NCBI GenBank assembly: GCA_016195385.1
Contig: JACPZS010000112.1
Coordinates: 1-64,000 of the forward strand
Direction: 5' to 3'
From: Verrucomicrobiota bacterium
GTDB taxonomy: Bacteria > Verrucomicrobiota > Verrucomicrobiia > Limisphaerales > JACPZS01
DNA: 64,000 bases
In this document: piece by piece, positions 1 to 64,000 of the stretch
Numbering within the stretch: position 1 is the stretch's first letter
How the letters are laid out: every line of letters starts with the position of its first letter
The notes under the pieces: generated by a model
Seen by the model: the letters and a program-made list of their open reading frames with translations, nothing else
Told to the model about the DNA's origin: nothing
Databases searched by the model: none
Program-made: the position numbers and the translations under genes

Positions 1-56
1 TGGTTCAGGTTGATGGTCGTCAGAAACTCCGGCTGGGCTTGAGGTTTTCCACGCAT
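1..56 (-). mobile_element. N-terminal fragment of an IS transposase (cut by window edge)
   Basis: Reading leftward from an ATG at 56, the first 18 codons give MRGKPQAQPEFLTTINLN before the window ends. This resembles the start of IS5/IS1182-like transposases, which often open with MRG, a Gln-rich stretch and then a LT-x-(I/V/L)-(N/S) segment. Only 18 residues are visible, so the family call rests on recall of that N-terminal pattern and could be wrong. The position next to a toxin-antitoxin-like pair and an att-like scar fits a mobile region. No inverted repeat could be identified in 57-213, where I see no gene. Confidence 0.45.
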
Positions 57-231
57 GGTTCTCTGACCCGTCCGTTTCGCCAGTGTTCAAATCTTCCGAG
101 AGTATTTCAGCAAGCTGCTAACTAAACCATGCCTCATACGTCGCCCGAACGGTGTCCACCAAATCGAGGCAAGGGCTGCCGCGCAGAGTGATGTTGTCAT
201 CGCCGCAACTCGCGTGTTAGTTTCCCGAACG

Positions 232-498
232 ATGCAAGTCATAGTCGAATTACCCGATCAAGTCGCCCGGCAGTTCGGTGAAACGCCGGACGCGGTGGGC
301 CGTCACGTCATGGAAGACGCCGCGATTGAAGGTTATCGCGCGGGCCGGCTTTCCCACCGGCAATTCGGCGTGATGCTGGGCCTCGATTACTGGCAGACGG
401 AGACTTTTCTCAAAGAGCGCGGCGTGCCGTTGAATTACTCCGCTGCGGACTTGGAAGCCGACAACGCGACGCTCGACAAAATTCTCGCCTGCCCGTGA
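232..498 (+). CDS. UPF0175 family protein, putative antitoxin
   Basis: This 88-residue acidic protein has the UPF0175 layout: a short beta strand (VIVELP), a helical stretch, then E-G-Y-R-A-G-R-L-S followed by a helix-turn-helix-like segment (FGVMLGLDYWQTETFLKERG). UPF0175 proteins are usually found beside PIN-domain toxins and are thought to act as DNA-binding antitoxins. The next gene is such a PIN protein and its GTG start overlaps this stop codon (GTGA), so the two are translationally coupled. I chose the ATG at 232 over an in-frame GTG at 214 because family members start with the MxVxVELP strand. Confidence 0.8.
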   Translation: MQVIVELPDQVARQFGETPDAVGRHVMEDAAIEGYRAGRLSHRQFGVMLGLDYWQTETFLKERGVPLNYSAADLEADNATLDKILACP

Positions 499-998
499 GC
501 GTCGTTGTCTCGGACACTTCGCCGTTGCACTACCTCATCCTGTGCGGCGCGGAAACCGCGCTGCCCCGCCTGTTCAGCCAGGTCGTGATTCCGCCGACGG
601 TCTTTCGTGAGCTTCAACAACCAAACACACCGCCGCTCGTGCGACAGTGGGCCAACTCGCTGCCCGCGTGGGCGGCTGTCCAAGCGCCCAAAACGATGAA
701 TCTCTCGCTGGACGTGGACGCGGGCGAGTTGGAAGCGATTTGTCTGGCGCGCGAGATCAAAGCCGACGCTGTTTTGATGGACGACCGCGCGGGACGAAAC
801 GCGGCGATTCATTGCGGCCTCGCCGTGATCGGCACGATTGGCTTGCTCGAACAAGCGGCGGCGCGTGGCCTGATTGAACTGCCGGCAGCGATGGAACGGC
901 TGCGCCAGACCAACGCGCGGGTTTCTTCCGAATTGATTCAAGCCGCCCTTGAACGGGACACGGCCAGGAAACAAGCGCGGCCAGCCGGAAGCAGCTAA
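495..998 (+). CDS. PIN-domain (DUF3368-like) toxin-type nuclease
   Basis: This is a 167-residue PIN-fold protein. The first catalytic Asp sits in VSDTSPL near residue 7, a Glu lies in the DAGELEAI motif near residue 77, and the paired acidic residues are in LMDDRAGR near residue 97. These match the metal-binding set of PIN RNases in the DUF3368 group. The start is a GTG overlapping the UPF0175 stop by 4 bp. Together they form a two-gene toxin-antitoxin-like module. The target RNA cannot be told from sequence. The two-gene order and the adjacent mobile-element signs suggest an island cargo module. Confidence 0.8.
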   Translation: MSVVVSDTSPLHYLILCGAETALPRLFSQVVIPPTVFRELQQPNTPPLVRQWANSLPAWAAVQAPKTMNLSLDVDAGELEAICLAREIKADAVLMDDRAGRNAAIHCGLAVIGTIGLLEQAAARGLIELPAAMERLRQTNARVSSELIQAALERDTARKQARPAGSS

Positions 999-1120
999 AA
1001 CGGGAGAGCGTAGGAAAAAAAGCTACCTTCTCCGCTCAAAACGCCGCCTGAGCCAAGCTGGGCACGAAATTGCCGTGATGTAATCGGCAACCTCACAACG
1101 CGAACTCATCGCAAATCTCA

Positions 1121-1207
1121 CCGCACAAATCCCGCACAGATTCTCTATCCCGCACAGTTCCGCACAACCTCTAGGCAACCGCACAATCCCGCACAACTTT
1201 TCCTGCC
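1121..1207 (+). repeat. Three-unit 29-bp direct repeat, each unit carrying two CCGCACA boxes
   Basis: The heptamer CCGCACA occurs at 1121, 1132, 1150, 1160, 1179 and 1189. The boxes come in pairs 10-11 bp apart, and pair starts are exactly 29 bp apart (1121, 1150, 1179). Related boxes (CCTCACA at 1091 and CGCACAA near 1280) lie just outside. Boxes one helical turn apart in a regular array are typical of iterons or of arm-type integrase/excisionase sites. The tRNA-like scar 120 bp downstream favours the second reading. No coding role is apparent. Confidence 0.8.
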
Positions 1208-1323
1208 GTTCGTTGATCAAATTTGCAACAATGTGCTTGTAATTACGGTGCTATTTGCGTATCAACAGCGGCAGGCAATCGCACAAAAAGGCAACCATGA
1301 GCAACAGTGAAAACCAGCAAAAT

Positions 1324-1351
1324 ATAGGTTCGAGTCCTAGCCGGGGCACCA
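1324..1351 (+). other. tRNA 3'-end fragment (probable att site of an integrated element)
   Basis: This stretch reads as the last 28 nt of a tRNA: T-stem, the T-loop TTCGAGT at 1329-1335, the second half of the T-stem CCTAG, the acceptor strand CCGGGGC at 1341-1347, the discriminator A and an encoded CCA. The four inner T-stem pairs form and the outermost (A-G) does not. No matching 5' acceptor GCCCCGG or anticodon arm lies upstream, so this is not a complete gene. Tyrosine recombinases commonly integrate at tRNA 3' ends and leave such a duplicate. On that model the intact tRNA lies to the left, outside the window. Confidence 0.75.
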
Positions 1352-1555
1352 CTTCTTTTATTGGGGTTTTCTGTATTTTCACGCGGATTCTTCGGTGTTT
1401 CTCAAGTTTTCCAAGTGCTGTTTCCAATTCCTGTGTGTGCCGTTATATGCCGTTGTGAGCGCATTCCGTGTTAGCCAAAACGTTTGCAGGGTATTAGCAA
1501 AGGGGTTCATGGCTGATAGTTCGCGGCGGCGTCAGGTTGGTGGAAACGACCAATG

Positions 1556-2383
1556 TCAGCGCAGCGCGTTATGAAACACGTCCTCACCTCTGGCCCACCG
1601 TTCTGCCGCATCGGGGTTTTCCAGTGCCGTCGCCAGTGCGCTGTTGAGTTCGTAGATGTTCGCATCCAAGCCGGCGGACTTCAGCGCCCGCGTCACACCG
1701 GCTTCGATGCCTTCGGCGACGATTCGTTCGTGCCGAGGCTCATCGGGCGCTTGCGCTGGCGAGTGGGCGGGTGGCGCGTCGTGGCGGCTCATTTCTTTGG
1801 CCACGGATATCGCATGGAGAGGACGGCAACGCAATGGCCGCTGAGCGAAGACGCAGCATACGTGATCCCCACCTTGCAGCGCGCAAGGGTGCGGCGTTCC
1901 ATCGCAGGCCTTCCGGGAGGCGATCTTTTTCGCGTTCTCCACAGCCAAATCGTAAATTCGCTTTTGTTCGGCGCGCGACTTGTTCTTGCGGATGTAATCG
2001 GCAATGGCGAGCGCCTCCGGAGCGGTTACGCCGACTCGTCCCTGACCGGTTTCGGGGCATGCTACGATGCGTTTGAGGTCCGCAGGTTCTACCAATGGAA
2101 GCATCGCGTGCATCGCCGCCTCCTCGATTTCCATCGCAAGTTGGCTAGCCGTCTCACCGGATCGTTTTCCGGCAAGGCGTTTCTGTGCCAGTTGCTCGGC
2201 GGCCGTTGCCGCCCAATCCCGCAGCGCTTTGCCGCCCAGAAATGGCGGCAGCCAGTTAAGGACAGATTTGGCTGGCTCGCCTAAGAAGGATTTTGGCAGA
2301 AGCACGACCACCGCCAGCAGGAGAAACAGCAGCAACGCATAAAACAAAAAAGTCAGGATTAAGCCGGATGTCAGCATAGCCAA
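1556..2383 (-). CDS. Membrane-anchored YkgJ-like (UPF0153) cysteine-cluster protein
   Basis: The 275-residue product starts with a hydrophobic segment (residues 5-30), so it is probably tethered to the membrane. Near residues 160-185 it has the Cys cluster characteristic of YkgJ/UPF0153 proteins: CAL, then CCVF, then RPLRCR. That family is predicted to chelate zinc or an iron-sulfur centre, and its biochemical role is not established. The regions on either side are helical and rich in Ala and Glu. It lies alone, with a tRNA scar upstream in window order and a 550-bp gene-free stretch on its 5' side. The Cys motif supports this reading frame over the opposite-strand frame. Confidence 0.7.
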   Translation of the reverse strand: MAMLTSGLILTFLFYALLLFLLLAVVVLLPKSFLGEPAKSVLNWLPPFLGGKALRDWAATAAEQLAQKRLAGKRSGETASQLAMEIEEAAMHAMLPLVEPADLKRIVACPETGQGRVGVTAPEALAIADYIRKNKSRAEQKRIYDLAVENAKKIASRKACDGTPHPCALQGGDHVCCVFAQRPLRCRPLHAISVAKEMSRHDAPPAHSPAQAPDEPRHERIVAEGIEAGVTRALKSAGLDANIYELNSALATALENPDAAERWARGEDVFHNALR

Positions 2384-2931
2384 GGTTCTACGCCCCTCTC
2401 GGTGCCACGATGCAGGCTAAAGCAAATTGCTCTAATAACGACTACCACTGTCGCGAGACTCTCCCGTGGACAGCGTTCTTGTTTCGAAGCAATCACAACT
2501 TTAGATGACCCCTCACCGGCGTTCGATGCCTACCCGTTCTTGGCGCAGGATCGACATTTTTTGCATGCCGGCAGCGGGCCACTCAAGCTCGCCGCCATCA
2601 TCACTTCGATTTGCTACCGGAATCTCTCTCGAGAAACACTTCGACACTATGTCAAAGGTGTTTACGGGAGCGGTCTAGCGTGGGCGGTTTACAGATCGGC
2701 GGCGGGAATTTAAGCAGGCGGCGGATTCCTGTAAACCCAGCTTCACCCATTTCGTTTTGAACGCAGCGAGAGGTATCAGCGGCTTTTCTTGCATTCCGTT
2801 TGGGCACCGACTCGAACGCCGTTCGCATCGACCGAATTGGACGCGCTGTGGAGAGCGTATGCAGCCGCCGACAAATGCCGGGCTTTCCCAATCACTACTC
2901 TATGGTGAAGGCGTACCGACAAAAAATTCTT
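2384..2931. other. Gene-free stretch
   Basis: I see no supported gene, RNA or repeat here. Short open frames on both strands (for example around 2402-2713 and 2652-2891) show no family motif and no clear ribosome binding site. The region should hold the promoter of the minus-strand YkgJ-like gene near 2384-2450 and the 3' end of the exported isomerase transcript near 2931. Confidence 0.5.
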
Positions 2932-3759
2932 TCAAGGCTGATTCTCTTTCACGAACTTCAGCGCGCTGGCCACAAAGTCCGTTGGATCCTTGTAGTCGCC
3001 ATCAGTTTCGATCGCGAGGATGCCGTTGTAGTTGGACTTCTTCAGTTCCGCGAACAGGCCTTTGAGATTCGTCTGGCCTTCGCCGATCTTGGTGTCGATC
3101 GATGTGTCCTCGCCTTGGGTTTTTTTCTCGATGCGTTTGTCTTTGAGATGAATGTCGAACACGCGACCTTCGTATTCGCGATAAACTTTCGCGGCATCGA
3201 GGGTGGCCGCCGTCGCCCACCCGACGTCCAGGCACACACCGATGCGCGGGTCGCGATGCTTGAGGACGTTTTTCACAACGAGTGGATTGCCGTACATCGA
3301 CTTCAAGCCGTGATTGTGAATGGCGACCTTGATGTCGTATTCCTTCACGAGTTCTTCGAGGTTGTCGAAAATCTTGAAATCACCCGGCTCGACGATGATG
3401 AGTTTGATGCCCATGAATTTGGCGAACTCGAAAAGCTTGCGGTTTTCCTCCTTGTCCAAAGACGTGCCCGCCACGCCAAAGGTGTAAACATGCAATCCAT
3501 TTTTCTCCAAGATTTCCCGCTTGCGTTTGATCTCGTCCATCGGCCCCGTTGGATTCAAGTGCATCGCGGTGATTTCAACTTCCTTCAAATGATGTTTCGC
3601 GGCGAACTCGACCATCTGGTCGAAATTCAAATTGCGCAGCGTCCACGTCTGGATGCCGATGTTGAGTTCAAAAGCGGCGGCGCGGATTGAGAACGAGGCG
3701 ATGGCCAGCGCGGCCAGCAGAGTCGCGAAGGAGAGGGAAATGGATTTGATTGGTTTCAT
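2932..3759 (-). CDS. Exported sugar phosphate isomerase/epimerase-like TIM-barrel protein
   Basis: The 275-residue protein has an N-terminal signal peptide (MKPIKSISLSFATLLAALAI, then an Ala-rich cleavage region). It continues as an AP-endonuclease-2/xylose isomerase-like barrel. Landmarks are IGIQTWTLRN at the first strand, VEITAMHLNP, IIVEPGD, VAIHNHGLKSMYGNP, GVCLDVGWA, DIHLKD and AIETDGD. The His, Glu and Asp residues in these strands are those that bind a divalent metal in the family. Exported versions are abundant in Verrucomicrobiota and Planctomycetota, where they are linked to carbohydrate processing, but the substrate is unknown. I preferred the ATG at 3759 to that at 3783 because it begins directly with the basic n-region. 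Confidence 0.8.
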   Translation of the reverse strand: MKPIKSISLSFATLLAALAIASFSIRAAAFELNIGIQTWTLRNLNFDQMVEFAAKHHLKEVEITAMHLNPTGPMDEIKRKREILEKNGLHVYTFGVAGTSLDKEENRKLFEFAKFMGIKLIIVEPGDFKIFDNLEELVKEYDIKVAIHNHGLKSMYGNPLVVKNVLKHRDPRIGVCLDVGWATAATLDAAKVYREYEGRVFDIHLKDKRIEKKTQGEDTSIDTKIGEGQTNLKGLFAELKKSNYNGILAIETDGDYKDPTDFVASALKFVKENQP

Positions 3760-3898
3760 AATGATTTTGGTGACGCGAAGCATTGAAACGGGAAAAATGC
3801 CAACGTCAACGCCAAAACCGATTTTCCCACGACGACGAAAGGCGAAACGGCAACCGCGTTTTCATTCTTCCCTTTGCCTCGAATTCGCGATTTAGTCG

Positions 3899-4240
3899 AT
3901 GCCCATGAATGTTGATCTGGGGATTTGGGCGAAGCTTTCGCGGTTGATTCTGGTTTTGCTTTTGCTGGCGACCGTGGCGGCGGTGGCGGTCTGGTATTTC
4001 CCGCTCATCGAAAAAAACGAGGGCTTCCGCAAACAGAAGCTGCGCCTCGAAGAAGAAATCAAAAAAGCCGAAGACGATCAAAAGCGGCTCAAAGCTTCGC
4101 TTTATTCTTTGGAGCACGATCCCCGGACGCTGGAACGGATGGCCCGCGAAAAACTCGGCTACGCGCGCTCGAACGAAACTGTCGTACGTTTTGAAACCGC
4201 GCCGGCTCCCGCAACCAACTCTGCTACGGCGCGGCGTTGA
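3899..4240 (+). CDS. FtsB/DivIC-family septum formation initiator
   Basis: A 113-residue bitopic protein: a short cytoplasmic N-terminus, one membrane span at about residues 15-35, then a charged coiled coil (residues 40-75). It ends with the family motif HDPRTLERMAREKLGYARSNE. That layout matches FtsB/DivIC, a divisome scaffold that pairs with FtsL/FtsQ-type proteins. It converges with frr, whose stop lies 28 bp away on the other strand. The tail is Ala/Pro/Thr-rich and probably disordered. Whether it acts as FtsB or DivIC cannot be told from sequence. Confidence 0.85.
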   Translation: MPMNVDLGIWAKLSRLILVLLLLATVAAVAVWYFPLIEKNEGFRKQKLRLEEEIKKAEDDQKRLKASLYSLEHDPRTLERMAREKLGYARSNETVVRFETAPAPATNSATARR

Positions 4241-4268
4241 GTTTCCAAAGCGCGCCGACGAAAACCAA

Positions 4269-4829
4269 TCACACCGTCATGATTTCTTTTTCTTTGTGGG
4301 CGAGGTGGGCCTCGATCTTGCCGATGTAATCGTTCGTCAGCTTTTGCACTTCCTTTTCCGCGCGCTCCACATCCTCTTCAGTGACGCCGCCGTTCTTGGC
4401 ATCCTTTTTCAAAGCCTCCATCGTATCGCGGCGCACGTGCCGGATGGCCACGCGGCCGTCCTCGGCCATTTTTTTGACGATTTTGGAAAATTCCTGCCGT
4501 CGTTCCGTGCTCAACTCCGGAAGCACGATGCGAATGAATTTTTTGTCGATGGTGGGATTGAGTCCGAGGTTGCTCTTCTGGATTGCCTTCTCAATGGGAT
4601 GCACCGTCGTCGCGTCCCAGGGTTGGATCACGAGCATTCGCGGCTCGGGCGCGGTGATGCCAGCCAGTTCGCGGATGCGCATGTGCGAGCCGTAAACTTC
4701 CACCATGATGTTTTCAACCAATCCCGGCGAAGCCTTGCCGGTGCGCACCGAAGAGAATTCGTGCTGCACGACTTCTTCGGTCTTGATCATCTTCTCTTCC
4801 GCTTCCAACAAGATATCATCGAGTGCCAT
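4269..4829 (-). CDS. frr: Ribosome recycling factor
   Basis: The 186-residue protein aligns along its whole length with ribosome recycling factor. Landmarks are the VRTGKASPGLVENI segment, YGSHMRIRELAGITAPEPR, QPWD, the hinge LNPTIDKKFIRIVLPELSTERR, and KIVKKMAEDGRVAIRHVRRD with the C-terminal helix. It acts with EF-G to split the post-termination ribosome. The usual bacterial length is about 185, so it is intact. In many bacteria frr follows pyrH and tsf. Here the upstream neighbour lies on the opposite strand, so frr appears to be transcribed alone. Confidence 0.97.
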   Translation of the reverse strand: MALDDILLEAEEKMIKTEEVVQHEFSSVRTGKASPGLVENIMVEVYGSHMRIRELAGITAPEPRMLVIQPWDATTVHPIEKAIQKSNLGLNPTIDKKFIRIVLPELSTERRQEFSKIVKKMAEDGRVAIRHVRRDTMEALKKDAKNGGVTEEDVERAEKEVQKLTNDYIGKIEAHLAHKEKEIMTV

Positions 4830-4978
4830 AACGCGAACACGCTACCAAGTTAACGGCGCGCTGTATAGCGTGATTCCAACGACGCGCGCCGCCGCCGTCC
4901 GTAAATTTCAGGGAAGTTCAAGGCGGCGTGTCATGTTCCGCTTGCAATGTTCGCCAGTTGTCGTTTAATTGGCTCCGA

Positions 4979-5323
4979 ATGCAGACTAGATCGTCATCAC
5001 GTCGTTTCACCTTGGTGAAGGCGTCCGGCGTGATCCTGATGCTCGGCTTGTGGCTCGGCCTGAGTTCGCTGGCGGTCTGTCCCCAACTGCATCAATTGCT
5101 CCACAAGGACTCGCAAAGTGTCGATCATTTCTGCCACATCACGCACCTGAGCAAAAGTCCCTGGCTGATGGACGGCGGAAGCCACGTCAGTGTTGTTCCA
5201 CTTCTTACCGCGCTCGATTTCTTCCGTGTTTTGGAATTTCGTTATTCAGCCACGTCCAATCATCGACTGTCCGCCAGTCGCGCCCCTCCTGCCGTTTACT
5301 TCCTCAACACGGTTGTTGGTTAG
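4979..5323 (+). CDS. Small membrane protein with a His/Cys-rich segment, possibly metal-linked
   Basis: I do not recognise a named family with confidence. The 114-residue product has a basic N-terminus, a hydrophobic segment at about residues 12-30, and then a cluster of possible metal ligands in CPQLHQLLHKDSQSVDHFCH. Similar short His/Cys proteins (DUF2946-like) occur in this phylum beside metal-uptake genes. Here the next two genes are an outer-membrane porin and a ZnuA-like metal-binding protein on the same strand. I chose the ATG at 4979; a GTG at 4928 is an in-frame alternative. A role in zinc or other metal handling is inference from context. Confidence 0.5.
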   Translation: MQTRSSSRRFTLVKASGVILMLGLWLGLSSLAVCPQLHQLLHKDSQSVDHFCHITHLSKSPWLMDGGSHVSVVPLLTALDFFRVLEFRYSATSNHRLSASRAPPAVYFLNTVVG

Positions 5324-5451
5324 AAGTAGGGCAGAACAACTCCCGGCCCTCGACTCTCAGCCTTCAGCCCTCCTTCGGTTTTCGACCAGGGGAGTTTTTC
5401 ACTTTTTGTGGGCGCGTCACGCGCCCGCATGTTTTGCGGAAAGCAGATGTT

Positions 5452-6966
5452 ATGAATTTGAGAAAGTCATTGGCGTGGTCTTTTGCCCTTTGCCTGTGTG
5501 CAACGCTCGCTCAGGCGCAGGAGGCAAAGGAAGTTGAAAAATTGAATCAGCAGTTAAAGCAGCTTCGGGAAAATTTCGAGCAGCAACAGCGCGAAATGCG
5601 CGAAAGTTTTGAGCGCCGTTTGCGTGAGCAACAAACGCAGCTCGATTCACTTAAACAGCAACTCGACGCCAGCAAGACAAACGCCCGGCCTGCGCTCGCG
5701 CCCTCGCCGGGGGTTGTGAGTGATGTACCGATGCCAGCGAACACGACGACCAAGCCGTGGCGGCCGAGTGATCCGATCCGGCTCGGCGGCGCGCAGAACT
5801 ATCTCAACATCTCGTTCGACGGCCTGTTTGCCGTTGGCACTTCAACGGCGAAGGACATCGAAAAGTTGGAGACGGGCGGGCACGACCCCAAACAACGCGG
5901 GTTCACGGTGGAGAATATTGAAACCACGTTCGAGGGCAAGGTAGACCCGTATTTCCGAGGACAGGCCGCCCTCGTCCATCAGATTGACACGAGCGGAGAG
6001 TCCTTCGTCGAACTCGAGGAGGCTTATGTCGAATCCCTCTCTCTGCCGGCCAATCTGCAACTCCGGGGCGGCCAGTTCTTCACCGAGTTCGGGCGACAAA
6101 ATCAGTCGCACCCGCACACGTGGGATTTCGTTGACCAACCGCTCGTCATGGGCCGGTTTCTCGGCGACGATGGTCTTCGCAGTGCCGGCGCGCGGCTTTC
6201 GTGGCTCACCCCCACGCCGTTTTATTCGGAACTGTACTTGACGGTGCAAAACAGTCAGGGACCAACCCTGCACAGCTTTCGCAACGACAATGGCGGTGAT
6301 CCCTTCTTTGGCCGGCCGAGCAGTCAGGGGAGGGTTAAGGGTTTAGGCGACATGCTCTTTGTGCCGCGCTATGTGGCGTCGTTTAATCTGAGCGATTCGC
6401 AAACCTTGGTGGCGGGCGCTTCGGGCGCATTTGGCCCGAACGGCACCGACGGCGACACGCAACTCTACGGTGTCGATTTGTTTTGGAAGTGGAAATCGCC
6501 CCAGCAGCACGCGGGCTTCCCGTTCGTCTCCTGGCTGACCGAAGCGATGCTGCGCCGATATAAAGCGGGCGCGTTCAATTGGGACCTCAATGGCGATGGC
6601 CTGGCCGACCCGAATGAAATGGTTGATCCGGCTACCGAGTTGCCTGCGGTGCTGCCGCGAGAAACGGTGACTGACTACGGGATCTATTCCCAACTGCTTT
6701 ACGGGTTCCGCAAAGGCTGGGTCGCTGGCCTGCGCGGCGATTACGTCGCCCCGACCGAGCATGCCAAGTATGAGTCCATCGTTGGGTCTGACTCCGACCG
6801 CGCCTCGCGCTGGCGCGTTTCGCCCAACCTCACTTATTACCCGAGCGAGTTCTCGAAAATTCGTCTGCAATACAATTTGGACCACCGGAATGGCATCGGT
6901 GACGACCATTCGGTCTGGGTGCAGTTTGAATTTCTCTTGGGCACTCACGCCGCGCACAAGTTTTAA
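5452..6966 (+). CDS. Outer-membrane porin-like protein with N-terminal coiled coil
   Basis: The 504-residue protein begins with a signal peptide ending around LAQAQ and continues with a Gln/Glu-rich coiled coil (residues 22-70). It then has a long beta-rich region resembling phosphate/metal-type porins, with SFDGLFAVGTST, GQAALVHQIDTSG, LEEAYVES and GQFFTEFGRQNQSHPHTWDFVDQP. It ends in alternating strands and a terminal Phe (HKF), as expected for barrel insertion by BAM. The ATG at 5452 is chosen because the signal peptide starts there. A ZnuA-like gene follows 48 bp downstream, so a role in metal entry across the outer membrane is a reasonable inference. Confidence 0.7.
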   Translation: MNLRKSLAWSFALCLCATLAQAQEAKEVEKLNQQLKQLRENFEQQQREMRESFERRLREQQTQLDSLKQQLDASKTNARPALAPSPGVVSDVPMPANTTTKPWRPSDPIRLGGAQNYLNISFDGLFAVGTSTAKDIEKLETGGHDPKQRGFTVENIETTFEGKVDPYFRGQAALVHQIDTSGESFVELEEAYVESLSLPANLQLRGGQFFTEFGRQNQSHPHTWDFVDQPLVMGRFLGDDGLRSAGARLSWLTPTPFYSELYLTVQNSQGPTLHSFRNDNGGDPFFGRPSSQGRVKGLGDMLFVPRYVASFNLSDSQTLVAGASGAFGPNGTDGDTQLYGVDLFWKWKSPQQHAGFPFVSWLTEAMLRRYKAGAFNWDLNGDGLADPNEMVDPATELPAVLPRETVTDYGIYSQLLYGFRKGWVAGLRGDYVAPTEHAKYESIVGSDSDRASRWRVSPNLTYYPSEFSKIRLQYNLDHRNGIGDDHSVWVQFEFLLGTHAAHKF

Positions 6967-7014
6967 CCCGGTTAACGATTCAACGATTTAACTTTTCAAC
7001 ATTTGAAAGATTTT

Positions 7015-7935
7015 ATGAAACTTACCGTGAAGAAACTCAATCTCGCAGTATTTCTGGTGCTCGTCGCCGCGACAGCGCAGGCCAAACTCAACGTGGTCGC
7101 CACATTGCCGGACTTCGGCGCGATTGCTGAAGAAATTGGCGGCGACAAAATCAAAGTCACCAGCATCGCCCGCGGCACGGAAGACCAGCACTTCGTCGAT
7201 GCCCGGCCAAGTTACGTCCGCGTGCTCAACCAGGCCGACGTGCTCATCGAAGGCGGCGCGGAACTGGAAGTCGGGTGGCTGCCGCCGCTCGTCAACGGCG
7301 CGCGCAATAATAAGATTCTGTCCGACGCGCCCGGCCATGTGATCCTCTCGCGCAGCATTCAGTTGCTCGAAGTGCCGACCAGCCCGGTGGACCGTTCGAT
7401 GGGCGACGTTCATCCGTTCGGCAACCCGCACTTCTCGGTGGACCCGGCCAACGGCAAGATCATTGCCGCGCGACTGGCGGAGACCTTCAGCCAACTGGAT
7501 GCAACCAACGCGGCGTTTTATCAGGCCAACTTGCAAAAGTTCAATGAGCGTCTCGACAAAAAGTTGGCTGAGTGGACTAAGTTGTTGGAGCCGTATCGCG
7601 GAACCAAAGTCATCACGTATCACAAATCGTTAAATTATTTTCTGGAACGATTTGGTTTGGAGTTGGTCGGAACAATTGAGCCAAAGCCGGGCGTCGAACC
7701 GTCGCCCAGCTACGTCAACGCGCTCATTCCGCGCCTCAAAGCCGAGGGCGTGAAGTTGGTGCTGATCGAACCATTTCGTCCGCGCAAGACGCCCGAATAC
7801 GTAGCCCAAGCCATCGGGGCCAAGCTGGTGCTTTTGCCGGGCTCGGTGGGCGGCAACGAAAAAGTTAAGGACTACCTGAGCCTGTTCGATTACGACGTGG
7901 AGCAAATCGGTGCTGCGTTGAAAGCCTCGCCTTGA
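7015..7935 (+). CDS. ZnuA/TroA-like metal ABC transporter substrate-binding protein
   Basis: A 306-residue periplasmic binding protein with a signal peptide (residues 1-22, ending AQA). The three metal-binding histidines of the cluster 9 family are visible: DQHFVDARPS (near residue 60), GNPHFSVDP (near 140) and TYHKSLNYF (near 203). A C-terminal Asp in LFDYD may complete the site. The family captures Zn or Mn for an ABC importer. No permease or ATPase gene follows; the next gene is on the opposite strand. The importer must be encoded elsewhere, or this protein passes metal to another system. The start at 7015 sits behind a GAAAG motif. Confidence 0.85.
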   Translation: MKLTVKKLNLAVFLVLVAATAQAKLNVVATLPDFGAIAEEIGGDKIKVTSIARGTEDQHFVDARPSYVRVLNQADVLIEGGAELEVGWLPPLVNGARNNKILSDAPGHVILSRSIQLLEVPTSPVDRSMGDVHPFGNPHFSVDPANGKIIAARLAETFSQLDATNAAFYQANLQKFNERLDKKLAEWTKLLEPYRGTKVITYHKSLNYFLERFGLELVGTIEPKPGVEPSPSYVNALIPRLKAEGVKLVLIEPFRPRKTPEYVAQAIGAKLVLLPGSVGGNEKVKDYLSLFDYDVEQIGAALKASP

Positions 7936-8090
7936 ATTCGCCAGGCGGCGATTCGGGGAAAAGAACCGAACATGATCTCGCAACGAGTGGGGGTTAATTT
8001 GTGAAACGGCCGCTTGGGAGGCGGAGCAACGACGCATGAAAGCAGGATGCAGCGGTCAGTCGTGGATCAGCGGTTTGCGCGGCTAGTTTC

Positions 8091-8633
8091 TCACGAGCCT
8101 GCTTGTTTCAATCTCCATACTTCCATCACATGATACGGTCCCGGCTCGCAACCGCCAGCCTCAAACTCAGCGGCAAGGCGAAACGCGACGTCTACATCTT
8201 CAAGCAAACACTGACGAGTCACCTCAACCTGCTCCGCCATGTGATTGCAGGAAAGTGGTGAACACTCAAAGCTGCTCCCAGCGCTACGACTAACAATATC
8301 AACCCCAAGACGCTCAAAGTAGCCGGGTAACGGCTGAACGTGCAAATTTGGAATTTCAAACGGCTGCTGCTGGCCATCGATGAAGACAACCGGGAACATC
8401 TTGTACGCGTAAAGCTCAAACTCTGAGCGCACAGTCTCGGGAATGATACTGAGCGCCAGCTCTGGAGTGTCGTAAACCCACATCTCATTGTGTCGCCACT
8501 CGTCCCTCCAACCATCGGGGTCTTCCGAAACGCAGTTTGAAACACTGCACACCTCCTCTACGCCTGCTGCTTTAAGCCAGTCTGGACGCTTCATCGTCCG
8601 CTTCGGGAAATAGCCAATGAGTATCGGAGTCAT
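8091..8633 (-). CDS. Hypothetical protein, unrecognised
   Basis: A 180-residue protein that opens MTPILIGYFPKRTMKRPDWL and contains a Cys-rich stretch (EEVCSVSNCVSEDP). It continues with an aromatic-rich alpha/beta sequence. No signal peptide or membrane span is visible and I cannot assign a family. Open frame extends upstream beyond 8633, but that part lies antisense to or within trpG and has the low-complexity look of an out-of-frame translation, so I start at the ATG at 8633. It lies 23 bp downstream of trpG on the same strand and may share its transcript. Confidence 0.55.
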   Translation of the reverse strand: MTPILIGYFPKRTMKRPDWLKAAGVEEVCSVSNCVSEDPDGWRDEWRHNEMWVYDTPELALSIIPETVRSEFELYAYKMFPVVFIDGQQQPFEIPNLHVQPLPGYFERLGVDIVSRSAGSSFECSPLSCNHMAEQVEVTRQCLLEDVDVAFRLAAEFEAGGCEPGPYHVMEVWRLKQAGS

Positions 8634-8656
8634 GTGCGTGAACGCCGACTTTGAAC

Positions 8657-9223
8657 TCAGCCTAGCTCCAAAAAGTTTTTCATGATCGTGCGGCCGCTCT
8701 CGGTCAGGATGCTTTCCGGATGAAACTGCACGCCCCAGATCGGAAATTCCTTGTGCCGCACGCCCATGATTTCGCCTTCGTCCGTCTCCGCCGTGATTTC
8801 CAAGCACGACGGCATTGTGTCGCGCTTGATGACGAGCGAGTGATAGCGCGTGGCATTGAACGGATTCGGCATGTCCTTGAACAAATCTTTTTCGTTGTGC
8901 CGAATCGGCGAAGTCTTGCCGTGCATCATCCGGTAATTCACGACCACTTGCGCGCCGAACGTGTGACCGATGCATTGATGACCAAGGCAAACGCCGAAGA
9001 CCGGCAATTGTGGGCCGAACGTGCGGATGATTTCGTTGGACAGGCCGGATTCGCGCGGCGAACACGGCCCCGGCGACACGAGGATGCGCTCGGGTTTGAG
9101 CGCGCGGATTTGATCGAGCGTGATCTGGTCGTTGCGCTGCACTTGAAGATCAACGCGCAACTCGCCCAGATACTGGACGAGGTTGTAGGTGAAGGAATCG
9201 TAGTTGTCGATGACTAGCAGCAT
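8657..9223 (-). CDS. trpG: Anthranilate/aminodeoxychorismate synthase glutaminase subunit
   Basis: The 188-residue class I glutamine amidotransferase begins [19 protein letters not shown], the classic TrpG/PabA start. The catalytic triad is visible: Cys in FGVCLGHQ near residue 79, and His and Glu in [10 protein letters not shown] near residues 169-171. It releases ammonia from glutamine for anthranilate or aminodeoxychorismate synthesis. Sequence alone does not separate TrpG from PabA, and many bacteria use one protein for both. No trpE or pabB is adjacent. The start at 9223 is fixed by the conserved N-terminus. Confidence 0.93.
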
Positions 9224-9577
9224 ACTTCGTTGCCGCACACGATAACGAGTTGCACAGCTTGCGCCAACCGAAATCCCTTCTCGGCGAGAACTCGCTCGCT
9301 TCGACTTGCGGGGTAATCCCAAAATTGAATTCTACCGGCTGGCCGCAGTGTCGGCTTTGCTTTGTGCGCTGCGTGTTCATTTCGGGACGCAGCCTAACCA
9401 AACAGCCAACGACGCGGTTAATTGAAAATTCCGAAACCTCGTCGAAGCACAGATGATGAATCCGTTTGCTCGAACCTGCCGTGAAATTGGAAGAAGCAAC
9501 GAAGCGCGCCGTCCTGAAGCGCGTCTTCTTTCGCGTGAGCAATCGTGTGGCAGCGATGTTGCGAGGAAAGCAGCGTC
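9224..9577. other. Intergenic region between trpG and the prepilin-like gene
   Basis: About 350 bp with no supported gene. Both flanking genes are on the minus strand, so this stretch should contain the trpG promoter (near 9224-9300) and the 3' untranslated region of the prepilin-like gene (near 9577). I could not identify a convincing -35/-10 pair, attenuator peptide or hairpin terminator by eye. Confidence 0.4.
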
Positions 9578-10315
9578 CTATTTCTTCGTGTCTTCACCCG
9601 CGCTCAGACCGCCGATCGTCCAGTCCAGGTTGTAGTCGCCGTACGGTTTAGTCAGGTTCAAATTGCGAAACAGCGTGAATGCCGAATGACTGTCCACAAA
9701 CAGGATCGGGAATCCCTCCTTGCCATGAGCGATGTTCTTGTCGCCGAGGTTGCCGAATTGCGGTTCCGCGAAGCACGCGATAATGGCTTTCTTGCTTGGC
9801 GACTTCACCTCCGTGGTGCTGCGCTGCCGGAGAACCGGATTGAACGTGTCGTCGTTGTAAAACTGGTGATAGTAATAATACGAACAGCCGAAGAGCAGTT
9901 CATTCGTGCGGATGCCGTTTGCCGCGCCGTTCATTTTCGTCCAATCAAAGTTCCACGGCGGCGGACGATCGCTCGGGCAAACATAGAACGCGTAGGAGTT
10001 CGTGCTGAGGTAAGGATTGAACAATTTGAGCAGATCGACGAACGGCATCTGCGGCCAGGCACGTCCGGAAAAAGGGAACCTGTCGTTGTTGTCGCCGGTG
10101 TAGAGCGCCATCGTGATGCCGAGCTGGCGCAGGTTGGAAACGCATTTCACGGTGCGCGCCTTGACTTTGGCTGTGGCGAGCGCGGGCAACAACATGCTGG
10201 CAAGGATGGCGATGATCGCGACGACAACGAGAAGTTCAATCAAAGTGAATGCGACACCAGGCAGAAGAAAACCGGAACCGTGCTGATGCCGCCGACAGGA
10301 CAGGCTGGGTTTCAT
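9578..10315 (-). CDS. Prepilin-type N-terminal cleavage/methylation protein (DUF1559-like)
   Basis: The 245-residue protein has a class III (prepilin) leader: a short basic N-terminus followed by [18 protein letters not shown], with the invariant Glu at +5 of the mature form. Next comes [24 protein letters not shown], typical of the large Verrucomicrobiota/Planctomycetota pseudopilin family. The C-terminal [15 protein letters not shown] is a degenerate form of that family's H-X9-DG motif. It is probably processed by a prepilin peptidase and displayed through a type II secretion or pilus system. The family is amplified in these phyla and its role is unclear. It lies 44 bp downstream of the P-type ATPase gene. 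Confidence 0.85.
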
Positions 10316-10359
10316 GTAGCCGAGAATAGAGAAAACCGCGCTGTGCTGCAAGCAGCGGT

Positions 10360-13284
10360 TTACAACGGAGCGCAGGGTGGTGTGTGTCGCCGCCGGCCAG
10401 CCGGAGCACGGTCGGAAACTTGTGATTGGCCGTGAGCCTGACCTCGAACAATCCATTTCCTGCCCTCTTCCAGCAGCAACATCGCAAGCGCGAAAGGCAG
10501 CATGAACAGCCATGCCGCGAGCGGAATGGGCGCGGTGCCAAAAACGGCGTTGCCCCACGGCGAGTAATCAATGAGCAGGGTGAGAGTGACTTCAACCGCG
10601 ATGCCCAGGAGAATCAGCGGATTGCGGAACAGGCCGAAGCGAAGGACGGACTCGCGCCGGCTGCGACAGAGGAGGACGTTCACCACCTGCATCACAATGA
10701 TGGCGGTCAGGCATGCGGTCGTGGCCTGCCGATAGAGCGGCGCGTTCGCGGCGAGTGATTCGCCGTAGTTCCAACCGCCGGACTTCAACACGAAGAAAAA
10801 CGCAGCCATCGCGCCAGCGGCTTGCAGGAGTCCAAGCCAGAGGTAGGCGCGGGCGATGAGCGCGAAGTTGAGCAATCGTTCGGTCCGCGGGCGCGGCGGC
10901 TGACGCATCGTCTGTGGGTTCGATGGCTCGGCGCCGAGCGCGAGCGCGGGCACCATGTCCGTGCCCAGGTCCACGGCGAGGATTTGGATGATGGTCAGCG
11001 GCAGCGGAATTTTGAAGAGCACGAAAGCCAGATACGGCACCAGTTCCGGGATGTTCGAGGTGAGGATGTAGGCGAGGAATTTGCGGATGTTGGCATAGAC
11101 CGCGCGGCCTTCCTCAATGGCGGCGACGATGGTGGTGAAGTTGTCGTCGAGCAGGATGATGTCGGAGGCTTCGCGCGCCACGTCGCTGCCGCAACGGCCC
11201 ATCGAGATGCCGATGTCCGCCTGCTTCAGCGCGGGCGCGTCGTTCACACCGTCGCCGGTGACGGCGACAACTTCCTTCTTTCGCTTCAGCGCGGTGACGA
11301 TGCGCATCTTCTGATCGGCGGCGACGCGGGCGAAGAGAACTTCCGGGGCGTCGAGGGCGAGTTGGAGTTGTATGTTGGAGAGGCGGCGAAGCTGGTCGCC
11401 GGTGATGACCGAAGGCTGCGCGGACTTCACCAGGCCAATGGTCCGCGCGATGGCAACGGCGGTGTGCGGGTGATCACCCGTCACCATGATGACCCGGATC
11501 CCGGCCTCACGGCAGCGCGCGATGGCGGCAGGCACCTCGGGTCGAGGCGGGTCTTCGAGGCCGACGAGGCCGGCGAAGGTGAGATGCTCTTCCAACTCGT
11601 GCATTTCGAGGCCGCGATGGACCCGTTCCCCCTCACCCCGGCCCTCTCCCCCAGGGAGAGGGAGAACGGCATCCCGTCGTGGGCTAAAGACGGGAGTGCT
11701 CGACGGATCGCTGGGCGGCGAAGTTTTCCCCCTCTCCTTGGGGGAGAGGGCCGGGGTGAGGGGGAAGGGCGCTCCCGAAGCTGTCAGCGCGTCGGGCACC
11801 TGTCTCCACGCCAGCGCCAGCACGCGCAATCCTTCGTTCGCCATCTCGTTCTGCGCCGTGACGATGCGCGCCCGCCACTCGCCGTCGAGCGCCGCCGTCC
11901 CGTCGCTCACCTCCACGTGCTCGCACAACGGGAGCACGGCTTCCGGCGCGCCCTTGATGAAAAGCACGTTGCCCTCCGCGCCCTCGTGCAGGGTGGACAT
12001 GCGCCGCCGTTTCGAGTCGAAGGGGATTTCGTCAAGACGCGGGCGCTCGATGGCGCCAGGGATGATGTCCTCCGCCAACTCGACCAGCGCGACTTCCAAC
12101 GGATCGCCGAGCCACAGCCGCCCGCCGTTCTGCACCGTCGGCTTCAAGTTGTGCGACTGGCGCGCAATCTCGAAAAAGCGTCGATGCGTGCCTGACAGCG
12201 AATGCACTCGCGCTTCGTCCGATGCCTCGACCCTTTGGTCGCCAAGCCACAGTCGCTTTGCCGTCAGCCGATTCTCCGTAAGCGTGCCGGTTTTGTCCGT
12301 GCAGATCACCGTCGCCGCGCCCAGCGTTTCCACCGCGGGCAGGTGTCGCACGAGGGCGTTGCGTTTCGCCATGCGCTGCGAACCCATCGCCAGCGCGAGC
12401 GTGAGCGTGGGCAGCAATCCCTCGGGCACGTTCGCGACAATGATGCCGATGGTGAAGATGAAATTGGTCCAGAACGGCAGTCCGATGGCGCGTCCGATGA
12501 AGAAGAACACCACGCCCATTCCCAGCGCCAGCAAGCCAACGAGCCGGCTGAGGCGGACGACTTCCTTCTGCAAGGGCGAGAGCGGCTCCCTGGCTGCCTG
12601 CGTGAGGTGGGCAATCTGGCCGAACGCCGTCTGCATACCCGTGGCGAACACCAGCGCTGTCGCTTCGCCCGACACGACGGACGTGCCGGCCAGCAGCACG
12701 TTGCTGCTATGGAGAAAATCCGGTTCGTCCGAAGTGTTTGCATCGCGCGAATGCGGCAGCGACTCCCCGGTGACCGTGGCATTGTTGACGCGCAGAGCGA
12801 ACGCCTCGATGACGCGGCAGTCGGCCGGCACGATGTCGCCGGCTTCGAGGAAGAGCACGTCGCCGGGAACGAGGTCGGAGGCGGGCGCCTGCGTGGCGCT
12901 GGCATCGCGCCGCACTTTGACCTGCTGCGGCAACAGACGTTGCAATGCGTCCAGGGCCCGCTCCGCACGATACTTCTGCCAGAAGGAGAACGTGCCGTTG
13001 ATGATAATCACCCCGACGATGGCAAAGCCCAACGCGAGCATGCCCTGACCCGGCTCGCGCGCCTCCGCGACGAACGCCAGCGCCGCCGCCACCCAGAGGA
13101 TGATGGCGAAGAAGTGGGTGAAGCTTGTGAAGAAGCGTCGCAGCAAAGGCTCGCGCTGCACGGCCTCGAGTGCATTCCGGCCAAATTCCCGCAGCCGGCG
13201 AGCCGCCTCGACCGCCGACAATCCTTCCGGCCCGCTCTGCACGCTGGCGAAGGACTCCTCGACGGTGAGGTGTTGGATTCTCAC
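10360..13284 (-). CDS. Cation-transporting P-type ATPase (P2-type, Na/K-like TM4)
   Basis: The 974-residue protein has the P2-ATPase order: cation_ATPase_N, membrane pair, actuator domain with [10 protein letters not shown]4 motif [10 protein letters not shown], phosphorylation motif [10 protein letters not shown] (Asp near residue 329), nucleotide domain with KGAPEAVL, hinge [10 protein letters not shown] and [20 protein letters not shown], then C-terminal spans. The [21 protein letters not shown] context resembles Na/K- and H/K-type pumps more than Ca pumps, but the ion is not certain. A 47-codon palindromic repeat is inserted in frame just before the P domain (11626-11766). The gene starts 6 bp after fdh and ends the operon. 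The last ~20 residues are unusually basic and His/Pro-rich. Confidence 0.9.
11626..11766. repeat. 141-bp palindromic element, copy 1, in frame inside the P-type ATPase
   Basis: The ends are perfect 25-bp inverted repeats, 11626-11650 (TTCCCCCTCACCCCGGCCCT...) and 11742-11766, enclosing 91 bp. At 141 bp it is exactly 47 codons and keeps the ATPase frame. It is translated as [13 protein letters not shown] at one end and GGEGRGEGE at the other. A second 141-bp copy lies in the PEP synthase gene. It falls between the nucleotide-binding and phosphorylation domains, where a surface loop could tolerate it. Confidence 0.92.
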
Positions 13285-13290
13285 ACCGAC

Positions 13291-16110
13291 TCACGCTTTC
13301 TCCACGCTCACCGCCACGACCTTGTATTCCGGCGTCATCACCACGCGGTCGCGGTGCGGACTGGTGAGCTGGTTCAGGAACACTCCCGTGGTGTGAAACG
13401 TGGCGAACAACTCGCCGGGCTTCACGCGCGCGTCAAGTCGCAAAGGCATGACCGCCGCGCCGTGCCGGCTGCGGACGCGCACGCGCTCGCCGTCGTGCAA
13501 GCTGAGGCGCCTGGCATCCGCCGGCGCAATGTCGAGCGTGTCAGTTGCGCGCAGCATCGCGTTGGGCGTGCGCATGGTCATGGTGCCGGCGTTGAACTGG
13601 TAAAGCGTGCGGCCCGTCGTCAGCAGAAACGGGAACTCGGCGGTCGTCGTCTCGGTAGTGGGCGTGAACTCGACGCGCTTGAGCGGGGCGCGCTGACCGT
13701 GCGGGAAGCTCTCTGCGTGAAGAATGGTCGTGCCGGGATGGTCCTCGGCGGGACAGGGCCATTGCAATCCGCCGTGTTCGAGCCGCGCGTAGCTGATGCC
13801 GGCGCCGGCTTTCCAGACGGCGCGGACTTCGTTCCAGATTTCCTCGGGGGAGTGGAAGTCGAAGCCGCCTTGAACCGGAGCGCCGGTCTCCGACCCGGCG
13901 CGTTGGACAGCCTTGAACACGCCGGGTCGGAGACCGGCGCTCCGTTGCATCGCCTTCGCCACCGCGCAGATGATTTTCCAATCGGGCTTCGAGTGGCCGA
14001 GCGGCTTCAAGGCCTGGCGCACGCGCTGCACCCGGCGCTCGGAGTTCATGAACGTGCCGTCCTTCTCGAAGGACGAGCAGGCCGGGAGGAAGACGTGCCC
14101 GAACTCGCGCGCCAGCTCGTTCATGAACATGTCTTGTACGACCACGAAGTCCAGTTTCGCCAACGCTCCTCTGGTCACGATTGCGTTCGGGTTCGTCAAC
14201 GCCACGTCGTAGCCGATGGCCCAGAGCGCCCTCAGCTTTTGGTCGGCAGCGGCATCCATCATCTGCATCAGGTTCCAGCCGGGCGTGTGCGGAATGGGCG
14301 CCTGCCACACCGCTTCGAAGGCGTCACGCCCTTGATCAAGCGGGACGAAGCCCGTGAGGTTGCCCGGCTCGCAGCCCATCTGGGCGGCGCCTTGCACGTT
14401 GTTCTGGCCGCGCAACGGATTCACGCCGCTGCCGGGCTTGCCGAAGTTGCCGGTGAGCAGCGCGAGGTTCACGAGGCACATGACGCTTTCAGTGCCCTGA
14501 ACGTGCTCGGTCATGCCGAGTCCGTGGAAACACATCGCCGGCTGGTGCGTCGAATAGAGCCGGGCGGCCTGGCGAATGAGGTCGGCGGAAACTCCGGTGA
14601 TGGCGGCGGCGCGCTCCGGCGTCCACGCCGCGATGAAGTCGCAGTAAGCCTCGAAGTCGCTCACGCGGTCGCGCAGCGCGGCTTCGTCGGTCAGTCCCTC
14701 GGTGACGATGACGTGAGCGAGCGCGTGGAGCAGCGGGACGTTCGTGCCCGGTCGAAGTTGCAGATGAACGTCGGCGTACTGGACCAGTTCGATTTCGCGC
14801 GGATCGATGACGATGAGCTTCGCGCCGCGCAAAACCGCCTGCTTGATGCGCGCGCCGACGATGGGATGGTTCTCGGTCGGATTGCAGCCGCAGACGACGA
14901 AAGCTGCGGCGTGCTCGATGTCATCGAAGGAGTTGGTTGCCGCGCCGGTGCCGAGCGTTTGTTTCATGCCGGCGGCGGTGGGCGCGTGGCAGACGCGGGC
15001 GCAGCAGTCCACGTTGTTCGTGCCGAGCACGACGCGGGCGAATTTCTGCGCGAGATAGTTTTCCTCGTTGGTTCCTCGCGCCGACCCAAGCACGCCGAGG
15101 CTGTCAGGGCCGGTCTCCTCCAGGATTCTGCTGAAATTGTTCGCGACGCACTCGATGGCTTCGGGCCATGAGACTTTGTGCCATTCGCCGTCTTCGCGAA
15201 TCATCGGCTCAGTCACGCGGTCGGCGGCATGGGTGAAGTCAAACGCGTAGCGGCCCTTCACGCAGAGATGCCCCTTGCTCACGGGCGCGTCGAACAAAGG
15301 CTTCACTTGAACGATACGGCCTTCGCGCGTGCCGACATTCATTTCACAGCCGACGCCGCAGTAGGGGCAAGTGGTCCGCGTCCATTTCGTCGGCGGACCG
15401 TGACGGAGGATCGATTGGTCTTCGAGCGCGCCGGTGGGACAAGTATCGACGCACGCGCCGCAACTCACGCAGGAACTGGTCAGCAACGTCGCGCCGTCCG
15501 GCACGATGCGCGCGTCGTGGCCGGGCCCCGTCACATGCCAGACGAACTGGCCCTGCACCTCGCTGCAGATCCGCACGCATCGGAAGCAGTCGATGCAGCG
15601 CGACATGTCGGCGGCGAGATACGGGTGGGTGGTGTCCCGGAAGGCAGTTGAGAAAGTGGGAAAGTGAGAAAGTGGGAATAAACTCACTGGCGTCCTCTCG
15701 CTTTCGCACTTTCCCGCCTGCTCACTTTCAGGTCCGTGCACTTCAGAGCATCCGTTCACCGACTTTATCCCATAGGCACGCAGCCACCGGTGAAACTGCT
15801 TCTCCGGCCAGCGCTCCACCGCTTCTTTTGCATAATCCTCCGCGAGCAACTGGAGCAGCGTGCGACGCGTCTCCTCAACTTCCGGCGTGTGGGTTTCGAT
15901 CTCCATCCCGTCGGTCACGGGCGTGGCGCAGGCGGGAACCAGATTGTGGATGCCGCGCACTCGTACGAGGCAGAGCCGGCACGCGCCCGCCGGTTTGAGT
16001 CGGTCGTCGTGGCAGAGCGTCGGGACTTCGACCCCGGCCAGCCGCGTGGCGCGCAACACGGTCGAGTCGTCCGGCACGTCCAGCGTCCGACCGTTGACGC
16101 GCAGTTTCAT
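13291..16110 (-). CDS. Formate dehydrogenase catalytic (alpha) subunit, molybdopterin type
   Basis: The 939-residue protein combines an N-terminal NuoG-like ferredoxin region with a molybdopterin oxidoreductase. Visible are the [2Fe-2S] cysteines ([15 protein letters not shown], residues 33-47), two [4Fe-4S] motifs ([11 protein letters not shown] near 170 and [14 protein letters not shown] near 211) and the Mo-domain cluster CPYCGVGC near 248. The active-site Cys lies in [10 protein letters not shown] near 367, and the C-terminal MGD-binding domain ends the protein. This matches NAD-linked or hydrogenase-linked FDH alpha subunits that oxidise formate to CO2, and the active-site residue is Cys, not Sec. 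Two palindromic repeats are inserted in frame. No beta/gamma subunit or FdhD lies nearby. Its start overlaps the stop of the upstream synthetase gene by 4 bp. Confidence 0.9.
13876..13944. repeat. 69-bp palindromic element in frame inside formate dehydrogenase
   Basis: Perfect 24-bp inverted arms at 13876-13899 (CGGAGCGCCGGTCTCCGACC...) and 13921-13944 enclose a 21-bp loop. The length, 69 bp, is 23 codons. It is translated as [20 protein letters not shown] plus a few residues, which has no counterpart in formate dehydrogenases. It sits in the linker before the C-terminal MGD-binding domain. It is unrelated in sequence to the 141-bp element. Confidence 0.9.
15656..15717. repeat. Imperfect GAAAGTG-rich palindrome in frame inside formate dehydrogenase
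   Basis: Arms at 15656-15672 (GTGGGAAAGTGAGAAAG) and 15701-15717 are inverted copies with two mismatches in 17. Similar purine-rich sequence extends beyond both arms (about 15646-15732). The encoded stretch ([18 protein letters not shown] and following) has no match in the conserved FDH sequence. It falls between the N-terminal ferredoxin domain and the first [4Fe-4S] motif. The exact insertion borders are uncertain. Confidence 0.7.
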
Positions 16111-18845
16111 AACGCCAACTCCGCCCTGTATTCGTTCCCTCCCTGGACATGTTCAACCTTGAAGCCGACTTGCCGGGCGACGTGCTGCATCTCGTGGTTG
16201 TCGGCAAGCATGGTGGCGGTGATACGTTCAAGTTTTTCGTCGCGGCCGGCCTGGACGAGCAGTTTCAGAAGCTGTGCGCCGAGGCCTTGCCGCTGCCATT
16301 GGTCGCTGACGGTGAGGGCGAACTCAGCTTCATTCGCGCCGTGCAGTTTGCTGAGGCGGCCGATGCCGAGGATTTCCGCTTGGTGGGTCTGCGGGTTGCG
16401 GCGCTCGACCACGAGCACCATCTCGCGGTCGTAGTCGATGAAGCACATGCGGCTGAGGCGCTCATGGGCAATGCGCTGGTCGAGCTTCAGCGGCGCGAAG
16501 TAGCGCAGATAGACACTGCGATCGGAAAGCGTCTGGTGGAACTTCACCATCAGCGGCTCGTCTTCGGGCCGGATGGGGCGGATGCTCACCTCGGTTCCAT
16601 CCCCCAGTTTCCACGGCGTGATATAACGCGATGGATAAGGCCGGATGGCGGGTCTGGGCAGATGTTCTTCGGACGTGCCGGTGGGGTGCAGCACCACCCG
16701 CGCATCGAGCGCCAGCAACCGATCGGAGGACGCGAGCAGCGGGTTGATGTCGATCTCGGCAATCCAGCGCAGTTCGGCGACGAGCTGGCTGAAGCGAACA
16801 AGGAGTTGTTCGAGCGCGGCGAGGTCAACCGCCTTTCGCCCGCGCACGCCTTGCAGGGCCGTGAAGATTTTCGTGCGCTCCATCAAGCGCCGCGCGAGCG
16901 TGGCGTTGAGCGGCGGCAGGCCGAGGACCGTGTCCTTGATCACTTCGACGAGCTGGCCACCGGCGCCGAACAGCAGCACAGGGCCAAACTGGGGATCAAT
17001 CGTGCTGCCCAGGATTAGCTCGTAGCCATCCGTCGAGACCATCGGCTGGACCGTGCAGCCAAGGAAGTGCTGGGCGCCCGCGCGCTCGCGGCATGCATTC
17101 TGGATCACCTGCCACGCGTTACGGACGCCGCCCGGCGTGCGGATACTCAACTGCACACCACCCACGTCGGTCTTGTGGGTGATGGTTTCGGAATGAAGCT
17201 TCAGCACGACGGGAAAGCCGAGTTTCTCCGCAAGCGCCACAGCTTCGTCTTCGCTCCGCGCGATCCGTGTTTCGACTGTAGGAATGCCATAAGCGGCGAG
17301 AAGGTCCTTGGATTCAGTTTCCGTGAGGATGGTGCGCCCACTGCGACGAATGCGCTCCAATTCCGCCGCAGCGCTCGCAGGGGCGGCTTGTGCCCCGGAC
17401 GAGGCTTCCAGTGATGGCGTCTCGTAGATCGCGCGCAAGTTTTCGCTGTAACTCCACATCCGTTCAAAGGCCCGCGCGGCGCTGTCCGGGAATGGAAACG
17501 TCGGAATGCCGGCTTCGTTGAGCATCATCTCTCCCGCCTGCACCTCCGGCCCTCCCATCCAGCTGGCGAAAAGCGGCTTGCCCTCCAGTTTGGCGAAGGG
17601 TTTTAGCTGTTCCGCCGTCGCGGCGCAGTCGGTCATTTTTTGCGGCGTGAGAATGACGAGCAGCCCGTCGTTGTTGGGATCCTTGCTGACGATCTCCACC
17701 GCCTTCGAGTAACGCGCGGCGTCGGCGTCGCCCAGGATGTCCACCGGGTTCCCGTGGCTCCAGGGAGGGGGGAGCATCGCATCCAACGAAGCGCGCGTTT
17801 CCGGCGACAACTCCGCGAGCTTGCCGCCGCTGCGAATGAGCGCATCCGTGCTCAGCGCGCCCGGACCGCCCGCGTTCGTGATGATCGCCAGGCGCGGCCC
17901 GCGCGGGCGCGGCTGCTTCGCCAGGACCTCGGCCATGTTGAACAATTCAGCAATCGAATCCACCCGCAGCACTCCCACCCGTCGGAACGCCGCGTCAAGC
18001 ACCTCATCGCTCCCGGTCATCGACCCGGTGTGCGAAGCTGCGGCCTTGGCCGCCGCGTCGGTGCGGCCGACCTTGAGCACGATGATGGGCTTGGACAGCG
18101 CGACCTCTCGCGCGGCGGAAAGGAAGCTTCGCGCGTCACCCACGGACTCCATGTAACACACGATGCTTTTTGTCCGCGGATCATCGCCGAGGTAGGTGAT
18201 GAGGTCGCCCCAGCCCACGTCGAGCATCGAGCCGATGGAAACGAACGCGCTAAAGCCGACGTTTTCGCGGAAGCTCCAATCGAGAATCGCGGTGCAGAGC
18301 GCCCCGCTCTGGCTGAGGAAAGCCACCTTTCCCGGCCGGGCCAGGCCGGCGGCGAAGGTCGCGTTCAGTTGCGCGTGCGGCATCATCACACCGAGGCAGT
18401 TGGGGCCAATGATGCGCATGCCGCCGCGCCGAGCCTCCGCGAGAATCTCCCGCTCCATGTCGGCGCCGGCAGGCCCGGTTTCCTTGAAGCCAGCCGAGAT
18501 GATGATGGCGGAGGGAATGTCTTTCGCGACGCACTCGCGAATGACGCCGGGCACACTCGCTGCCGGCGTGACAATGACCGCAAGGTCGGGGACTTCGGGC
18601 AGTGCGTCGATGCTGGCGAAGGCCGCGCGACCGAGCACGACAGCGCGTTTTGGGTTTACCGGGAATACACTGCCTTTGAAGCTGGAGAGATTCTCCAGAA
18701 CCGCGCGCCCCACGCTGCCTCTCTTCTCGGTGGCGCCGATGACGGCGACACTCTTCGGGGCGAAGAGCGTGTCGAGCGCGGTGGAGCGGCGACGGCGCGA
18801 GATGTCGTGAACATTTCCGTGCGAGGGATGTCTGCCAATTGTCAT
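16107..18845 (-). CDS. ADP-forming acyl-CoA synthetase fused to a GNAT acetyltransferase
   Basis: The 912-residue fusion has a CoA-binding Rossmann domain ([19 protein letters not shown], residues 25-45) and a succinyl-CoA-ligase-like domain. The active-site His lies in [14 protein letters not shown] near residue 266. An ATP-grasp domain ([18 protein letters not shown] to GVQLSIRT, about 515-720) follows, and a C-terminal GNAT domain ([10 protein letters not shown], then [12 protein letters not shown]) spans about 755-912. The synthetase part interconverts acetyl-CoA plus ADP with acetate plus ATP. The GNAT part resembles Pat/YfiQ lysine acetyltransferases, where the synthetase half is often inactive, but here the His is kept. 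It lies between ppsA (6 bp) and fdh (4-bp overlap). Confidence 0.9.
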
Positions 18846-18851
18846 GCCTCC

Positions 18852-21533
18852 TTATCGCTTCAAGGCGCGTTCCTTTTCAAGGATGGCGACCGTCGTCTTT
18901 ATAACGGTGTCGGGATTGAGCGAGATGCTGTCAATGCCTTGCTCGACCAGGAACTGGGCGAAGTCCGGGTAATCGCTCGGCGCCTGGCCGCAGATGCCGA
19001 TCTTTCGCTTCTTCGCACGGCAGACGGCGATGACCTGGGCGATCATCTTCTTCACCGCGGCGTTCCGCTCGTCGAAGATCGGCGCGACGATCTCGCTGTC
19101 GCGGTCCACGCCGAGGATGAGCTGCGTAAGGTCGTTCGAGCCGATGCTGAAGCCGTCGAAGATCTCGGCAAACTCCGCGGCGAGGATGACGTTGCTCGGA
19201 ATCTCGCACATGACGTAAATCTCCAGTCCGTTGACGCCGCGCTTGAGGCCATGCTTCTCCATCTCGGCCTGGACGCGCCGGCCTTCCTCGACCGTGCGGC
19301 AGAAGGGAATCATCAGCTTGAGGTTCGTCAGGCCCATCTCCTCGCGGACTTTCTTGACCGCGCGGCACTCGAGCGCGAAGCCGGCCTGGTAGCGGGGGTT
19401 GTAGTAGCGGCTGGCACCGCGGAAGCCGATCATCGGATTCTCTTCGGCCGGCTCGTAGGCGCGTCCGCCGATGAGGTTGGCGTATTCGTTCGTCTTGAAG
19501 TCGCTCAACCGGAGAATGACGTCCTTGGGAAAAAACGCGGCGGCAATCATCGCGACGCCCTGGGCCAGCTTATCGACAAAGAACTGCGGCTTGTCTGTAT
19601 AGCCGGCGGTGAGCGCATCGATCTGGGCGCGAGTGGCGGGGTCGAGATTGGGAAGCCGTGGTTCCCCCTCACCCCGGCCCTCTCCCTCAGGGGGAGGGAG
19701 GATTGCATCCCGCTTTTGCACGAAGTCGGACGCGCTGGATTGTTCGACACGCGGCGAATGTTTCCCCCTCTCTCCCAGGAAGAGGGCCGGGGTGAGGGGG
19801 AAGGAAACATTCGCACGAGGCAAGGCGCGATCGTTTCGATCGTAATCGATCAACGCCAGCGGATGGATCTTGATGTAGTTGCTGATGATGAATTCCTCGC
19901 GCGCCAGACCGACACCGTCATTTGGAATGAAGCTCAATGAGAACGCCTCTTCGGGGTTGCCCACGTTCATCATCACCTTGGTGCGCGGGCGGGCCAGTTC
20001 GTTCAGGTCGGCGCGCTGCACTTCGAACTTCAGCTTGCCGTCGTAAACAAATCCCACTTCACCCTCGGCGCAACTCACCGTGACCATCTGCCCGTCCTTC
20101 AACACTTCCGTGCCTCGCTCCGTGCCGACAATGGCGGGCACGCCGAGTTCGCGGCTCACAATGGCCGCGTGACACGTGCGCCCGCCGCGATTGGTGATGA
20201 TGGCCGCCGCCTTCTTCATGATCGGCTCCCAATCGGGGTCGGTCTTGTCCGTGACCAGCACCTCGCCCTGCTTGAACTGCCCGATGAACTGCGCGCTCGG
20301 GATCACACGGACCGGACCGACGGCAATCTTCTCGCCGACGCTGCGCCCGGTGACGAGCACGGGGCCGCGTTGCTGGAGCTTGTAGCTCTCGACAACCTCG
20401 ACCGGCTTCCGCGACTGCACCGTCTCGGGCCGCGCCTGCACGATGAACATCTCGCCGGTGTGGCCGTCCTTGGCCCATTCGATGTCCATCGGCACGGACT
20501 GGCCGCGCTTGGCGGAGTAGTGCTCTTCGATGAGACAGGCCCAGCGCGCGAGCTGGAGGATCTCGTCATCTCTGATGGCGAACCTTATGCGGTCACCGGG
20601 TGAGACCGGGACATTCTTCACCATCTTCCCGCCGCCGATGTCATAGATGAGTTTGAATTCCTTTGTGCCAACAATTTTCTGGAGGATGGGCCGGTGGCCG
20701 GTCTTCAGCGTGGGCTTGAAGACGTAAAATTCATCAGGGTTCACCGAGCCCTGCACGACGTTTTCGCCCAGGCCATAGGCCGCGTTGATGAGCACGACGT
20801 CGCGAAAGCCGGTCTCGGTGTCGAGGGTGAAGATGACGCCGCTGCTGGCAAGGTCGGCGCGCACCATCTTCTGCACGCCGATGCTGAGGGCGACCTTGAA
20901 ATGGTCGAAACCTTTGTCCACGCGGTAGCTGATCGCGCGGTCGGTGAAGAGCGACGCGAAGCAACGCAGACAGGCGTTGATGAGTTCGAGATGACCTTGC
21001 ACGTTGAGATACGTCTCCTGCTGTCCGGCGAAACTGGCGTCCGGCAAGTCCTCCGCCGTCGCACTCGAACGCACCGCGACATCGACCGGATGAAGCTGCC
21101 GTCCCTTGAGAGAATCGTAGGCGGTGGTGATCTCCTTCTCCAAATCCAGCGGGCATGCGGCCCCAAGAATGAGATTGCGAATCTGACTCCCGCGCTTGCG
21201 CAACTCCCCGACGTCGCGCGTGTCGAGACCGGCGAGCGTCTGGCGGATCTTTTCCTCGAGCCCCGCCTCGCGCAACAGATGCCGGTACGCCTCCGCCGTG
21301 ATGGCAAATCCGTTCGGCACCTTCACGCCCTGCGGAGTCAGCGCGCGATACATCTCGCCCAGCGAGGCGTTTTTCCCACCGACCAGCGGCACGTCGTCGA
21401 TGGAGATGTCGGCGAACCATTTGATGAATCGCGGAATCCCCGCCCCTTGAGAATTTGTCTTGCTTGGGGACTTAACTTTCAGAGCGGTGGATCTCGCGGG
21501 AATCTTGGATTTGGGAAACGCGGTTGCGGGCAT
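18852..21533 (-). CDS. ppsA: Phosphoenolpyruvate synthase
   Basis: The 893-residue protein has a PPDK/PEP-synthase N-terminal ATP-binding domain (VPLVGGKNASLGEMYRAL near residue 45, SSATAEDLPDASFAGQQETY near 155). The phosphohistidine domain has GGRTCHAAIVSREL (His near 454) and the C-terminal PEP-binding barrel has FSIGSNDLTQL and GICGQAPSDYP. It converts pyruvate and ATP to PEP, AMP and phosphate, feeding gluconeogenesis. E. coli PpsA is about 790 residues; the excess is an N-terminal extension of about 35 residues and a 47-codon palindromic repeat (19662-19802). It heads a tight four-gene run with the acyl-CoA synthetase, FDH and the P-type ATPase. Confidence 0.95.
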   Translation of the reverse strand: MPATAFPKSKIPARSTALKVKSPSKTNSQGAGIPRFIKWFADISIDDVPLVGGKNASLGEMYRALTPQGVKVPNGFAITAEAYRHLLREAGLEEKIRQTLAGLDTRDVGELRKRGSQIRNLILGAACPLDLEKEITTAYDSLKGRQLHPVDVAVRSSATAEDLPDASFAGQQETYLNVQGHLELINACLRCFASLFTDRAISYRVDKGFDHFKVALSIGVQKMVRADLASSGVIFTLDTETGFRDVVLINAAYGLGENVVQGSVNPDEFYVFKPTLKTGHRPILQKIVGTKEFKLIYDIGGGKMVKNVPVSPGDRIRFAIRDDEILQLARWACLIEEHYSAKRGQSVPMDIEWAKDGHTGEMFIVQARPETVQSRKPVEVVESYKLQQRGPVLVTGRSVGEKIAVGPVRVIPSAQFIGQFKQGEVLVTDKTDPDWEPIMKKAAAIITNRGGRTCHAAIVSRELGVPAIVGTERGTEVLKDGQMVTVSCAEGEVGFVYDGKLKFEVQRADLNELARPRTKVMMNVGNPEEAFSLSFIPNDGVGLAREEFIISNYIKIHPLALIDYDRNDRALPRANVSFPLTPALFLGERGKHSPRVEQSSASDFVQKRDAILPPPEGEGRGEGEPRLPNLDPATRAQIDALTAGYTDKPQFFVDKLAQGVAMIAAAFFPKDVILRLSDFKTNEYANLIGGRAYEPAEENPMIGFRGASRYYNPRYQAGFALECRAVKKVREEMGLTNLKLMIPFCRTVEEGRRVQAEMEKHGLKRGVNGLEIYVMCEIPSNVILAAEFAEIFDGFSIGSNDLTQLILGVDRDSEIVAPIFDERNAAVKKMIAQVIAVCRAKKRKIGICGQAPSDYPDFAQFLVEQGIDSISLNPDTVIKTTVAILEKERALKR
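19662..19802. repeat. 141-bp palindromic element, copy 2, in frame inside ppsA
   Basis: The same arm as in the ATPase copy occurs at 19662-19686, with its inverted partner at 19778-19802 (one mismatch in 25). The total length is again 141 bp, or 47 codons. It is translated in the same frame as copy 1: FPLTPALFLGERGKHSP at the start and EGEGRGEGE at the end. The middle part has diverged. It lies in a loop between the phosphohistidine domain and the conserved block beginning KLAQGVAMIAAAF. Confidence 0.92.
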
Positions 21534-21543
21534 AAGCGTCGTG

Positions 21544-21550
21544 TCCTTTC
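21544..21550 (-). promoter_or_regulatory. Ribosome binding site of ppsA
   Basis: Read on the minus strand this is GAAAGGA, 10 bases before the ATG at 21533. It supports that start and so the N-terminal extension ahead of the PEP-synthase domain. The 161 bp between ppsA and the upstream tandem UspA gene could also hold a separate promoter. Confidence 0.6.
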
Positions 21551-21694
21551 GTGAAGTTCAAGTCGATTGTAAAAGCGCATTCACCGTTGAAAGCGTAGAA
21601 GTGACTCTGCCCTCTGGCTTGCCATGAGTTGTTGAGCACAGACCGTTTCTTGATTGATGTGACGCTAAATTTAGCCAAGCCGCCTCAATTCCCA

Positions 21695-22657
21695 CTACGC
21701 CGATACAAACTCATGCTCCCGCTCGCGCACGACGAGGACGGGAGACGGCGCGTGACGCACGACTCGCTCCGCCGTGCTGCCGAGCAAGGCACGGGCGATG
21801 GCACCGCGACCGTGCGCCGCCACCACAATCAAATCGGCGCTCTGGTCATAGGCTTGTTCGGCAATTTCGTGGAAGGGGTTTCCGTGGCGGATGACGCACG
21901 CCGCTTTGACTCCGGCGTGGACCAACTCCTCAGCGAGCGATTCCAATTTTTCGCGAGCATTCCGTTTCAGTGCTGCTTCTTTAGCGGGAATGCGCGCGTA
22001 GCCGAATTCCGGATAGGGCGGTGGTTCGATGACGTGGATGAGGGTGATTTCGCCGCCGCTGGCTTGTGCCAGCGCCACCGCGTATGCCAAAGCGCACCGA
22101 CTCGCGTCGGAGAAATCGACGGCCAAAATGATGCGCAAGAAGCGGCCCACCCCTTCGCCGGGGAAACCCGGAGTGGTCGGCCGACAGCGGACAACCAAGA
22201 CGGGGCAGGGCGCGTGCCGCACGATGCGTTCGGCCGTGCTGCCGAGCCAGAGGTGTTTCAGCCCGGTGTGGCCGTGTGTCGCTGCGATGATGAGATCGGT
22301 TTCAGAATCCTTTGCCAGGCGGTTGATTTCAAACGCCGGCCCGCCTTCGAGTAAAATGGTTTCGACCGGCAGAACTGCCGGCAACTCCTGCTCCCGAAAG
22401 CGCAGCAGTCTTTCTCGCGCTTGGGTGGCCAGGCGCTTTTGCTCAAACAAGATCCCCAAGTGACTCAGTTCCGTTGGCAGTGCCGTCGGGAAGACGTGAA
22501 TCAAAGTTATGCTCGCGCGAAACTGAGTGGCGAGTTCCGACGCGACTGCCAGAGCCGGCCGCGAAGCTTCGGAGAAATCCGTCGGGACCAGTATCCGTTT
22601 CAGTCGAATGCCCGCCGTTTCTGTTGCGAACCGGTTGATGGAAGTTGGCTTGGACAC
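21695..22657 (-). CDS. Tandem-domain universal stress protein (UspA)
   Basis: The 320-residue protein contains two Usp domains, each opening with a strand like KRILVPTDFSEASRPAL or RIILAVDFSDASRCAL. Each ends with the nucleotide loop: HGHTGLKHLWLGSTAERIV (about residues 135-155) and HGRGAIARALLGSTAERVV (about 285-305). The G-X9-G-S part of the ATP-binding loop is present in both, while the first Gly of the consensus is Ala. UspA proteins of this kind bind ATP and accumulate under starvation or low oxygen. It lies 12 bp downstream of a cNMP-fold gene and 161 bp upstream of ppsA. Confidence 0.92.
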   Translation of the reverse strand: MSKPTSINRFATETAGIRLKRILVPTDFSEASRPALAVASELATQFRASITLIHVFPTALPTELSHLGILFEQKRLATQARERLLRFREQELPAVLPVETILLEGGPAFEINRLAKDSETDLIIAATHGHTGLKHLWLGSTAERIVRHAPCPVLVVRCRPTTPGFPGEGVGRFLRIILAVDFSDASRCALAYAVALAQASGGEITLIHVIEPPPYPEFGYARIPAKEAALKRNAREKLESLAEELVHAGVKAACVIRHGNPFHEIAEQAYDQSADLIVVAAHGRGAIARALLGSTAERVVRHAPSPVLVVREREHEFVSA

Positions 22658-22669
22658 GGCTGCCTCCGT

Positions 22670-23137
22670 TCATTCAAGGACACCGTAGAATTCGATCAAT
22701 TTGCGCCGCGTCGCTTGGAGCCGATCCAACATGACCTGCGACACGCGCCGCATGAGATCGTAGCCGAAGTCGTGGTTCTCATCCGCTTTCTGGCGCAGGC
22801 TGGCCGCGCCGAACGCGACCAGTTCACAAGGTTCAATCGCTCGCGCCGTGAAATGCCAGCGATACGGCGGATATAACCACGACCATCCCAGCGCCTCCTG
22901 CGACCCAATCGTCTGGACGGCGACAACTCCTTTGCCGGGAACGAAAGTTTCCAGCGAAACCTGGCCGGTGTGAATGAGGTAGAAATGATTCGCATCCGTG
23001 CCTTCACGAAAAACATCCTGGCCAATCCCGAAGCGCAGCAGCGACGCGCCTTCAGTGAACAGGTGAAAATAGCGCGGGTTCAGCCCGTGGAGAAACCGAT
23101 GTTCTCGAATGATCCGGTTGAGATAAGTCGTTTCCAT
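22670..23137 (-). CDS. Stand-alone cyclic-nucleotide-binding-fold protein, no DNA-binding domain
   Basis: The 155-residue protein is essentially a single CAP-effector beta roll (VFREGTDANHFYLIHTGQVSLE) followed by a C-terminal helix (MRRVSQVMLDRLQATRRKL) and no helix-turn-helix. At the site of the CRP phosphate-binding cassette, where GELxL and RSA would contact cAMP, it has GWSWLYPPYRWHF. The Glu and Arg that grip the cyclic phosphate are therefore missing. It is a paralogue of the gene immediately upstream (11 bp gap). It probably senses a different ligand, or acts as a protein-protein module. Confidence 0.85.
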   Translation of the reverse strand: METTYLNRIIREHRFLHGLNPRYFHLFTEGASLLRFGIGQDVFREGTDANHFYLIHTGQVSLETFVPGKGVVAVQTIGSQEALGWSWLYPPYRWHFTARAIEPCELVAFGAASLRQKADENHDFGYDLMRRVSQVMLDRLQATRRKLIEFYGVLE

Positions 23138-23148
23138 AAATCCCGTGG

Positions 23149-23622
23149 TCAGCCTTCGAGGGCTGACTCGATTTGCTGTTGCAGGAGTTGTTTGCGCGTC
23201 GTTTGCAATCGTTGAATGACCACTTGCGCCAAGCGTTTCATAAGTTCAAAACCAAAGTCGTGATCCGCCTCAGCCGTTCGCAACAATCGCGCTGCATCTA
23301 GCTCGATCAACTCCGTTGGCACCACGGCGCGCGCCTGAAAATGCCAGACGAACGGAGGGAACAACCAGGACCAGCCGAGCACCGCGCCGGGTTCGAGGGT
23401 GCTGACGAGCACCGTGCCGTCGCCCGGTTCGTGCGCCTCCAGCGCAACCCGTCCGCTGTTGATGATATAAAACTGGTTGGCCGGCTGACCTTCACGGAAG
23501 ATGACGTCATTGGTGTTCCAAGTGGCTGTCTTGGCATTTTCGGTGAGGATGTTCAGATGTGCGGGTGTCATCCCGCGCGAGAAAGGGTGAGTGCTTAACT
23601 GTTTTACGATCGTGGCATTCAT
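23149..23622 (-). CDS. Second stand-alone cNMP-fold protein, paralogue of the next gene
   Basis: The 157-residue protein has the same layout: VIFREGQPANQFYIINSGRVALE in the beta roll, then GWSWLFPPFVWHF in place of the phosphate cassette, and a C-terminal helix (LMKRLAQVVIQRLQTTRKQL). There is no helix-turn-helix. The shared GWSWL-x-PP-x-x-WHF block defines a subfamily with the downstream copy; elsewhere the two are clearly diverged, so this is an old duplication. The start overlaps the stop of the cytochrome gene by 4 bp, which implies translational coupling. Confidence 0.85.
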   Translation of the reverse strand: MNATIVKQLSTHPFSRGMTPAHLNILTENAKTATWNTNDVIFREGQPANQFYIINSGRVALEAHEPGDGTVLVSTLEPGAVLGWSWLFPPFVWHFQARAVVPTELIELDAARLLRTAEADHDFGFELMKRLAQVVIQRLQTTRKQLLQQQIESALEG

Positions 23623-24098
23623 GAAGTGACTCTAGGTTGATTTTTATTTTCGGAAGACGGCTGGGCCATCGCATCCCGCGCAGCCGGCCGCGGAGGATTC
23701 AAGTCAGCTACTTTCTTTCCGCGAACATATTTATGGCACTCGACGCAACTCAACGTGACTTTGAAATAGGCTAGAGTGGCTCCATCCAGATTGTGATCGG
23801 TCGCGGCTTTGGTCAGCGCATCCACACTGCGGCGGAAGTTTTCGCTGTGCTGGGCGTAGTCCGGATTGTCGAAGGCACGCCAGCTCATTTCCCGGCTCAT
23901 GGCACCCAGACGGCGGGCGTGGTTAAGCACGAGATTAAAATCCTCCAGCGCGAGACCTTCGAGCACGCTTTGAGAATGTCCAAGTTTTGCGCGCATGAAC
24001 TCTTTCGTTGGCGAACTTGTTTTGGGTGGTGCCGAGGCTCCAACCCACAGGAGCAGCGACACTAGCACGGCTCCAGCTATAAACGGCCACTGTTTCAT
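23619..24098 (-). CDS. Membrane-anchored or periplasmic monohaem c-type cytochrome
   Basis: The 159-residue protein has an N-terminal hydrophobic signal or anchor (residues 5-23), a mostly helical body and one haem motif near the C-terminus, CVECHKYVRG (about residue 118). The position of CxxCH at the end of a helical bundle resembles cytochrome c-prime/c556 proteins, which bind gases or carry electrons. It overlaps both neighbours by 4 bp (UspA upstream, cNMP-fold downstream). Placement among stress proteins suggests a redox- or gas-sensing role, which is inference. Confidence 0.8.
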   Translation of the reverse strand: MKQWPFIAGAVLVSLLLWVGASAPPKTSSPTKEFMRAKLGHSQSVLEGLALEDFNLVLNHARRLGAMSREMSWRAFDNPDYAQHSENFRRSVDALTKAATDHNLDGATLAYFKVTLSCVECHKYVRGKKVADLNPPRPAARDAMAQPSSENKNQPRVTS

Positions 24099-24685
24099 AA
24101 ATTGCCCACGGTTCGAGTTGAATTGGCGGCCACAAATTCGTGCTCATCTTCGCGCACCACGAGGACAGGACAACTGGCATGGCGCACAACCCGTTCCGTT
24201 GTGCTGCCGAGAAAAACGTGGCGCAGTCCAGTGCGACCATGGGTTGAGATAATGATCAAATCGGCGCCTATGTCTTTTGCCGCTTGCGTGATTTCAAATG
24301 GTGGATTTCCCAGGCGCAGTTCCGATTTTGATGCGACTTCCGCCGGAACCGACTGATGGACTTTTGCCAGTGCCTCTTGGCAACCTTCGCGCGCTTGCAA
24401 TTGCATGGTCTCCACATCCATCGCCGCCATCTCGGGCACGGGCAAATACGGCTCCAAGACATAGAGCAAAGTTAATTCGGCGCCGAATTGCCGGGCGAAT
24501 GGGATGGCGTACGCGAGCGCTTTTTCCGAGCATGCGGAAAAATCCACCGGCACCAATATCTTCTTCAGCTTGAAAATTTGGCGCGGCTCCACGCTCGTAC
24601 CGGTGGCCGCAACTGGAAGTTGAGTTTCTTTGGGGCCGAGTTCGACGAGCACGCCGCCACCGTGATTGGTTGGTTTGAATTTCAT
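24095..24685 (-). CDS. Universal stress protein (UspA), single domain
   Basis: The 196-residue protein has a ~40-residue N-terminal extension and then one Usp domain. The domain starts LKKILVPVDFSACSEKALAYA and ends HGRTGLRHVFLGSTTERVV, with the G-X9-G-S nucleotide loop. I start it at the ATG at 24685, whose ATGA overlaps the stop of the glycogen-binding gene; the frame stays open further upstream but without family sequence. Its 3' end overlaps the cytochrome start by 4 bp. Together with the tandem UspA gene it gives this cluster three Usp domains. Confidence 0.88.
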   Translation of the reverse strand: MKFKPTNHGGGVLVELGPKETQLPVAATGTSVEPRQIFKLKKILVPVDFSACSEKALAYAIPFARQFGAELTLLYVLEPYLPVPEMAAMDVETMQLQAREGCQEALAKVHQSVPAEVASKSELRLGNPPFEITQAAKDIGADLIIISTHGRTGLRHVFLGSTTERVVRHASCPVLVVREDEHEFVAANSTRTVGNL

Positions 24686-25014
24686 GATTTGAGTTGGGGA
24701 ATGGTGATGACGGAATTGTAGCTGCCGAATGGATTGGCCATGGCCGCGCGACAATTGGGATCGGTCACCCACTTGCCGTCCACAACAAACCGATACTCGT
24801 AATTGCCAGGCGGCAGCGCCAGTTCCTTGATCCAGCGACCACCGTCCGCCTTCAACATTTCTGTTACCGATGGGTGCCAGTCGTTAAATGCCCCGGCAAT
24901 ATAAACTGACTGCGCGCTTGGATTTACATACTCCAAATGAATCACGCCCAGGCGCGCTGGCGCAGGTGCGCTGATGCTTCTGTGAGGCTTTTGTTTGGCA
25001 GGAACTCTATTCAT
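24682..25014 (-). CDS. AMPK-type glycogen-binding (CBM48) protein
   Basis: The 110-residue protein is almost entirely one AMPK1_CBM/CBM48 domain. It has VYIAGAFNDWHP at the start, W at GGRWIKELALPPGNYEYRFVVDGKWVTDPN, and an end around NSVITI. The conserved Trp residues that stack on glucan are present. Alone such modules bind glycogen or act as an energy-sensing adaptor. It is the first gene of the minus-strand stress cluster and overlaps the UspA gene by 4 bp. It lacks any catalytic domain. Confidence 0.9.
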   Translation of the reverse strand: MNRVPAKQKPHRSISAPAPARLGVIHLEYVNPSAQSVYIAGAFNDWHPSVTEMLKADGGRWIKELALPPGNYEYRFVVDGKWVTDPNCRAAMANPFGSYNSVITIPQLKS

Positions 25015-25455
25015 AAGGCATAAGGCGTTTGTTCTTTCTGTTGGAAGACTAAGTCCAATCAGGATTTACGCTCACCGATAATTGGCTGACAGCGGCCATA
25101 ATTTGGGGAGGCCGCCAAGATGCGCCCGCATTGGCGGCGCTCATATTCGCAGCAGGTGCGCGCGTTCGATTCTGCGTGAACACCCCAACTGTGAGCTGCT
25201 CTCCAAAAAATGGTTCCAGCGTGACAAAGGAGGGCGAGTGTCAGCGTGCGAAAGATGAACTGATAAGAGAGTGAATCCGGACACACGCGCGAATGGCAAA
25301 CAACCAGAAATGTGGCGAAGGCGGAGAGTTTGAAGTTGAGGAACGAGCAAAGCGTTTTGCCGCGCTGTGGATAAGCTATCCCATCGCAGAGCCGACGCGA
25401 AAAGAAACGCAACATTTCTATTAGAGTGCATACTGACGTCACAACTCCACCCCAC
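25015..25455. other. Divergent promoter region of the stress cluster
   Basis: About 440 bp separate the CBM48 gene (minus strand) from the second P-type ATPase (plus strand). Both must be driven from here. I found no clear Crp/FNR palindrome, repeat or supported short gene by eye. Open frames on the minus strand here (25059-25751, 25141-25590) look like noise overlapping the start of the ATPase gene. Confidence 0.5.
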
Positions 25456-28173
25456 ATGGTTAAACCACCCTGCGGCATTTTGTGGCACGGCCGGCCGGCT
25501 GACGATGTGTTGGCGGCGCTTGATTCCACGCCGAACGGATTGTCCTCGCTGGAAGCCGCACGGCGTCTCGCTGTCAGCGGCGCCAACCAATTGAAGGAGG
25601 CCCTGCGCGTCAGCCCGCTGCGAATCTTTCTTGGCCAGTTCAAGAACCTGATCGTTTGGATTCTCATCGTTGTTGGAATCATCTCTGGTGTGCTTGGCGA
25701 AATCGTTGATGGCATCGCCATTCTCGCCATCGTCGTCCTGAACGCCGTCATAGGATTCTATCAGGAGTACAACGCGGAGAAGTCGATTGCCTCGCTGAAG
25801 AAAATGACTGCGCCACGCGCCAAAGTTCGCCGCGATGGGCGCGTGGCTTCCATTCCAGCGACGGAGATTGTCGAAGGGGATGTCCTCGAGCTCGACGCGG
25901 GTGACCTAGTCGCAGCCGATGCGCGTCTGCTAAAGGCTTCCTCGCTCAAGTGTGTCGAGTCGGCGCTCACCGGTGAGTCGGACGCGGTGACAAAACGAGC
26001 CGTGACGCTGGACAAAGACGGCATCGCCCTCGGCGACCGCGAGAACATGGTTTTCATGGGAACTATCGTCGCCACGGGACAGGGACGCGCCGTAGTCGTG
26101 GCCACGGCGATGAAAACCGAGATTGGCCGTATCGCTGGATTGATTGAAGCGGCGGGTTCCGAAGAGGCCACACCGCTTCAACAGAAATTGGAGGCGTTCG
26201 GACGCATCCTCGTGGGAGTATCAGTCGGCGTTGTGGCGGTCCTGTTCGTGCTCGGCCTGCTGCGGGGGATGGAGTTTTTTGAGATGTTCATGACCTCGGT
26301 CAGCTTGGCGGTAGCCGCTGTTCCCGAAGGTCTGCCTGCCGTCGTCACCGTTTCCCTGGCGCTTGGAGTGCAACGCATGGCGCGGCGACGCGCGCTGGTG
26401 CGCAAGCTGCCTTCAGTCGAAACTCTTGGTTGCACCAACGTCATCTGCACTGACAAGACCGGCACTCTGACGGTCGGCGAAATGACCGTGCGCCAGCTCC
26501 ATGTCGGCGGCCAAACCTACGAAGTCACCGGTGAGGGTTACGGGCCGCATGGTGAAGTGCGGTTGGAGGGAGAGTCTTCCGCCCCGCCTCGGGCAGCACC
26601 GTTGTTGGAGTTGGCGACCGTTCTCATTGGCTCCAACAACGCGCATCTCGTCCTCGAAGACGGGACTTGGAAGGTCGTGGGTGATCCGACCGAAGGCGCG
26701 TTGCTTTCGGTCGGTCACAAGGCCGGGGGCAGCAAGGAGCGCATCGACCTCGAACTGCCGAAGCGACACGAAATTCCCTTCGACTCCGACCGCAAGCGCC
26801 GCACGGTCGTCCGCCAGATGCCCGACGGGCGGTTGCGCGCCTTCATCAATGGAGCGCCTGACATGCTGCTGCCGCATTGCACGAAGATTTATGCCGAGGG
26901 GGGCGTTCGAGTGATGACCGAGGCGGACCGGCAGCACATTATTGCGCAATGTACTACGATGGCGGAGCAAGCTTTACGAGTGCTTGGCTCGGCTTATCGT
27001 GACGTGGAAGAGCTTACGCCGGCTCGCCTGATTCCCGAAGTAGTTGAGCGCGACCTGGTGTTCGTCGGCCTCGCTGGCTTGCATGACCCGCCGCGTCCGG
27101 AGGCAAAGGAGGCGGTGGCGAAATGTCGGCGGGCCGGGATTCGTGTGGTGATGATCACGGGGGACCATCCACACACCGCCATGGCCATTGCCCGTCAGCT
27201 TGGCATTGCCTCGGATGGCGACGCGGTCATCGCCGGGCCAGAGTTGGATAAAATCACGGACGAAGAACTGTGCCGCCGCGCGGCAACGATCACGGTTTAT
27301 GCCCGCGTCACCGCCGAGCACAAACTCCGCATCATCCGCGCCTGGCAAACCAACGCTGCGGTGGTCGCCATGACCGGTGACGGCGTGAACGATGCGCCGG
27401 CCATCAAACAGGCCGACATCGGCATCGCCATGGGCCGCAGTGGCGCCGAAGTTACCAAGCAGGCTTCGGACATGATTATCGCCGACGACAACTTCGCCTC
27501 CATCGTCGCCGCCGTCGAAGAAGGCCGTGGCATCTACGACAACATCCGCAAAACTCTGCAATACCTCCTGGCCGGCAACACCGGTGAATTACTGCTGATG
27601 ACTTTCTGTGTAGTCGCTGGACTTCCGACACCGTTGCTGCCGATTCAGTTGCTCTGGATTAACCTTGTCACCGACGGTCTGCCCGCGCTTTGTCTGGCCA
27701 TCGATCCGATCGACCCGGACGTGATGAAACGCCGCCCGCGCCCCCGTGCCGAGCGCATCACCGAGGGTGGCTTCCTCAGCGCGATGTTTCTCACCGGTGT
27801 ACTCACCGCCGCGATTTCATTCGCGGTTTATTTGTACGGTTTAGAGAACAGGAATGTGGAATTTGCCCGGACTCACGCTTTCACCACACTGGTGTTCGCT
27901 GAACTTTTGCGCTCGTTCGGTGGCCGTAGCGAGAGCAAGCCGGTTTGGCGTGTCTCGCTGTTTTCCAACTTGAATCTCGCGCTGGTCGTGGCGGCTTCGT
28001 TCGGTCTCCAACTGTGGAGCCACCACAGCACGACCTTCGCCCGCTTCCTCAAAACTTCTCCCGTGCCGGCGACTGACTGCGCCGTGCTCCTGGCTGTTTC
28101 CGCATTGCCGCTGATCTGGCTGGAACTCGCCAAAGTGATTCGGTTGCGCTCAAGAAGAGGTCTTCCCCAATAA
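25456..28173 (+). CDS. Cation-transporting P-type ATPase (P2A, Ca-pump-like TM4)
   Basis: The protein of about 905 residues shows cation_ATPase_N ([19 protein letters not shown]), an actuator domain with [11 protein letters not shown], and the TM4 motif [22 protein letters not shown]. The phosphorylation motif [13 protein letters not shown] (Asp near residue 332) is followed by [40 protein letters not shown] and the C-terminal transmembrane domain. The VPEGLPA context is typical of SERCA-like and PMR1-like Ca/Mn pumps, unlike the VPEGLLPT of the other ATPase at 10360-13284. The start is uncertain: I take the ATG at 25456, with a GTG at 25426 possible. It is divergent from the stress operon. 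Confidence 0.92.
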
Positions 28174-28256
28174 GTCGCTTCATGCCTGGGCGGACTGAGG
28201 AGTGAGTGCCTGTCCCGGGTTTGGATGACTTCAAACTGCCGGATACGCGGAAAGCT

Positions 28257-28946
28257 TCACCGCCGCAGATCGCTCTCGACATTGCCATCGCGGAGGCGGA
28301 TGGCGCGTTTGGCGTGGCGGGAGATGGATTCGTCGTGCGTAACCAGGATCAAAGTCTTTCCCAAGGAATTCAGTTCATCAAAGACTTTGAGGATGTCCGC
28401 TCCAGACCGTGAATCGAGGTTGCCCGTCGGCTCATCGGCCAGGATGACCAGCGGGTCATTCACCAGCGCGCGCGCGATGGCGACGCGCTGCTGCTGGCCG
28501 CCGGAAAGCTCGAACGGCTTGTGATCGAAGCGATCCTTCAAGCCCACCAGCGCAGCCAGGTCTTTCGCGAGCGCACGGCTGTCGCCTTCCGGCCAGCCTT
28601 GATAGTAGAGCGGAATTTCGATGTTCTCCACGACCGTCAACTGCTGGATCAAATTGTAGGACTGGAAAATGAAGCCGAGACGCGCGCCGCGGATGCTGGA
28701 CAACGCATCGTCCGTCATCCGCGAAACATCTTCGCCGCCGAGCAGGAAACGACCGGACGTGGGGCGATCCAGGCAGCCGAGCAGATTGAGCATGGTGGAT
28801 TTGCCGCAGCCCGATGGCCCCATGATGCTGATGTATTCGCCGGCAAAAAAATCGAGCGAGACACCACGCAACGCCTCGACCGTGACCGGCCCCATCTGGT
28901 AGGTCTTGCGCACGTCTTCAAATTTTACGATGCAGTCGTTGGGCAT
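28257..28946 (-). CDS. ABC transporter ATP-binding protein (MacB/LolD-type)
   Basis: The 229-residue ATPase has Walker [10 protein letters not shown] near residue 45, Q-loop FQSYNLI near 95, signature [15 protein letters not shown] near 145, Walker [14 protein letters not shown] near 167 and the switch His in LVTHD. It belongs to the MacB/LolD/FtsE-like group, whose partners are FtsX-type permeases. It is the last gene of a run with TolC- and HlyD-like genes (66 bp gap), so a tripartite exporter is expected. No permease follows; the next gene converges from the other strand 83 bp away. Confidence 0.92.
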
Positions 28947-29012
28947 GGCTGTGATTGAGGTGGCGCAGTCGGGAGCGAACAGGGCAGGGGGCTAAGTCAT
29001 TTGTGGCTCCGG

Positions 29013-30941
29013 CTATTTTTTCTCCGGAGTGGCTTTGGCGGCCGGGGTCGCGGCAGCCGCCTTTGGTTGCGCCGCCGGCGTTTTGTCGCTGACTTCTTTT
29101 TCCTTGGCCTCGGGTGAATGCAAATAAACCTTTTCCCCCTCGGTCAGCCCTTTCTTCACTTCAATGAATTCATCGTTGAATTCGCCGATCTCCAGCTCGC
29201 GCCGCTGCTGGCCGGTTCCCTTCGCGACGTAGCAATACTGTTTGCCGTCCTCGGGAGTCACGGACTGGATCGGCACATAGACGACGTCGCTCAGATTCTT
29301 GACGAGGATTTCCACCTTCGCGCTCATGCCGGGCTTGAGCCAGTCGTGGACGCCCATGATGTCAATCGTGGTCAAATATTCCTTCAAATCCGGATTCATC
29401 CAGCGGCCTTGCGAATCGGGCAGCACGGCGACTTTCGTCACTTCGCCGGAAAGTTTCTTATCCGGCACGGCATCGACGGTGATGCGCACTTTCTGGCCTT
29501 TGGAAATTTTTTTGATGTAGGTTTCGTGGACGCGAACTTTGACGGCCATGCGCGTCATGTCCGGGATGGTGATGATGGGCTGCTGCTCGCGCACGAGCGA
29601 GCCTTCGCGAATTGGCTCCTGACCGTACCAATAATAATTCATGTTGCCGCCCCCATAGACCACGAGGCCGGTTTTCTTTGCCTTGATGACGCACTTGTCA
29701 ACCTGGTCGGTGAGTTCCTTCATCTGGCGGACTTCGAGTTCGTAGCGGCCTTGGGCTGACTTCATCTTCGCCTCGGCTTGCGCGAGTTTGGAAATCGCGC
29801 CCTTGCGCGAACGCTCCAATTCGCGCGCGGCTTCGATGTATTTGGAAAGCGACTCTTCCGCCGATTTGGGAAATTCGTATTTCAAAAACAGCGTGCGCGC
29901 CGTCTCGGCCGTCTCGGCTTTGATTTGATCGCTTTCGAGATTGTACTGGTCGGTTTCCAAATCGTTCTTGGTGACAAATCCCTTGTCGAACAGCCGCTTG
30001 GTTCCTTCGAACTTGCTTTTGGAAATGCCGAGCGACTTTTGCGCCTGTTGGAAATCGTCCTCCACCTTGCGAATCTTCTGCTTGGCCTCGCCATCGCCCA
30101 GTTGTTCGACTTTCGCATATTTCATGAAGTCGATGTTGAGCTTGTTGGTGAACGATGCGGAAGCTGAAGCGGCGGCCTTTTTCCCGACCGGATCCGTCGG
30201 CAAGCTGGGCGGCGTGATCGTCCGTGCTGGCACCGAGTCATTGGATGCCGGTTTGGATGGAAAAACGCCACTGGAGGACGATAAAACAACCGGCGGCGCT
30301 CCATCCGTGAACTGAATCGTTACCGGAGTTTTTTCCACTGGCGGCGCGTTCGTGTTTCCCAAAACTGGCGGAACTGTTTTCTCCAGCTTGTTGGTGAAAG
30401 TCGGATTGGTTTCCGCCGCGAGATCGAGCTGGTCGATGATTTCCTGCCCGACCGAAGCGCCCATGAATTTGTCAAAATCCATCCGCGCGAATTTCGCCTT
30501 CTGCTCGGCGGCTTTCACGTCGCTCAAATTTTGGTTCAACTGAATTTCGTAGGACTCTTCGGCTTCTTTGAGCGAGGCGACGGTGCCTTGAAACTGGATG
30601 TCCTGCTGGTTGATCTGTTTTTTCAGTTCCGACGAATCCAGTTCGACAAGCAACTTGCCGTTCTTCACATCGTCTTCGGTGACTTGATAGCCTTCCTCGA
30701 CGATCTTCAAAATTTTCACGCCCTGATAGCCGCGCACTTCGCACTTGATGTCCTGCGACTCCAGCGCCTCCAGACTGCCGCCCACGAGGACGTTAATTTC
30801 CAGCGGGCCGCGCCGCGCGGTGAACGTCGTGCCGCTGATGGCGATTTTACCGCGACCGAAAACGGCGTAGAGCGCCGCGGCGACCAGAATTAACGTGACG
30901 GTCTTGAGCCAAAGCGGAGTCCGTGAAATGAATTTCAGCAT
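29013..30941 (-). CDS. HlyD/MacA-type periplasmic adaptor of an efflux system
   Basis: The 642-residue protein starts with a signal anchor (LWLKTVTLILVAAALYAVF). It then has a barrel-sandwich half (LVGGSLEALESQDIKCEVRG, GKLLVELDSSELKKQI), a long coiled coil with a Pro/Thr-rich interruption, the second lipoyl half (CVIKAKKTGLVVYGGG), and beta-barrel and membrane-proximal domains (TVDAVPDKKLSGEV, VPIQSVTPEDGKQYCYV). It links an inner-membrane ABC exporter to TolC. It is longer than MacA (about 370) because of the extended hairpin. The tail is Ala/Lys-rich. I start it at the ATG at 30941, 1 bp after the TolC stop. Confidence 0.88.
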   Translation of the reverse strand: MLKFISRTPLWLKTVTLILVAAALYAVFGRGKIAISGTTFTARRGPLEINVLVGGSLEALESQDIKCEVRGYQGVKILKIVEEGYQVTEDDVKNGKLLVELDSSELKKQINQQDIQFQGTVASLKEAEESYEIQLNQNLSDVKAAEQKAKFARMDFDKFMGASVGQEIIDQLDLAAETNPTFTNKLEKTVPPVLGNTNAPPVEKTPVTIQFTDGAPPVVLSSSSGVFPSKPASNDSVPARTITPPSLPTDPVGKKAAASASASFTNKLNIDFMKYAKVEQLGDGEAKQKIRKVEDDFQQAQKSLGISKSKFEGTKRLFDKGFVTKNDLETDQYNLESDQIKAETAETARTLFLKYEFPKSAEESLSKYIEAARELERSRKGAISKLAQAEAKMKSAQGRYELEVRQMKELTDQVDKCVIKAKKTGLVVYGGGNMNYYWYGQEPIREGSLVREQQPIITIPDMTRMAVKVRVHETYIKKISKGQKVRITVDAVPDKKLSGEVTKVAVLPDSQGRWMNPDLKEYLTTIDIMGVHDWLKPGMSAKVEILVKNLSDVVYVPIQSVTPEDGKQYCYVAKGTGQQRRELEIGEFNDEFIEVKKGLTEGEKVYLHSPEAKEKEVSDKTPAAQPKAAAATPAAKATPEKK

Positions 30942-30942
30942 A

Positions 30943-32649
30943 TCAATTTGGTTTTGCCTCGGCGACCTCCTGCCACTGGCCGTTTTCTTTGATGAACAGG
31001 ATCCCCATGTTGTTCCAGAATTGCAACCGGGCAATCGTGTGCCCGACCAGCGCGGACGTGCGACCGTTGCGTGACGCAATCAGCGCCGTCTGTGCATCGA
31101 CGAGTTCGCGCCCGGTGACCTTGCCCAGCTCGGCGCGCAACTCCTGCTCCTCGACGCGCCGCTCGGCGAGTTTCACGCCCAGTTCGCTGATTTCAAAATT
31201 ACGCTTCGCCTGATCGAGGCTGCGCCAACTTTCAAAGACGTTGAGCCGGAGTTGATCCTCCTGCAATTCAAGCTGGCGCGCTGCCTGTTCCTTTTGAATC
31301 AACGCGGCCCGGTAGCGGTTGCGCTCTGCTTTGCGATCCAATGCGAAATCCATGCTCAGTCCCGCGGAGCCGCGTGCCCGGCTGGTGTCCAAATCGAATG
31401 GGTTATTGCTGCCCGGCTTGCTGTCCACGTTGCCCGAAACCACGAGATCCAGGCGCGGCTTGAGGGCGTTGGCGGCGATCCCGACCTGGCGGTCAACGTC
31501 CTGTTTGCGGTCGCGAAAATTTGCCAAGTCCAGCCGGCTTGTGAACGCCACCGACACCGCGTCCTCCGGGAGGATGTTCGGGTGCGCGATTTTCAATTGC
31601 GTCAGTTCCGCGTCATCCAGGATGATTTTCGCTTTCGCCGGCAGGCCGAGCAACAGTTTGAACTGGTCGAGATTCTGGCGGTACGTCCGCACGGCGCTGA
31701 TCCAATTCCCTTCGGAAGACAGCGCGGCTTGTTCCAATTGGCCGAGGTCGGCCAGCGCGGCGCGGCCTTCCTTCGCCAGGGCGCGGCCGCGTTCGGCATT
31801 CAACAAAAAATTCTGATAGCCTTGATAGGCGTTGCGCATGGCGTCGCGCGCGCCGAGCACGCCGTAATACGATTGCGCGATGCGGACGGCGAAGTCTTTG
31901 CGAAACTGCGTGAAGTCGCGCAAAGCGTAAAGCAGGTTGCGCTCGCCCTGCGTCAGATTTTCCATCGCGACCTTGTAGCCGAAGCCGCGCAGGAGTGGTT
32001 GCGTGAGCGTCGCGGCCAGGGACGAGCGGATGAACAAGCCCGCGTCGCCGCTGAGAAAGCGCAGGAAGTCGATGCTGAAGCTGTTCGCAAGTTGTGCGCC
32101 GCTGCGCAGAAGGATGCTGGAACCAACATTGCCGCCGCCGCTCACGTTGTATTGCTGGACGACCGTCGTGTCCTGTTCCAGCAACGAAGTCTGCGTGCCG
32201 GCGGCGCGGTCGATGGCCCGCGCCACGTCGATGGGCTGGTTCTGTGCGCGGGTGTTGCCGGCGCCGGAAAAGATCGGCGTGTAGGAATGCCGAACCAGCG
32301 CCAGATCGAGAGCGCGCAAGTAAAGCAATTCCTTCTGGGCTTGATAGTCGCGGGAGTGGTTGACGCCGAGCGCCAGCGCCTTTTCCAGCGAAAGCACCCG
32401 GGCGTCGCGCTCCAGTTCGTTTTCCGCGCCGAGAAATTTTTCAATTATTTCACTGCGCGGCAGTTCTTCCAACGACGCCAGCGCTTTCTGCTCGATGGTG
32501 AAATTGGGATCCATGTTCGGCACCGCCGGCGTCTTCTCGGCGATGAGCCGGGCGGCCTCGCGATCCGCCGATTTGCGGTAATGCGCAGTGCCGCAACCCG
32601 CCAGCGCCAGCGCCGCAACACCACCGATGATGAAAGCCATCCACTTCAT
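30943..32649 (-). CDS. TolC-family outer-membrane efflux lipoprotein
   Basis: The 568-residue protein has a lipoprotein signal with lipobox LAGC (Cys near residue 19). Two outer-membrane efflux protein repeats follow: ALALGVNHSRDYQAQKELLYLRAL and the second half beginning DAVSVAFTSRLDLANFRDRKQD. Helical repeats such as RRVEEQELRAELGKVTGRELVDAQTAL close each half. It forms the outer-membrane channel for the adjacent HlyD-like adaptor and ABC ATPase, and is the first gene of that operon. It is longer than typical TolC (about 450-490), with an N-terminal extension after the lipobox. Confidence 0.88.
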   Translation of the reverse strand: MKWMAFIIGGVAALALAGCGTAHYRKSADREAARLIAEKTPAVPNMDPNFTIEQKALASLEELPRSEIIEKFLGAENELERDARVLSLEKALALGVNHSRDYQAQKELLYLRALDLALVRHSYTPIFSGAGNTRAQNQPIDVARAIDRAAGTQTSLLEQDTTVVQQYNVSGGGNVGSSILLRSGAQLANSFSIDFLRFLSGDAGLFIRSSLAATLTQPLLRGFGYKVAMENLTQGERNLLYALRDFTQFRKDFAVRIAQSYYGVLGARDAMRNAYQGYQNFLLNAERGRALAKEGRAALADLGQLEQAALSSEGNWISAVRTYRQNLDQFKLLLGLPAKAKIILDDAELTQLKIAHPNILPEDAVSVAFTSRLDLANFRDRKQDVDRQVGIAANALKPRLDLVVSGNVDSKPGSNNPFDLDTSRARGSAGLSMDFALDRKAERNRYRAALIQKEQAARQLELQEDQLRLNVFESWRSLDQAKRNFEISELGVKLAERRVEEQELRAELGKVTGRELVDAQTALIASRNGRTSALVGHTIARLQFWNNMGILFIKENGQWQEVAEAKPN

Positions 32650-32816
32650 GATTGTCCCGACAATAGAAGGTGTTCCACGCCGCTGTGTTCAATCTTTTGT
32701 TTATCCATTTTCAATTCTGCCCTGCGTGGCTGGACACTTTGACCGCGCTGCCGCTCCAAGCGCATGAAAGGTTCCGCAGGAATTTGAACCGGCTTGCCAG
32801 GCGTCGCTGGCAAGTA

Positions 32817-33626
32817 TCATTTGCCTTGGCGCTGCCGCGATGGATTCAACACGCTGTGCCGTCCGACGAAACAGCTTTGGGCAATCGCCTGCGAGATAAA
32901 TTCCTTGGCGCGGGCAACGGCCTCCGGCAGCGCGCGACCGAGCGCGAGGTGCGCCGTGATCGCGGCGGAATATGTACAGCCGGTGCCGTGCGTCGCGACG
33001 CCGCGAATGAACGGCGCGGTCAGGAGCAATTCGCTCTTGCCGTCAAAAAAAATGTCCACCGCGTCACGCGACTCGCGCAAATGACCACCTTTGACGAGCA
33101 CAGCGCAACCGTATTGGCGCTGGAGCAGTCGTGCGGCGGTGCGCAAGTCTTCGGGCGTCGAAATTTTCCGGCCAGTGAGGAACTCTGCTTCGTCGAGATT
33201 GGGCGTGATGAGCGTCGCAAGCGGAAGCAGGCGTGTCTTGAGCGCGATCATTGCCGCGGGTCTGAGCAACGCTGCACCGCTGGTGGCGATCATGACGGGA
33301 TCGACGATGAGTGGCGGGCGCTTCGGCTGGCGGAAAAAATCCGCGACGATGTCGATGATCGACGCCGAGTACAACATGCCGGTCTTCACCGCCGTCGGAG
33401 GAAGCTCCGCGAACACGGCTTCGAGTTGCGCGCGGACGATCGCTGGCCGGCACGCTTGGATGGCGCGGACTTCGCGCGGATTTTGCGCCGTGACGCAGGT
33501 GACGGCGCTGGTTCCATGCACGCCGAGCGCGGCGAAAGTTTTCAGATCGGCTTGGAGACCCGCGCCACCGCCGCTGTCGGAGCCGGCGATTGTGAGCGCG
33601 ATGGGAATTGTTAGTCGCTTCGACAT
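32817..33626 (-). CDS. thiD: Hydroxymethylpyrimidine/phosphomethylpyrimidine kinase
   Basis: The 269-residue ribokinase-fold protein begins with the ThiD signature IALTIAGSDSGGGAGLQADLKTFAA. It also has GVHGTSAVTCVTAQN, AVKTGML, VDPVMIATSG, TPNLDEAEFLTG, LVKGGH and the catalytic-loop motif THGTGCTYSAAI. It phosphorylates HMP and HMP-P for thiamine synthesis. The length is normal for the family (about 265). It appears monocistronic, divergent from polX, with 125 bp between the starts. Confidence 0.96.
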   Translation of the reverse strand: MSKRLTIPIALTIAGSDSGGGAGLQADLKTFAALGVHGTSAVTCVTAQNPREVRAIQACRPAIVRAQLEAVFAELPPTAVKTGMLYSASIIDIVADFFRQPKRPPLIVDPVMIATSGAALLRPAAMIALKTRLLPLATLITPNLDEAEFLTGRKISTPEDLRTAARLLQRQYGCAVLVKGGHLRESRDAVDIFFDGKSELLLTAPFIRGVATHGTGCTYSAAITAHLALGRALPEAVARAKEFISQAIAQSCFVGRHSVLNPSRQRQGK

Positions 33627-33751
33627 GCAGCGAAGCTAGCGTGGCCGAGAGTTGGAGAACAGCAGATTGAAAATGGGAGTTCGTTTTTTGGGAATTTGCA
33701 AGTCGCTAGTTCCTGCTTTCCTGAGTTCCAACTTCGCCGTTAAATGGCCGC

Positions 33752-35377
33752 ATGGACAAAGAACAAGTCGCGGCCGTGCTCGCGGAGATCGGAACGCTGC
33801 TGGAATTGAAAGGCGAAAATCCTTTCAAGACGCGTGCCTACGTGAACGCCGCGCGAACGCTGGAGGGTTTGAGCGAGCCGCTGGAAAAAATCATCGCCGA
33901 AGAGCGCCTCGGCGAAATCAAAGGCATCGGCGACGCGCTCCAGAAAAAAATCACCGACCTCGTCACGACCGGCAAGCTCGCTTACTACGACGAGTTGAAG
34001 GCGTCGATTCCCGCCGGGATGGTCGCGATGCTGCAGATTCCCAGCCTGGGGCCGAAGAAAATCAAAGCGCTTCACGACAAGCTGCAGATTGAAAGCATTG
34101 AGCAATTGGAGCAGGCGTGCAAAGAGGGCAGGGTGGCCACGCTCGATGGCTTCGGCGAAAAAACGCAGACGAAGTTGCTTGAGGGAATCCAATTCCGCCG
34201 CACCTACGCGTCGCGACATCACTTGAGCGACGCGCTGGTCGTGGCGGAGCCGGTGCTGGAAAGTTTGCGCGGGCATCCGGACGTGATTCGCTGCAGCACG
34301 GCGGGCAGCGTGCGGCGGTTCAAGGAAGTCATCGGCGATATTGATTTCCTGGCGTCGAGCAAGAAACCGGCGGCGGTGATTGAATTTTTCACGAGCCAGC
34401 CCGGCGTGTTGAGCGTGAGCGCGAAGGGCGAGACGAAGGCGAGCGTGGTGTTGACCGGCGGCATCCAGGCCGACTTGCGCGTGGTGAGCGACGCGGAGTT
34501 TCCGTTTGCGCTCGCGTATTTCACCGGGAGCAAGGAGCATAACATCGCGATGCGCCAGCGCGCGATCCAGCGCGGGCTGCGGCTGAATGAATACGGTTTG
34601 TTCAAATCGACGGAGGAGACGCGCGATCCAAAATTGCTCGTTGAGTGCCGGAGCGAAGAGGAGATTTTCTGGAGCGACGGTCGCGGTACGTTGGAGGAAA
34701 TCGCCGCCCACATGCACGAACTGGGCTGCGACTATTGGGCAATCACGGATCACTCGAAGGCGTCGTTTCAGGCAAACGGACTCGATGCCGCGCGGCTGCG
34801 CGAGCAAATCAAGGAAGTCAAACGGATCAACGAGCAGTTTGCAGAGGAGGGGAGCGACTTCCGTCTTTTGAGCGGCACCGAGGTGGACATTTTGAAGGAG
34901 CGGCTCGATTTCGACGACGACCTGCTGGCGGAACTCGATGTGGTCGTCGCGAGCCTGCACGTCGCGGGCAGCGACGAGGCGGATAACACGAAGCGCCTGA
35001 TCGCAGCGGCGGAAAATCCGCACGTCCACATGCTCGGTCATTTGACTGGCCGGCTCTTGCTCGAGCGCGAGGCTTACAAGGTGAACCAGCAGGCCGTCAT
35101 CGATGCCTGCGCCGAAACCGGTACATGGATTGAACTCAACGCCAATCCCTATCGCTTCGATTTGGATTGGCGGCTCTGGCCGTACGCCAAAAGCAAAGGC
35201 GTGAAATGCGTCATCAACTGCGACGCGCATCGCAACGAGCACGCGGGATTTTTGCGGCTTGGCGCGGGCATCGCGCGTAAAGGCTGGCTGACGAAGGCCG
35301 ATGTGGTGAACACGCTGCCGTTGCCAGCTTTGCTGAAGGAGTTGGGTAAGAAAAACCGCCACCCGAAGCGCAAATGA
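33752..35377 (+). CDS. polX: Family X DNA polymerase (PolX) with a damaged PHP exonuclease domain
   Basis: The 541-residue protein has the PolX order. The N-terminal 8-kDa and HhH region contains GIGDALQKKI and SLGPKKIKALH. The nucleotidyltransferase palm has GDIDFLASS (Asp pair near residue 199) and a third Asp in GIQADLRVV. The C-terminal PHP region has AITDHS, GTEVDIL, VASLH, HMLGHLTGR and NCDAHRNEHAG. Typical bacterial PolX is about 570-580 residues. Here EEEIF joins directly to WSDGRGTLEEI near residue 309, so about 35 residues, including the DLHxHT motif that supplies the first PHP metal ligands, are missing. The 3'-5' exonuclease is therefore probably weak or absent. Confidence 0.92.
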   Translation: MDKEQVAAVLAEIGTLLELKGENPFKTRAYVNAARTLEGLSEPLEKIIAEERLGEIKGIGDALQKKITDLVTTGKLAYYDELKASIPAGMVAMLQIPSLGPKKIKALHDKLQIESIEQLEQACKEGRVATLDGFGEKTQTKLLEGIQFRRTYASRHHLSDALVVAEPVLESLRGHPDVIRCSTAGSVRRFKEVIGDIDFLASSKKPAAVIEFFTSQPGVLSVSAKGETKASVVLTGGIQADLRVVSDAEFPFALAYFTGSKEHNIAMRQRAIQRGLRLNEYGLFKSTEETRDPKLLVECRSEEEIFWSDGRGTLEEIAAHMHELGCDYWAITDHSKASFQANGLDAARLREQIKEVKRINEQFAEEGSDFRLLSGTEVDILKERLDFDDDLLAELDVVVASLHVAGSDEADNTKRLIAAAENPHVHMLGHLTGRLLLEREAYKVNQQAVIDACAETGTWIELNANPYRFDLDWRLWPYAKSKGVKCVINCDAHRNEHAGFLRLGAGIARKGWLTKADVVNTLPLPALLKELGKKNRHPKRK

Positions 35378-35543
35378 ACTCCCCCCGGCACGGGCTTTCC
35401 AACCGTAACCGCCTCGGCCGGCGGCCGTGTCGCGCGGTTTGCGAGATGGGATTGCCGGAATTCGAGAAAAGTTTGTGATGGCATTCACCCCGGCGGCGAG
35501 TTAATAACTCCCCCGAACCAGCACGGACGAAGATGTTGTAATC

Positions 35544-36962
35544 ATGTTGCGCCGGCAAAAAGAGATTCGCACGCAAGTGCAGCGCGTGATTGATGCGGCG
35601 CTGTTCGCGCTGAGTTTCTGGCTGGCCCACTGGATCCGCTTCAACGGCGACAATTTCGGTCCCTGGTTCCGTTCGCAGATCCAATTCTTCGGCGGCAAGC
35701 TGGAGATTCAGCCATTCGAGGCCTACAGCACGGTGCTGCTGCTCATTTTGCCGCTGGCGCTGGTGCTGCTGGAGTCACAGGGCTTTTACAACCGTCCCCT
35801 GATCGCCTCGCGCCGGCAGACAGCCTGGCAACTCCTCAAAGCCTGCACGCTGGTGACGGTCAGCGTTGTTATCGCGCTGTTCTTCCTCAAAGTGGAACTG
35901 GCGCGCGCCGTCATCGTCCTGTTCGGCGCGCTGAGTTTCGTGCTGGTGATGCTCAAGGAGATTTTGCTGCGGCTCTGGGTGGAGACCAAGGTGAGCCAGG
36001 ATCAACTCAAGAAGCGCCTCATTCTGGCCGGCACTGTGGAGGACACCGCGCGGATACGCGCGGAACTGAAGCGGCGTCCGCATGACGATATTGTGATCGC
36101 TGATCGAATTGATTTGAACGTCTCGTCCATCGAATCGCTGGTGGAATCACTCCATGAGCACAGCGCGAACGCGGTTCTGTTGAGCGCCAAACACACTTAC
36201 TTTGGCCAGGTGGAAAAAGTGATCCAAGCCTGCGAACTCGAAGGAGTCGAAGTGTGGTTGATGGCGGATTTTTTCAAGACGCAGATTTCGCAGACCGCGC
36301 TGGATGAGTTTTACGGCCGGCCGATGCTGGTGTTTCGGTCGGCACCCGAGGCCTCATGGCAGGGCGTGGCCAAGCACGCGCTCGATTTGGTTGGGGCATT
36401 CTTCCTGTTGCTTCTATCAGCAATCCCGATGCTGGTGATCGCGGCGCTCATCAAGCGCAGTTCGCCCGGGCCGGTGTTTTTTCGTCAGTCGCGCAGCGGA
36501 CTGAACGGCAAGCCATTCACGATGTACAAATTTCGTTCCATGGCAACCGATGCCGAGCAACGCAAGCACGAACTGGCCGTGTTGAACGAAATGGACGGCC
36601 CCGTTTTCAAGGTGACGAACGATCCGCGCGTTACGCCCATCGGGCGCTGGCTGCGCAAATACAGTCTGGATGAGTTTCCGCAGCTTTTCAACGTGCTGCG
36701 TGGTGAGATGAGCCTGGTCGGGCCGCGCCCGTTGCCGGTCGATGAAGTGCGCCGCTTTGACGATGTGGCTCATCGCCGTCGGCTGAGTGTGAAGCCCGGC
36801 CTCACCTGTTTGTGGCAGGTGAGTGGGCGAAACAACGTCTGCAAGTTTGAAGACTGGGTTCGGCTGGATCTCGAATACATTGACAACTGGTCGATCTGGC
36901 TCGATTTCAAAATTCTGTTCCGAACCATCCCGGTCGTGCTGGCGGGAACCGGCGCCAAATGA
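35544..36962 (+). CDS. Polyprenyl-phosphate hexose-1-phosphate transferase (EPS initiation)
   Basis: The 472-residue protein has four or five N-terminal membrane spans (residues 15-150), a CoA-binding-like middle part, another span near 275-300 and the bacterial sugar transferase domain. That domain includes KRSSPGPVFFRQSRSGLNGK, FRSM, the Asp/Glu catalytic area FNVLRGEMSLVGPRPLPVDEV, RLSVKPGLTCLWQVSGRN and LDLEYIDNWS. It loads a hexose phosphate onto undecaprenyl phosphate to start exopolysaccharide synthesis. A UDP-glucuronate decarboxylase gene follows 67 bp later, consistent with polysaccharide production. Confidence 0.9.
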   Translation: MLRRQKEIRTQVQRVIDAALFALSFWLAHWIRFNGDNFGPWFRSQIQFFGGKLEIQPFEAYSTVLLLILPLALVLLESQGFYNRPLIASRRQTAWQLLKACTLVTVSVVIALFFLKVELARAVIVLFGALSFVLVMLKEILLRLWVETKVSQDQLKKRLILAGTVEDTARIRAELKRRPHDDIVIADRIDLNVSSIESLVESLHEHSANAVLLSAKHTYFGQVEKVIQACELEGVEVWLMADFFKTQISQTALDEFYGRPMLVFRSAPEASWQGVAKHALDLVGAFFLLLLSAIPMLVIAALIKRSSPGPVFFRQSRSGLNGKPFTMYKFRSMATDAEQRKHELAVLNEMDGPVFKVTNDPRVTPIGRWLRKYSLDEFPQLFNVLRGEMSLVGPRPLPVDEVRRFDDVAHRRRLSVKPGLTCLWQVSGRNNVCKFEDWVRLDLEYIDNWSIWLDFKILFRTIPVVLAGTGAK

Positions 36963-37029
36963 TCGGCGCTTTAATTTTCAATCGGTTTAATTTTTACTGA
37001 AACGAGGTTCAATCCCCGCTGTCTTGTGC

Positions 37030-38004
37030 ATGAGAATCACGAAAAAAGTTTTGAAACACAAACACACCCAATCGCCGACCTCCGTCGTGACCGGGGGCGC
37101 GGGGTTTCTTGGTTCGCACTTGATTGATCTGTTGCTCGCCCGAGGTCATCAAGTAATTTGCATCGACAACTGTGTGACCGGGACGGTGGACAACATCGCG
37201 CATCTCGGTGGGCGAAACGATTTCAAGTACATCCAGCAGGACATCACGGAGTTCATTTTTCTGGACGTGCCGGTGGATTACATCTGGCATTTTGCCTCGC
37301 CGGCCAGTCCGATTGATTATTTGGAGCTGCCGATTCAGACGTTGAAAGTGGGTTCCCTCGGCACGCACAAAGCGTTGGGCCTGGCGAAAAACAAAAAAGC
37401 GCGGTTCCTGCTCGCATCGACTTCGGAAATTTACGGCGACCCGCTCGTGCATCCGCAGAACGAAGATTATTGGGGCAACGTGAATCCCATCGGCCCGCGC
37501 GGTTGTTACGACGAAGCGAAACGATTTTCCGAAGCGCTGACGATGGCCTACCACCGCGAACATAAGGTGGACACGCGCATCGTCCGCATCTTCAACACGT
37601 ATGGACCACGGATGCGGCTGAATGACGGGCGCGTGGTGCCGACCTTGATCAGCCAGGCGCTCAAGCACAAGCCGCTGACGGTGTTCGGTGACGGCAGCCA
37701 GACGCGGAGCTTTTGCTACGTGTCCGATCTCATCGAAGGAATTTACCGGCTGATAATGTGCCCGACGCATCTGCCGGTGAACATTGGTAATCCGGACGAA
37801 ATGACGGTGCTGGAATTTGCCCGCGAGATCAACCGCGTCACTGGCGCGTGCAGCAAAATCCAGTTCAAGCCGTTGCCGCAGGACGATCCGCGTCAGCGCC
37901 GTCCAGATATTCAGCGCGCGAAGAAATTGTTGCGCTGGCAACCGCAGGTTTCATTGTCCGAAGGGCTGGCGAAAACGATTACGTATTTCCGTGACAGAAT
38001 CTGA
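37030..38004 (+). CDS. UDP-glucuronate decarboxylase-like SDR (UDP-xylose synthase)
   Basis: The 324-residue extended SDR has the NAD motif [20 protein letters not shown] near residue 20. It also has [18 protein letters not shown], the SDR serine in [11 protein letters not shown], and the catalytic pair CYDEAKR (Y-x3-K). [12 protein letters not shown] and [17 protein letters not shown] are signatures of UDP-xylose synthase/UDP-glucuronate decarboxylase. It converts UDP-glucuronate to UDP-xylose for surface polysaccharide. I use the ATG at 37030; a TTG two codons upstream is possible. It follows the EPS-initiating transferase on the same strand. Confidence 0.92.
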
Positions 38005-38163
38005 CGGCAGCGGTCTATTTCTGAGAAGAATTTGCGCCAAACTGATTTTTATATTTGACCATCGAATTTAATTAAAGTAACCAGCACGCTCAATTTCTCG
38101 ATTACGCTCGTGGCCGAGTCAAAGTGAAGCAGGGTCGTGCCATGAGAAAGGTCGGGTAAAGCC

Positions 38164-40059
38164 ATGTTAAGCTCGTCTAAATCATTTCTGGCTGTGGATT
38201 TCGGGGCCGGCTCGTTGAAGCTGGCCGAATTTGAAATCACCGAAGCCGGTGCCTTGTCGCTCAAAAACTACGGCGTCAAATCGCTGGGGTTGGAAGGCTC
38301 GCAGGAGAGCAAACGGGAGGCGACCATCTTGCGCGCGACGCAGGAATTGCTCGGCTCCAAAGCGTTCGGTGCGAAAAACGTCAACGTCTGCGCGCCGGGT
38401 TTCCACGTTTTTTCCAAGTTCGTCAAACTGCCGCCGGTGGATGAATCGAAAGTCACGCAGATCATCCAGTACGAGGCGCAGCAGAATGTTCCGTTTCCGC
38501 TGGAGGAAGTCGTGTGGGATTACCAAATCCTCGGCACGTTGCCGTCGGGGGAGCTGGAAGTCCTGCTCGTCGCCATCAAGGCGGACATCGTCGAGGGATT
38601 GTTTCGGACGGCGGACGCGGCCGGCCTGCGGCTGCAATTGGTCGATGTTTCCCCCGCCGCGCTATGCAACGCTTTCCGTTACAACTACAGCGACCTTGAA
38701 GGTTGCTCCATGTTGTTGGACATCGGCGCGAAGACGAGCAACGTGCTGTTCTTTGAAAAGGGCAAGGTTTACGCGCGCAGCATCAACATCGGTGCGAACT
38801 CCATTACCCAGGATTACGCCACGGAAGCGAAGATCAAGTTCCCCGACGCGGAAGATTTCAAAATCGCCGAAGGTTTCGTGAGCCTGGGTGGCGCGTACGA
38901 AGAGCCGGAGAGCGAAAAGCAGGCGAAGATTTCCAAGATCGCCCGGCAGGTGATGACCCGCCTGCACATTCAAGTAAACCAGACACTCCAATTTTACCGC
39001 GGTCAGCAAGGCGGTTCTGCACCACAACGGCTCTTTCTTTCCGGCGGCGCTTCGATCATGCCCTACACGGCGCAGTTCTTCGCGGAGAAACTGAACGTGG
39101 CGGTCGAGTACTTCAACCCGCTGCGCAACGTCCAGATCAATCCGGGCATCAACCTCGAAGAACTGGCCAAGGTCGCGCATTCGCTCGGCGAAGTCGTCGG
39201 GCTGGCTTTGCGGAATCTCGCGCAGTGCCCGATTGAGTTGAACTTGATGCCGAAAAGCTCGCTCAATCAGCAAAAGCTTTCGGCCAAGAAGCCTTACTTC
39301 ATCGCGACGTTGTGCAGTGTGGTGCTCGTGGCGCTGGCGGTCGGCTGGTTTTCCTATTCGGTGAGTGCTGACAAGCAGGCCACGCTCGATTTTCTCAACA
39401 CCCAACTTGGGCCGATCGAAAAAAGTTCGACTGAATTGGCGGGCGCGCAGGGGAACGTCAACAAATTCAAGCAGGAGGCGGATACACTGACCGCGCTGTT
39501 GGAGGACAAAACTTACTGGGTGGAGATGATGGGCGAGTTGCGCCGCGTTTTTCTACAGACCGAGCAGGACTTCAAGCGGCGCCAGGGGATTGACGCGGGA
39601 GTGTGGATCGAAAAATTCACGGCGGGCAAACCGCCGGCGGCGTTTGAAGCGGCCTCAAGCGAGGATTCGGAGGAGAAGCCGAAAACCCAGTGGAATGAGG
39701 CGATGATGAAACGCTACGGGAAGTTCTTGCGTCCCCCCGGATCGGCCGAAGCAGGAGGCGATTCGGCCAGCACGGACGACGCCACCGGCAAGCCCAAGCC
39801 AGTCGGCAAAACCAACGAGATCGAAACTGTCAGCTTTACGTGCCGCGGGGTGAACCTCAACACCATCAAACCGACCCACAACAAGGATTTGGCCTTCACG
39901 CTCGACCGCGAACTTCAGGCCGCCACGAATTTCTTCACGATCGGCACCAATGCTTCTTTTCTGACGAAAGACAGCAAACTGGTCGTGGATTCAAACAACA
40001 CCAACACGTTCACCTTTGAAGTGACTTTGAAACTCAAGCGTCCGGTCAAGCTATTCTAA
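38164..40059 (+). CDS. pilM: PilM-like protein of an Amuc_1101-type pilus system (PilM with periplasmic domain)
   Basis: The 631-residue protein has an N-terminal actin-like PilM domain (SFLAVDFGAGSLKLAEFE, IIQYEAQQNVPFPLEEVVWDYQ, SMLLDIGAKTSNVLFF, FLSGGASIMPYTAQFFAEKL). A single span at about residues 378-398 follows (FIATLCSVVLVALAVGWF), then a coiled, periplasmic PilN-like region with Ala/Glu/Thr-rich stretches. Classical PilM (about 350) is cytoplasmic; this two-part form resembles Akkermansia Amuc_1101. It starts a four-gene run with 1-bp and 3-bp gaps to the next two genes. It probably forms the inner-membrane platform of a pilus or secretion machine. Confidence 0.88.
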   Translation: MLSSSKSFLAVDFGAGSLKLAEFEITEAGALSLKNYGVKSLGLEGSQESKREATILRATQELLGSKAFGAKNVNVCAPGFHVFSKFVKLPPVDESKVTQIIQYEAQQNVPFPLEEVVWDYQILGTLPSGELEVLLVAIKADIVEGLFRTADAAGLRLQLVDVSPAALCNAFRYNYSDLEGCSMLLDIGAKTSNVLFFEKGKVYARSINIGANSITQDYATEAKIKFPDAEDFKIAEGFVSLGGAYEEPESEKQAKISKIARQVMTRLHIQVNQTLQFYRGQQGGSAPQRLFLSGGASIMPYTAQFFAEKLNVAVEYFNPLRNVQINPGINLEELAKVAHSLGEVVGLALRNLAQCPIELNLMPKSSLNQQKLSAKKPYFIATLCSVVLVALAVGWFSYSVSADKQATLDFLNTQLGPIEKSSTELAGAQGNVNKFKQEADTLTALLEDKTYWVEMMGELRRVFLQTEQDFKRRQGIDAGVWIEKFTAGKPPAAFEAASSEDSEEKPKTQWNEAMMKRYGKFLRPPGSAEAGGDSASTDDATGKPKPVGKTNEIETVSFTCRGVNLNTIKPTHNKDLAFTLDRELQAATNFFTIGTNASFLTKDSKLVVDSNNTNTFTFEVTLKLKRPVKLF

Positions 40060-40060
40060 T

Positions 40061-41203
40061 ATGGGCTGGATCAAGAAAAACCTGTTCTGGGTGGTCGGCG
40101 GCTTGGTGGCGGTGGGACTGCTTGGCGTTTCCTTCTTCTACCTCTACGTCAACATGCAAAAGGAAAAGCAGTTGGACGAGGAGATCGCAGCCAAGCTGGC
40201 CAAACGGGAGGAGGCTCAAAAAGTCGGCGTCCCGGGCAAGGACGCGATTGAGGCCACCAAACAAGATCAGCAGCGAGTTGAAAAACTTGCCGGCTCAACG
40301 CTCGATTTCTTCCGGCCCGTGGCGCGCGATTTGCCAAAGAGCGGCAGTGCGTTCCAGAGTAGGTTAGATGTAGTGCTGGATGTTCTGGAGAAATCTGCGG
40401 AGGCGTCGGCGGTCGCGCTGCCGCCCAAGCCCTATTTTTTTACGTTCAAGCCCCAAAAAGAAGCGGTCCAGATTGATGCGCCAAACGTGGTGCCGTTAAG
40501 CATGCAACTCGCGGAAATCAGCGCCATCTGCGACATCATCTTCAAATCGAAGGTCAACGCCATCGACAACATCCGGCGCATGCCGATTGCCAAGGACGAC
40601 GTTGGCCCCAATGAATTCCACGACAAGAAGGCCGTCACCAATGCGCTGACCATCCACGTGCCGTATGAATTTACCTTTCGCGGCTTGAGCAGCGAGTTGG
40701 CGGCGGTGTTGGACGGCCTGGCCAAATCGCCTTACTGCTTTTTGATCAAAGCCCTCAACATCGAAATCAGCAACGGAGCGTCGGCGACTTCAGTTGACTC
40801 GACGACTCCCGGCGCTCCGCCTGGCCCGATGCCCGGCCACGATCCGTTCCGCAGCCGGTACGGCGCGCTGCTGCGATCCCCAGGAGCCCCGGCGGCGGGC
40901 GGCGATGGCGATGCTGCGGCTTCCGCTGCGGCTTCGCGATATTCCATGATGCAGCGTTATGGGAGGTTCATGCAGCCGCAACAACCCGAAACGCCCCCAC
41001 CAACCGTGCAAGCTCCCAAGGGGCCTTCGATCCTGCTGGACGAAAAACAGCTTCGCGTCACCATGACCATCGAAGCAGTTCGTTTGAAAGACTCCAAAGG
41101 CACGGGGGGCGGCGCAGCGACGGGCGCGGCGGGAAATCCACCAAAAACCACACGCAAATCTGCAACGCAAGCGGATCCCACCGCGGCGGAAGGGGGCAAT
41201 TAG
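40061..41203 (+). CDS. Amuc_1100-like pilus-associated protein
   Basis: The 380-residue protein has one N-terminal span (FWVVGGLVAVGLLGVSFFYL), a charged coiled coil, and a globular periplasmic domain with PNVVPLSMQLAEISAICDII and HVPYEFTFRGLSSELAAVLDGL. The tail is Pro/Ala/Gly-rich and low-complexity. Gene order and layout match Akkermansia Amuc_1100, a PilO-like pilus-associated protein known for signalling to host TLR2. Sequence identity is likely modest, so the assignment leans on order. It lies 1 bp after pilM and 3 bp before the next gene. Confidence 0.75.
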   Translation: MGWIKKNLFWVVGGLVAVGLLGVSFFYLYVNMQKEKQLDEEIAAKLAKREEAQKVGVPGKDAIEATKQDQQRVEKLAGSTLDFFRPVARDLPKSGSAFQSRLDVVLDVLEKSAEASAVALPPKPYFFTFKPQKEAVQIDAPNVVPLSMQLAEISAICDIIFKSKVNAIDNIRRMPIAKDDVGPNEFHDKKAVTNALTIHVPYEFTFRGLSSELAAVLDGLAKSPYCFLIKALNIEISNGASATSVDSTTPGAPPGPMPGHDPFRSRYGALLRSPGAPAAGGDGDAAASAAASRYSMMQRYGRFMQPQQPETPPPTVQAPKGPSILLDEKQLRVTMTIEAVRLKDSKGTGGGAATGAAGNPPKTTRKSATQADPTAAEGGN

Positions 41204-41206
41204 TTC

Positions 41207-42034
41207 ATGGCGTTCCTAAAAAAACTGGGAGCCTTCTTTGGCAACCATTACGAAAAAATCATTCTTAGCTTCGTGCTCCTCCTGTTGGCGGGCGGGGCTG
41301 CGTACCTGCCGATTAAATTGAAAGAGTATCAGAAACAGGACGAAATCATCCGGACAGCTCCGCCACCGCGGCCGGCGCAGGCGCCCAAGCCAGCCGATCT
41401 AAGTTCCAACGAAACCGTCATCGCACGCGTCAAAACCCTGACCAATCTCGATTTGGCGAATCCCCACCACTTGTTCAACCCGGTCGTGTGGAAAACGCGT
41501 GGCAACAGTATTTTCAAGATCGATTCGAGCGACAAAGAAGGCCCGGGCGCATTGGTAATCAGCAAACGCACGCCGCTGAACCTTACGATTGTTTACAACA
41601 GCGCCTTCAAGGTGGGCGACAGTTACGCTTACCAGTTCACGATCAAGAACGAAGCCGATCCCAGCCGCGCCAAACGCGGCAACATCCAGAAGCAGGTTTC
41701 CCTCGGCGCCAAGAGCGACTATTTCACGCTGCGCGAAGTGACTGACCCGCCTGAGAACCCCACCGAAGTCGCCATCGATCTGGCTGGCACGGCGGAACGC
41801 ATCCGCCTGGAGAAAGGCAAGCCCTTCGTGCGCGTCAACGGTTACGCGGTCGATTTGCATTACCCGTTGGAAAAGGACAGGAATTTTTTGGACCGGCGCG
41901 TGAAGGACAGTTTCGAGTTGGGCGGCGAAAAATACAATATCGTTGCCATCGATGAAAATGCCGTTACAGTCGAGGCCAATTCAGCTCCCAAAAAGCGCAC
42001 GAACATCAGATTTAATGCAGCCACTTTACGCTAA
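41207..42034 (+). CDS. Amuc_1099-like pilus system protein
   Basis: The 275-residue protein has an N-terminal span (IILSFVLLLLAGGAAYLPI), a Pro-rich linker (APPPRPAQAPKPADLSS) and a beta-rich C-terminal domain (TPLNLTIVYNSAFKVGDSYA, GEKYNIVAIDENAVTVE). That layout suits a PilP-like periplasmic link between the inner-membrane parts and the secretin. The position between the Amuc_1100-like and secretin genes gives the family name. No enzymatic motif is present. Confidence 0.7.
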   Translation: MAFLKKLGAFFGNHYEKIILSFVLLLLAGGAAYLPIKLKEYQKQDEIIRTAPPPRPAQAPKPADLSSNETVIARVKTLTNLDLANPHHLFNPVVWKTRGNSIFKIDSSDKEGPGALVISKRTPLNLTIVYNSAFKVGDSYAYQFTIKNEADPSRAKRGNIQKQVSLGAKSDYFTLREVTDPPENPTEVAIDLAGTAERIRLEKGKPFVRVNGYAVDLHYPLEKDRNFLDRRVKDSFELGGEKYNIVAIDENAVTVEANSAPKKRTNIRFNAATLR

Positions 42035-42071
42035 AACCCCTATGCCATTCGTCTCCAACGAAACCCAGACC

Positions 42072-44969
42072 ATGCGAAAAGCAATCAACGTAGCGCTCCT
42101 TTTGCTGCTTGGCTGTGCCAGCGCTCAAATCGCGCCGGCCCAACCGGCGCCCGCCAAGACCGCCGAGGATGAAGCCGTGCGCCGCGAGGAACGCAAACTC
42201 ATCATGCGGGAAAAATTGCGCCAGGCTCAGGAAGCTCAGAGAACCGGGCGCCTGACCGACGCCGCGAAACTTTACGACGACGCCTACGAGCACGGTGCCT
42301 ATCTCGGCGACGTGGTGGAATACGAGAACGCGCAAATCATCGCCGGACTTGTCGCGACCCGGATGCAACTGGCCGGACTCGCGCAGAAGAGCGGCCACTT
42401 GGAGGAAGCGGACGGCCACGTGACGCGCGTGCTGAAAGTCGATCCCAAAAATATCGAGGCCGCCAGCTTCAAGTTAAAAAATGACATACTGCTCGAAGGG
42501 CTGAAGGGGATGAGTCCAGGAAAGGATGTCCTTGCTCGAATTCCGGAACTCCGGCAGGAGACGATTTCCAACGCTCAAATGGTGCAGGAAGGCCGCTTCT
42601 TTTACGAAGCGGGCAAGTTGGACGAGGCCGAGGCGAAGTTGCGCGAAGTGATGAAGCGCGATCCTGCCAACAAGGTCGCCAACTACTACCTCAATCTCGT
42701 CCTCGACGCCAAACACAACGAGGAAGAACGCAAGCGCGGCTACGTCTCGCGAAATGCGCTCGTGGATGTGGCCAAGTCATGGAATTCACCCATCCTTCGC
42801 AGTTCGCTACCCATTCCGAACCCGTTTGCGACCACGAATCTGGTACACACCAGTCCGGGCCGGCGGATGATCAAATCGAAGTTGGAGCGCATCATGATTC
42901 AAGACACTCCGCCGTTCGATGGACTCGCGCTGTCTGAAGTCGTCAAGTATTTGCGGGATGAATCCGTCAAACGCGACCCAGACAAGAAAGGCATCAACTT
43001 CATCGTCAACTCGCTTGTCGATGCCAACGCGCCGGCGGCGGCGGTCACAATTGATCCCAATACCGGAGCGGCGACTCCGGCGCCACCGCAAGAGTTGCCA
43101 GACCTCAACAGTGCGCAAGTCAAGATCCCAACGCTTTCGGGTGTCACGCTTTCGCAACTGTTGGACGCGATCACCAAGTCATCCGATCAACAAATCAAAA
43201 TCTCTATCGAAGAGTATGCGGTTGTCTTCACTCGCAAAGCACCAGAGCAGCCCCAGCTTTTCACGCGCACCTTCCGGGTGAACCCGAATACCTTCGTCTC
43301 CGGTCTGGAAGGCGTCCAGGCGCTCGCATTTGACATCGACACTGGTACCGGCGGTGGTGGCGGTGGTGGCGGTGGTGGCGGTGGCCGGGGCGGCGGCGGT
43401 GGTGGTGGCCGGGGTGGCGGTGGTCAAGGTGGTGGCGGCCAAGGCGGCGGTGGCATTGGTGGCCAGGGTGGTGGCGGCAGCATTACGACGCCATTTATTC
43501 CTCGAGTGGTCCCGGCTATAGGTGGATTTGGCGGCGGGCAGCAGGGTGGACAGGGCGGTGGTGGCGCTCGTGGTGGTGGCGGTGGTGGTTTTGGTGGTGG
43601 TTTTGGTGGTGGTCTGGGCGGCGGCTTAGGTGGTGGTGGCGCTTCCTTCGGAACGCCGCCGGGAGCCGGCGGCCTGTTTGGAGTCACGACTTTGGCTTAC
43701 ACACAGTGGGTCCAGGACGCGGCACGCGCTTATTTTTCGGCGGCAGGAGTCAATTTCACGCAGCCCACTCAGAATACCTTGTTTTTCAACGACCGCGCCG
43801 GGATTCTGATGGTGCGCGCTTCGCTGGCTGATTTGGAAATCATCGAAAGCGCCATCGAGGTTCTCAACGCGGATCCGCCGCAAGTGACCATTGAAGCGAA
43901 GTTCACAGAAATCAGCCAGCAAGACTCCAAGGCCCTGGGTTTCGATTGGTTCCTCGGCAACACTTTGTTGGGTGGTGGACGCCTTGGCGCGCAACCTGGC
44001 ACGGCACCCTCCTTTGGTGGCGCATCGGCCGCAACTGCGGCCAATCCTTCCGGCATCTTTCCAGGCCCTGGCTCGCGTGATCCAACGACGGGTCTGTTTA
44101 CGCCCAGTGCCGGAGCTGTCAACGCCAGCGACTCCGATAACAAGTTGACCGGAGGCATTCGCAACACGTTTGGTGGTGGTGCCCAAGAAATTCCGGCGGT
44201 CGGCACCCTGACCGGCATTTTGACGGATCCACAATTTCGGATGGTGATCCGGGCTTTGGAGCAACGTGGTGGCGCTGATTTTCTGGCGGCTCCCCGGGTG
44301 ACAACTTTGAGCGGTCGCCAGGCGCAGATTCAGTTGAACGATCTGCAAACGGTCGTGCTTGCGCCTGATCTCCAACAGAATGGTGCGGGCGGTGGCGGCG
44401 TCGGTGGGGGAGTTGGTGGTGCCGCAGGCGGACTCGGTGGTGGCAACGGCGTCATCGGCAGCGTGGTGAACTACGTCACTCAATTGCTGCCCTTGGGGCC
44501 GACCTTGGACGTAATTCCTTATGTTGAGGCAGACGGCTACTCAATCCAGATGAACTTGATCCCATCATTGATTGAGTTTCTGGGTTACGATGATCCGGGG
44601 AGTTTTGTTCCTCGCATTCAAGGCGCTGCCGGCAGCAACGTGGGGCTGCCGCTTACTGCGCAACTGCCATTGCCGAAGTTTCGCGTGCGACAAATCACGA
44701 CATCGGCGAATGTCTGGGACGGCCAGACCATCGTGCTTGGCGGTTTGATCTCGGAAAATGTTTCCAAAATAAAAGACAAAGTGCCAGTGCTGGGTGACAT
44801 CCCGCTCCTGGGGCGGTTCTTCCGCAGCGAATCGAATTCTTCGACCAAGAAAAACTTGGTGGTCTTTGTCACGCCTACGCTCATCGACCCGGCGGGAAAC
44901 CCGATCCACACACCGGATAATTTGCCGTTTGACCCGCATACAATCCCTGCGCAAGAAGAGAAAAAGTAG
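42072..44969 (+). CDS. Secretin (Amuc_1098-type pilus outer-membrane protein) with a long glycine tract
   Basis: The 965-residue protein has a signal peptide (MRKAINVALLLLLGCASAQ), a TPR-like helical part (residues 35-235) and STN/N-domain-like regions. A very glycine-rich stretch follows (residues about 425-530). The secretin domain has VTIEAKFTEISQQDSKALG, GGADFLAAPRVTTLSGRQAQIQ and the closing VPVLGDIPLLGRFFRS, then KKNLVVFVTPTLID. It should form the outer-membrane pore for the pilus-like system encoded upstream. The start is not certain: the ATG at 42072 begins the signal peptide, and 42042 is an alternative just after the previous stop codon. Confidence 0.88.
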   Translation: MRKAINVALLLLLGCASAQIAPAQPAPAKTAEDEAVRREERKLIMREKLRQAQEAQRTGRLTDAAKLYDDAYEHGAYLGDVVEYENAQIIAGLVATRMQLAGLAQKSGHLEEADGHVTRVLKVDPKNIEAASFKLKNDILLEGLKGMSPGKDVLARIPELRQETISNAQMVQEGRFFYEAGKLDEAEAKLREVMKRDPANKVANYYLNLVLDAKHNEEERKRGYVSRNALVDVAKSWNSPILRSSLPIPNPFATTNLVHTSPGRRMIKSKLERIMIQDTPPFDGLALSEVVKYLRDESVKRDPDKKGINFIVNSLVDANAPAAAVTIDPNTGAATPAPPQELPDLNSAQVKIPTLSGVTLSQLLDAITKSSDQQIKISIEEYAVVFTRKAPEQPQLFTRTFRVNPNTFVSGLEGVQALAFDIDTGTGGGGGGGGGGGGRGGGGGGGRGGGGQGGGGQGGGGIGGQGGGGSITTPFIPRVVPAIGGFGGGQQGGQGGGGARGGGGGGFGGGFGGGLGGGLGGGGASFGTPPGAGGLFGVTTLAYTQWVQDAARAYFSAAGVNFTQPTQNTLFFNDRAGILMVRASLADLEIIESAIEVLNADPPQVTIEAKFTEISQQDSKALGFDWFLGNTLLGGGRLGAQPGTAPSFGGASAATAANPSGIFPGPGSRDPTTGLFTPSAGAVNASDSDNKLTGGIRNTFGGGAQEIPAVGTLTGILTDPQFRMVIRALEQRGGADFLAAPRVTTLSGRQAQIQLNDLQTVVLAPDLQQNGAGGGGVGGGVGGAAGGLGGGNGVIGSVVNYVTQLLPLGPTLDVIPYVEADGYSIQMNLIPSLIEFLGYDDPGSFVPRIQGAAGSNVGLPLTAQLPLPKFRVRQITTSANVWDGQTIVLGGLISENVSKIKDKVPVLGDIPLLGRFFRSESNSSTKKNLVVFVTPTLIDPAGNPIHTPDNLPFDPHTIPAQEEKK
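43346..43640 (+). repeat. GGTGGC-type low-complexity tract encoding poly-Gly in the secretin
   Basis: About 295 bp made mostly of GGT/GGC codons, giving runs such as GGGGGGGGGG with Arg, Gln and Phe interruptions. It is broken by a short normal segment (TTPFIPRVVPAIGGF, about 43485-43530). Such tracts change length easily by replication slippage, so strains may vary here and short-read assemblies may be wrong. Confidence 0.85.
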
Positions 44970-45066
44970 AAAACCCTGAAGCCCACCGGGCCATTTGTTT
45001 TCACTGAATACCATGTTTGGCGTGAGGCGTGTCCAACCAGCAGGTCTAAATCGGAATCAGTTCGCT

Positions 45067-45993
45067 ATGATGATTGCCGCAGCCCGGTCGATGGCGCCGT
45101 CGGCGCCGATGACCGCCAGACTTCTGGTGGTGGACGGCCATGCCTATGCCTACCGGGCGTTCTACGCGATCCGCAGCCTGAACTCGCCGTCGGGCGCGGC
45201 CACCAACGCCATCTACGGTTTTATAAAAATGCTCGCCAAAATGCGGGCGCTGTTGGAGCCGACGCATGTGGTGGTCGTGTGGGATGGCGGCTTGTCGGAG
45301 CAGCGGACGGCGAGTCTGCCCGGCTACAAAGCCCAACGACCCCCGATGCCGGAAGATTTGGGACACCAGATTGAAGAGATCGAAACCTATCTCGCGGCGG
45401 CGCGCATCACTTCCTTGTGCGATGCCGGCGTGGAAGCGGATGATCGGATTGCGACCTTGACCCGGCACGCCGTCGCGGCGGGGGCAAACGTCGTCATCGC
45501 GAGTTCGGACAAAGACTTCATGCAACTGGTTTCACCGCAAGTCGGACTGCTGAACCCGAACGACAAATCGGAAACGATTTGGAGCAATGAACAGGTCCTG
45601 GCGAAGACGGGCGTTCGGCCGGAGCAAATCGTCGATTGGCTCAGTCTCATTGGCGACAGCGTGGATAACATCCCCGGTGTGACTGGCGTGGGGCCGAAGA
45701 CCGCGACTGAACTAATTCGGCAGTATGGTTCGGCTGCCGGGGTGTTTGAGAAGGTCGGCGAAATCCGTTCCGAGAAATTGCGCGCGAACTTGTTGGCGGC
45801 GCGCGAGGCCGTCGAACGCAATCAACGGCTCATCCGTTTGCTGGACGATTTGGACGGCGGATTTTCGTTCGACAATTTTGCCGATGCTGCGCCGGATGTC
45901 GCCCGGCTGCGCGAGCTTTACGAGCGTTGGGGCTTCCGATCGTTGCGGCAGGAACTCGAAGCGGCTCCCGCGGCTCAGAGTGAATTTTTTTGA
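45067..45993 (+). CDS. Stand-alone 5'-3' exonuclease/flap endonuclease (Pol I N-domain type)
   Basis: The 308-residue protein has the 5'-3' exonuclease domain: LLVVDGHAYAYRAFYAI, VVVWDGG, LPGYKAQRP, GVEADDRIATL, ASSDKDFMQLV, WLSLIGDSVDNIPGVTGVGPKTATELI with the helix-3-turn, then a short C-terminal helix. Acidic metal ligands are present in each block. In most bacteria this domain is fused to DNA polymerase I. Here no polymerase part follows and the frame stops at 45993. It lies 97 bp after the secretin gene. Several start codons are possible between 45013 and 45109; the conserved domain begins at MTARLLVVDGH (45109). Confidence 0.88.
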   Translation: MMIAAARSMAPSAPMTARLLVVDGHAYAYRAFYAIRSLNSPSGAATNAIYGFIKMLAKMRALLEPTHVVVVWDGGLSEQRTASLPGYKAQRPPMPEDLGHQIEEIETYLAAARITSLCDAGVEADDRIATLTRHAVAAGANVVIASSDKDFMQLVSPQVGLLNPNDKSETIWSNEQVLAKTGVRPEQIVDWLSLIGDSVDNIPGVTGVGPKTATELIRQYGSAAGVFEKVGEIRSEKLRANLLAAREAVERNQRLIRLLDDLDGGFSFDNFADAAPDVARLRELYERWGFRSLRQELEAAPAAQSEFF

Positions 45994-46122
45994 GATGTTA
46001 TGTCCGGCCCATTCAATTTTGCTGAACAAAACGGAAACCGCGCCACCGGGCGCGGATGCGCGGGATTTTCCCCAAGAATTCTTGGACAACAAATTGTTCC
46101 TCTGCTAAGTAGATACCACCTT

Positions 46123-48072
46123 ATGTCATCACTGCGGCGCTGGCGCGCGAAGCCAATTTTTCTCTGTTTGCTGGCGGGGCTTCCTTCGCTCGTCGGCGGA
46201 CAATCCCTCTATTCCCCCCAGGCGGGGCAGTACGCGGTGGCTGGCTCGTTGCCGGGCGATCAAGTTCATTCCGACGTGAGCGTCAATGGCGCGGGCGGTT
46301 ACGTCGTGTGGCAGGATCACTTTACCGATGGGGATGGTTTGGGCATCAGCGCCCAGCGGCTGGATGCAACTTTTTCCGGAACGTTGAATACGTTTCGCGT
46401 CAATGAGCAAGGCAAAGGAGATCAGGAGAATCCCCGGGTCGCCATGCTGAAGAACGGTGGAGCAGCTTTCGTCTGGCAGGGTGGCCGCTACGGCTTCCAG
46501 CGAATCTACGCTCGCTTTTTGAACAAGGATGGAACTTTCGCGACCGGCGACGTGATGGTGAACACTTATGTGTCCGGGCAGCAGATTGACCCAAGCCTGG
46601 CTGCCTTGTCCGATGGCAATATCATCGTAACTTGGTCGAGCTTCGGTCAGGATGGCAGCTTGTACGGTGTCTATGCCCAACGACTCGCGCCGGACGGCTC
46701 CAAGCTTGGCTCCGAATTTCAAGTCAACCAAACCACCCGGTTAAACCAGCGCGCCTCGTCCGTGGCTGCGCTCGCCGGCGGCGGCTTCGTGGTTACCTGG
46801 GTTTCTGAACGACTCGCCGGCGTGGTTCACAATACCGATGATCAAGGCCGCACCACGCCGGTTGGCAGCGGGGCGGAAATTTACGCGGTCGATGTGTTCG
46901 CCCGCATCTATGACGCGAGCGGCGTTGCGCAGGGCGCGGAATTCAAAGCCAGTTCCCGGCCCAACCTTTGCGCCAACCCGACCGTCAGCGGAGTTGGCGA
47001 CGGCGGCTTCGCGGTGGCTTGGAGCGAACGCGTGGGCAAAATCACGGTGGATGGCGAAGTCAAAACGAACGGTTGGGACATCGCGACGCGGGTGTTTGAC
47101 GCGCAAGGAACCGCCAAAGGGGATGCGGTGTTTGTCAACACTTATACCTATGGGGATCAATTTTTGCCCCGCCTGGCCGGGCAAGGAAACGATTTGCTGC
47201 TGGTCTGGACGAGTCTGGGTCAGGATGGTTCGCGGGAAGGGGTGTTCGGCCGCTTCCTTGCCGCTTCGGGAAGTCCCACCGGCGATGAGTTTCTCGTGAA
47301 CACAACCACCATCAGCCAGCAATTGCATCCTGCGACAGCCGCTGACGGTGCCGGTCGCTTTCTGGTCGTGTGGTCGAGCTTTGTCGGCGGCCCGGCGAGT
47401 TTTGATCTCTTCTCACAGCGTTATGCCTCAGCCGGACAGCCTGTCGTCCCTCCCGCCGCGCCTATGGTTTCGGCGCTCAGTCAATCGCGGCTCTCCGTGG
47501 CTTGGCCGGAACTGGCCGGTTACGATGTCGAGCGGTATGAACTTCAGATCGATGGCAACAATACACCCATCCTCATTGCGGAAAATCATTACGTGCTCGA
47601 CGGCCTGGCGGCCACCACCTCGCACAGTTTTCGTCTCGCGGTTCGCTTGAAGGATGGACGGACTTCGCCCCTCTCCGCAGCAGTGAACGCCAAAACATGG
47701 GGTGAGGACGCCAATTTTGATGGGCTGCCGGATGACTGGCAGGCGCGATATTGGGGGGCGGACGCTGCGAAATGGCCCGTGCCGGGTGCCGACACCGATG
47801 GCGATGGCGCTTCCAACTTGCAGGAATTTTTGGCCGGCACGGATCCCACCAATGCGCAGAGTGTCCTGCGCACGCGGATCATTAACTCCGACCACGGGCC
47901 GCGGCTGGAATGGAACTCGGAGCCGGGAGTCATGGTCCAGGTGCAGACTTCAACCGACTTCAAGAACTGGAAGGAAGTGGGCACGCCCAGGTTTTCGGCG
48001 GGCAAGTCCGACTCCATCCCGGTCACTGGCAAAGCGGAGACTTCCTTCTACCGCATCATTCGTATCAGGTAA
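46123..48072 (+). CDS. Secreted repeat protein with FN3-like and Ca-binding type-3 repeats
   Basis: The 649-residue protein has a signal peptide (residues 1-27). It then has about six imperfect 60-70-residue repeats with motifs like WSSFGQDGS, GVYAQRL and GDEFLVNT, as in long secreted surface proteins. An FN3-like domain (APMVSALSQSRLSVAWPEL) is followed by a thrombospondin type-3-like Ca loop (DTDGDGASNLQEFLAGTDP). The C-terminus (VQVQTSTDFKNWKEV and the end SFYRIIRIR) belongs to a domain shared with the later secreted proteins here. Function unknown; probably an adhesin or surface component. Gaps to the next genes are very short, so these genes may be co-transcribed. Confidence 0.75.
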   Translation: MSSLRRWRAKPIFLCLLAGLPSLVGGQSLYSPQAGQYAVAGSLPGDQVHSDVSVNGAGGYVVWQDHFTDGDGLGISAQRLDATFSGTLNTFRVNEQGKGDQENPRVAMLKNGGAAFVWQGGRYGFQRIYARFLNKDGTFATGDVMVNTYVSGQQIDPSLAALSDGNIIVTWSSFGQDGSLYGVYAQRLAPDGSKLGSEFQVNQTTRLNQRASSVAALAGGGFVVTWVSERLAGVVHNTDDQGRTTPVGSGAEIYAVDVFARIYDASGVAQGAEFKASSRPNLCANPTVSGVGDGGFAVAWSERVGKITVDGEVKTNGWDIATRVFDAQGTAKGDAVFVNTYTYGDQFLPRLAGQGNDLLLVWTSLGQDGSREGVFGRFLAASGSPTGDEFLVNTTTISQQLHPATAADGAGRFLVVWSSFVGGPASFDLFSQRYASAGQPVVPPAAPMVSALSQSRLSVAWPELAGYDVERYELQIDGNNTPILIAENHYVLDGLAATTSHSFRLAVRLKDGRTSPLSAAVNAKTWGEDANFDGLPDDWQARYWGADAAKWPVPGADTDGDGASNLQEFLAGTDPTNAQSVLRTRIINSDHGPRLEWNSEPGVMVQVQTSTDFKNWKEVGTPRFSAGKSDSIPVTGKAETSFYRIIRIR

Positions 48073-48078
48073 CTTACT

Positions 48079-49623
48079 ATGCTGCGATTTCTGAAAAACA
48101 GTTTAACGGCGCTGGTGCTGGCGGCAGCAGTGCAACAAGCACCGGCTTTCAGCCTGAATGGCGCGACTCCCGCGTGGCAGATACCAGGCATTGGTTATAC
48201 TTGGACCACGGATGGCGCAGTGCTGACGATCGGCGGAGTGATGAATCTGGGCGAAGAGTATCGCTGGAACCTTCCAGTCATCTTCTACGCAGTGGACTCC
48301 TCTTTCTTGAACTTCTTCGGCGCGCGGGGTGTCGAGGAGATCGACAAAGCGGTCAAGATTTTAAACGACTTGCCGCCCGTGTCGCAGGTTAACATCGACG
48401 ACTACCCTCTCAAATCACAACGAATCAATTATCAGGCGCAGGCGTTGGGCTTGGTGGATATCAAGACTGCCGCCCTTCAGTCTTTGGTTCAAGAAATTGG
48501 TCTGGCGGACCCGGAAGATTTCGTATTCACCCTTCGTTCGCGCACAACTCCCGTGCCGACTGTAACCAACTATTACGTATTCCAACGCAATTTTGATCCA
48601 GTCACACTGCGTCCCACCGCTTACATCAATGGAGATCTTTGGACCTATGTGGGAATGGCTGATAACCAGAATGCGCCGATTGCATACCCCATCAAAAGCC
48701 GAGTAGACCCGCTTTCGTATGGAGATCCGGTCGCTTCCAGCGAGAGCAGTCAGGCTAACAATTCGTCCGTCGTGGGGCTGTTTTACACGGGGCTGACCCG
48801 CGACGATGTAGGCGGCTTGCGCTATATCTATCATCCGCTGAACAAGAATATGGAAAATCCCGCCCCGAACGTTTTTAGCGGTCTGGGTGGTGTGATTGCC
48901 GGGCTTGGTGGCAGCGCCGTTACCGGCTCTCCTTGGGAGCCGCTTTTTCTTAGCTCCAGCAACGGCACTACTACCACGGTTAGCGGTGGAGCATTCGGAA
49001 ACTCACCCTTCGCGCCAGTTTTCATACCGAATTCCAACAATGTTGCAACCGCAGCCGGTGGCGGGACGGGAGGCGCAGTCCTCAACACAAATAACTTCAT
49101 CAACACCGGGCTTCGCTCCGGGATTGATAAACTTCGATTTGTGCGCGTCCAGTATGATTCGATTCTGGGCCAGTTCGTTTCACCCGTCTTGACCTCCTTC
49201 CAGGACAGCATCATCACGAACGGCATTCAAGTGACCCAAACGCTGCAACGCATAATCACGCAGCCAGACATTTTGTTTACGGCTGCGGATCTCAATGCCA
49301 TTGCACCTTTTGATTTCCTGCGGGTTTATCGGAACCAAACTTTCACCAATAACGCTGCCATCAATCAACAGGCTATCGGCGGAGTCCCGGTCGCAGTTGG
49401 TCCCGGCACCATCAACCCTGGCGTGATCATCACTTTCAACAATGCGATACCAAGTTACCTTGCAGTGTTCGCTGGTGCCGGCGCGTCTTTCCTGAGCGAG
49501 GATAATCCGGCGGCGAAGTTCCCGATTTGGGCGAGCTTTGATGGCACCACCAACGCCCCGGTGATTTATCCCAACAACGTGAGTATTGAAGAAATCGAGC
49601 GACAGGTGCTCGGCGGACGCTAG
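48079..49623 (+). CDS. Secreted protein of unknown function
   Basis: The 514-residue protein has a signal peptide (MLRFLKNSLTALVLAAAVQQ and an Ala-rich cleavage site). I recognise no family. Visible parts are VIFYAVDSSFLNFFGARGVEEIDKA, TRDDVGGLRYIYHPLN, a Gly/Ser/Thr/Asn-rich middle and a beta-rich C-terminal half. It lacks the FYR-type ending seen in its neighbours. It starts 6 bp after the repeat protein and 33 bp before the next secreted protein, so the run is probably one operon. Confidence 0.6.
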   Translation: MLRFLKNSLTALVLAAAVQQAPAFSLNGATPAWQIPGIGYTWTTDGAVLTIGGVMNLGEEYRWNLPVIFYAVDSSFLNFFGARGVEEIDKAVKILNDLPPVSQVNIDDYPLKSQRINYQAQALGLVDIKTAALQSLVQEIGLADPEDFVFTLRSRTTPVPTVTNYYVFQRNFDPVTLRPTAYINGDLWTYVGMADNQNAPIAYPIKSRVDPLSYGDPVASSESSQANNSSVVGLFYTGLTRDDVGGLRYIYHPLNKNMENPAPNVFSGLGGVIAGLGGSAVTGSPWEPLFLSSSNGTTTTVSGGAFGNSPFAPVFIPNSNNVATAAGGGTGGAVLNTNNFINTGLRSGIDKLRFVRVQYDSILGQFVSPVLTSFQDSIITNGIQVTQTLQRIITQPDILFTAADLNAIAPFDFLRVYRNQTFTNNAAINQQAIGGVPVAVGPGTINPGVIITFNNAIPSYLAVFAGAGASFLSEDNPAAKFPIWASFDGTTNAPVIYPNNVSIEEIERQVLGGR

Positions 49624-49656
49624 ACCAAGATGACCATGATTTTTTCGCCGAAAGAT

Positions 49657-52605
49657 ATGAAACGATACTTTGCCTCGCTCGGTGTCTTGGCGTTGTGCCT
49701 TCCGGCGCTCGCCCAGACGACGCCCACGAATGGGCCGGCGCTGCTCTACGAGAATTTTGGAATTATCGATACAACTCAACCTTCACCGCAAATCGACGCG
49801 TTGTCATTTGCCAACTACGGATCTTTCACGGTCACGGGATCCCCTCGCATCACGGGTTATCCTTACACTCAATTAGGTGTGCCTTCAGCGAGTACGGTTA
49901 TTCCCTACCTTTTTCAAAACACGCTGAATTTTACGAACACAGGGTCGATGAGTTCGGCTAGTGGCTTCCGTTTTGAAACCGCGTTTCCTGATCGGGGCAG
50001 CCAGCAAGCGGCCAGTTTCTACAACTCGGCATCGGCTTCGATCTTCGGTTCGACTTACCTTCTTATTTCGTCCGCGAATATCGCCGTCGGCGGGTCCCTG
50101 ACGGCGGGAAGCGATGGATTCATCCAAGTCGAAGGACAAGACGTCACTCTCGCCCGGGCGGGATTGCAGATTCAGCCGCTGGGCCTGGATGTGGGTAATT
50201 GTCAGAGTTTCTTCCCCGTTACGACGACGAATTTTTTCCCGAGCGCAGGTGTTTTTGATGTTTCCTGGGATGTGCATACGAATGCGCTGAGTGTGGCTAC
50301 CCTGGTCGCCACCAACAGTGACGGAACCGTGTCGGTCAGCGCTCCCCGGCCAGTGGGGAGCCTGCCGCGAGCCAAGGCGTTTGTCCGCTTCTCAAAGACC
50401 ACGCCCACCAACTTGTTCTACCAAGCCGTGTTTGTGCAGGTGCGGGACACCAACGTCACGTCCAGTGTAAGGTTTGCGAGTTTCCCTACGCCTCCGCAGG
50501 GGCCCAACCCTCCCTTCGCCACACCCGTTATCAAGATGAGCACGACCTCATCGAACCTGGTTACCGAAAGCTTGGAACAAAAGTCCATTTATATCTGGGA
50601 CAAGCTGGCGTCCGAAGACGTCATCGGACCGGAGACGAATCTAGTGCTCCTGGCCAATCTTCGAGCCAACACTTTCATGCCGTCACCGTACTATGTGTCC
50701 CGTGTTGCGCCATGTGAATATACGACTGGACTTACGCCCAATTACGTCCTCACGAACAATATCTTTTACAACAATACTTACTCCAACAATGTGGTGACGA
50801 ACGTGGGGGCGTCGTACGTGGCAAGAATAGCAGCCACGTCCACTCAACTACCATCCGTGCCAGGCGCGACGATCACCAACACCAGTTCCCGAATCGAGAT
50901 TGACGTTGATACGCTGGACCTGAACAGGACACGTTTCAAAGCGGATGGGCTCGTTTCCGTCAAGGCCAGGAATTTACAACCCAGCGCGAACTCCGTGGTG
51001 CAAGTCGCGGATTTGAATTACGATCTGGGCGCGCGGGGAATTGATTTGCAGATCAAAGATTTGGTCTTGCCCCAAGTGCCGGCCTATTTTGGCAATCTCG
51101 CCATTTGGAGTGGCTTTTGGACGAACCAAACTGGCTTCACGGTGACAAATGTCATGCCGGATCCGGCCAACCCCATGGGGTCAATAACCAACGTGGACAC
51201 CAATGTTGTGGACATAGTCTTTCACGCCACGTTCGTGGATAACCGGATGGTCACCACAAACAGTGTTAAAGTGCATGACTTGGCAATGCACGGGGCGAAC
51301 ACCGTTTTCAGCGACAAGATGTCTGTGACCGAATCGCTCACGATCGACTCGGAGAGATTCACCATCGCGCCGAGCGGCAGGCTGACGTTGACGGGCGCCG
51401 GTGTTAAGAGTCTTACGGCGGCGAACGCTCCCACCTTGAGCTACTTCACCAACTTGGGCACGATCATCATCCCCAACCGCGCGGACTTTGGGACAGCTTC
51501 GCGACCCTTGGTGAACTTTGTGAACGATGGCTCTCTTACGGCTGCGACCGAAACCTTCCACGTGCGACAGTTTGAAAATAGCGGATCGATTGTGGGCACT
51601 GCCGGCATCGACTTGGAGGCAACTTCAGCCAAATTGGACAGTGGAAGCATTTCCGCCGTCTCAGACATGCGATTGATCGGCAATGACTTTAAATTGCGGA
51701 ACTACGTCCAAAGTTCGTCTGGTTTGCTGCTTTCGATCACGAACTCTCTGTCGGACAGTGGCGGCGATGCCAAGAACAGTATTATCGTGTCGGGTGGAAT
51801 CAGACTGGCGATAAAGCCGAGGATTGGAGATCTGTTTGGCACCTCGCTGCGAGCAACCGCGCCGAGGTTTGGGAGCGTGCCCAACACTTGGGCCGGTGAA
51901 GATCGCGGTGCAACAGTGGCCGGCTTTTCGAACAACGTGGTCATCGGGAGATTGAATCTCGATGTCGCCCAGGCCGGGCAGTTGACCTTCGCTGGAACCG
52001 GAACTCACAATGGTCTGTACGTGGATTTTCTGCAATTTGGGCCGGGCTTGACCAACGATCTCACCGCTGGCCTGCAAATCGATCCGAGCCTGGTCATTTA
52101 TTTCGCTGATTCCAATCTTCCGGCGGAGGAACTGGATGGACAATTTGATGGGCATCTGCGCTGGGTGAGGGAGTTTGCCGGCCCGAATAGCGGCGTGGAT
52201 GTGCTGGTTTGTACCAATGGAACTGCTCACACCAGCACGGTCAATCGTTCGCTGCGGAACAGCACGACCATCGATTCCGATGGGGACGGCGTGCCTAATT
52301 TCTTCGATCCCTTCCCCTTCAACGTGGATGCCTTGTGTCAAGGCGCCGCCAATTTGCCTGCCGCCGCCCTGATAAACAGTGTGCAGGTGGTTTCGCAAAC
52401 GCCGATGAGCGCCCTGTTGTCCGTCAATGTAGCGCCGCGAAATGTTTATCAAATTGAGTATGCCACGAACCTGAGTTCTCCCGTCTGGCAGGTGTTCTCG
52501 ACTTTCACGAATGTGTCCGCCACTGGTTCGCTCAAATTGAATCTGCCCAACGCGCTGCCGGCCGGCGAGTCGCAGCGGTTCTATCGAGTGAAGATGAACC
52601 CATAG
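49657..52605 (+). CDS. Large secreted beta-rich protein with C-terminal FYR-type domain
   Basis: The 982-residue protein has a signal peptide (MKRYFASLGVLALCLPALAQ). A long Asn/Thr/Ser-rich region of short strands with phrases like FTNTGSM and FVNDGSLTAATETF suggests a beta-helix or repeat shaft. Near the end is a Ca-loop-like DSDGDGVPNFFDPFPF, followed by the domain YQIEYATNLSSPVWQV and the final SQRFYRVKMNP. No catalytic motif is apparent. ATGs at 49630 and 49639 are alternative starts, but the signal peptide begins at 49657. Confidence 0.65.
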   Translation: MKRYFASLGVLALCLPALAQTTPTNGPALLYENFGIIDTTQPSPQIDALSFANYGSFTVTGSPRITGYPYTQLGVPSASTVIPYLFQNTLNFTNTGSMSSASGFRFETAFPDRGSQQAASFYNSASASIFGSTYLLISSANIAVGGSLTAGSDGFIQVEGQDVTLARAGLQIQPLGLDVGNCQSFFPVTTTNFFPSAGVFDVSWDVHTNALSVATLVATNSDGTVSVSAPRPVGSLPRAKAFVRFSKTTPTNLFYQAVFVQVRDTNVTSSVRFASFPTPPQGPNPPFATPVIKMSTTSSNLVTESLEQKSIYIWDKLASEDVIGPETNLVLLANLRANTFMPSPYYVSRVAPCEYTTGLTPNYVLTNNIFYNNTYSNNVVTNVGASYVARIAATSTQLPSVPGATITNTSSRIEIDVDTLDLNRTRFKADGLVSVKARNLQPSANSVVQVADLNYDLGARGIDLQIKDLVLPQVPAYFGNLAIWSGFWTNQTGFTVTNVMPDPANPMGSITNVDTNVVDIVFHATFVDNRMVTTNSVKVHDLAMHGANTVFSDKMSVTESLTIDSERFTIAPSGRLTLTGAGVKSLTAANAPTLSYFTNLGTIIIPNRADFGTASRPLVNFVNDGSLTAATETFHVRQFENSGSIVGTAGIDLEATSAKLDSGSISAVSDMRLIGNDFKLRNYVQSSSGLLLSITNSLSDSGGDAKNSIIVSGGIRLAIKPRIGDLFGTSLRATAPRFGSVPNTWAGEDRGATVAGFSNNVVIGRLNLDVAQAGQLTFAGTGTHNGLYVDFLQFGPGLTNDLTAGLQIDPSLVIYFADSNLPAEELDGQFDGHLRWVREFAGPNSGVDVLVCTNGTAHTSTVNRSLRNSTTIDSDGDGVPNFFDPFPFNVDALCQGAANLPAAALINSVQVVSQTPMSALLSVNVAPRNVYQIEYATNLSSPVWQVFSTFTNVSATGSLKLNLPNALPAGESQRFYRVKMNP

Positions 52606-52716
52606 GCAAATAGTTGCCCCAGTTGTGCTGAGTTCCGAGGGGCACCGGTGTGAAGGTTGATGAAGTCAGCCAGGAATTGAATTAGAATTTGGTGGCAGAA
52701 ATCGCAAAGTGAAATA

Positions 52717-55700
52717 ATGAAAATCCGCTTCCTGACAGCAGCATGTTCGGCATTGCTTGCGGCTTTGCCACTCGCTTCCTTTGGCGTTCTACCCCCGCAG
52801 CAGCCCGCGCTGGCGAATTTTGACAAGCGGCTGGACGCTAATCGTGCCAATGGCGGGGCCGCTGGACAGCCAGCCGGTCCGGTTCTCCAGAATAACATTC
52901 CCGCGCTTTCGGAAGAAACGCTCGCGCTGCAAAACCAGGCGGCGGTCAAATTGAAGTCCCGGCTGCCGGGCGTCAAAATCGAACGCGATGGCATTTTGGG
53001 AATGCCGCGACTCGTGTCCGCGCCACGTGGATTCCTGACTGGAGCGCAAGGCAAAGGCCGGTCGGTGGAGCCGCAGAGCGTCGATGCGCTGTCGGCCGAT
53101 GATCCGCACCGTCCCATCAAGGCTTTCTTGAACGAATACTCCGGGCTTTTTGGCCACGGCGCGAATGTTTTGAACTCGGCCCGGATCAAGCGCGATTACG
53201 TCACGGAGCATAATGGCCTCCGCACCGTCATTTGGGAACAAATGCTGGATGGAATTCCCGTGTTTGAGGGGTTGCTTTCCGGCAATGTGACGAAGAACGG
53301 AGAACTGGTAAACATCTCCAGTCGATTTGTTCCTGATGCCAACCAGGCGGCCAATGCCGGCGCGCCAAACCGCGCCGCGCGAATCCGAACCACGACCATC
53401 ACCGCCGCGCGCGCGATCGTCTTGGCCGCCGCCAACCTTGGCGCGGAAGTGGATGAGAGCACGCTGGTGAGCCAGGCGGATGCCGATGGGGCGGAGTTGC
53501 GGCAGGCTTTTCGCGCCCCAGGTTTGCGGGGTGACGCGCGCGTGAAACTTGTCTGGGTTCCCATGCATCGCAATTTATTGCGCCTGGCCTGGCGGGTGGA
53601 ATTGTGCAACCGCGCCCTGCCCGAATTGTATTCGGTGGTGGTCGATGCGCAAACGGGCGAGGCGATTGTTCGTCGGAACCTTACGAGCTACATCTCCAGC
53701 GCCTCCTACCGGGTTTACGATAGTGACAGCCCGTCTCCCAAATCCCCTGGCTATCCTTTTCCCACGAACACTCAACCTGCCGTGGTTGCGCGCAAGCTGC
53801 TCAAAATTACCGCCATCTCCACGAACGCCTCGCCGGCGGGTTGGATCAATGACGGCGACAATGAAACGCGCGGGAACAACGTCGATGCCCATACGGATCA
53901 CGACAATGATGATCAGGCTGACTTGCCGCGACCACAAGGCAGTCCCAATCGGGTCTTCGATTTTCCGCTGGATCTTAATCAATCTCCGCTTACCTACACC
54001 AATGCGTCCGTGGTGAACCTTTTCTATTGGAACAATTTCATGCACGACCAGCTTTATGCGCTGGGCTTCACGGAGGCGGCGGGCAATTTCCAGAACGATA
54101 ACTTTGGTCGCGGCGGCCAGGGAAATGACGCGGTTCAGGCGGACGCGCAGGATGGAGGAGGATTCGACAACGCGAATTTCTCCACGCCGGGCGACGGCGA
54201 GCCTCCTCGGATGCAGATGTATCTCTTCAGCGGACCCGATCCGAACCGCGACGGCGCTCTCGACGCCGAAGTCATGTGCCATGAATATACCCATGGGCTG
54301 AGTCACCGGCTGGTGGGAGGCGACGTGGGAATTTCTGAACTTCAAACCGCCGGCATGGGCGAAGGCTGGTCGGATTTTTATTCCCTCGCTTTGCTCAGTC
54401 AATCGGGTGACGACCCGCGCGGCAACTATCCGGAAGGTGGCTATGTCAGCTACCTCTTAGGTGGCTTGACCGAGAATTATTATTACGGTGTCAGACGGTA
54501 TCCCTATACGACCGAGATGACTCGGAATCCGCTGACACTGAAAGACATTGATCCGACCAAGGCGGATACGCACCCTGGCATACCCCTAAGCCCAGTTTCA
54601 GGAGGATCCCCGGCGGATGAAGTACACAACCAGGGCGAGGTTTGGTGTGTCACGCTTTGGGAGGCGCGGGCAAATCTGATCGACAAACTGGGATTTCCTC
54701 AAGGCAACCAAACCATTCTGCAACTTGTGACCGATGGCATGAAACTCTCGCCGGCGAATCCCACGTTCCTGGAAGCGCGCGATGCCATCCTTCAAGCGGA
54801 TGAGATCGCCAGCGGTGGTGACAACCGCAGCGAACTTTGGCAGGCATTCGCCAAACGCGGGATGGGATTTAGCGCGACCGTTCCCACGAGCGACACGACC
54901 CTAGGCGTGGGTGAAGCTTTTGACGTTCCGGATGACGTTCTGGCTGGAACTCCGGATGGGATTCTGGAGGTGACGGTTACTCCCCATGCGGGAAGCGCTT
55001 TATTTGCCTCGACGACGGAACCCATTTTCGTTCGCATTACGGATGGGATCGCAGTCACGAACGCCACCATCCTGGCTTCCGTCAACGGTACCACGCCGCT
55101 AATCTTCAAGAATGATGGGACGGCTCCGGATACAACGGCCAACAACTCGGTTTATAGTGCCGCGCTAGCTGTGCCCACTACTACCAATACGGTTACCCTC
55201 ACGCTGATCATCTCCGCGCCAGAGAAGGATACTTCGACCAACGTGGTCACGTATTCGATCATTCCCGTCCCCGCAAACGACAACTTTACCAACGCGATCA
55301 AGGTGCCAACACTTGGTGCCAATTATCTTTCCAACAACAAGGTGGCGACGACCGAGCCGGGCGAACCAAGGCACGCCGGCCTCGCCACTGCCGGAGCTTC
55401 ATTGTGGTGGGTTTATTCAGCCCCGAATGACAGTGATCTTCTCATCGATACGGCGGGGAGCGGTTTTGACACAGTCATCGCCGTTTACACCGGGAGCTCG
55501 TTGAAGAGTCTGAAGAACGTTGCCTCGGCGGACAACGAGGGGAAACGCAAACAAGCGTTTCTTTCCCTTCATGCCGTAAAAGGAACTGCCTACCATATTG
55601 CCGTGGCCAGCGCGAATACGAACGGCACAGGAACCCTTAACCTGGGCTTTACAGCGAACGGGCAGCCGGATCTGAACCCGCCTGTGGTGACGGTGAGTTC

Positions 55701-57597
55701 CCCGCCCAGCGGATTGTTCTTGACGACCAACCGGGTATTGCTCGCTGGAACCGCGGTTGATCCGCAGCCGTTTGCCTCGGGCGTAAATCAAATACTGACG
55801 CGAGTGACTTCCAAGGACGGCATTGATGCCTCCATGCCACCTGGAATAGACAACGCGGCCGCGTCGGCTTCTTCACCCGTTCTCACGACGAACTGGTCCC
55901 GGATCGTTGCGTTGCAGGAAGGGTTGAATGTGGTGCAAGTCACCGCCACGGATTTCGCTGGCAATTTGTCCGATCCCGTCACGCTCCAAGTCACTTATCG
56001 TCCGCCCGATCCAGTGAACGATCTGTTTGTTCGCGCCACGCCATTGACCGCAACTTCCGGCACCAACCTTGCAAATACGGCTCATGCCTCGAAGGAAGCG
56101 GGGGAACCGCAGCACGCTGGCAATGCCGGCGGCAAATCCGTCTGGTGGAGTTTTAAGGCGCCGGCCGATGGAATTCTTTTCCTGACGACCACGAATTCAA
56201 ATTTCGACACCTTGCTGGCGGTTTACACGGGCCAGCATGTCAATGCTTTGAGTGAGTTAGTCAGTAATGACGATGCGACCACCGGTTCGGGCTATAGCCA
56301 GCTCCAGCTTGGCGTGACCGCAAACCAAATCTATTATATCGCAGTCGATGGTTATGGGGGAGTTTCCGGCCTGGCCTATCTAAGTTATGATTTCATTCCA
56401 TCGAGTTTGTTCAAGCTGACGGTTGCCGCCTCCAACGGCGGCAGAGTGAACTTGAATTCGGCCGCAGTGAAAGCCAACACATCGGTGGTTTTGGTGGCGA
56501 CAGCCGATCCAGGTTTCGATTTCGCAGGCTGGTCAGGTGGCGTTACCTCCACGCAGAATCCCTTGTCAATCGTGGTCACTTCCGACCTTTCACTGACGGC
56601 GAGTTTTGTGCCGCACACCGCTTCGGATGACTTCAATTCGGCTAATTTGACTCACCTGCCTTGGACTACTTCTGGCAGTGCTCCTTGGGTTGTGCCAACG
56701 GCGTCTGCACGAACAGCTACCACCACCAATGGCCCTGCCAACAGGAAGGTGCCGGCGAGCTACAGCCTGAGCCAAATCTTCCCGGTGACGATCACTATGA
56801 CGCCCGCTAGTTCTGTGGGAGCCTATTCAATCGTGGAAAACCTTCCAACTGGGTGGCTGGCTTCATCAATAGACAACTCGGGATCAGTTGATGCCAGCAC
56901 AGGCCAAATCAAATGGGGGCCTTTCTTTGACCACCAGCCTCGCGTGTTAAGCTATCATGCCCTTCCGGCTGGGGATGCAGTCGGAATAGTGACGTTCTCG
57001 GGAAGCGCGACCGTGGATGGTGTTACCACTCATATCGCGGGCGACTCTGAAACGGCTCTCCTGGCGGCTCGGTCCGGTGCGATCGGCAGCAGCCAGCAAA
57101 GCTCTTTGAGCTTGGTCACGAATCTGCCTGCTGGTTCGGGATCATTCGATGTGCGCGTAAGCTCAGAGAGCGGCTGGGATTTCCTGGAATTTTATATCAA
57201 TGGAATTCTCGATCAACGCTGGTCGGGTGAAGTGGTTTGGCTTACTCATCAGTTTGTGGTGTCGGCGGGTCGCACCGCTTTGGAGTGGCGTTATGTCAAG
57301 GATGCCAGCCTGAGCGTTGGTCTGGACGCCGCCTTTATTGACAATCTGCAACTACCCATAGCCGGGGCAGCCTTGGTGGTGCCAGCAGTGAGATTGGAGA
57401 TGTTCGCCCATCCGACGGGCGCGTTGCGTCTTCAGTTGCAGGGTGAGTCCGGACGCGAATACATCGTTGAGGCGTCATCGGACTTGAAGAACTGGCAACC
57501 GGTGTCAACCAACGTGGCGGCGGAAGGCGTCATCGACATCGTCGATCCACAGGCAAACAAAGTTCCGTTCCGCTACTATCGCGCTTTGTCACGCTAG
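52717..57597 (+). CDS. Secreted M36 (fungalysin-type) metalloprotease with multiple C-terminal domains
   Basis: The 1626-residue protein has a signal peptide, an FTP/propeptide region (about 100-330) and a peptidase M36 domain. The zinc motif HEYTHGLSHRL lies near residue 521 and a third ligand region GMGEGWSDFYSLAL near 547. C-terminal to it are two PPC-like beta domains (about 850-985 and 1100-1225; PGEPRHAGLATAGASLWWVY, AGEPQHAGNAGGKSVWWSF). A Bacterial-Ig-like part lies between them, and a divergent InlB B-repeat (AGWSGGVTSTQNPLSIVVTS, about 1230-1300) follows. The FYR-type end contains YIVEASSDLKNWQPV and FRYYRALSR. It is probably a secreted protein-degrading enzyme. Confidence 0.88.
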   Translation: MKIRFLTAACSALLAALPLASFGVLPPQQPALANFDKRLDANRANGGAAGQPAGPVLQNNIPALSEETLALQNQAAVKLKSRLPGVKIERDGILGMPRLVSAPRGFLTGAQGKGRSVEPQSVDALSADDPHRPIKAFLNEYSGLFGHGANVLNSARIKRDYVTEHNGLRTVIWEQMLDGIPVFEGLLSGNVTKNGELVNISSRFVPDANQAANAGAPNRAARIRTTTITAARAIVLAAANLGAEVDESTLVSQADADGAELRQAFRAPGLRGDARVKLVWVPMHRNLLRLAWRVELCNRALPELYSVVVDAQTGEAIVRRNLTSYISSASYRVYDSDSPSPKSPGYPFPTNTQPAVVARKLLKITAISTNASPAGWINDGDNETRGNNVDAHTDHDNDDQADLPRPQGSPNRVFDFPLDLNQSPLTYTNASVVNLFYWNNFMHDQLYALGFTEAAGNFQNDNFGRGGQGNDAVQADAQDGGGFDNANFSTPGDGEPPRMQMYLFSGPDPNRDGALDAEVMCHEYTHGLSHRLVGGDVGISELQTAGMGEGWSDFYSLALLSQSGDDPRGNYPEGGYVSYLLGGLTENYYYGVRRYPYTTEMTRNPLTLKDIDPTKADTHPGIPLSPVSGGSPADEVHNQGEVWCVTLWEARANLIDKLGFPQGNQTILQLVTDGMKLSPANPTFLEARDAILQADEIASGGDNRSELWQAFAKRGMGFSATVPTSDTTLGVGEAFDVPDDVLAGTPDGILEVTVTPHAGSALFASTTEPIFVRITDGIAVTNATILASVNGTTPLIFKNDGTAPDTTANNSVYSAALAVPTTTNTVTLTLIISAPEKDTSTNVVTYSIIPVPANDNFTNAIKVPTLGANYLSNNKVATTEPGEPRHAGLATAGASLWWVYSAPNDSDLLIDTAGSGFDTVIAVYTGSSLKSLKNVASADNEGKRKQAFLSLHAVKGTAYHIAVASANTNGTGTLNLGFTANGQPDLNPPVVTVSSPPSGLFLTTNRVLLAGTAVDPQPFASGVNQILTRVTSKDGIDASMPPGIDNAAASASSPVLTTNWSRIVALQEGLNVVQVTATDFAGNLSDPVTLQVTYRPPDPVNDLFVRATPLTATSGTNLANTAHASKEAGEPQHAGNAGGKSVWWSFKAPADGILFLTTTNSNFDTLLAVYTGQHVNALSELVSNDDATTGSGYSQLQLGVTANQIYYIAVDGYGGVSGLAYLSYDFIPSSLFKLTVAASNGGRVNLNSAAVKANTSVVLVATADPGFDFAGWSGGVTSTQNPLSIVVTSDLSLTASFVPHTASDDFNSANLTHLPWTTSGSAPWVVPTASARTATTTNGPANRKVPASYSLSQIFPVTITMTPASSVGAYSIVENLPTGWLASSIDNSGSVDASTGQIKWGPFFDHQPRVLSYHALPAGDAVGIVTFSGSATVDGVTTHIAGDSETALLAARSGAIGSSQQSSLSLVTNLPAGSGSFDVRVSSESGWDFLEFYINGILDQRWSGEVVWLTHQFVVSAGRTALEWRYVKDASLSVGLDAAFIDNLQLPIAGAALVVPAVRLEMFAHPTGALRLQLQGESGREYIVEASSDLKNWQPVSTNVAAEGVIDIVDPQANKVPFRYYRALSR

Positions 57598-57643
57598 GCA
57601 AAGGCGGTTTGCTTGCACTGACGGCGCAGGCTGCCGATCCGAA

Positions 57644-58825
57644 TCAGGGCTTGGATGCTGCGGCGACTTCGTCGCGAATGAGTTGCTTGAATTTGTCAAC
57701 GCCGATATCGAATGCGGCGGAAATCGGCATTACAGGAGTCTTGCGAATCTTTCGCTTGAAGGTCTTGAGGTTTTGTTCCGCCACTGGCTCGTCCATCTTA
57801 TTCGCGACGACGAGCCGTCGTCTTTCGAGCAACTCGGCGGAGTAGAAACCAAGCTCGTTCAACAACTGCTTGTAATCATCCCACGGCTGGCGTCCATCCG
57901 TTCCGGCCATATCGATCAGCAGCACGAGGATTTTGCAGCGTTGGATGTGTCGGAGAAAAGCGTGACCAAGGCCGACATTCTTGTGGGCACCATCAATCAA
58001 ACCGGGAACATCACAGACGGTGAGCCGATGCCAGTCCTCATACTCCACGATGCCAATCTGCGGGTGCAGCGTCGTAAATGGGTAAGAGGCGATTTTCGGT
58101 CGTGCAGCAGAGATGGCGCTGAGGAGTGTGGACTTGCCTGCGTTCGGATAACCGACGAGACCGACTTCCGCCATGAACCGAAGTTCGAGCAGGAACTCGC
58201 CTTCTTCACCAGGTTCGCCCGGCTGCGCAAAACGCGGTGTCTGCATTCGTGCGGTGGCGAAGTTGCGATTTCCCAAACCGCCCCGGCCACCCTTGCACAA
58301 AACGAATTGCTGTCCGTCGCGAACTAGATCCACAACCAGCTCGCCTTTTTGTTTGTCGAGTGCGGCGGCTTGCTGACTGGCGGCTGCTTTTGTCAAATCG
58401 ATTTCCACGGCGCGCACCCGCCCCGAATGTCGGATGAGCGGCCGTTGTTGGCTGGCCACCGGAAGCGCGGTTGACTGCGCTTGCGCGCTCGGCGTTTCGA
58501 CGGCTGGGGCGGCAACTGCTGGCAAGCCTGCCAATCGCCACACGAGCGTGCCGCAGGGGACTTTGACGAGGAGATCCTTTCCTGCGGGACCGTCCATGCC
58601 CTTGCCCATGCCCGCCTCGCCGGTTTTGGCCAGCAACCGCGGTGAGTAGTATTGCGCGATCAGGTTGTTCAGATCGTGGTCGGCTTGCAGAATTACATTG
58701 CCGCCGCGTCCGCCATTGCCCCCGCTTGGTCCGCCCTTGGGCACGAAAGCTTCCCGATGGAAAGCCACGCAACCCGCGCCGCCGTGGCCTGCACGGGCAA
58801 ATACTTTGATCTCGTCGATGAACAT
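57644..58825 (-). CDS. obg: Obg GTPase with an insertion in the Obg domain
   Basis: The 393-residue protein has the Obg glycine-rich fold (FIDEIKVFARAGHGGAGCVAFHREAFVPKGGPSGG...) and an OBG-type G domain. GTPase motifs are GYPNAGKSTLLSAI, DVPGLIDGAHKNVGLG, NKMD and SAA. It binds GTP/GDP and acts in late 50S assembly. Between GTLVW and GELVVDLVRDGQ there are about 70 residues of Ala/Gln/Pro/Val-rich sequence. Typical Obg proteins have only a short loop there. The start at 58825 is set by MFIDEIKVF. It is separated from rpmA by a terminator-like hairpin. Confidence 0.95.
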   Translation of the reverse strand: MFIDEIKVFARAGHGGAGCVAFHREAFVPKGGPSGGNGGRGGNVILQADHDLNNLIAQYYSPRLLAKTGEAGMGKGMDGPAGKDLLVKVPCGTLVWRLAGLPAVAAPAVETPSAQAQSTALPVASQQRPLIRHSGRVRAVEIDLTKAAASQQAAALDKQKGELVVDLVRDGQQFVLCKGGRGGLGNRNFATARMQTPRFAQPGEPGEEGEFLLELRFMAEVGLVGYPNAGKSTLLSAISAARPKIASYPFTTLHPQIGIVEYEDWHRLTVCDVPGLIDGAHKNVGLGHAFLRHIQRCKILVLLIDMAGTDGRQPWDDYKQLLNELGFYSAELLERRRLVVANKMDEPVAEQNLKTFKRKIRKTPVMPISAAFDIGVDKFKQLIRDEVAAASKP

Positions 58826-58871
58826 TAAGCAATAATTCGCGCCGTGCCGGAACCGGATTCCTGGCGCAAAC

Positions 58872-58900
58872 AAAAAAGGCGAGGCCCGCAGGACCTCGCC
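58872..58900 (-). terminator. Intrinsic terminator between rpmA and obg
   Basis: On the minus strand the sequence is a 7-bp perfect stem (GGCGAGG and its complement, loop 9 nt) followed by six T residues. It lies 25 bp after the rpmA stop and 47 bp before the obg start. So rplU-rpmA would end here, with obg transcribed by read-through or its own promoter in the 47-bp gap. Confidence 0.8.
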
Positions 58901-58924
58901 GGAAAACTCTCTGCGACGCGCGGC

Positions 58925-59188
58925 TTAGGTTTGTGCCGGGACGGCTTCAGGCAGGATGTTCACGCGCCGGCTTTCCTTGTCGAACTTCACCCGGCCATCC
59001 ACGAGCGCGTAGAGCGTCCAGTCCCGGCCGGTGCCGACATGCTTTCCGGCGACGAATTTCGTGCCGCGCTGGCGTACCAAAATGCTGCCCGCCGTCACCA
59101 ATTGACTGCCAAATCGTTTCACGCCCAGCCGTTTGCTGGCGCTGTCGCGTCCGTTGCGAACGCTGCCTTGACCTTTTTTATGTGCCAT
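58925..59188 (-). CDS. rpmA: Ribosomal protein L27
   Basis: The 87-residue protein has the bL27 start [16 protein letters not shown], then [29 protein letters not shown] and VDGRVKFD. It binds near the peptidyl transferase centre. The N-terminus lacks the cleaved extension known from Firmicutes. It lies 3 bp after rplU and is followed by the terminator. Confidence 0.97.
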
Positions 59189-59191
59189 AAC

Positions 59192-59503
59192 TCAGATTTT
59201 TATTTCTTTGATCTTGATGACCGTCAACTCCTGCCGATGGCCCACAGTGCGATGATAACCTTTCCGGCGCTTCATCTTGAAGGCGATTAACTTGGGGCCG
59301 CGGATGTGTTCGATCACGTCGGCCACGACGCTCGCGCTGGGCACGGTCGGCGAACCCACGGAGAGCTTGCCGTCATTGTTGACCAGCAACACGCGGTCAA
59401 ACGTGAACGGCTGGCCCGCTTCGACTTCCAAGCGCTCGACCTCGAGCTTGTCGCCGGCGGCGACGCGATATTGTTTGCTTCCAGTTTCTAAAACAGCGTA
59501 CAT
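59192..59503 (-). CDS. rplU: Ribosomal protein L21
   Basis: The 103-residue protein begins MYAVLETGSKQYRVAAGDKLEVERL and ends with the RRKGYHRTVGHRQELTVIKI motif of bL21, a 50S subunit protein. The ATG at 59503 gives the conserved start; an upstream in-frame ATG at 59518 adds five residues. It heads the rplU-rpmA pair. The 5' region (59504-59701) is the likely promoter/leader; I see no clear leader structure by eye. Confidence 0.97.
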   Translation of the reverse strand: MYAVLETGSKQYRVAAGDKLEVERLEVEAGQPFTFDRVLLVNNDGKLSVGSPTVPSASVVADVIEHIRGPKLIAFKMKRRKGYHRTVGHRQELTVIKIKEIKI

Positions 59504-59701
59504 AAAAAATCTTCCCACTTCGGGAAAGCGGCGATAGCAACAAACCCGGCCGTTGCTGTCAATCTCCGATTTGAGTTTTGAAAAGAGTCGCGGGCAAATT
59601 ATTCAGGCTTGAACCATGCGTTCGCACTTTGCCGCTGGCGGTTGCTTGGTGGTGCGACGCGCAGGACTGTCCACGGCTCTGAAATTTGTGGAGGCTGCGG
59701 C

Positions 59702-60598
59702 TTACATGAACTGCGGATGTTGGCGTAGTTTTTCCCACGTCGCAGGTGCGAGCGGCGTTTGACGATACTTTGGTTCCCAGAGCGGCTCGGCGCTTGTCGA
59801 ACGGCGTGCGCGCTCGAGCCATTGGCAGTTCAGCGGCTCAATGAGCAAGTTCATCGAGTTGGCGGCAATGGTCGTCTCTTCTTTTTCACCGGTCGCGTGG
59901 CCGATGCCAACGAAAAAACCAGCTAACAGCAATGAGACGCGAAGCATCGTGCTGCGCGAATATGTCGGCAGCGCACACGGACACGCGGGATCAAGCTGGC
60001 GAAAGATATCCGCGAACAAAGGTTGCGTCCACATCGCGGGATTCGTCGCGGGTGAAAACGCGTCGAACAAAATCGCGTGCGGTGCGGGGAATGCGCCTGG
60101 CGACGCGCTGGCGATCAATTGCGGAAAGTCCGCGAGATGTAGCTCCCATCTCACCATTTGATCGCCGTTGACAAATCCCACTCGGTGTTTGGCCACGAGC
60201 TCGCGCACTGGGGACTCAAACTCGTTGAAGTAGCCGAGTTCGCGCGCGTGTCGCAACGCGAACTCCAGCGGCTCAATCGTGTAGTCAAAACTGATTACGC
60301 GCAGCGGGGTCGGAAAATCGCGCGCTGCCCGCAGCACTGTCAACACGTTCGCCGCCGCGCCAAGTCCAACATCCCAGATCACAAATCCGTCCGAATGCGT
60401 CGCCAGGCGTTCCGCGAGCCGAAGCTGTTTCACGTAAAGCGCTTCGGCTTCCGCGACCGGCCCGACGACGGGATGAAACGTCTCGCGATGCGCCAGCGAG
60501 TGAACGCTGTGGACGCCGTTGGCTAGTTGCACGATTTTGTATCCGTCGATTGACTGCACGCCGCAGGTTCCCACAAACAATCCGGCGAGGCACGTCAT
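59702..60598 (-). CDS. MnmC-like SAM-dependent methyltransferase
   Basis: The 298-residue protein includes VIWDVGLGAAANVLTVLRAAR, a Rossmann motif-I type glycine loop. It also has a conserved FDYTIEPLEFALRHARELG segment and ILFDAFSPATNPAMWTQPLFADI, which resembles the acidic PxDAFSP-type block of MnmC-family tRNA methyltransferases. The C-terminal oxidase domain of full MnmC is absent, as in many bacteria with stand-alone methyltransferase modules. The start at 60598 lies 55 bp from the divergent Lrp-type gene; the frame remains open further upstream but without family sequence. Confidence 0.75.
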   Translation of the reverse strand: MTCLAGLFVGTCGVQSIDGYKIVQLANGVHSVHSLAHRETFHPVVGPVAEAEALYVKQLRLAERLATHSDGFVIWDVGLGAAANVLTVLRAARDFPTPLRVISFDYTIEPLEFALRHARELGYFNEFESPVRELVAKHRVGFVNGDQMVRWELHLADFPQLIASASPGAFPAPHAILFDAFSPATNPAMWTQPLFADIFRQLDPACPCALPTYSRSTMLRVSLLLAGFFVGIGHATGEKEETTIAANSMNLLIEPLNCQWLERARRSTSAEPLWEPKYRQTPLAPATWEKLRQHPQFM

Positions 60599-60653
60599 TC
60601 GTCCGGCAAAAAATTTCGTGTTCAAGTTCACGGCTTCAGGTTTAACTCGTGGT

Positions 60654-61133
60654 ATGGATCCTTTGTTGAAATTAGTGCATGAAAACGCGGCGCTGAAACC
60701 GGCGCAGTTGGCCGCCATGCTCAACCTTTCCGAAGCCGAAGTGAGCGCGCGAATCGCGGGCTACGAAGCCGCACAGATCATTCTCGGCTACCGCGCGATT
60801 TTGAATGAGGAAAAGCTGCACCTGGATTTGGTGCGCGCGGTCATTGAAGTGAAGATCACCCCCGAGCGCGAAGGCGGCTTCAACCGGCTGGCGGAGCGCA
60901 TTTCACGCTACGATGAAGTGAACTCGTGCTACTTGATGTCCGGCGGCTACGATTTGCTCGTCGTGATCGAGGGGGCGAATCTGCGCGAAGTCGCGACGTT
61001 CGTTTCCGAGAAACTGGCGACGATCCACGGCGTAATCTCGACGGCCACTCACTTCATGCTCAAGCCCTACAAGGAGCAAGGCGTCTTGATGAGCCGCGAG
61101 CAAAACGGCGAGCGGCTGTCCGTCGCGCCGTAG
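60654..61133 (+). CDS. Lrp/AsnC-family transcriptional regulator
   Basis: The 159-residue protein has an N-terminal winged helix (LKPAQLAAMLNLSEAEVSARIAGYEA) and a C-terminal ACT-like RAM domain (LVRAVIEVKITPEREGGFNRLAERIS, VNSCYLMSGGYDLLVVIEG). It is shorter at the N-terminus than Lrp. A class V aminotransferase gene lies close by, past the DUF2806 gene, and may be its target; that is inference. The ATG at 60654 starts the helix-turn-helix region. Confidence 0.85.
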   Translation: MDPLLKLVHENAALKPAQLAAMLNLSEAEVSARIAGYEAAQIILGYRAILNEEKLHLDLVRAVIEVKITPEREGGFNRLAERISRYDEVNSCYLMSGGYDLLVVIEGANLREVATFVSEKLATIHGVISTATHFMLKPYKEQGVLMSREQNGERLSVAP

Positions 61134-61188
61134 CTAAAACAGGACCGCTTGCTGGATTGAACGTCGAGAAATCCAAAGAGTGTGCTTT

Positions 61189-62109
61189 TTATTGCCATCG
61201 AGCTTGATTCGGAGGAACGCTTGAATCGAGAGTAAAAGTTGAGTTCGAGTCAATAGACTTTCCTGGCTTTTTACTTTTTCCGAAGTTGGCGTTGTCAAAA
61301 AAGGCATCTAAGTATTCGGAATCTGGTTCCGGAGAACAAAGAGAAAAGAGTTCATTTCCTGCATCGGTCAACATTCTTACGTGGATGATTTCCTGGCTGC
61401 CACTAGCTGGAAAGGTGTAGGTATTACCAGAGTAATACGCCGAAAGGAATTTGCCCGCGGGAATTCTAAACTTCAAAAACTGGTTAGCGTCAATGAATCC
61501 GAGGCTTTGAAGAGATGAATAAAATTGGTAATTCATACCACGATTTCGTTCGAGCAATGCTTCCGTTGCGTGATTGTAAATCTGGAACAGATTTCGGCCA
61601 TATCCCTCCCAAACATAGTTTGCAAAAAGCGCGAAAGCATTGGCATCAGATTTCCTGAGAACGCTGATGGAATGAAGCAGCTTCAATGAATATCTGCCAG
61701 GATCTACAAGTTCTCCTGCGAGTAATTTTGCCCACAGACCTTGAACGTCCACGTCGGACACATCTTGAGTGAATCGACTCCATTTGAAGAGCCAGTCCTC
61801 ATCAATTTTTGCTTTGCCAAAACTTTCCGGGAGAATTTTCCGCTGCTCTTGTTCGGCAAGCATCTGTTGAGCACGCGCGAGAGTAGTCTCCAAGTTTATT
61901 TGATGGCGAATCGCCTCAAATTCAGTCCGCTTGCGAGCGCGCTCCTTTAATTGCTCTGCATCAATTTCAGCTTTGGCAATTGTACGTAGCCGGTGTCCGT
62001 CTGCAAAAGTCTGCGCGACTGTGGAGACGGGCCCGATTATCAGTTTTGCCACTTCCGCAACGCTGCGAACAGCTTTGGAGACTTCAGCGGTCGTACCCTG
62101 ATCGAACAT
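61189..62109 (-). CDS. DUF2806 protein, probably recently acquired
   Basis: The 306-residue protein contains the DUF2806 core DEDWLFKWSRFTQDVSDVDVQGLWAKLLAGEL near residue 110, with a helical, Lys/Arg/Glu-rich N-terminal part and a beta-rich C-terminal half (AGKFLSAYYSGNTYTFPASG). The function is unknown. Its bases are visibly richer in A and T than the flanking genes, and its amino-acid use (more Asn, Lys, Phe, Ser) differs too, which suggests transfer. It stands alone between the Lrp-like gene and the aminotransferase. Confidence 0.8.
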   Translation of the reverse strand: MFDQGTTAEVSKAVRSVAEVAKLIIGPVSTVAQTFADGHRLRTIAKAEIDAEQLKERARKRTEFEAIRHQINLETTLARAQQMLAEQEQRKILPESFGKAKIDEDWLFKWSRFTQDVSDVDVQGLWAKLLAGELVDPGRYSLKLLHSISVLRKSDANAFALFANYVWEGYGRNLFQIYNHATEALLERNRGMNYQFYSSLQSLGFIDANQFLKFRIPAGKFLSAYYSGNTYTFPASGSQEIIHVRMLTDAGNELFSLCSPEPDSEYLDAFFDNANFGKSKKPGKSIDSNSTFTLDSSVPPNQARWQ

Positions 62110-62172
62110 GATGCCAAACTATCGAATTACTTCTGCAAAGCAAAGCCTCCAACTAACTCGACCCAACTAAAA

Positions 62173-63261
62173 TTAAAGTTGCGACACGGCTTTATCGAGC
62201 GCGGCGTAGAGTTGGTTCATCGACTCCGGAGTTTCGTCGCCCATGTTGGAAATCCGGAACGTCGTGCCTTTGATTTTTCCGTAACCGCCATCGATCAAAA
62301 AGCCTCGGTCTTTCACGAGTTTTTGCAGCTTGGCGACATCGACCGCGCGACCGCCGGGCTTTGCGCCGTTGTTGACGCATGTGAGGGTAATCGACTCGAA
62401 TCCCTTCTCCGGAAATAGCGTGAAGCCGTGGCGCGCGGCCCAATCCCGCGTCAGCTGATTCGTCTTTACGTGACGCGCGTAACGATTCTCCAGGCCTTCG
62501 GCGAAAAACTCGTCGAGCTTTGCGTTGAGCGCGTAAATGTGCGGAATGCTCGGCGTGCTCGGCGTCATCTGCTCCATGGCGTTCTTCTGGAATTCGACAA
62601 AGTCCAAGTAGTAACCGCGATCCTTCATCGTCGCGGCTTTCGCGAGCGCAGCGGGGGAACAAACGAACAGCGCCAGACCCGGCGGCAGCGCGAACGCTTT
62701 CTGCGTTCCCGCGAGCAACACGTCGATGCCCAGTTCGTCAAACTTCAGCGGCACGGCGCTCATCGAGCTGACGGCATCGACAATGAACATCACGTCCGGA
62801 TATTTCTTTTTGAGCGCGGCGATTTCCGCCAGCGGACTCATCGTGCCGGTGGAAGTCTCGTTGTGAATCAGCGTCAGCGCGTCGAATTGGCCGGTGGCGA
62901 GCTGCTTGTCCACGTCCTCGGCGCGAATCGGCGATCCCCACGGCGCTTGCAGACCCTCCGCGTTTTTCCCGCAGCGCTTCGACACGTCCAGCCACTTGTC
63001 GGAAAACGCGCCGTTCATGCCGTTCAAAACTTTTTTCGCGACGAGATTGCGGATCGCGCCTTCCATCACGCCCCAAGCCGAACTCGTGCTGAGATAAACG
63101 AGTTGCTTGGTGGAAAGCAGCGCCTGCAACTGCGGCTGCATTTTGGCGTAAAGATCTTTGAAACCCTGGCCGCGATGTCCGATCATGGGCGAGCAGAGCG
63201 CCTGGAAAGTTTTCGCACTCACTTCGACCGGGCCGGGAATATGTAATTTGACGTGTGCCAT
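62173..63261 (-). CDS. Class V aminotransferase (serine-/alanine-glyoxylate-type, or phosphoserine-type)
   Basis: The 362-residue PLP enzyme has HIPGPVEVSAKTFQALCSPMIGHRG at the start, TSSAWGVMEGAIRN, VDAVSSMSAVP and the PLP lysine in LLAGTQKAFALPPG near residue 186. It ends GYGKIKGTTFRISNMGDET. The closest broad families are serine-pyruvate/alanine-glyoxylate aminotransferases and SerC-like phosphoserine aminotransferases. No serA lies in view to decide between them. It begins at 63261 and reads toward the DUF2806 gene. Confidence 0.85.
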   Translation of the reverse strand: MAHVKLHIPGPVEVSAKTFQALCSPMIGHRGQGFKDLYAKMQPQLQALLSTKQLVYLSTSSAWGVMEGAIRNLVAKKVLNGMNGAFSDKWLDVSKRCGKNAEGLQAPWGSPIRAEDVDKQLATGQFDALTLIHNETSTGTMSPLAEIAALKKKYPDVMFIVDAVSSMSAVPLKFDELGIDVLLAGTQKAFALPPGLALFVCSPAALAKAATMKDRGYYLDFVEFQKNAMEQMTPSTPSIPHIYALNAKLDEFFAEGLENRYARHVKTNQLTRDWAARHGFTLFPEKGFESITLTCVNNGAKPGGRAVDVAKLQKLVKDRGFLIDGGYGKIKGTTFRISNMGDETPESMNQLYAALDKAVSQL

Positions 63262-63436
63262 AAATCAGGGCGCAAAACTTTTCACATGCCCGAAGCCAAC
63301 GCAAGCGGAGTTTTGCCTGTGCCGCGCGGATAACAAATCCTCTCTCCTGGCCAACGGCACGCGTCGAAAGGTGACTGCGCCGCGCGTAGCCGCAATTCAA
63401 AGCGCCGTCGAACCGGCGCAGCCCAAAACGCCCCGC

Positions 63437-63560
63437 TCATTTGTCGAGGCCCACTTTTTCAGCAGCGCCTGGAAGCGCGGCTCGTTGCGGAGGCGGTCGT
63501 AAAATGGAGCGACGTGGAGAAGCCAAGCGAACGGAACCTGTTCTTCGTAACTCGGTTTCT
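63437..63560 (-). pseudogene. C-terminal remnant of a TPR/kinase-type protein with a frameshift
   Basis: On the minus strand, the frame reading YEEQVPFAWLLHVAPFYDRL, then RNEPRFQALLKKW, closely matches the typical end of TPR or Ser/Thr-kinase-associated proteins (DPRFQALLKKVGLDK and stop). After the AAAAA run near 63455 it is out of frame. Restoring one A would give KKVGLDK and the stop codon at 63437-63439. No upstream part of the gene is recognisable, so this is a decayed fragment. The rest of 63262-63701 holds nothing else I can support. Confidence 0.6.
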
Positions 63561-63701
63561 GGCGGCGACTTGATGCTCGAACACGCGAGCAGTTGGCACA
63601 CGAAGCCGGCGTGCGTTGATGCGGTGGCCCACCCGCGCTCTGCGCACTGTTGTTTTGGATTTACTTTCGAGCGCGACTAGCCCAAGAAAGCGAATCACAC
63701 C

Positions 63702-64000
63702 ATGACTCGCATCCTCATCGTCGATGACCAGCCGGAGAATCTTTACCGCCTGCGTGCGTTGCTCACGGGTCATGCTTGCGAAGTCGTCGAAGCCCGTCAC
63801 GGCGCTGAGGCGCTCGTCACGGCGCGGGAGTCTCCGCCGGACCTCGTCATCTCCGACCTGCTCATGCCGGTGATGGACGGCTACACGCTCCTGCGCCACT
63901 GGAAGGCGGACGAGCGGCTCAAGCAGATTCCCTTCGTGGTCTATACCGCCACCTACACCGAGCCGAAGGACGAGCAGCTCGCGCTCGATCTCGGTGCGGA
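63702..64000 (+). CDS. Response regulator receiver protein (truncated by window end)
   Basis: The first 99 codons encode a CheY-like receiver: the acidic pair in ILIVDDQPENL, the phosphoacceptor Asp in LVISDLLMPVMDGY (near residue 52) and the Thr/Ala switch region VVYTATYTEP. The gene runs past the right edge, so the output domain or histidine kinase part is not visible. Hybrid kinases with an N-terminal receiver and diguanylate cyclases are both possible. Confidence 0.9.
   Translation, partial: MTRILIVDDQPENLYRLRALLTGHACEVVEARHGAEALVTARESPPDLVISDLLMPVMDGYTLLRHWKADERLKQIPFVVYTATYTEPKDEQLALDLGA

Follow-up and report, generated by a model that had tools for sequence, protein, structure and literature searches.

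The window, a 64,000-nucleotide stretch of a Verrucomicrobiota genome (contig JACPZS010000112.1 of assembly GCA_016195385.1), contains a P-type ATPase gene whose coding sequence carries a 141-bp palindromic insertion in frame. Judged by its sequence, this element consists of two BoxC units (also named PIT or TM_ECO) in inverted orientation, because each arm matches that repeat. We consider it very probable that an inverted BoxC/PIT/TM pair entered a P2-type ATPase gene at the hinge loop that separates the N domain from the P domain, and was kept in frame. In-frame palindromes as such are of a kind already known, from the Rickettsia palindromic elements (RPEs) and from the GTAG-REPs of Opitutus. 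As far as the literature searched shows, BoxC as a recurrent protein-coding insertion outside the Proteobacteria is new. The features of the window are collected in Table 1.

Table 1. The two palindromic copies in the window, the BoxC/TM-like units within them and their host genes
Feature	Position	Strand	Remarks
Host gene, P2-type cation-transporting ATPase	10360..13284	-	974 aa, intact ORF
Palindromic element, by sequence an inverted pair of BoxC/TM units, in frame in ATPase codons 507-553	11626..11766		141 bp
First BoxC/TM unit, CCCTCTCCC-TGG-GGGAGAGGG-CCG-GGGTGAGGG	11630..11662	-	0 mismatches to consensus (PMC4666352)
Second BoxC/TM unit	11730..11762	+	1 stem mismatch
Host gene, phosphoenolpyruvate (PEP) synthase (PpsA)	18852..21533	-	893 aa
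Second 141-bp copy, in frame in PEP synthase codons 578-624	19662..19802		77% identical to ATPase copy
BoxC/TM unit of PEP synthase copy	19666..19698	-	1 mismatch
BoxC/TM unit of PEP synthase copy	19766..19798	+	2 mismatches

The host ORF was assigned to the P2-type cation ATPases with Pfam, and its best solved relatives are Na,K-ATPase and Ca-ATPases. The ends of the palindrome are perfectly complementary over 28 nt, as read from the sequence; an earlier note on this DNA had correctly described the terminal arms as perfect but gave their length as 25 bp. Longer arms of 44 nt (11623-11666 and 11726-11769) are 93% complementary. The element folds with a z-score of -10.5, and none of 200 shuffles folded equally well; the palindrome is real. 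It starts at codon phase 0 of the minus-strand ORF and its 47 codons keep the reading frame. The encoded peptide, FPLTPALSP...GRGEGE, is the one that the earlier note gave. G+C content by codon position is flat inside the palindrome (0.70/0.66/0.70), as expected of foreign DNA, whereas the host gene is periodic (0.67/0.46/0.84).

Alignment with homologues confirmed the insertion and bore out the earlier claims that the segment is foreign to P-type ATPases and lies between the N and P domains. The segment is absent from all three homologues compared, which belong to other families of the same order and are 65–68% identical overall. The stretch that connects the N domain to the P domain is nine residues long in Na,K-ATPase alpha-3 and 58 in the protein encoded here. 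Relative to the homologues, the extra segment amounts to about 59 residues and is longer than the palindrome, so about 12 further residues are also extra. The same segment was looked for as a conserved domain in other genera; the homologues compared are without it, and a conserved P-ATPase domain was thus ruled out by the same-order homologues and Na,K-ATPase alpha-3. AlphaFold models built from shallow alignments gave mean pLDDT values of 37 and 42, and we therefore make no structural claim.

BoxC was discovered in the 1990s as a palindromic repeat of E. coli and, to our knowledge, is still without an assigned function or transposase. The consensus of TM_ECO, CCCTCNCCC-N3-6-GGGNGAGGG-N3-GGGNGAGGG, describes an intrastrand triplex motif (Holder et al., 2015, PMC4666352), for which BoxC or PIT are the earlier names (PMC4666352). 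Read 5' to 3' toward the ends of the ATPase palindrome, one arm is CCCTCTCCC-TGG-GGGAGAGGG-CCG-GGGTGAGGG and the other differs by one mismatch; both correspond to the TM_ECO consensus, type B. Both ATPase units and one of the PEP synthase units have at most one stem mismatch to it, and E. coli K-12 itself contains a match to the arm with 95% identity over 39 nt. Stem sequence, loop lengths and the type B 'CCG' second loop are the same as in the K-12 repeat. E. coli K-12 likewise has inverted pairs, five in all, but these combine a type A with a type B unit, whereas both units here are type B. Across the genome, 16 of 20 sites fit the TM consensus with no more than two mismatches when a slightly wider loop is permitted, and the remaining four fall outside it even at two mismatches. 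The TM pattern in its stricter form had no match in a 1.28 Mb Markov control. Literature searches for the arm sequence and the encoded peptides returned nothing relevant. In K-12, TM_ECO is always intergenic, and it was counted in 262 proteobacterial genomes (PMC4666352); a search of that paper met no mention of Verrucomicrobia. The pair described here differs in lying within genes and outside the Proteobacteria. Intergenic location describes the K-12 repeats and does not define them, and it does not hold for the eight of about 20 sites in this genome that are in frame within genes.

The second 141-bp copy, in the PEP synthase gene, is missing from the earlier note. It sits in a reading phase identical to that of the ATPase copy, and the insert is absent from all six homologues, out of eight, that could be aligned there. 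The genome is a draft in 263 contigs and repeats can misassemble, which raises the question of an assembly artefact. We regard this as extremely unlikely: in both the ATPase and the PEP synthase the two flanks continue one homologous gene, the two copies in the window differ by 23%, and in-frame cases recur in independent genomes, some of them common to several species.

A tally of all copies in the genome and of the frames they use, which the earlier note had proposed, was made by pattern and BLAST searches of the draft contigs. A 22-nt arm pattern with up to three mismatches allowed gave 26 arms, grouped into about 20 sites, whereas the reversed control pattern gave none; such dispersal is in keeping with BoxC/PIT/TM_ECO. 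Eight sites are in frame within long ORFs that have recognised domains. Their hosts are the P-ATPase, PpsA, a hybrid histidine kinase (where the copy is within HATPase_c), NuoL (62 residues as against a single one at that position in the NdhF chain), an FG-GAP/UnbV protein, two Ser/Thr kinase-TPR paralogues and a DEAD/DUF3516 helicase. Another site, judged by eye, is in what looks like a degraded PIN/VapC-like gene, with a stop inside the element. The other 11 are either intergenic or at the end of an ORF. That eight of nine intragenic copies are in frame has a p of about 0.001 if insertion is frame-blind; the excess reflects selection on survivors, because broken genes vanish from view. One phase, LTP.../GEGRGEG, is used at seven of the eight in-frame sites of this genome. 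A strict frame choice is ruled out, as the HPGPLP, PSPRPSP and ERAGVRG phases are also used in other genomes. By eye, the PIN/VapC-like gene is the only clearly gene-breaking site in this genome. In each of the two Ser/Thr kinase-TPR paralogues one hairpin occupies the corresponding position, and that insertion may be older than the gene duplication.

The earlier note had likened the element to the RPEs. The comparison stands insofar as a repeated palindrome is found in frame in unrelated protein genes, as RPEs of about 150 bp are; as a description of the element, the arm match to BoxC/PIT/TM_ECO is better. The element thus appears to work like an RPE, and we claim no family kinship. True membership in the Rickettsia families would fit the similar length (about 150 bp), the in-frame location and the many unrelated genes (PMC10969869), but it is very improbable given that the arms match BoxC/TM instead. 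The host group is also a different one. A second known class, the GTAG/CGTC-tagged REPs, comprises short palindromes, often dimers, some of which lie in frame in genes (Di Nocera et al., 2013, PMC3733652). Among them, the verrucomicrobium Opitutus terrae has the most intragenic GTAG REPs, including those in two uvrA genes (PMC3733652). The present elements are likewise short, often dimeric and in frame within genes; unlike these REPs, their stem is a C-rich/G-rich triplex block, and no GTAG or CGTC tag was recognised by eye at the hairpin end in an alignment of ten copies.

Of 146 genomes sampled from the order, 95 have the arm; copy number ranges from 0 to 287 and is very uneven within genera. 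Among the matches listed for the exact 22-mer in named genomes are Enterobacteriaceae, Xanthomonadales, Alphaproteobacteria, Myxococcota, Planctomycetota, Acidobacteria, Chloroflexi, Nitrospira and many Verrucomicrobia. A similar unit was found in 4424 of 5426 E. coli genomes, and the E. coli lldD-trmL site (K-12 TM 17+18 of PMC4666352) has full, partial and absent alleles. The uneven copy number within genera and the presence/absence alleles in E. coli support the explanation of an inserted BoxC pair.

In-frame cases were also found elsewhere. A sample of 114 arm sites from named genomes included 20 within long ORFs that show coding-like periodicity to either side of the arm, and part of these were verified. 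In one genus, dxs contains one hairpin in each of two species, and a third species has the empty site; the insert (net +48 bp, or 16 codons) is positioned in the linker that separates Transket_pyr from Transketolase_C. In rsmB of the same genus, the unit is again present in two species, in one of them with a nested second unit, and a third is empty. The MetG insert of Gallionellaceae falls within tRNA-synt_1g, and a NuoE-NuoF fusion from Verrucomicrobiia has 62 residues where 9bov_B has five. An ORF with two copies in a Burkholderiales genome carries UvrA domains. Further cases backed by domains or solved relatives are a lipoamide dehydrogenase (in a linker), a HATPase_c kinase and an FtsX-family permease. 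In-frame BoxC units in core enzymes, common to some species and absent in others, provide comparable empty and filled sites, which make it testable how palindromes move and how often new protein segments arise. For annotators, PLTPALSP...GEGRGEGE peptides point to repeat DNA and not to a domain.

In the course of events that we propose, a BoxC/PIT/TM pair would have inserted into the N-P hinge loop of the P2-type ATPase and been retained because it is divisible by three in length and is read in a frame without a stop. The pump would thereby have gained a predicted loop of 47 residues rich in Pro, Ser, Gly and Glu. Insertion was probably roughly gene-blind, with purifying selection leaving copies that are in frame and located in loops, and the peptide loop is probably tolerated rather than useful. 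The unit itself would be non-autonomous and may spread via a hairpin- or triplex-forming single strand, either in trans by some enzyme or by template switching during replication or repair; we do not rank these two routes. We infer mobility from the distribution, because neither a clean target-site duplication (full-length sites by eye, dxs and lldD-trmL, where the empty alleles are diverged) nor a linked transposase (33 Y1_Tnp loci) was found. No clean insertion with a target-site duplication, as sought for a MITE of a DDE transposase, was seen at the E. coli lldD-trmL alleles or at dxs. Compared by eye with these diverged empty alleles, the element replaces about 9 bp in dxs and about 14 bp in lldD-trmL. 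Replacement, as opposed to clean insertion, would suit an origin in repair or replication slightly better.

The element resembles REPINs, the REP doublets of the REPIN-RAYT system, in having a pair of inverted hairpins separated by a spacer, in being dispersed and in its uneven copy number. That it is an ordinary member of this system, moved by a RAYT (Y1 tyrosine transposase) of its own genome, nevertheless seems improbable to us. Three Y1_Tnp genes are present in this genome, and over the 146 genomes arm number and Y1_Tnp number are weakly correlated (Spearman 0.33), a correlation that may reflect genome size. A RAYT gene flanked by the repeat was looked for at 33 Y1_Tnp loci and not found; none has a true adjoining arm and two have partial look-alikes only, which leaves RAYT linkage unsupported. 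Moreover, one genome with 237 arms has no Y1_Tnp match, and genomes with 25–27 Y1_Tnp have no arm. Many of the pairs in this 237-arm relative are arranged back to back (-+) with a span of about 89 bp, as against the +- pairs seen here.

A role in DNA or RNA (as triplex, hairpin or mRNA attenuator), with coding as a side effect, might also have kept the unit in place. For E. coli TM units, a stable triplex of the single strand has been shown in vitro (PMC4666352), and the predicted RNA fold is very stable. The same study reports no activity as promoter or terminator, no influence on expression and no triplex signal in vivo (PMC4666352), the host genes are unrelated, and their homologues manage without the unit; such a role is unlikely to be the reason for its retention. 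Insertion of a BoxC pair retained in frame is the reading that we prefer. It could be widened to the tentative proposal, to which we give somewhat less than even weight, that BoxC/TM is a mobile element common to many phyla, which has repeatedly added in-frame loops to core enzymes (MetG, UvrA, DXS, RsmB, complex I and P-ATPase) through an enzyme or repair route not yet recognised.

Other repeats accompany the element in this genome. The short repeats TTGGACCTTGGGCA, GATTGGCGATTTCC and CTCAACCCTCAACT flank several sites (those in NuoL, the FG-GAP protein and one kinase-TPR gene, among others), and some of them are translated in frame. Elsewhere, GGACACGGATG-like repeats in inverted arrays surround one element, which is thus a palindrome nested in another.
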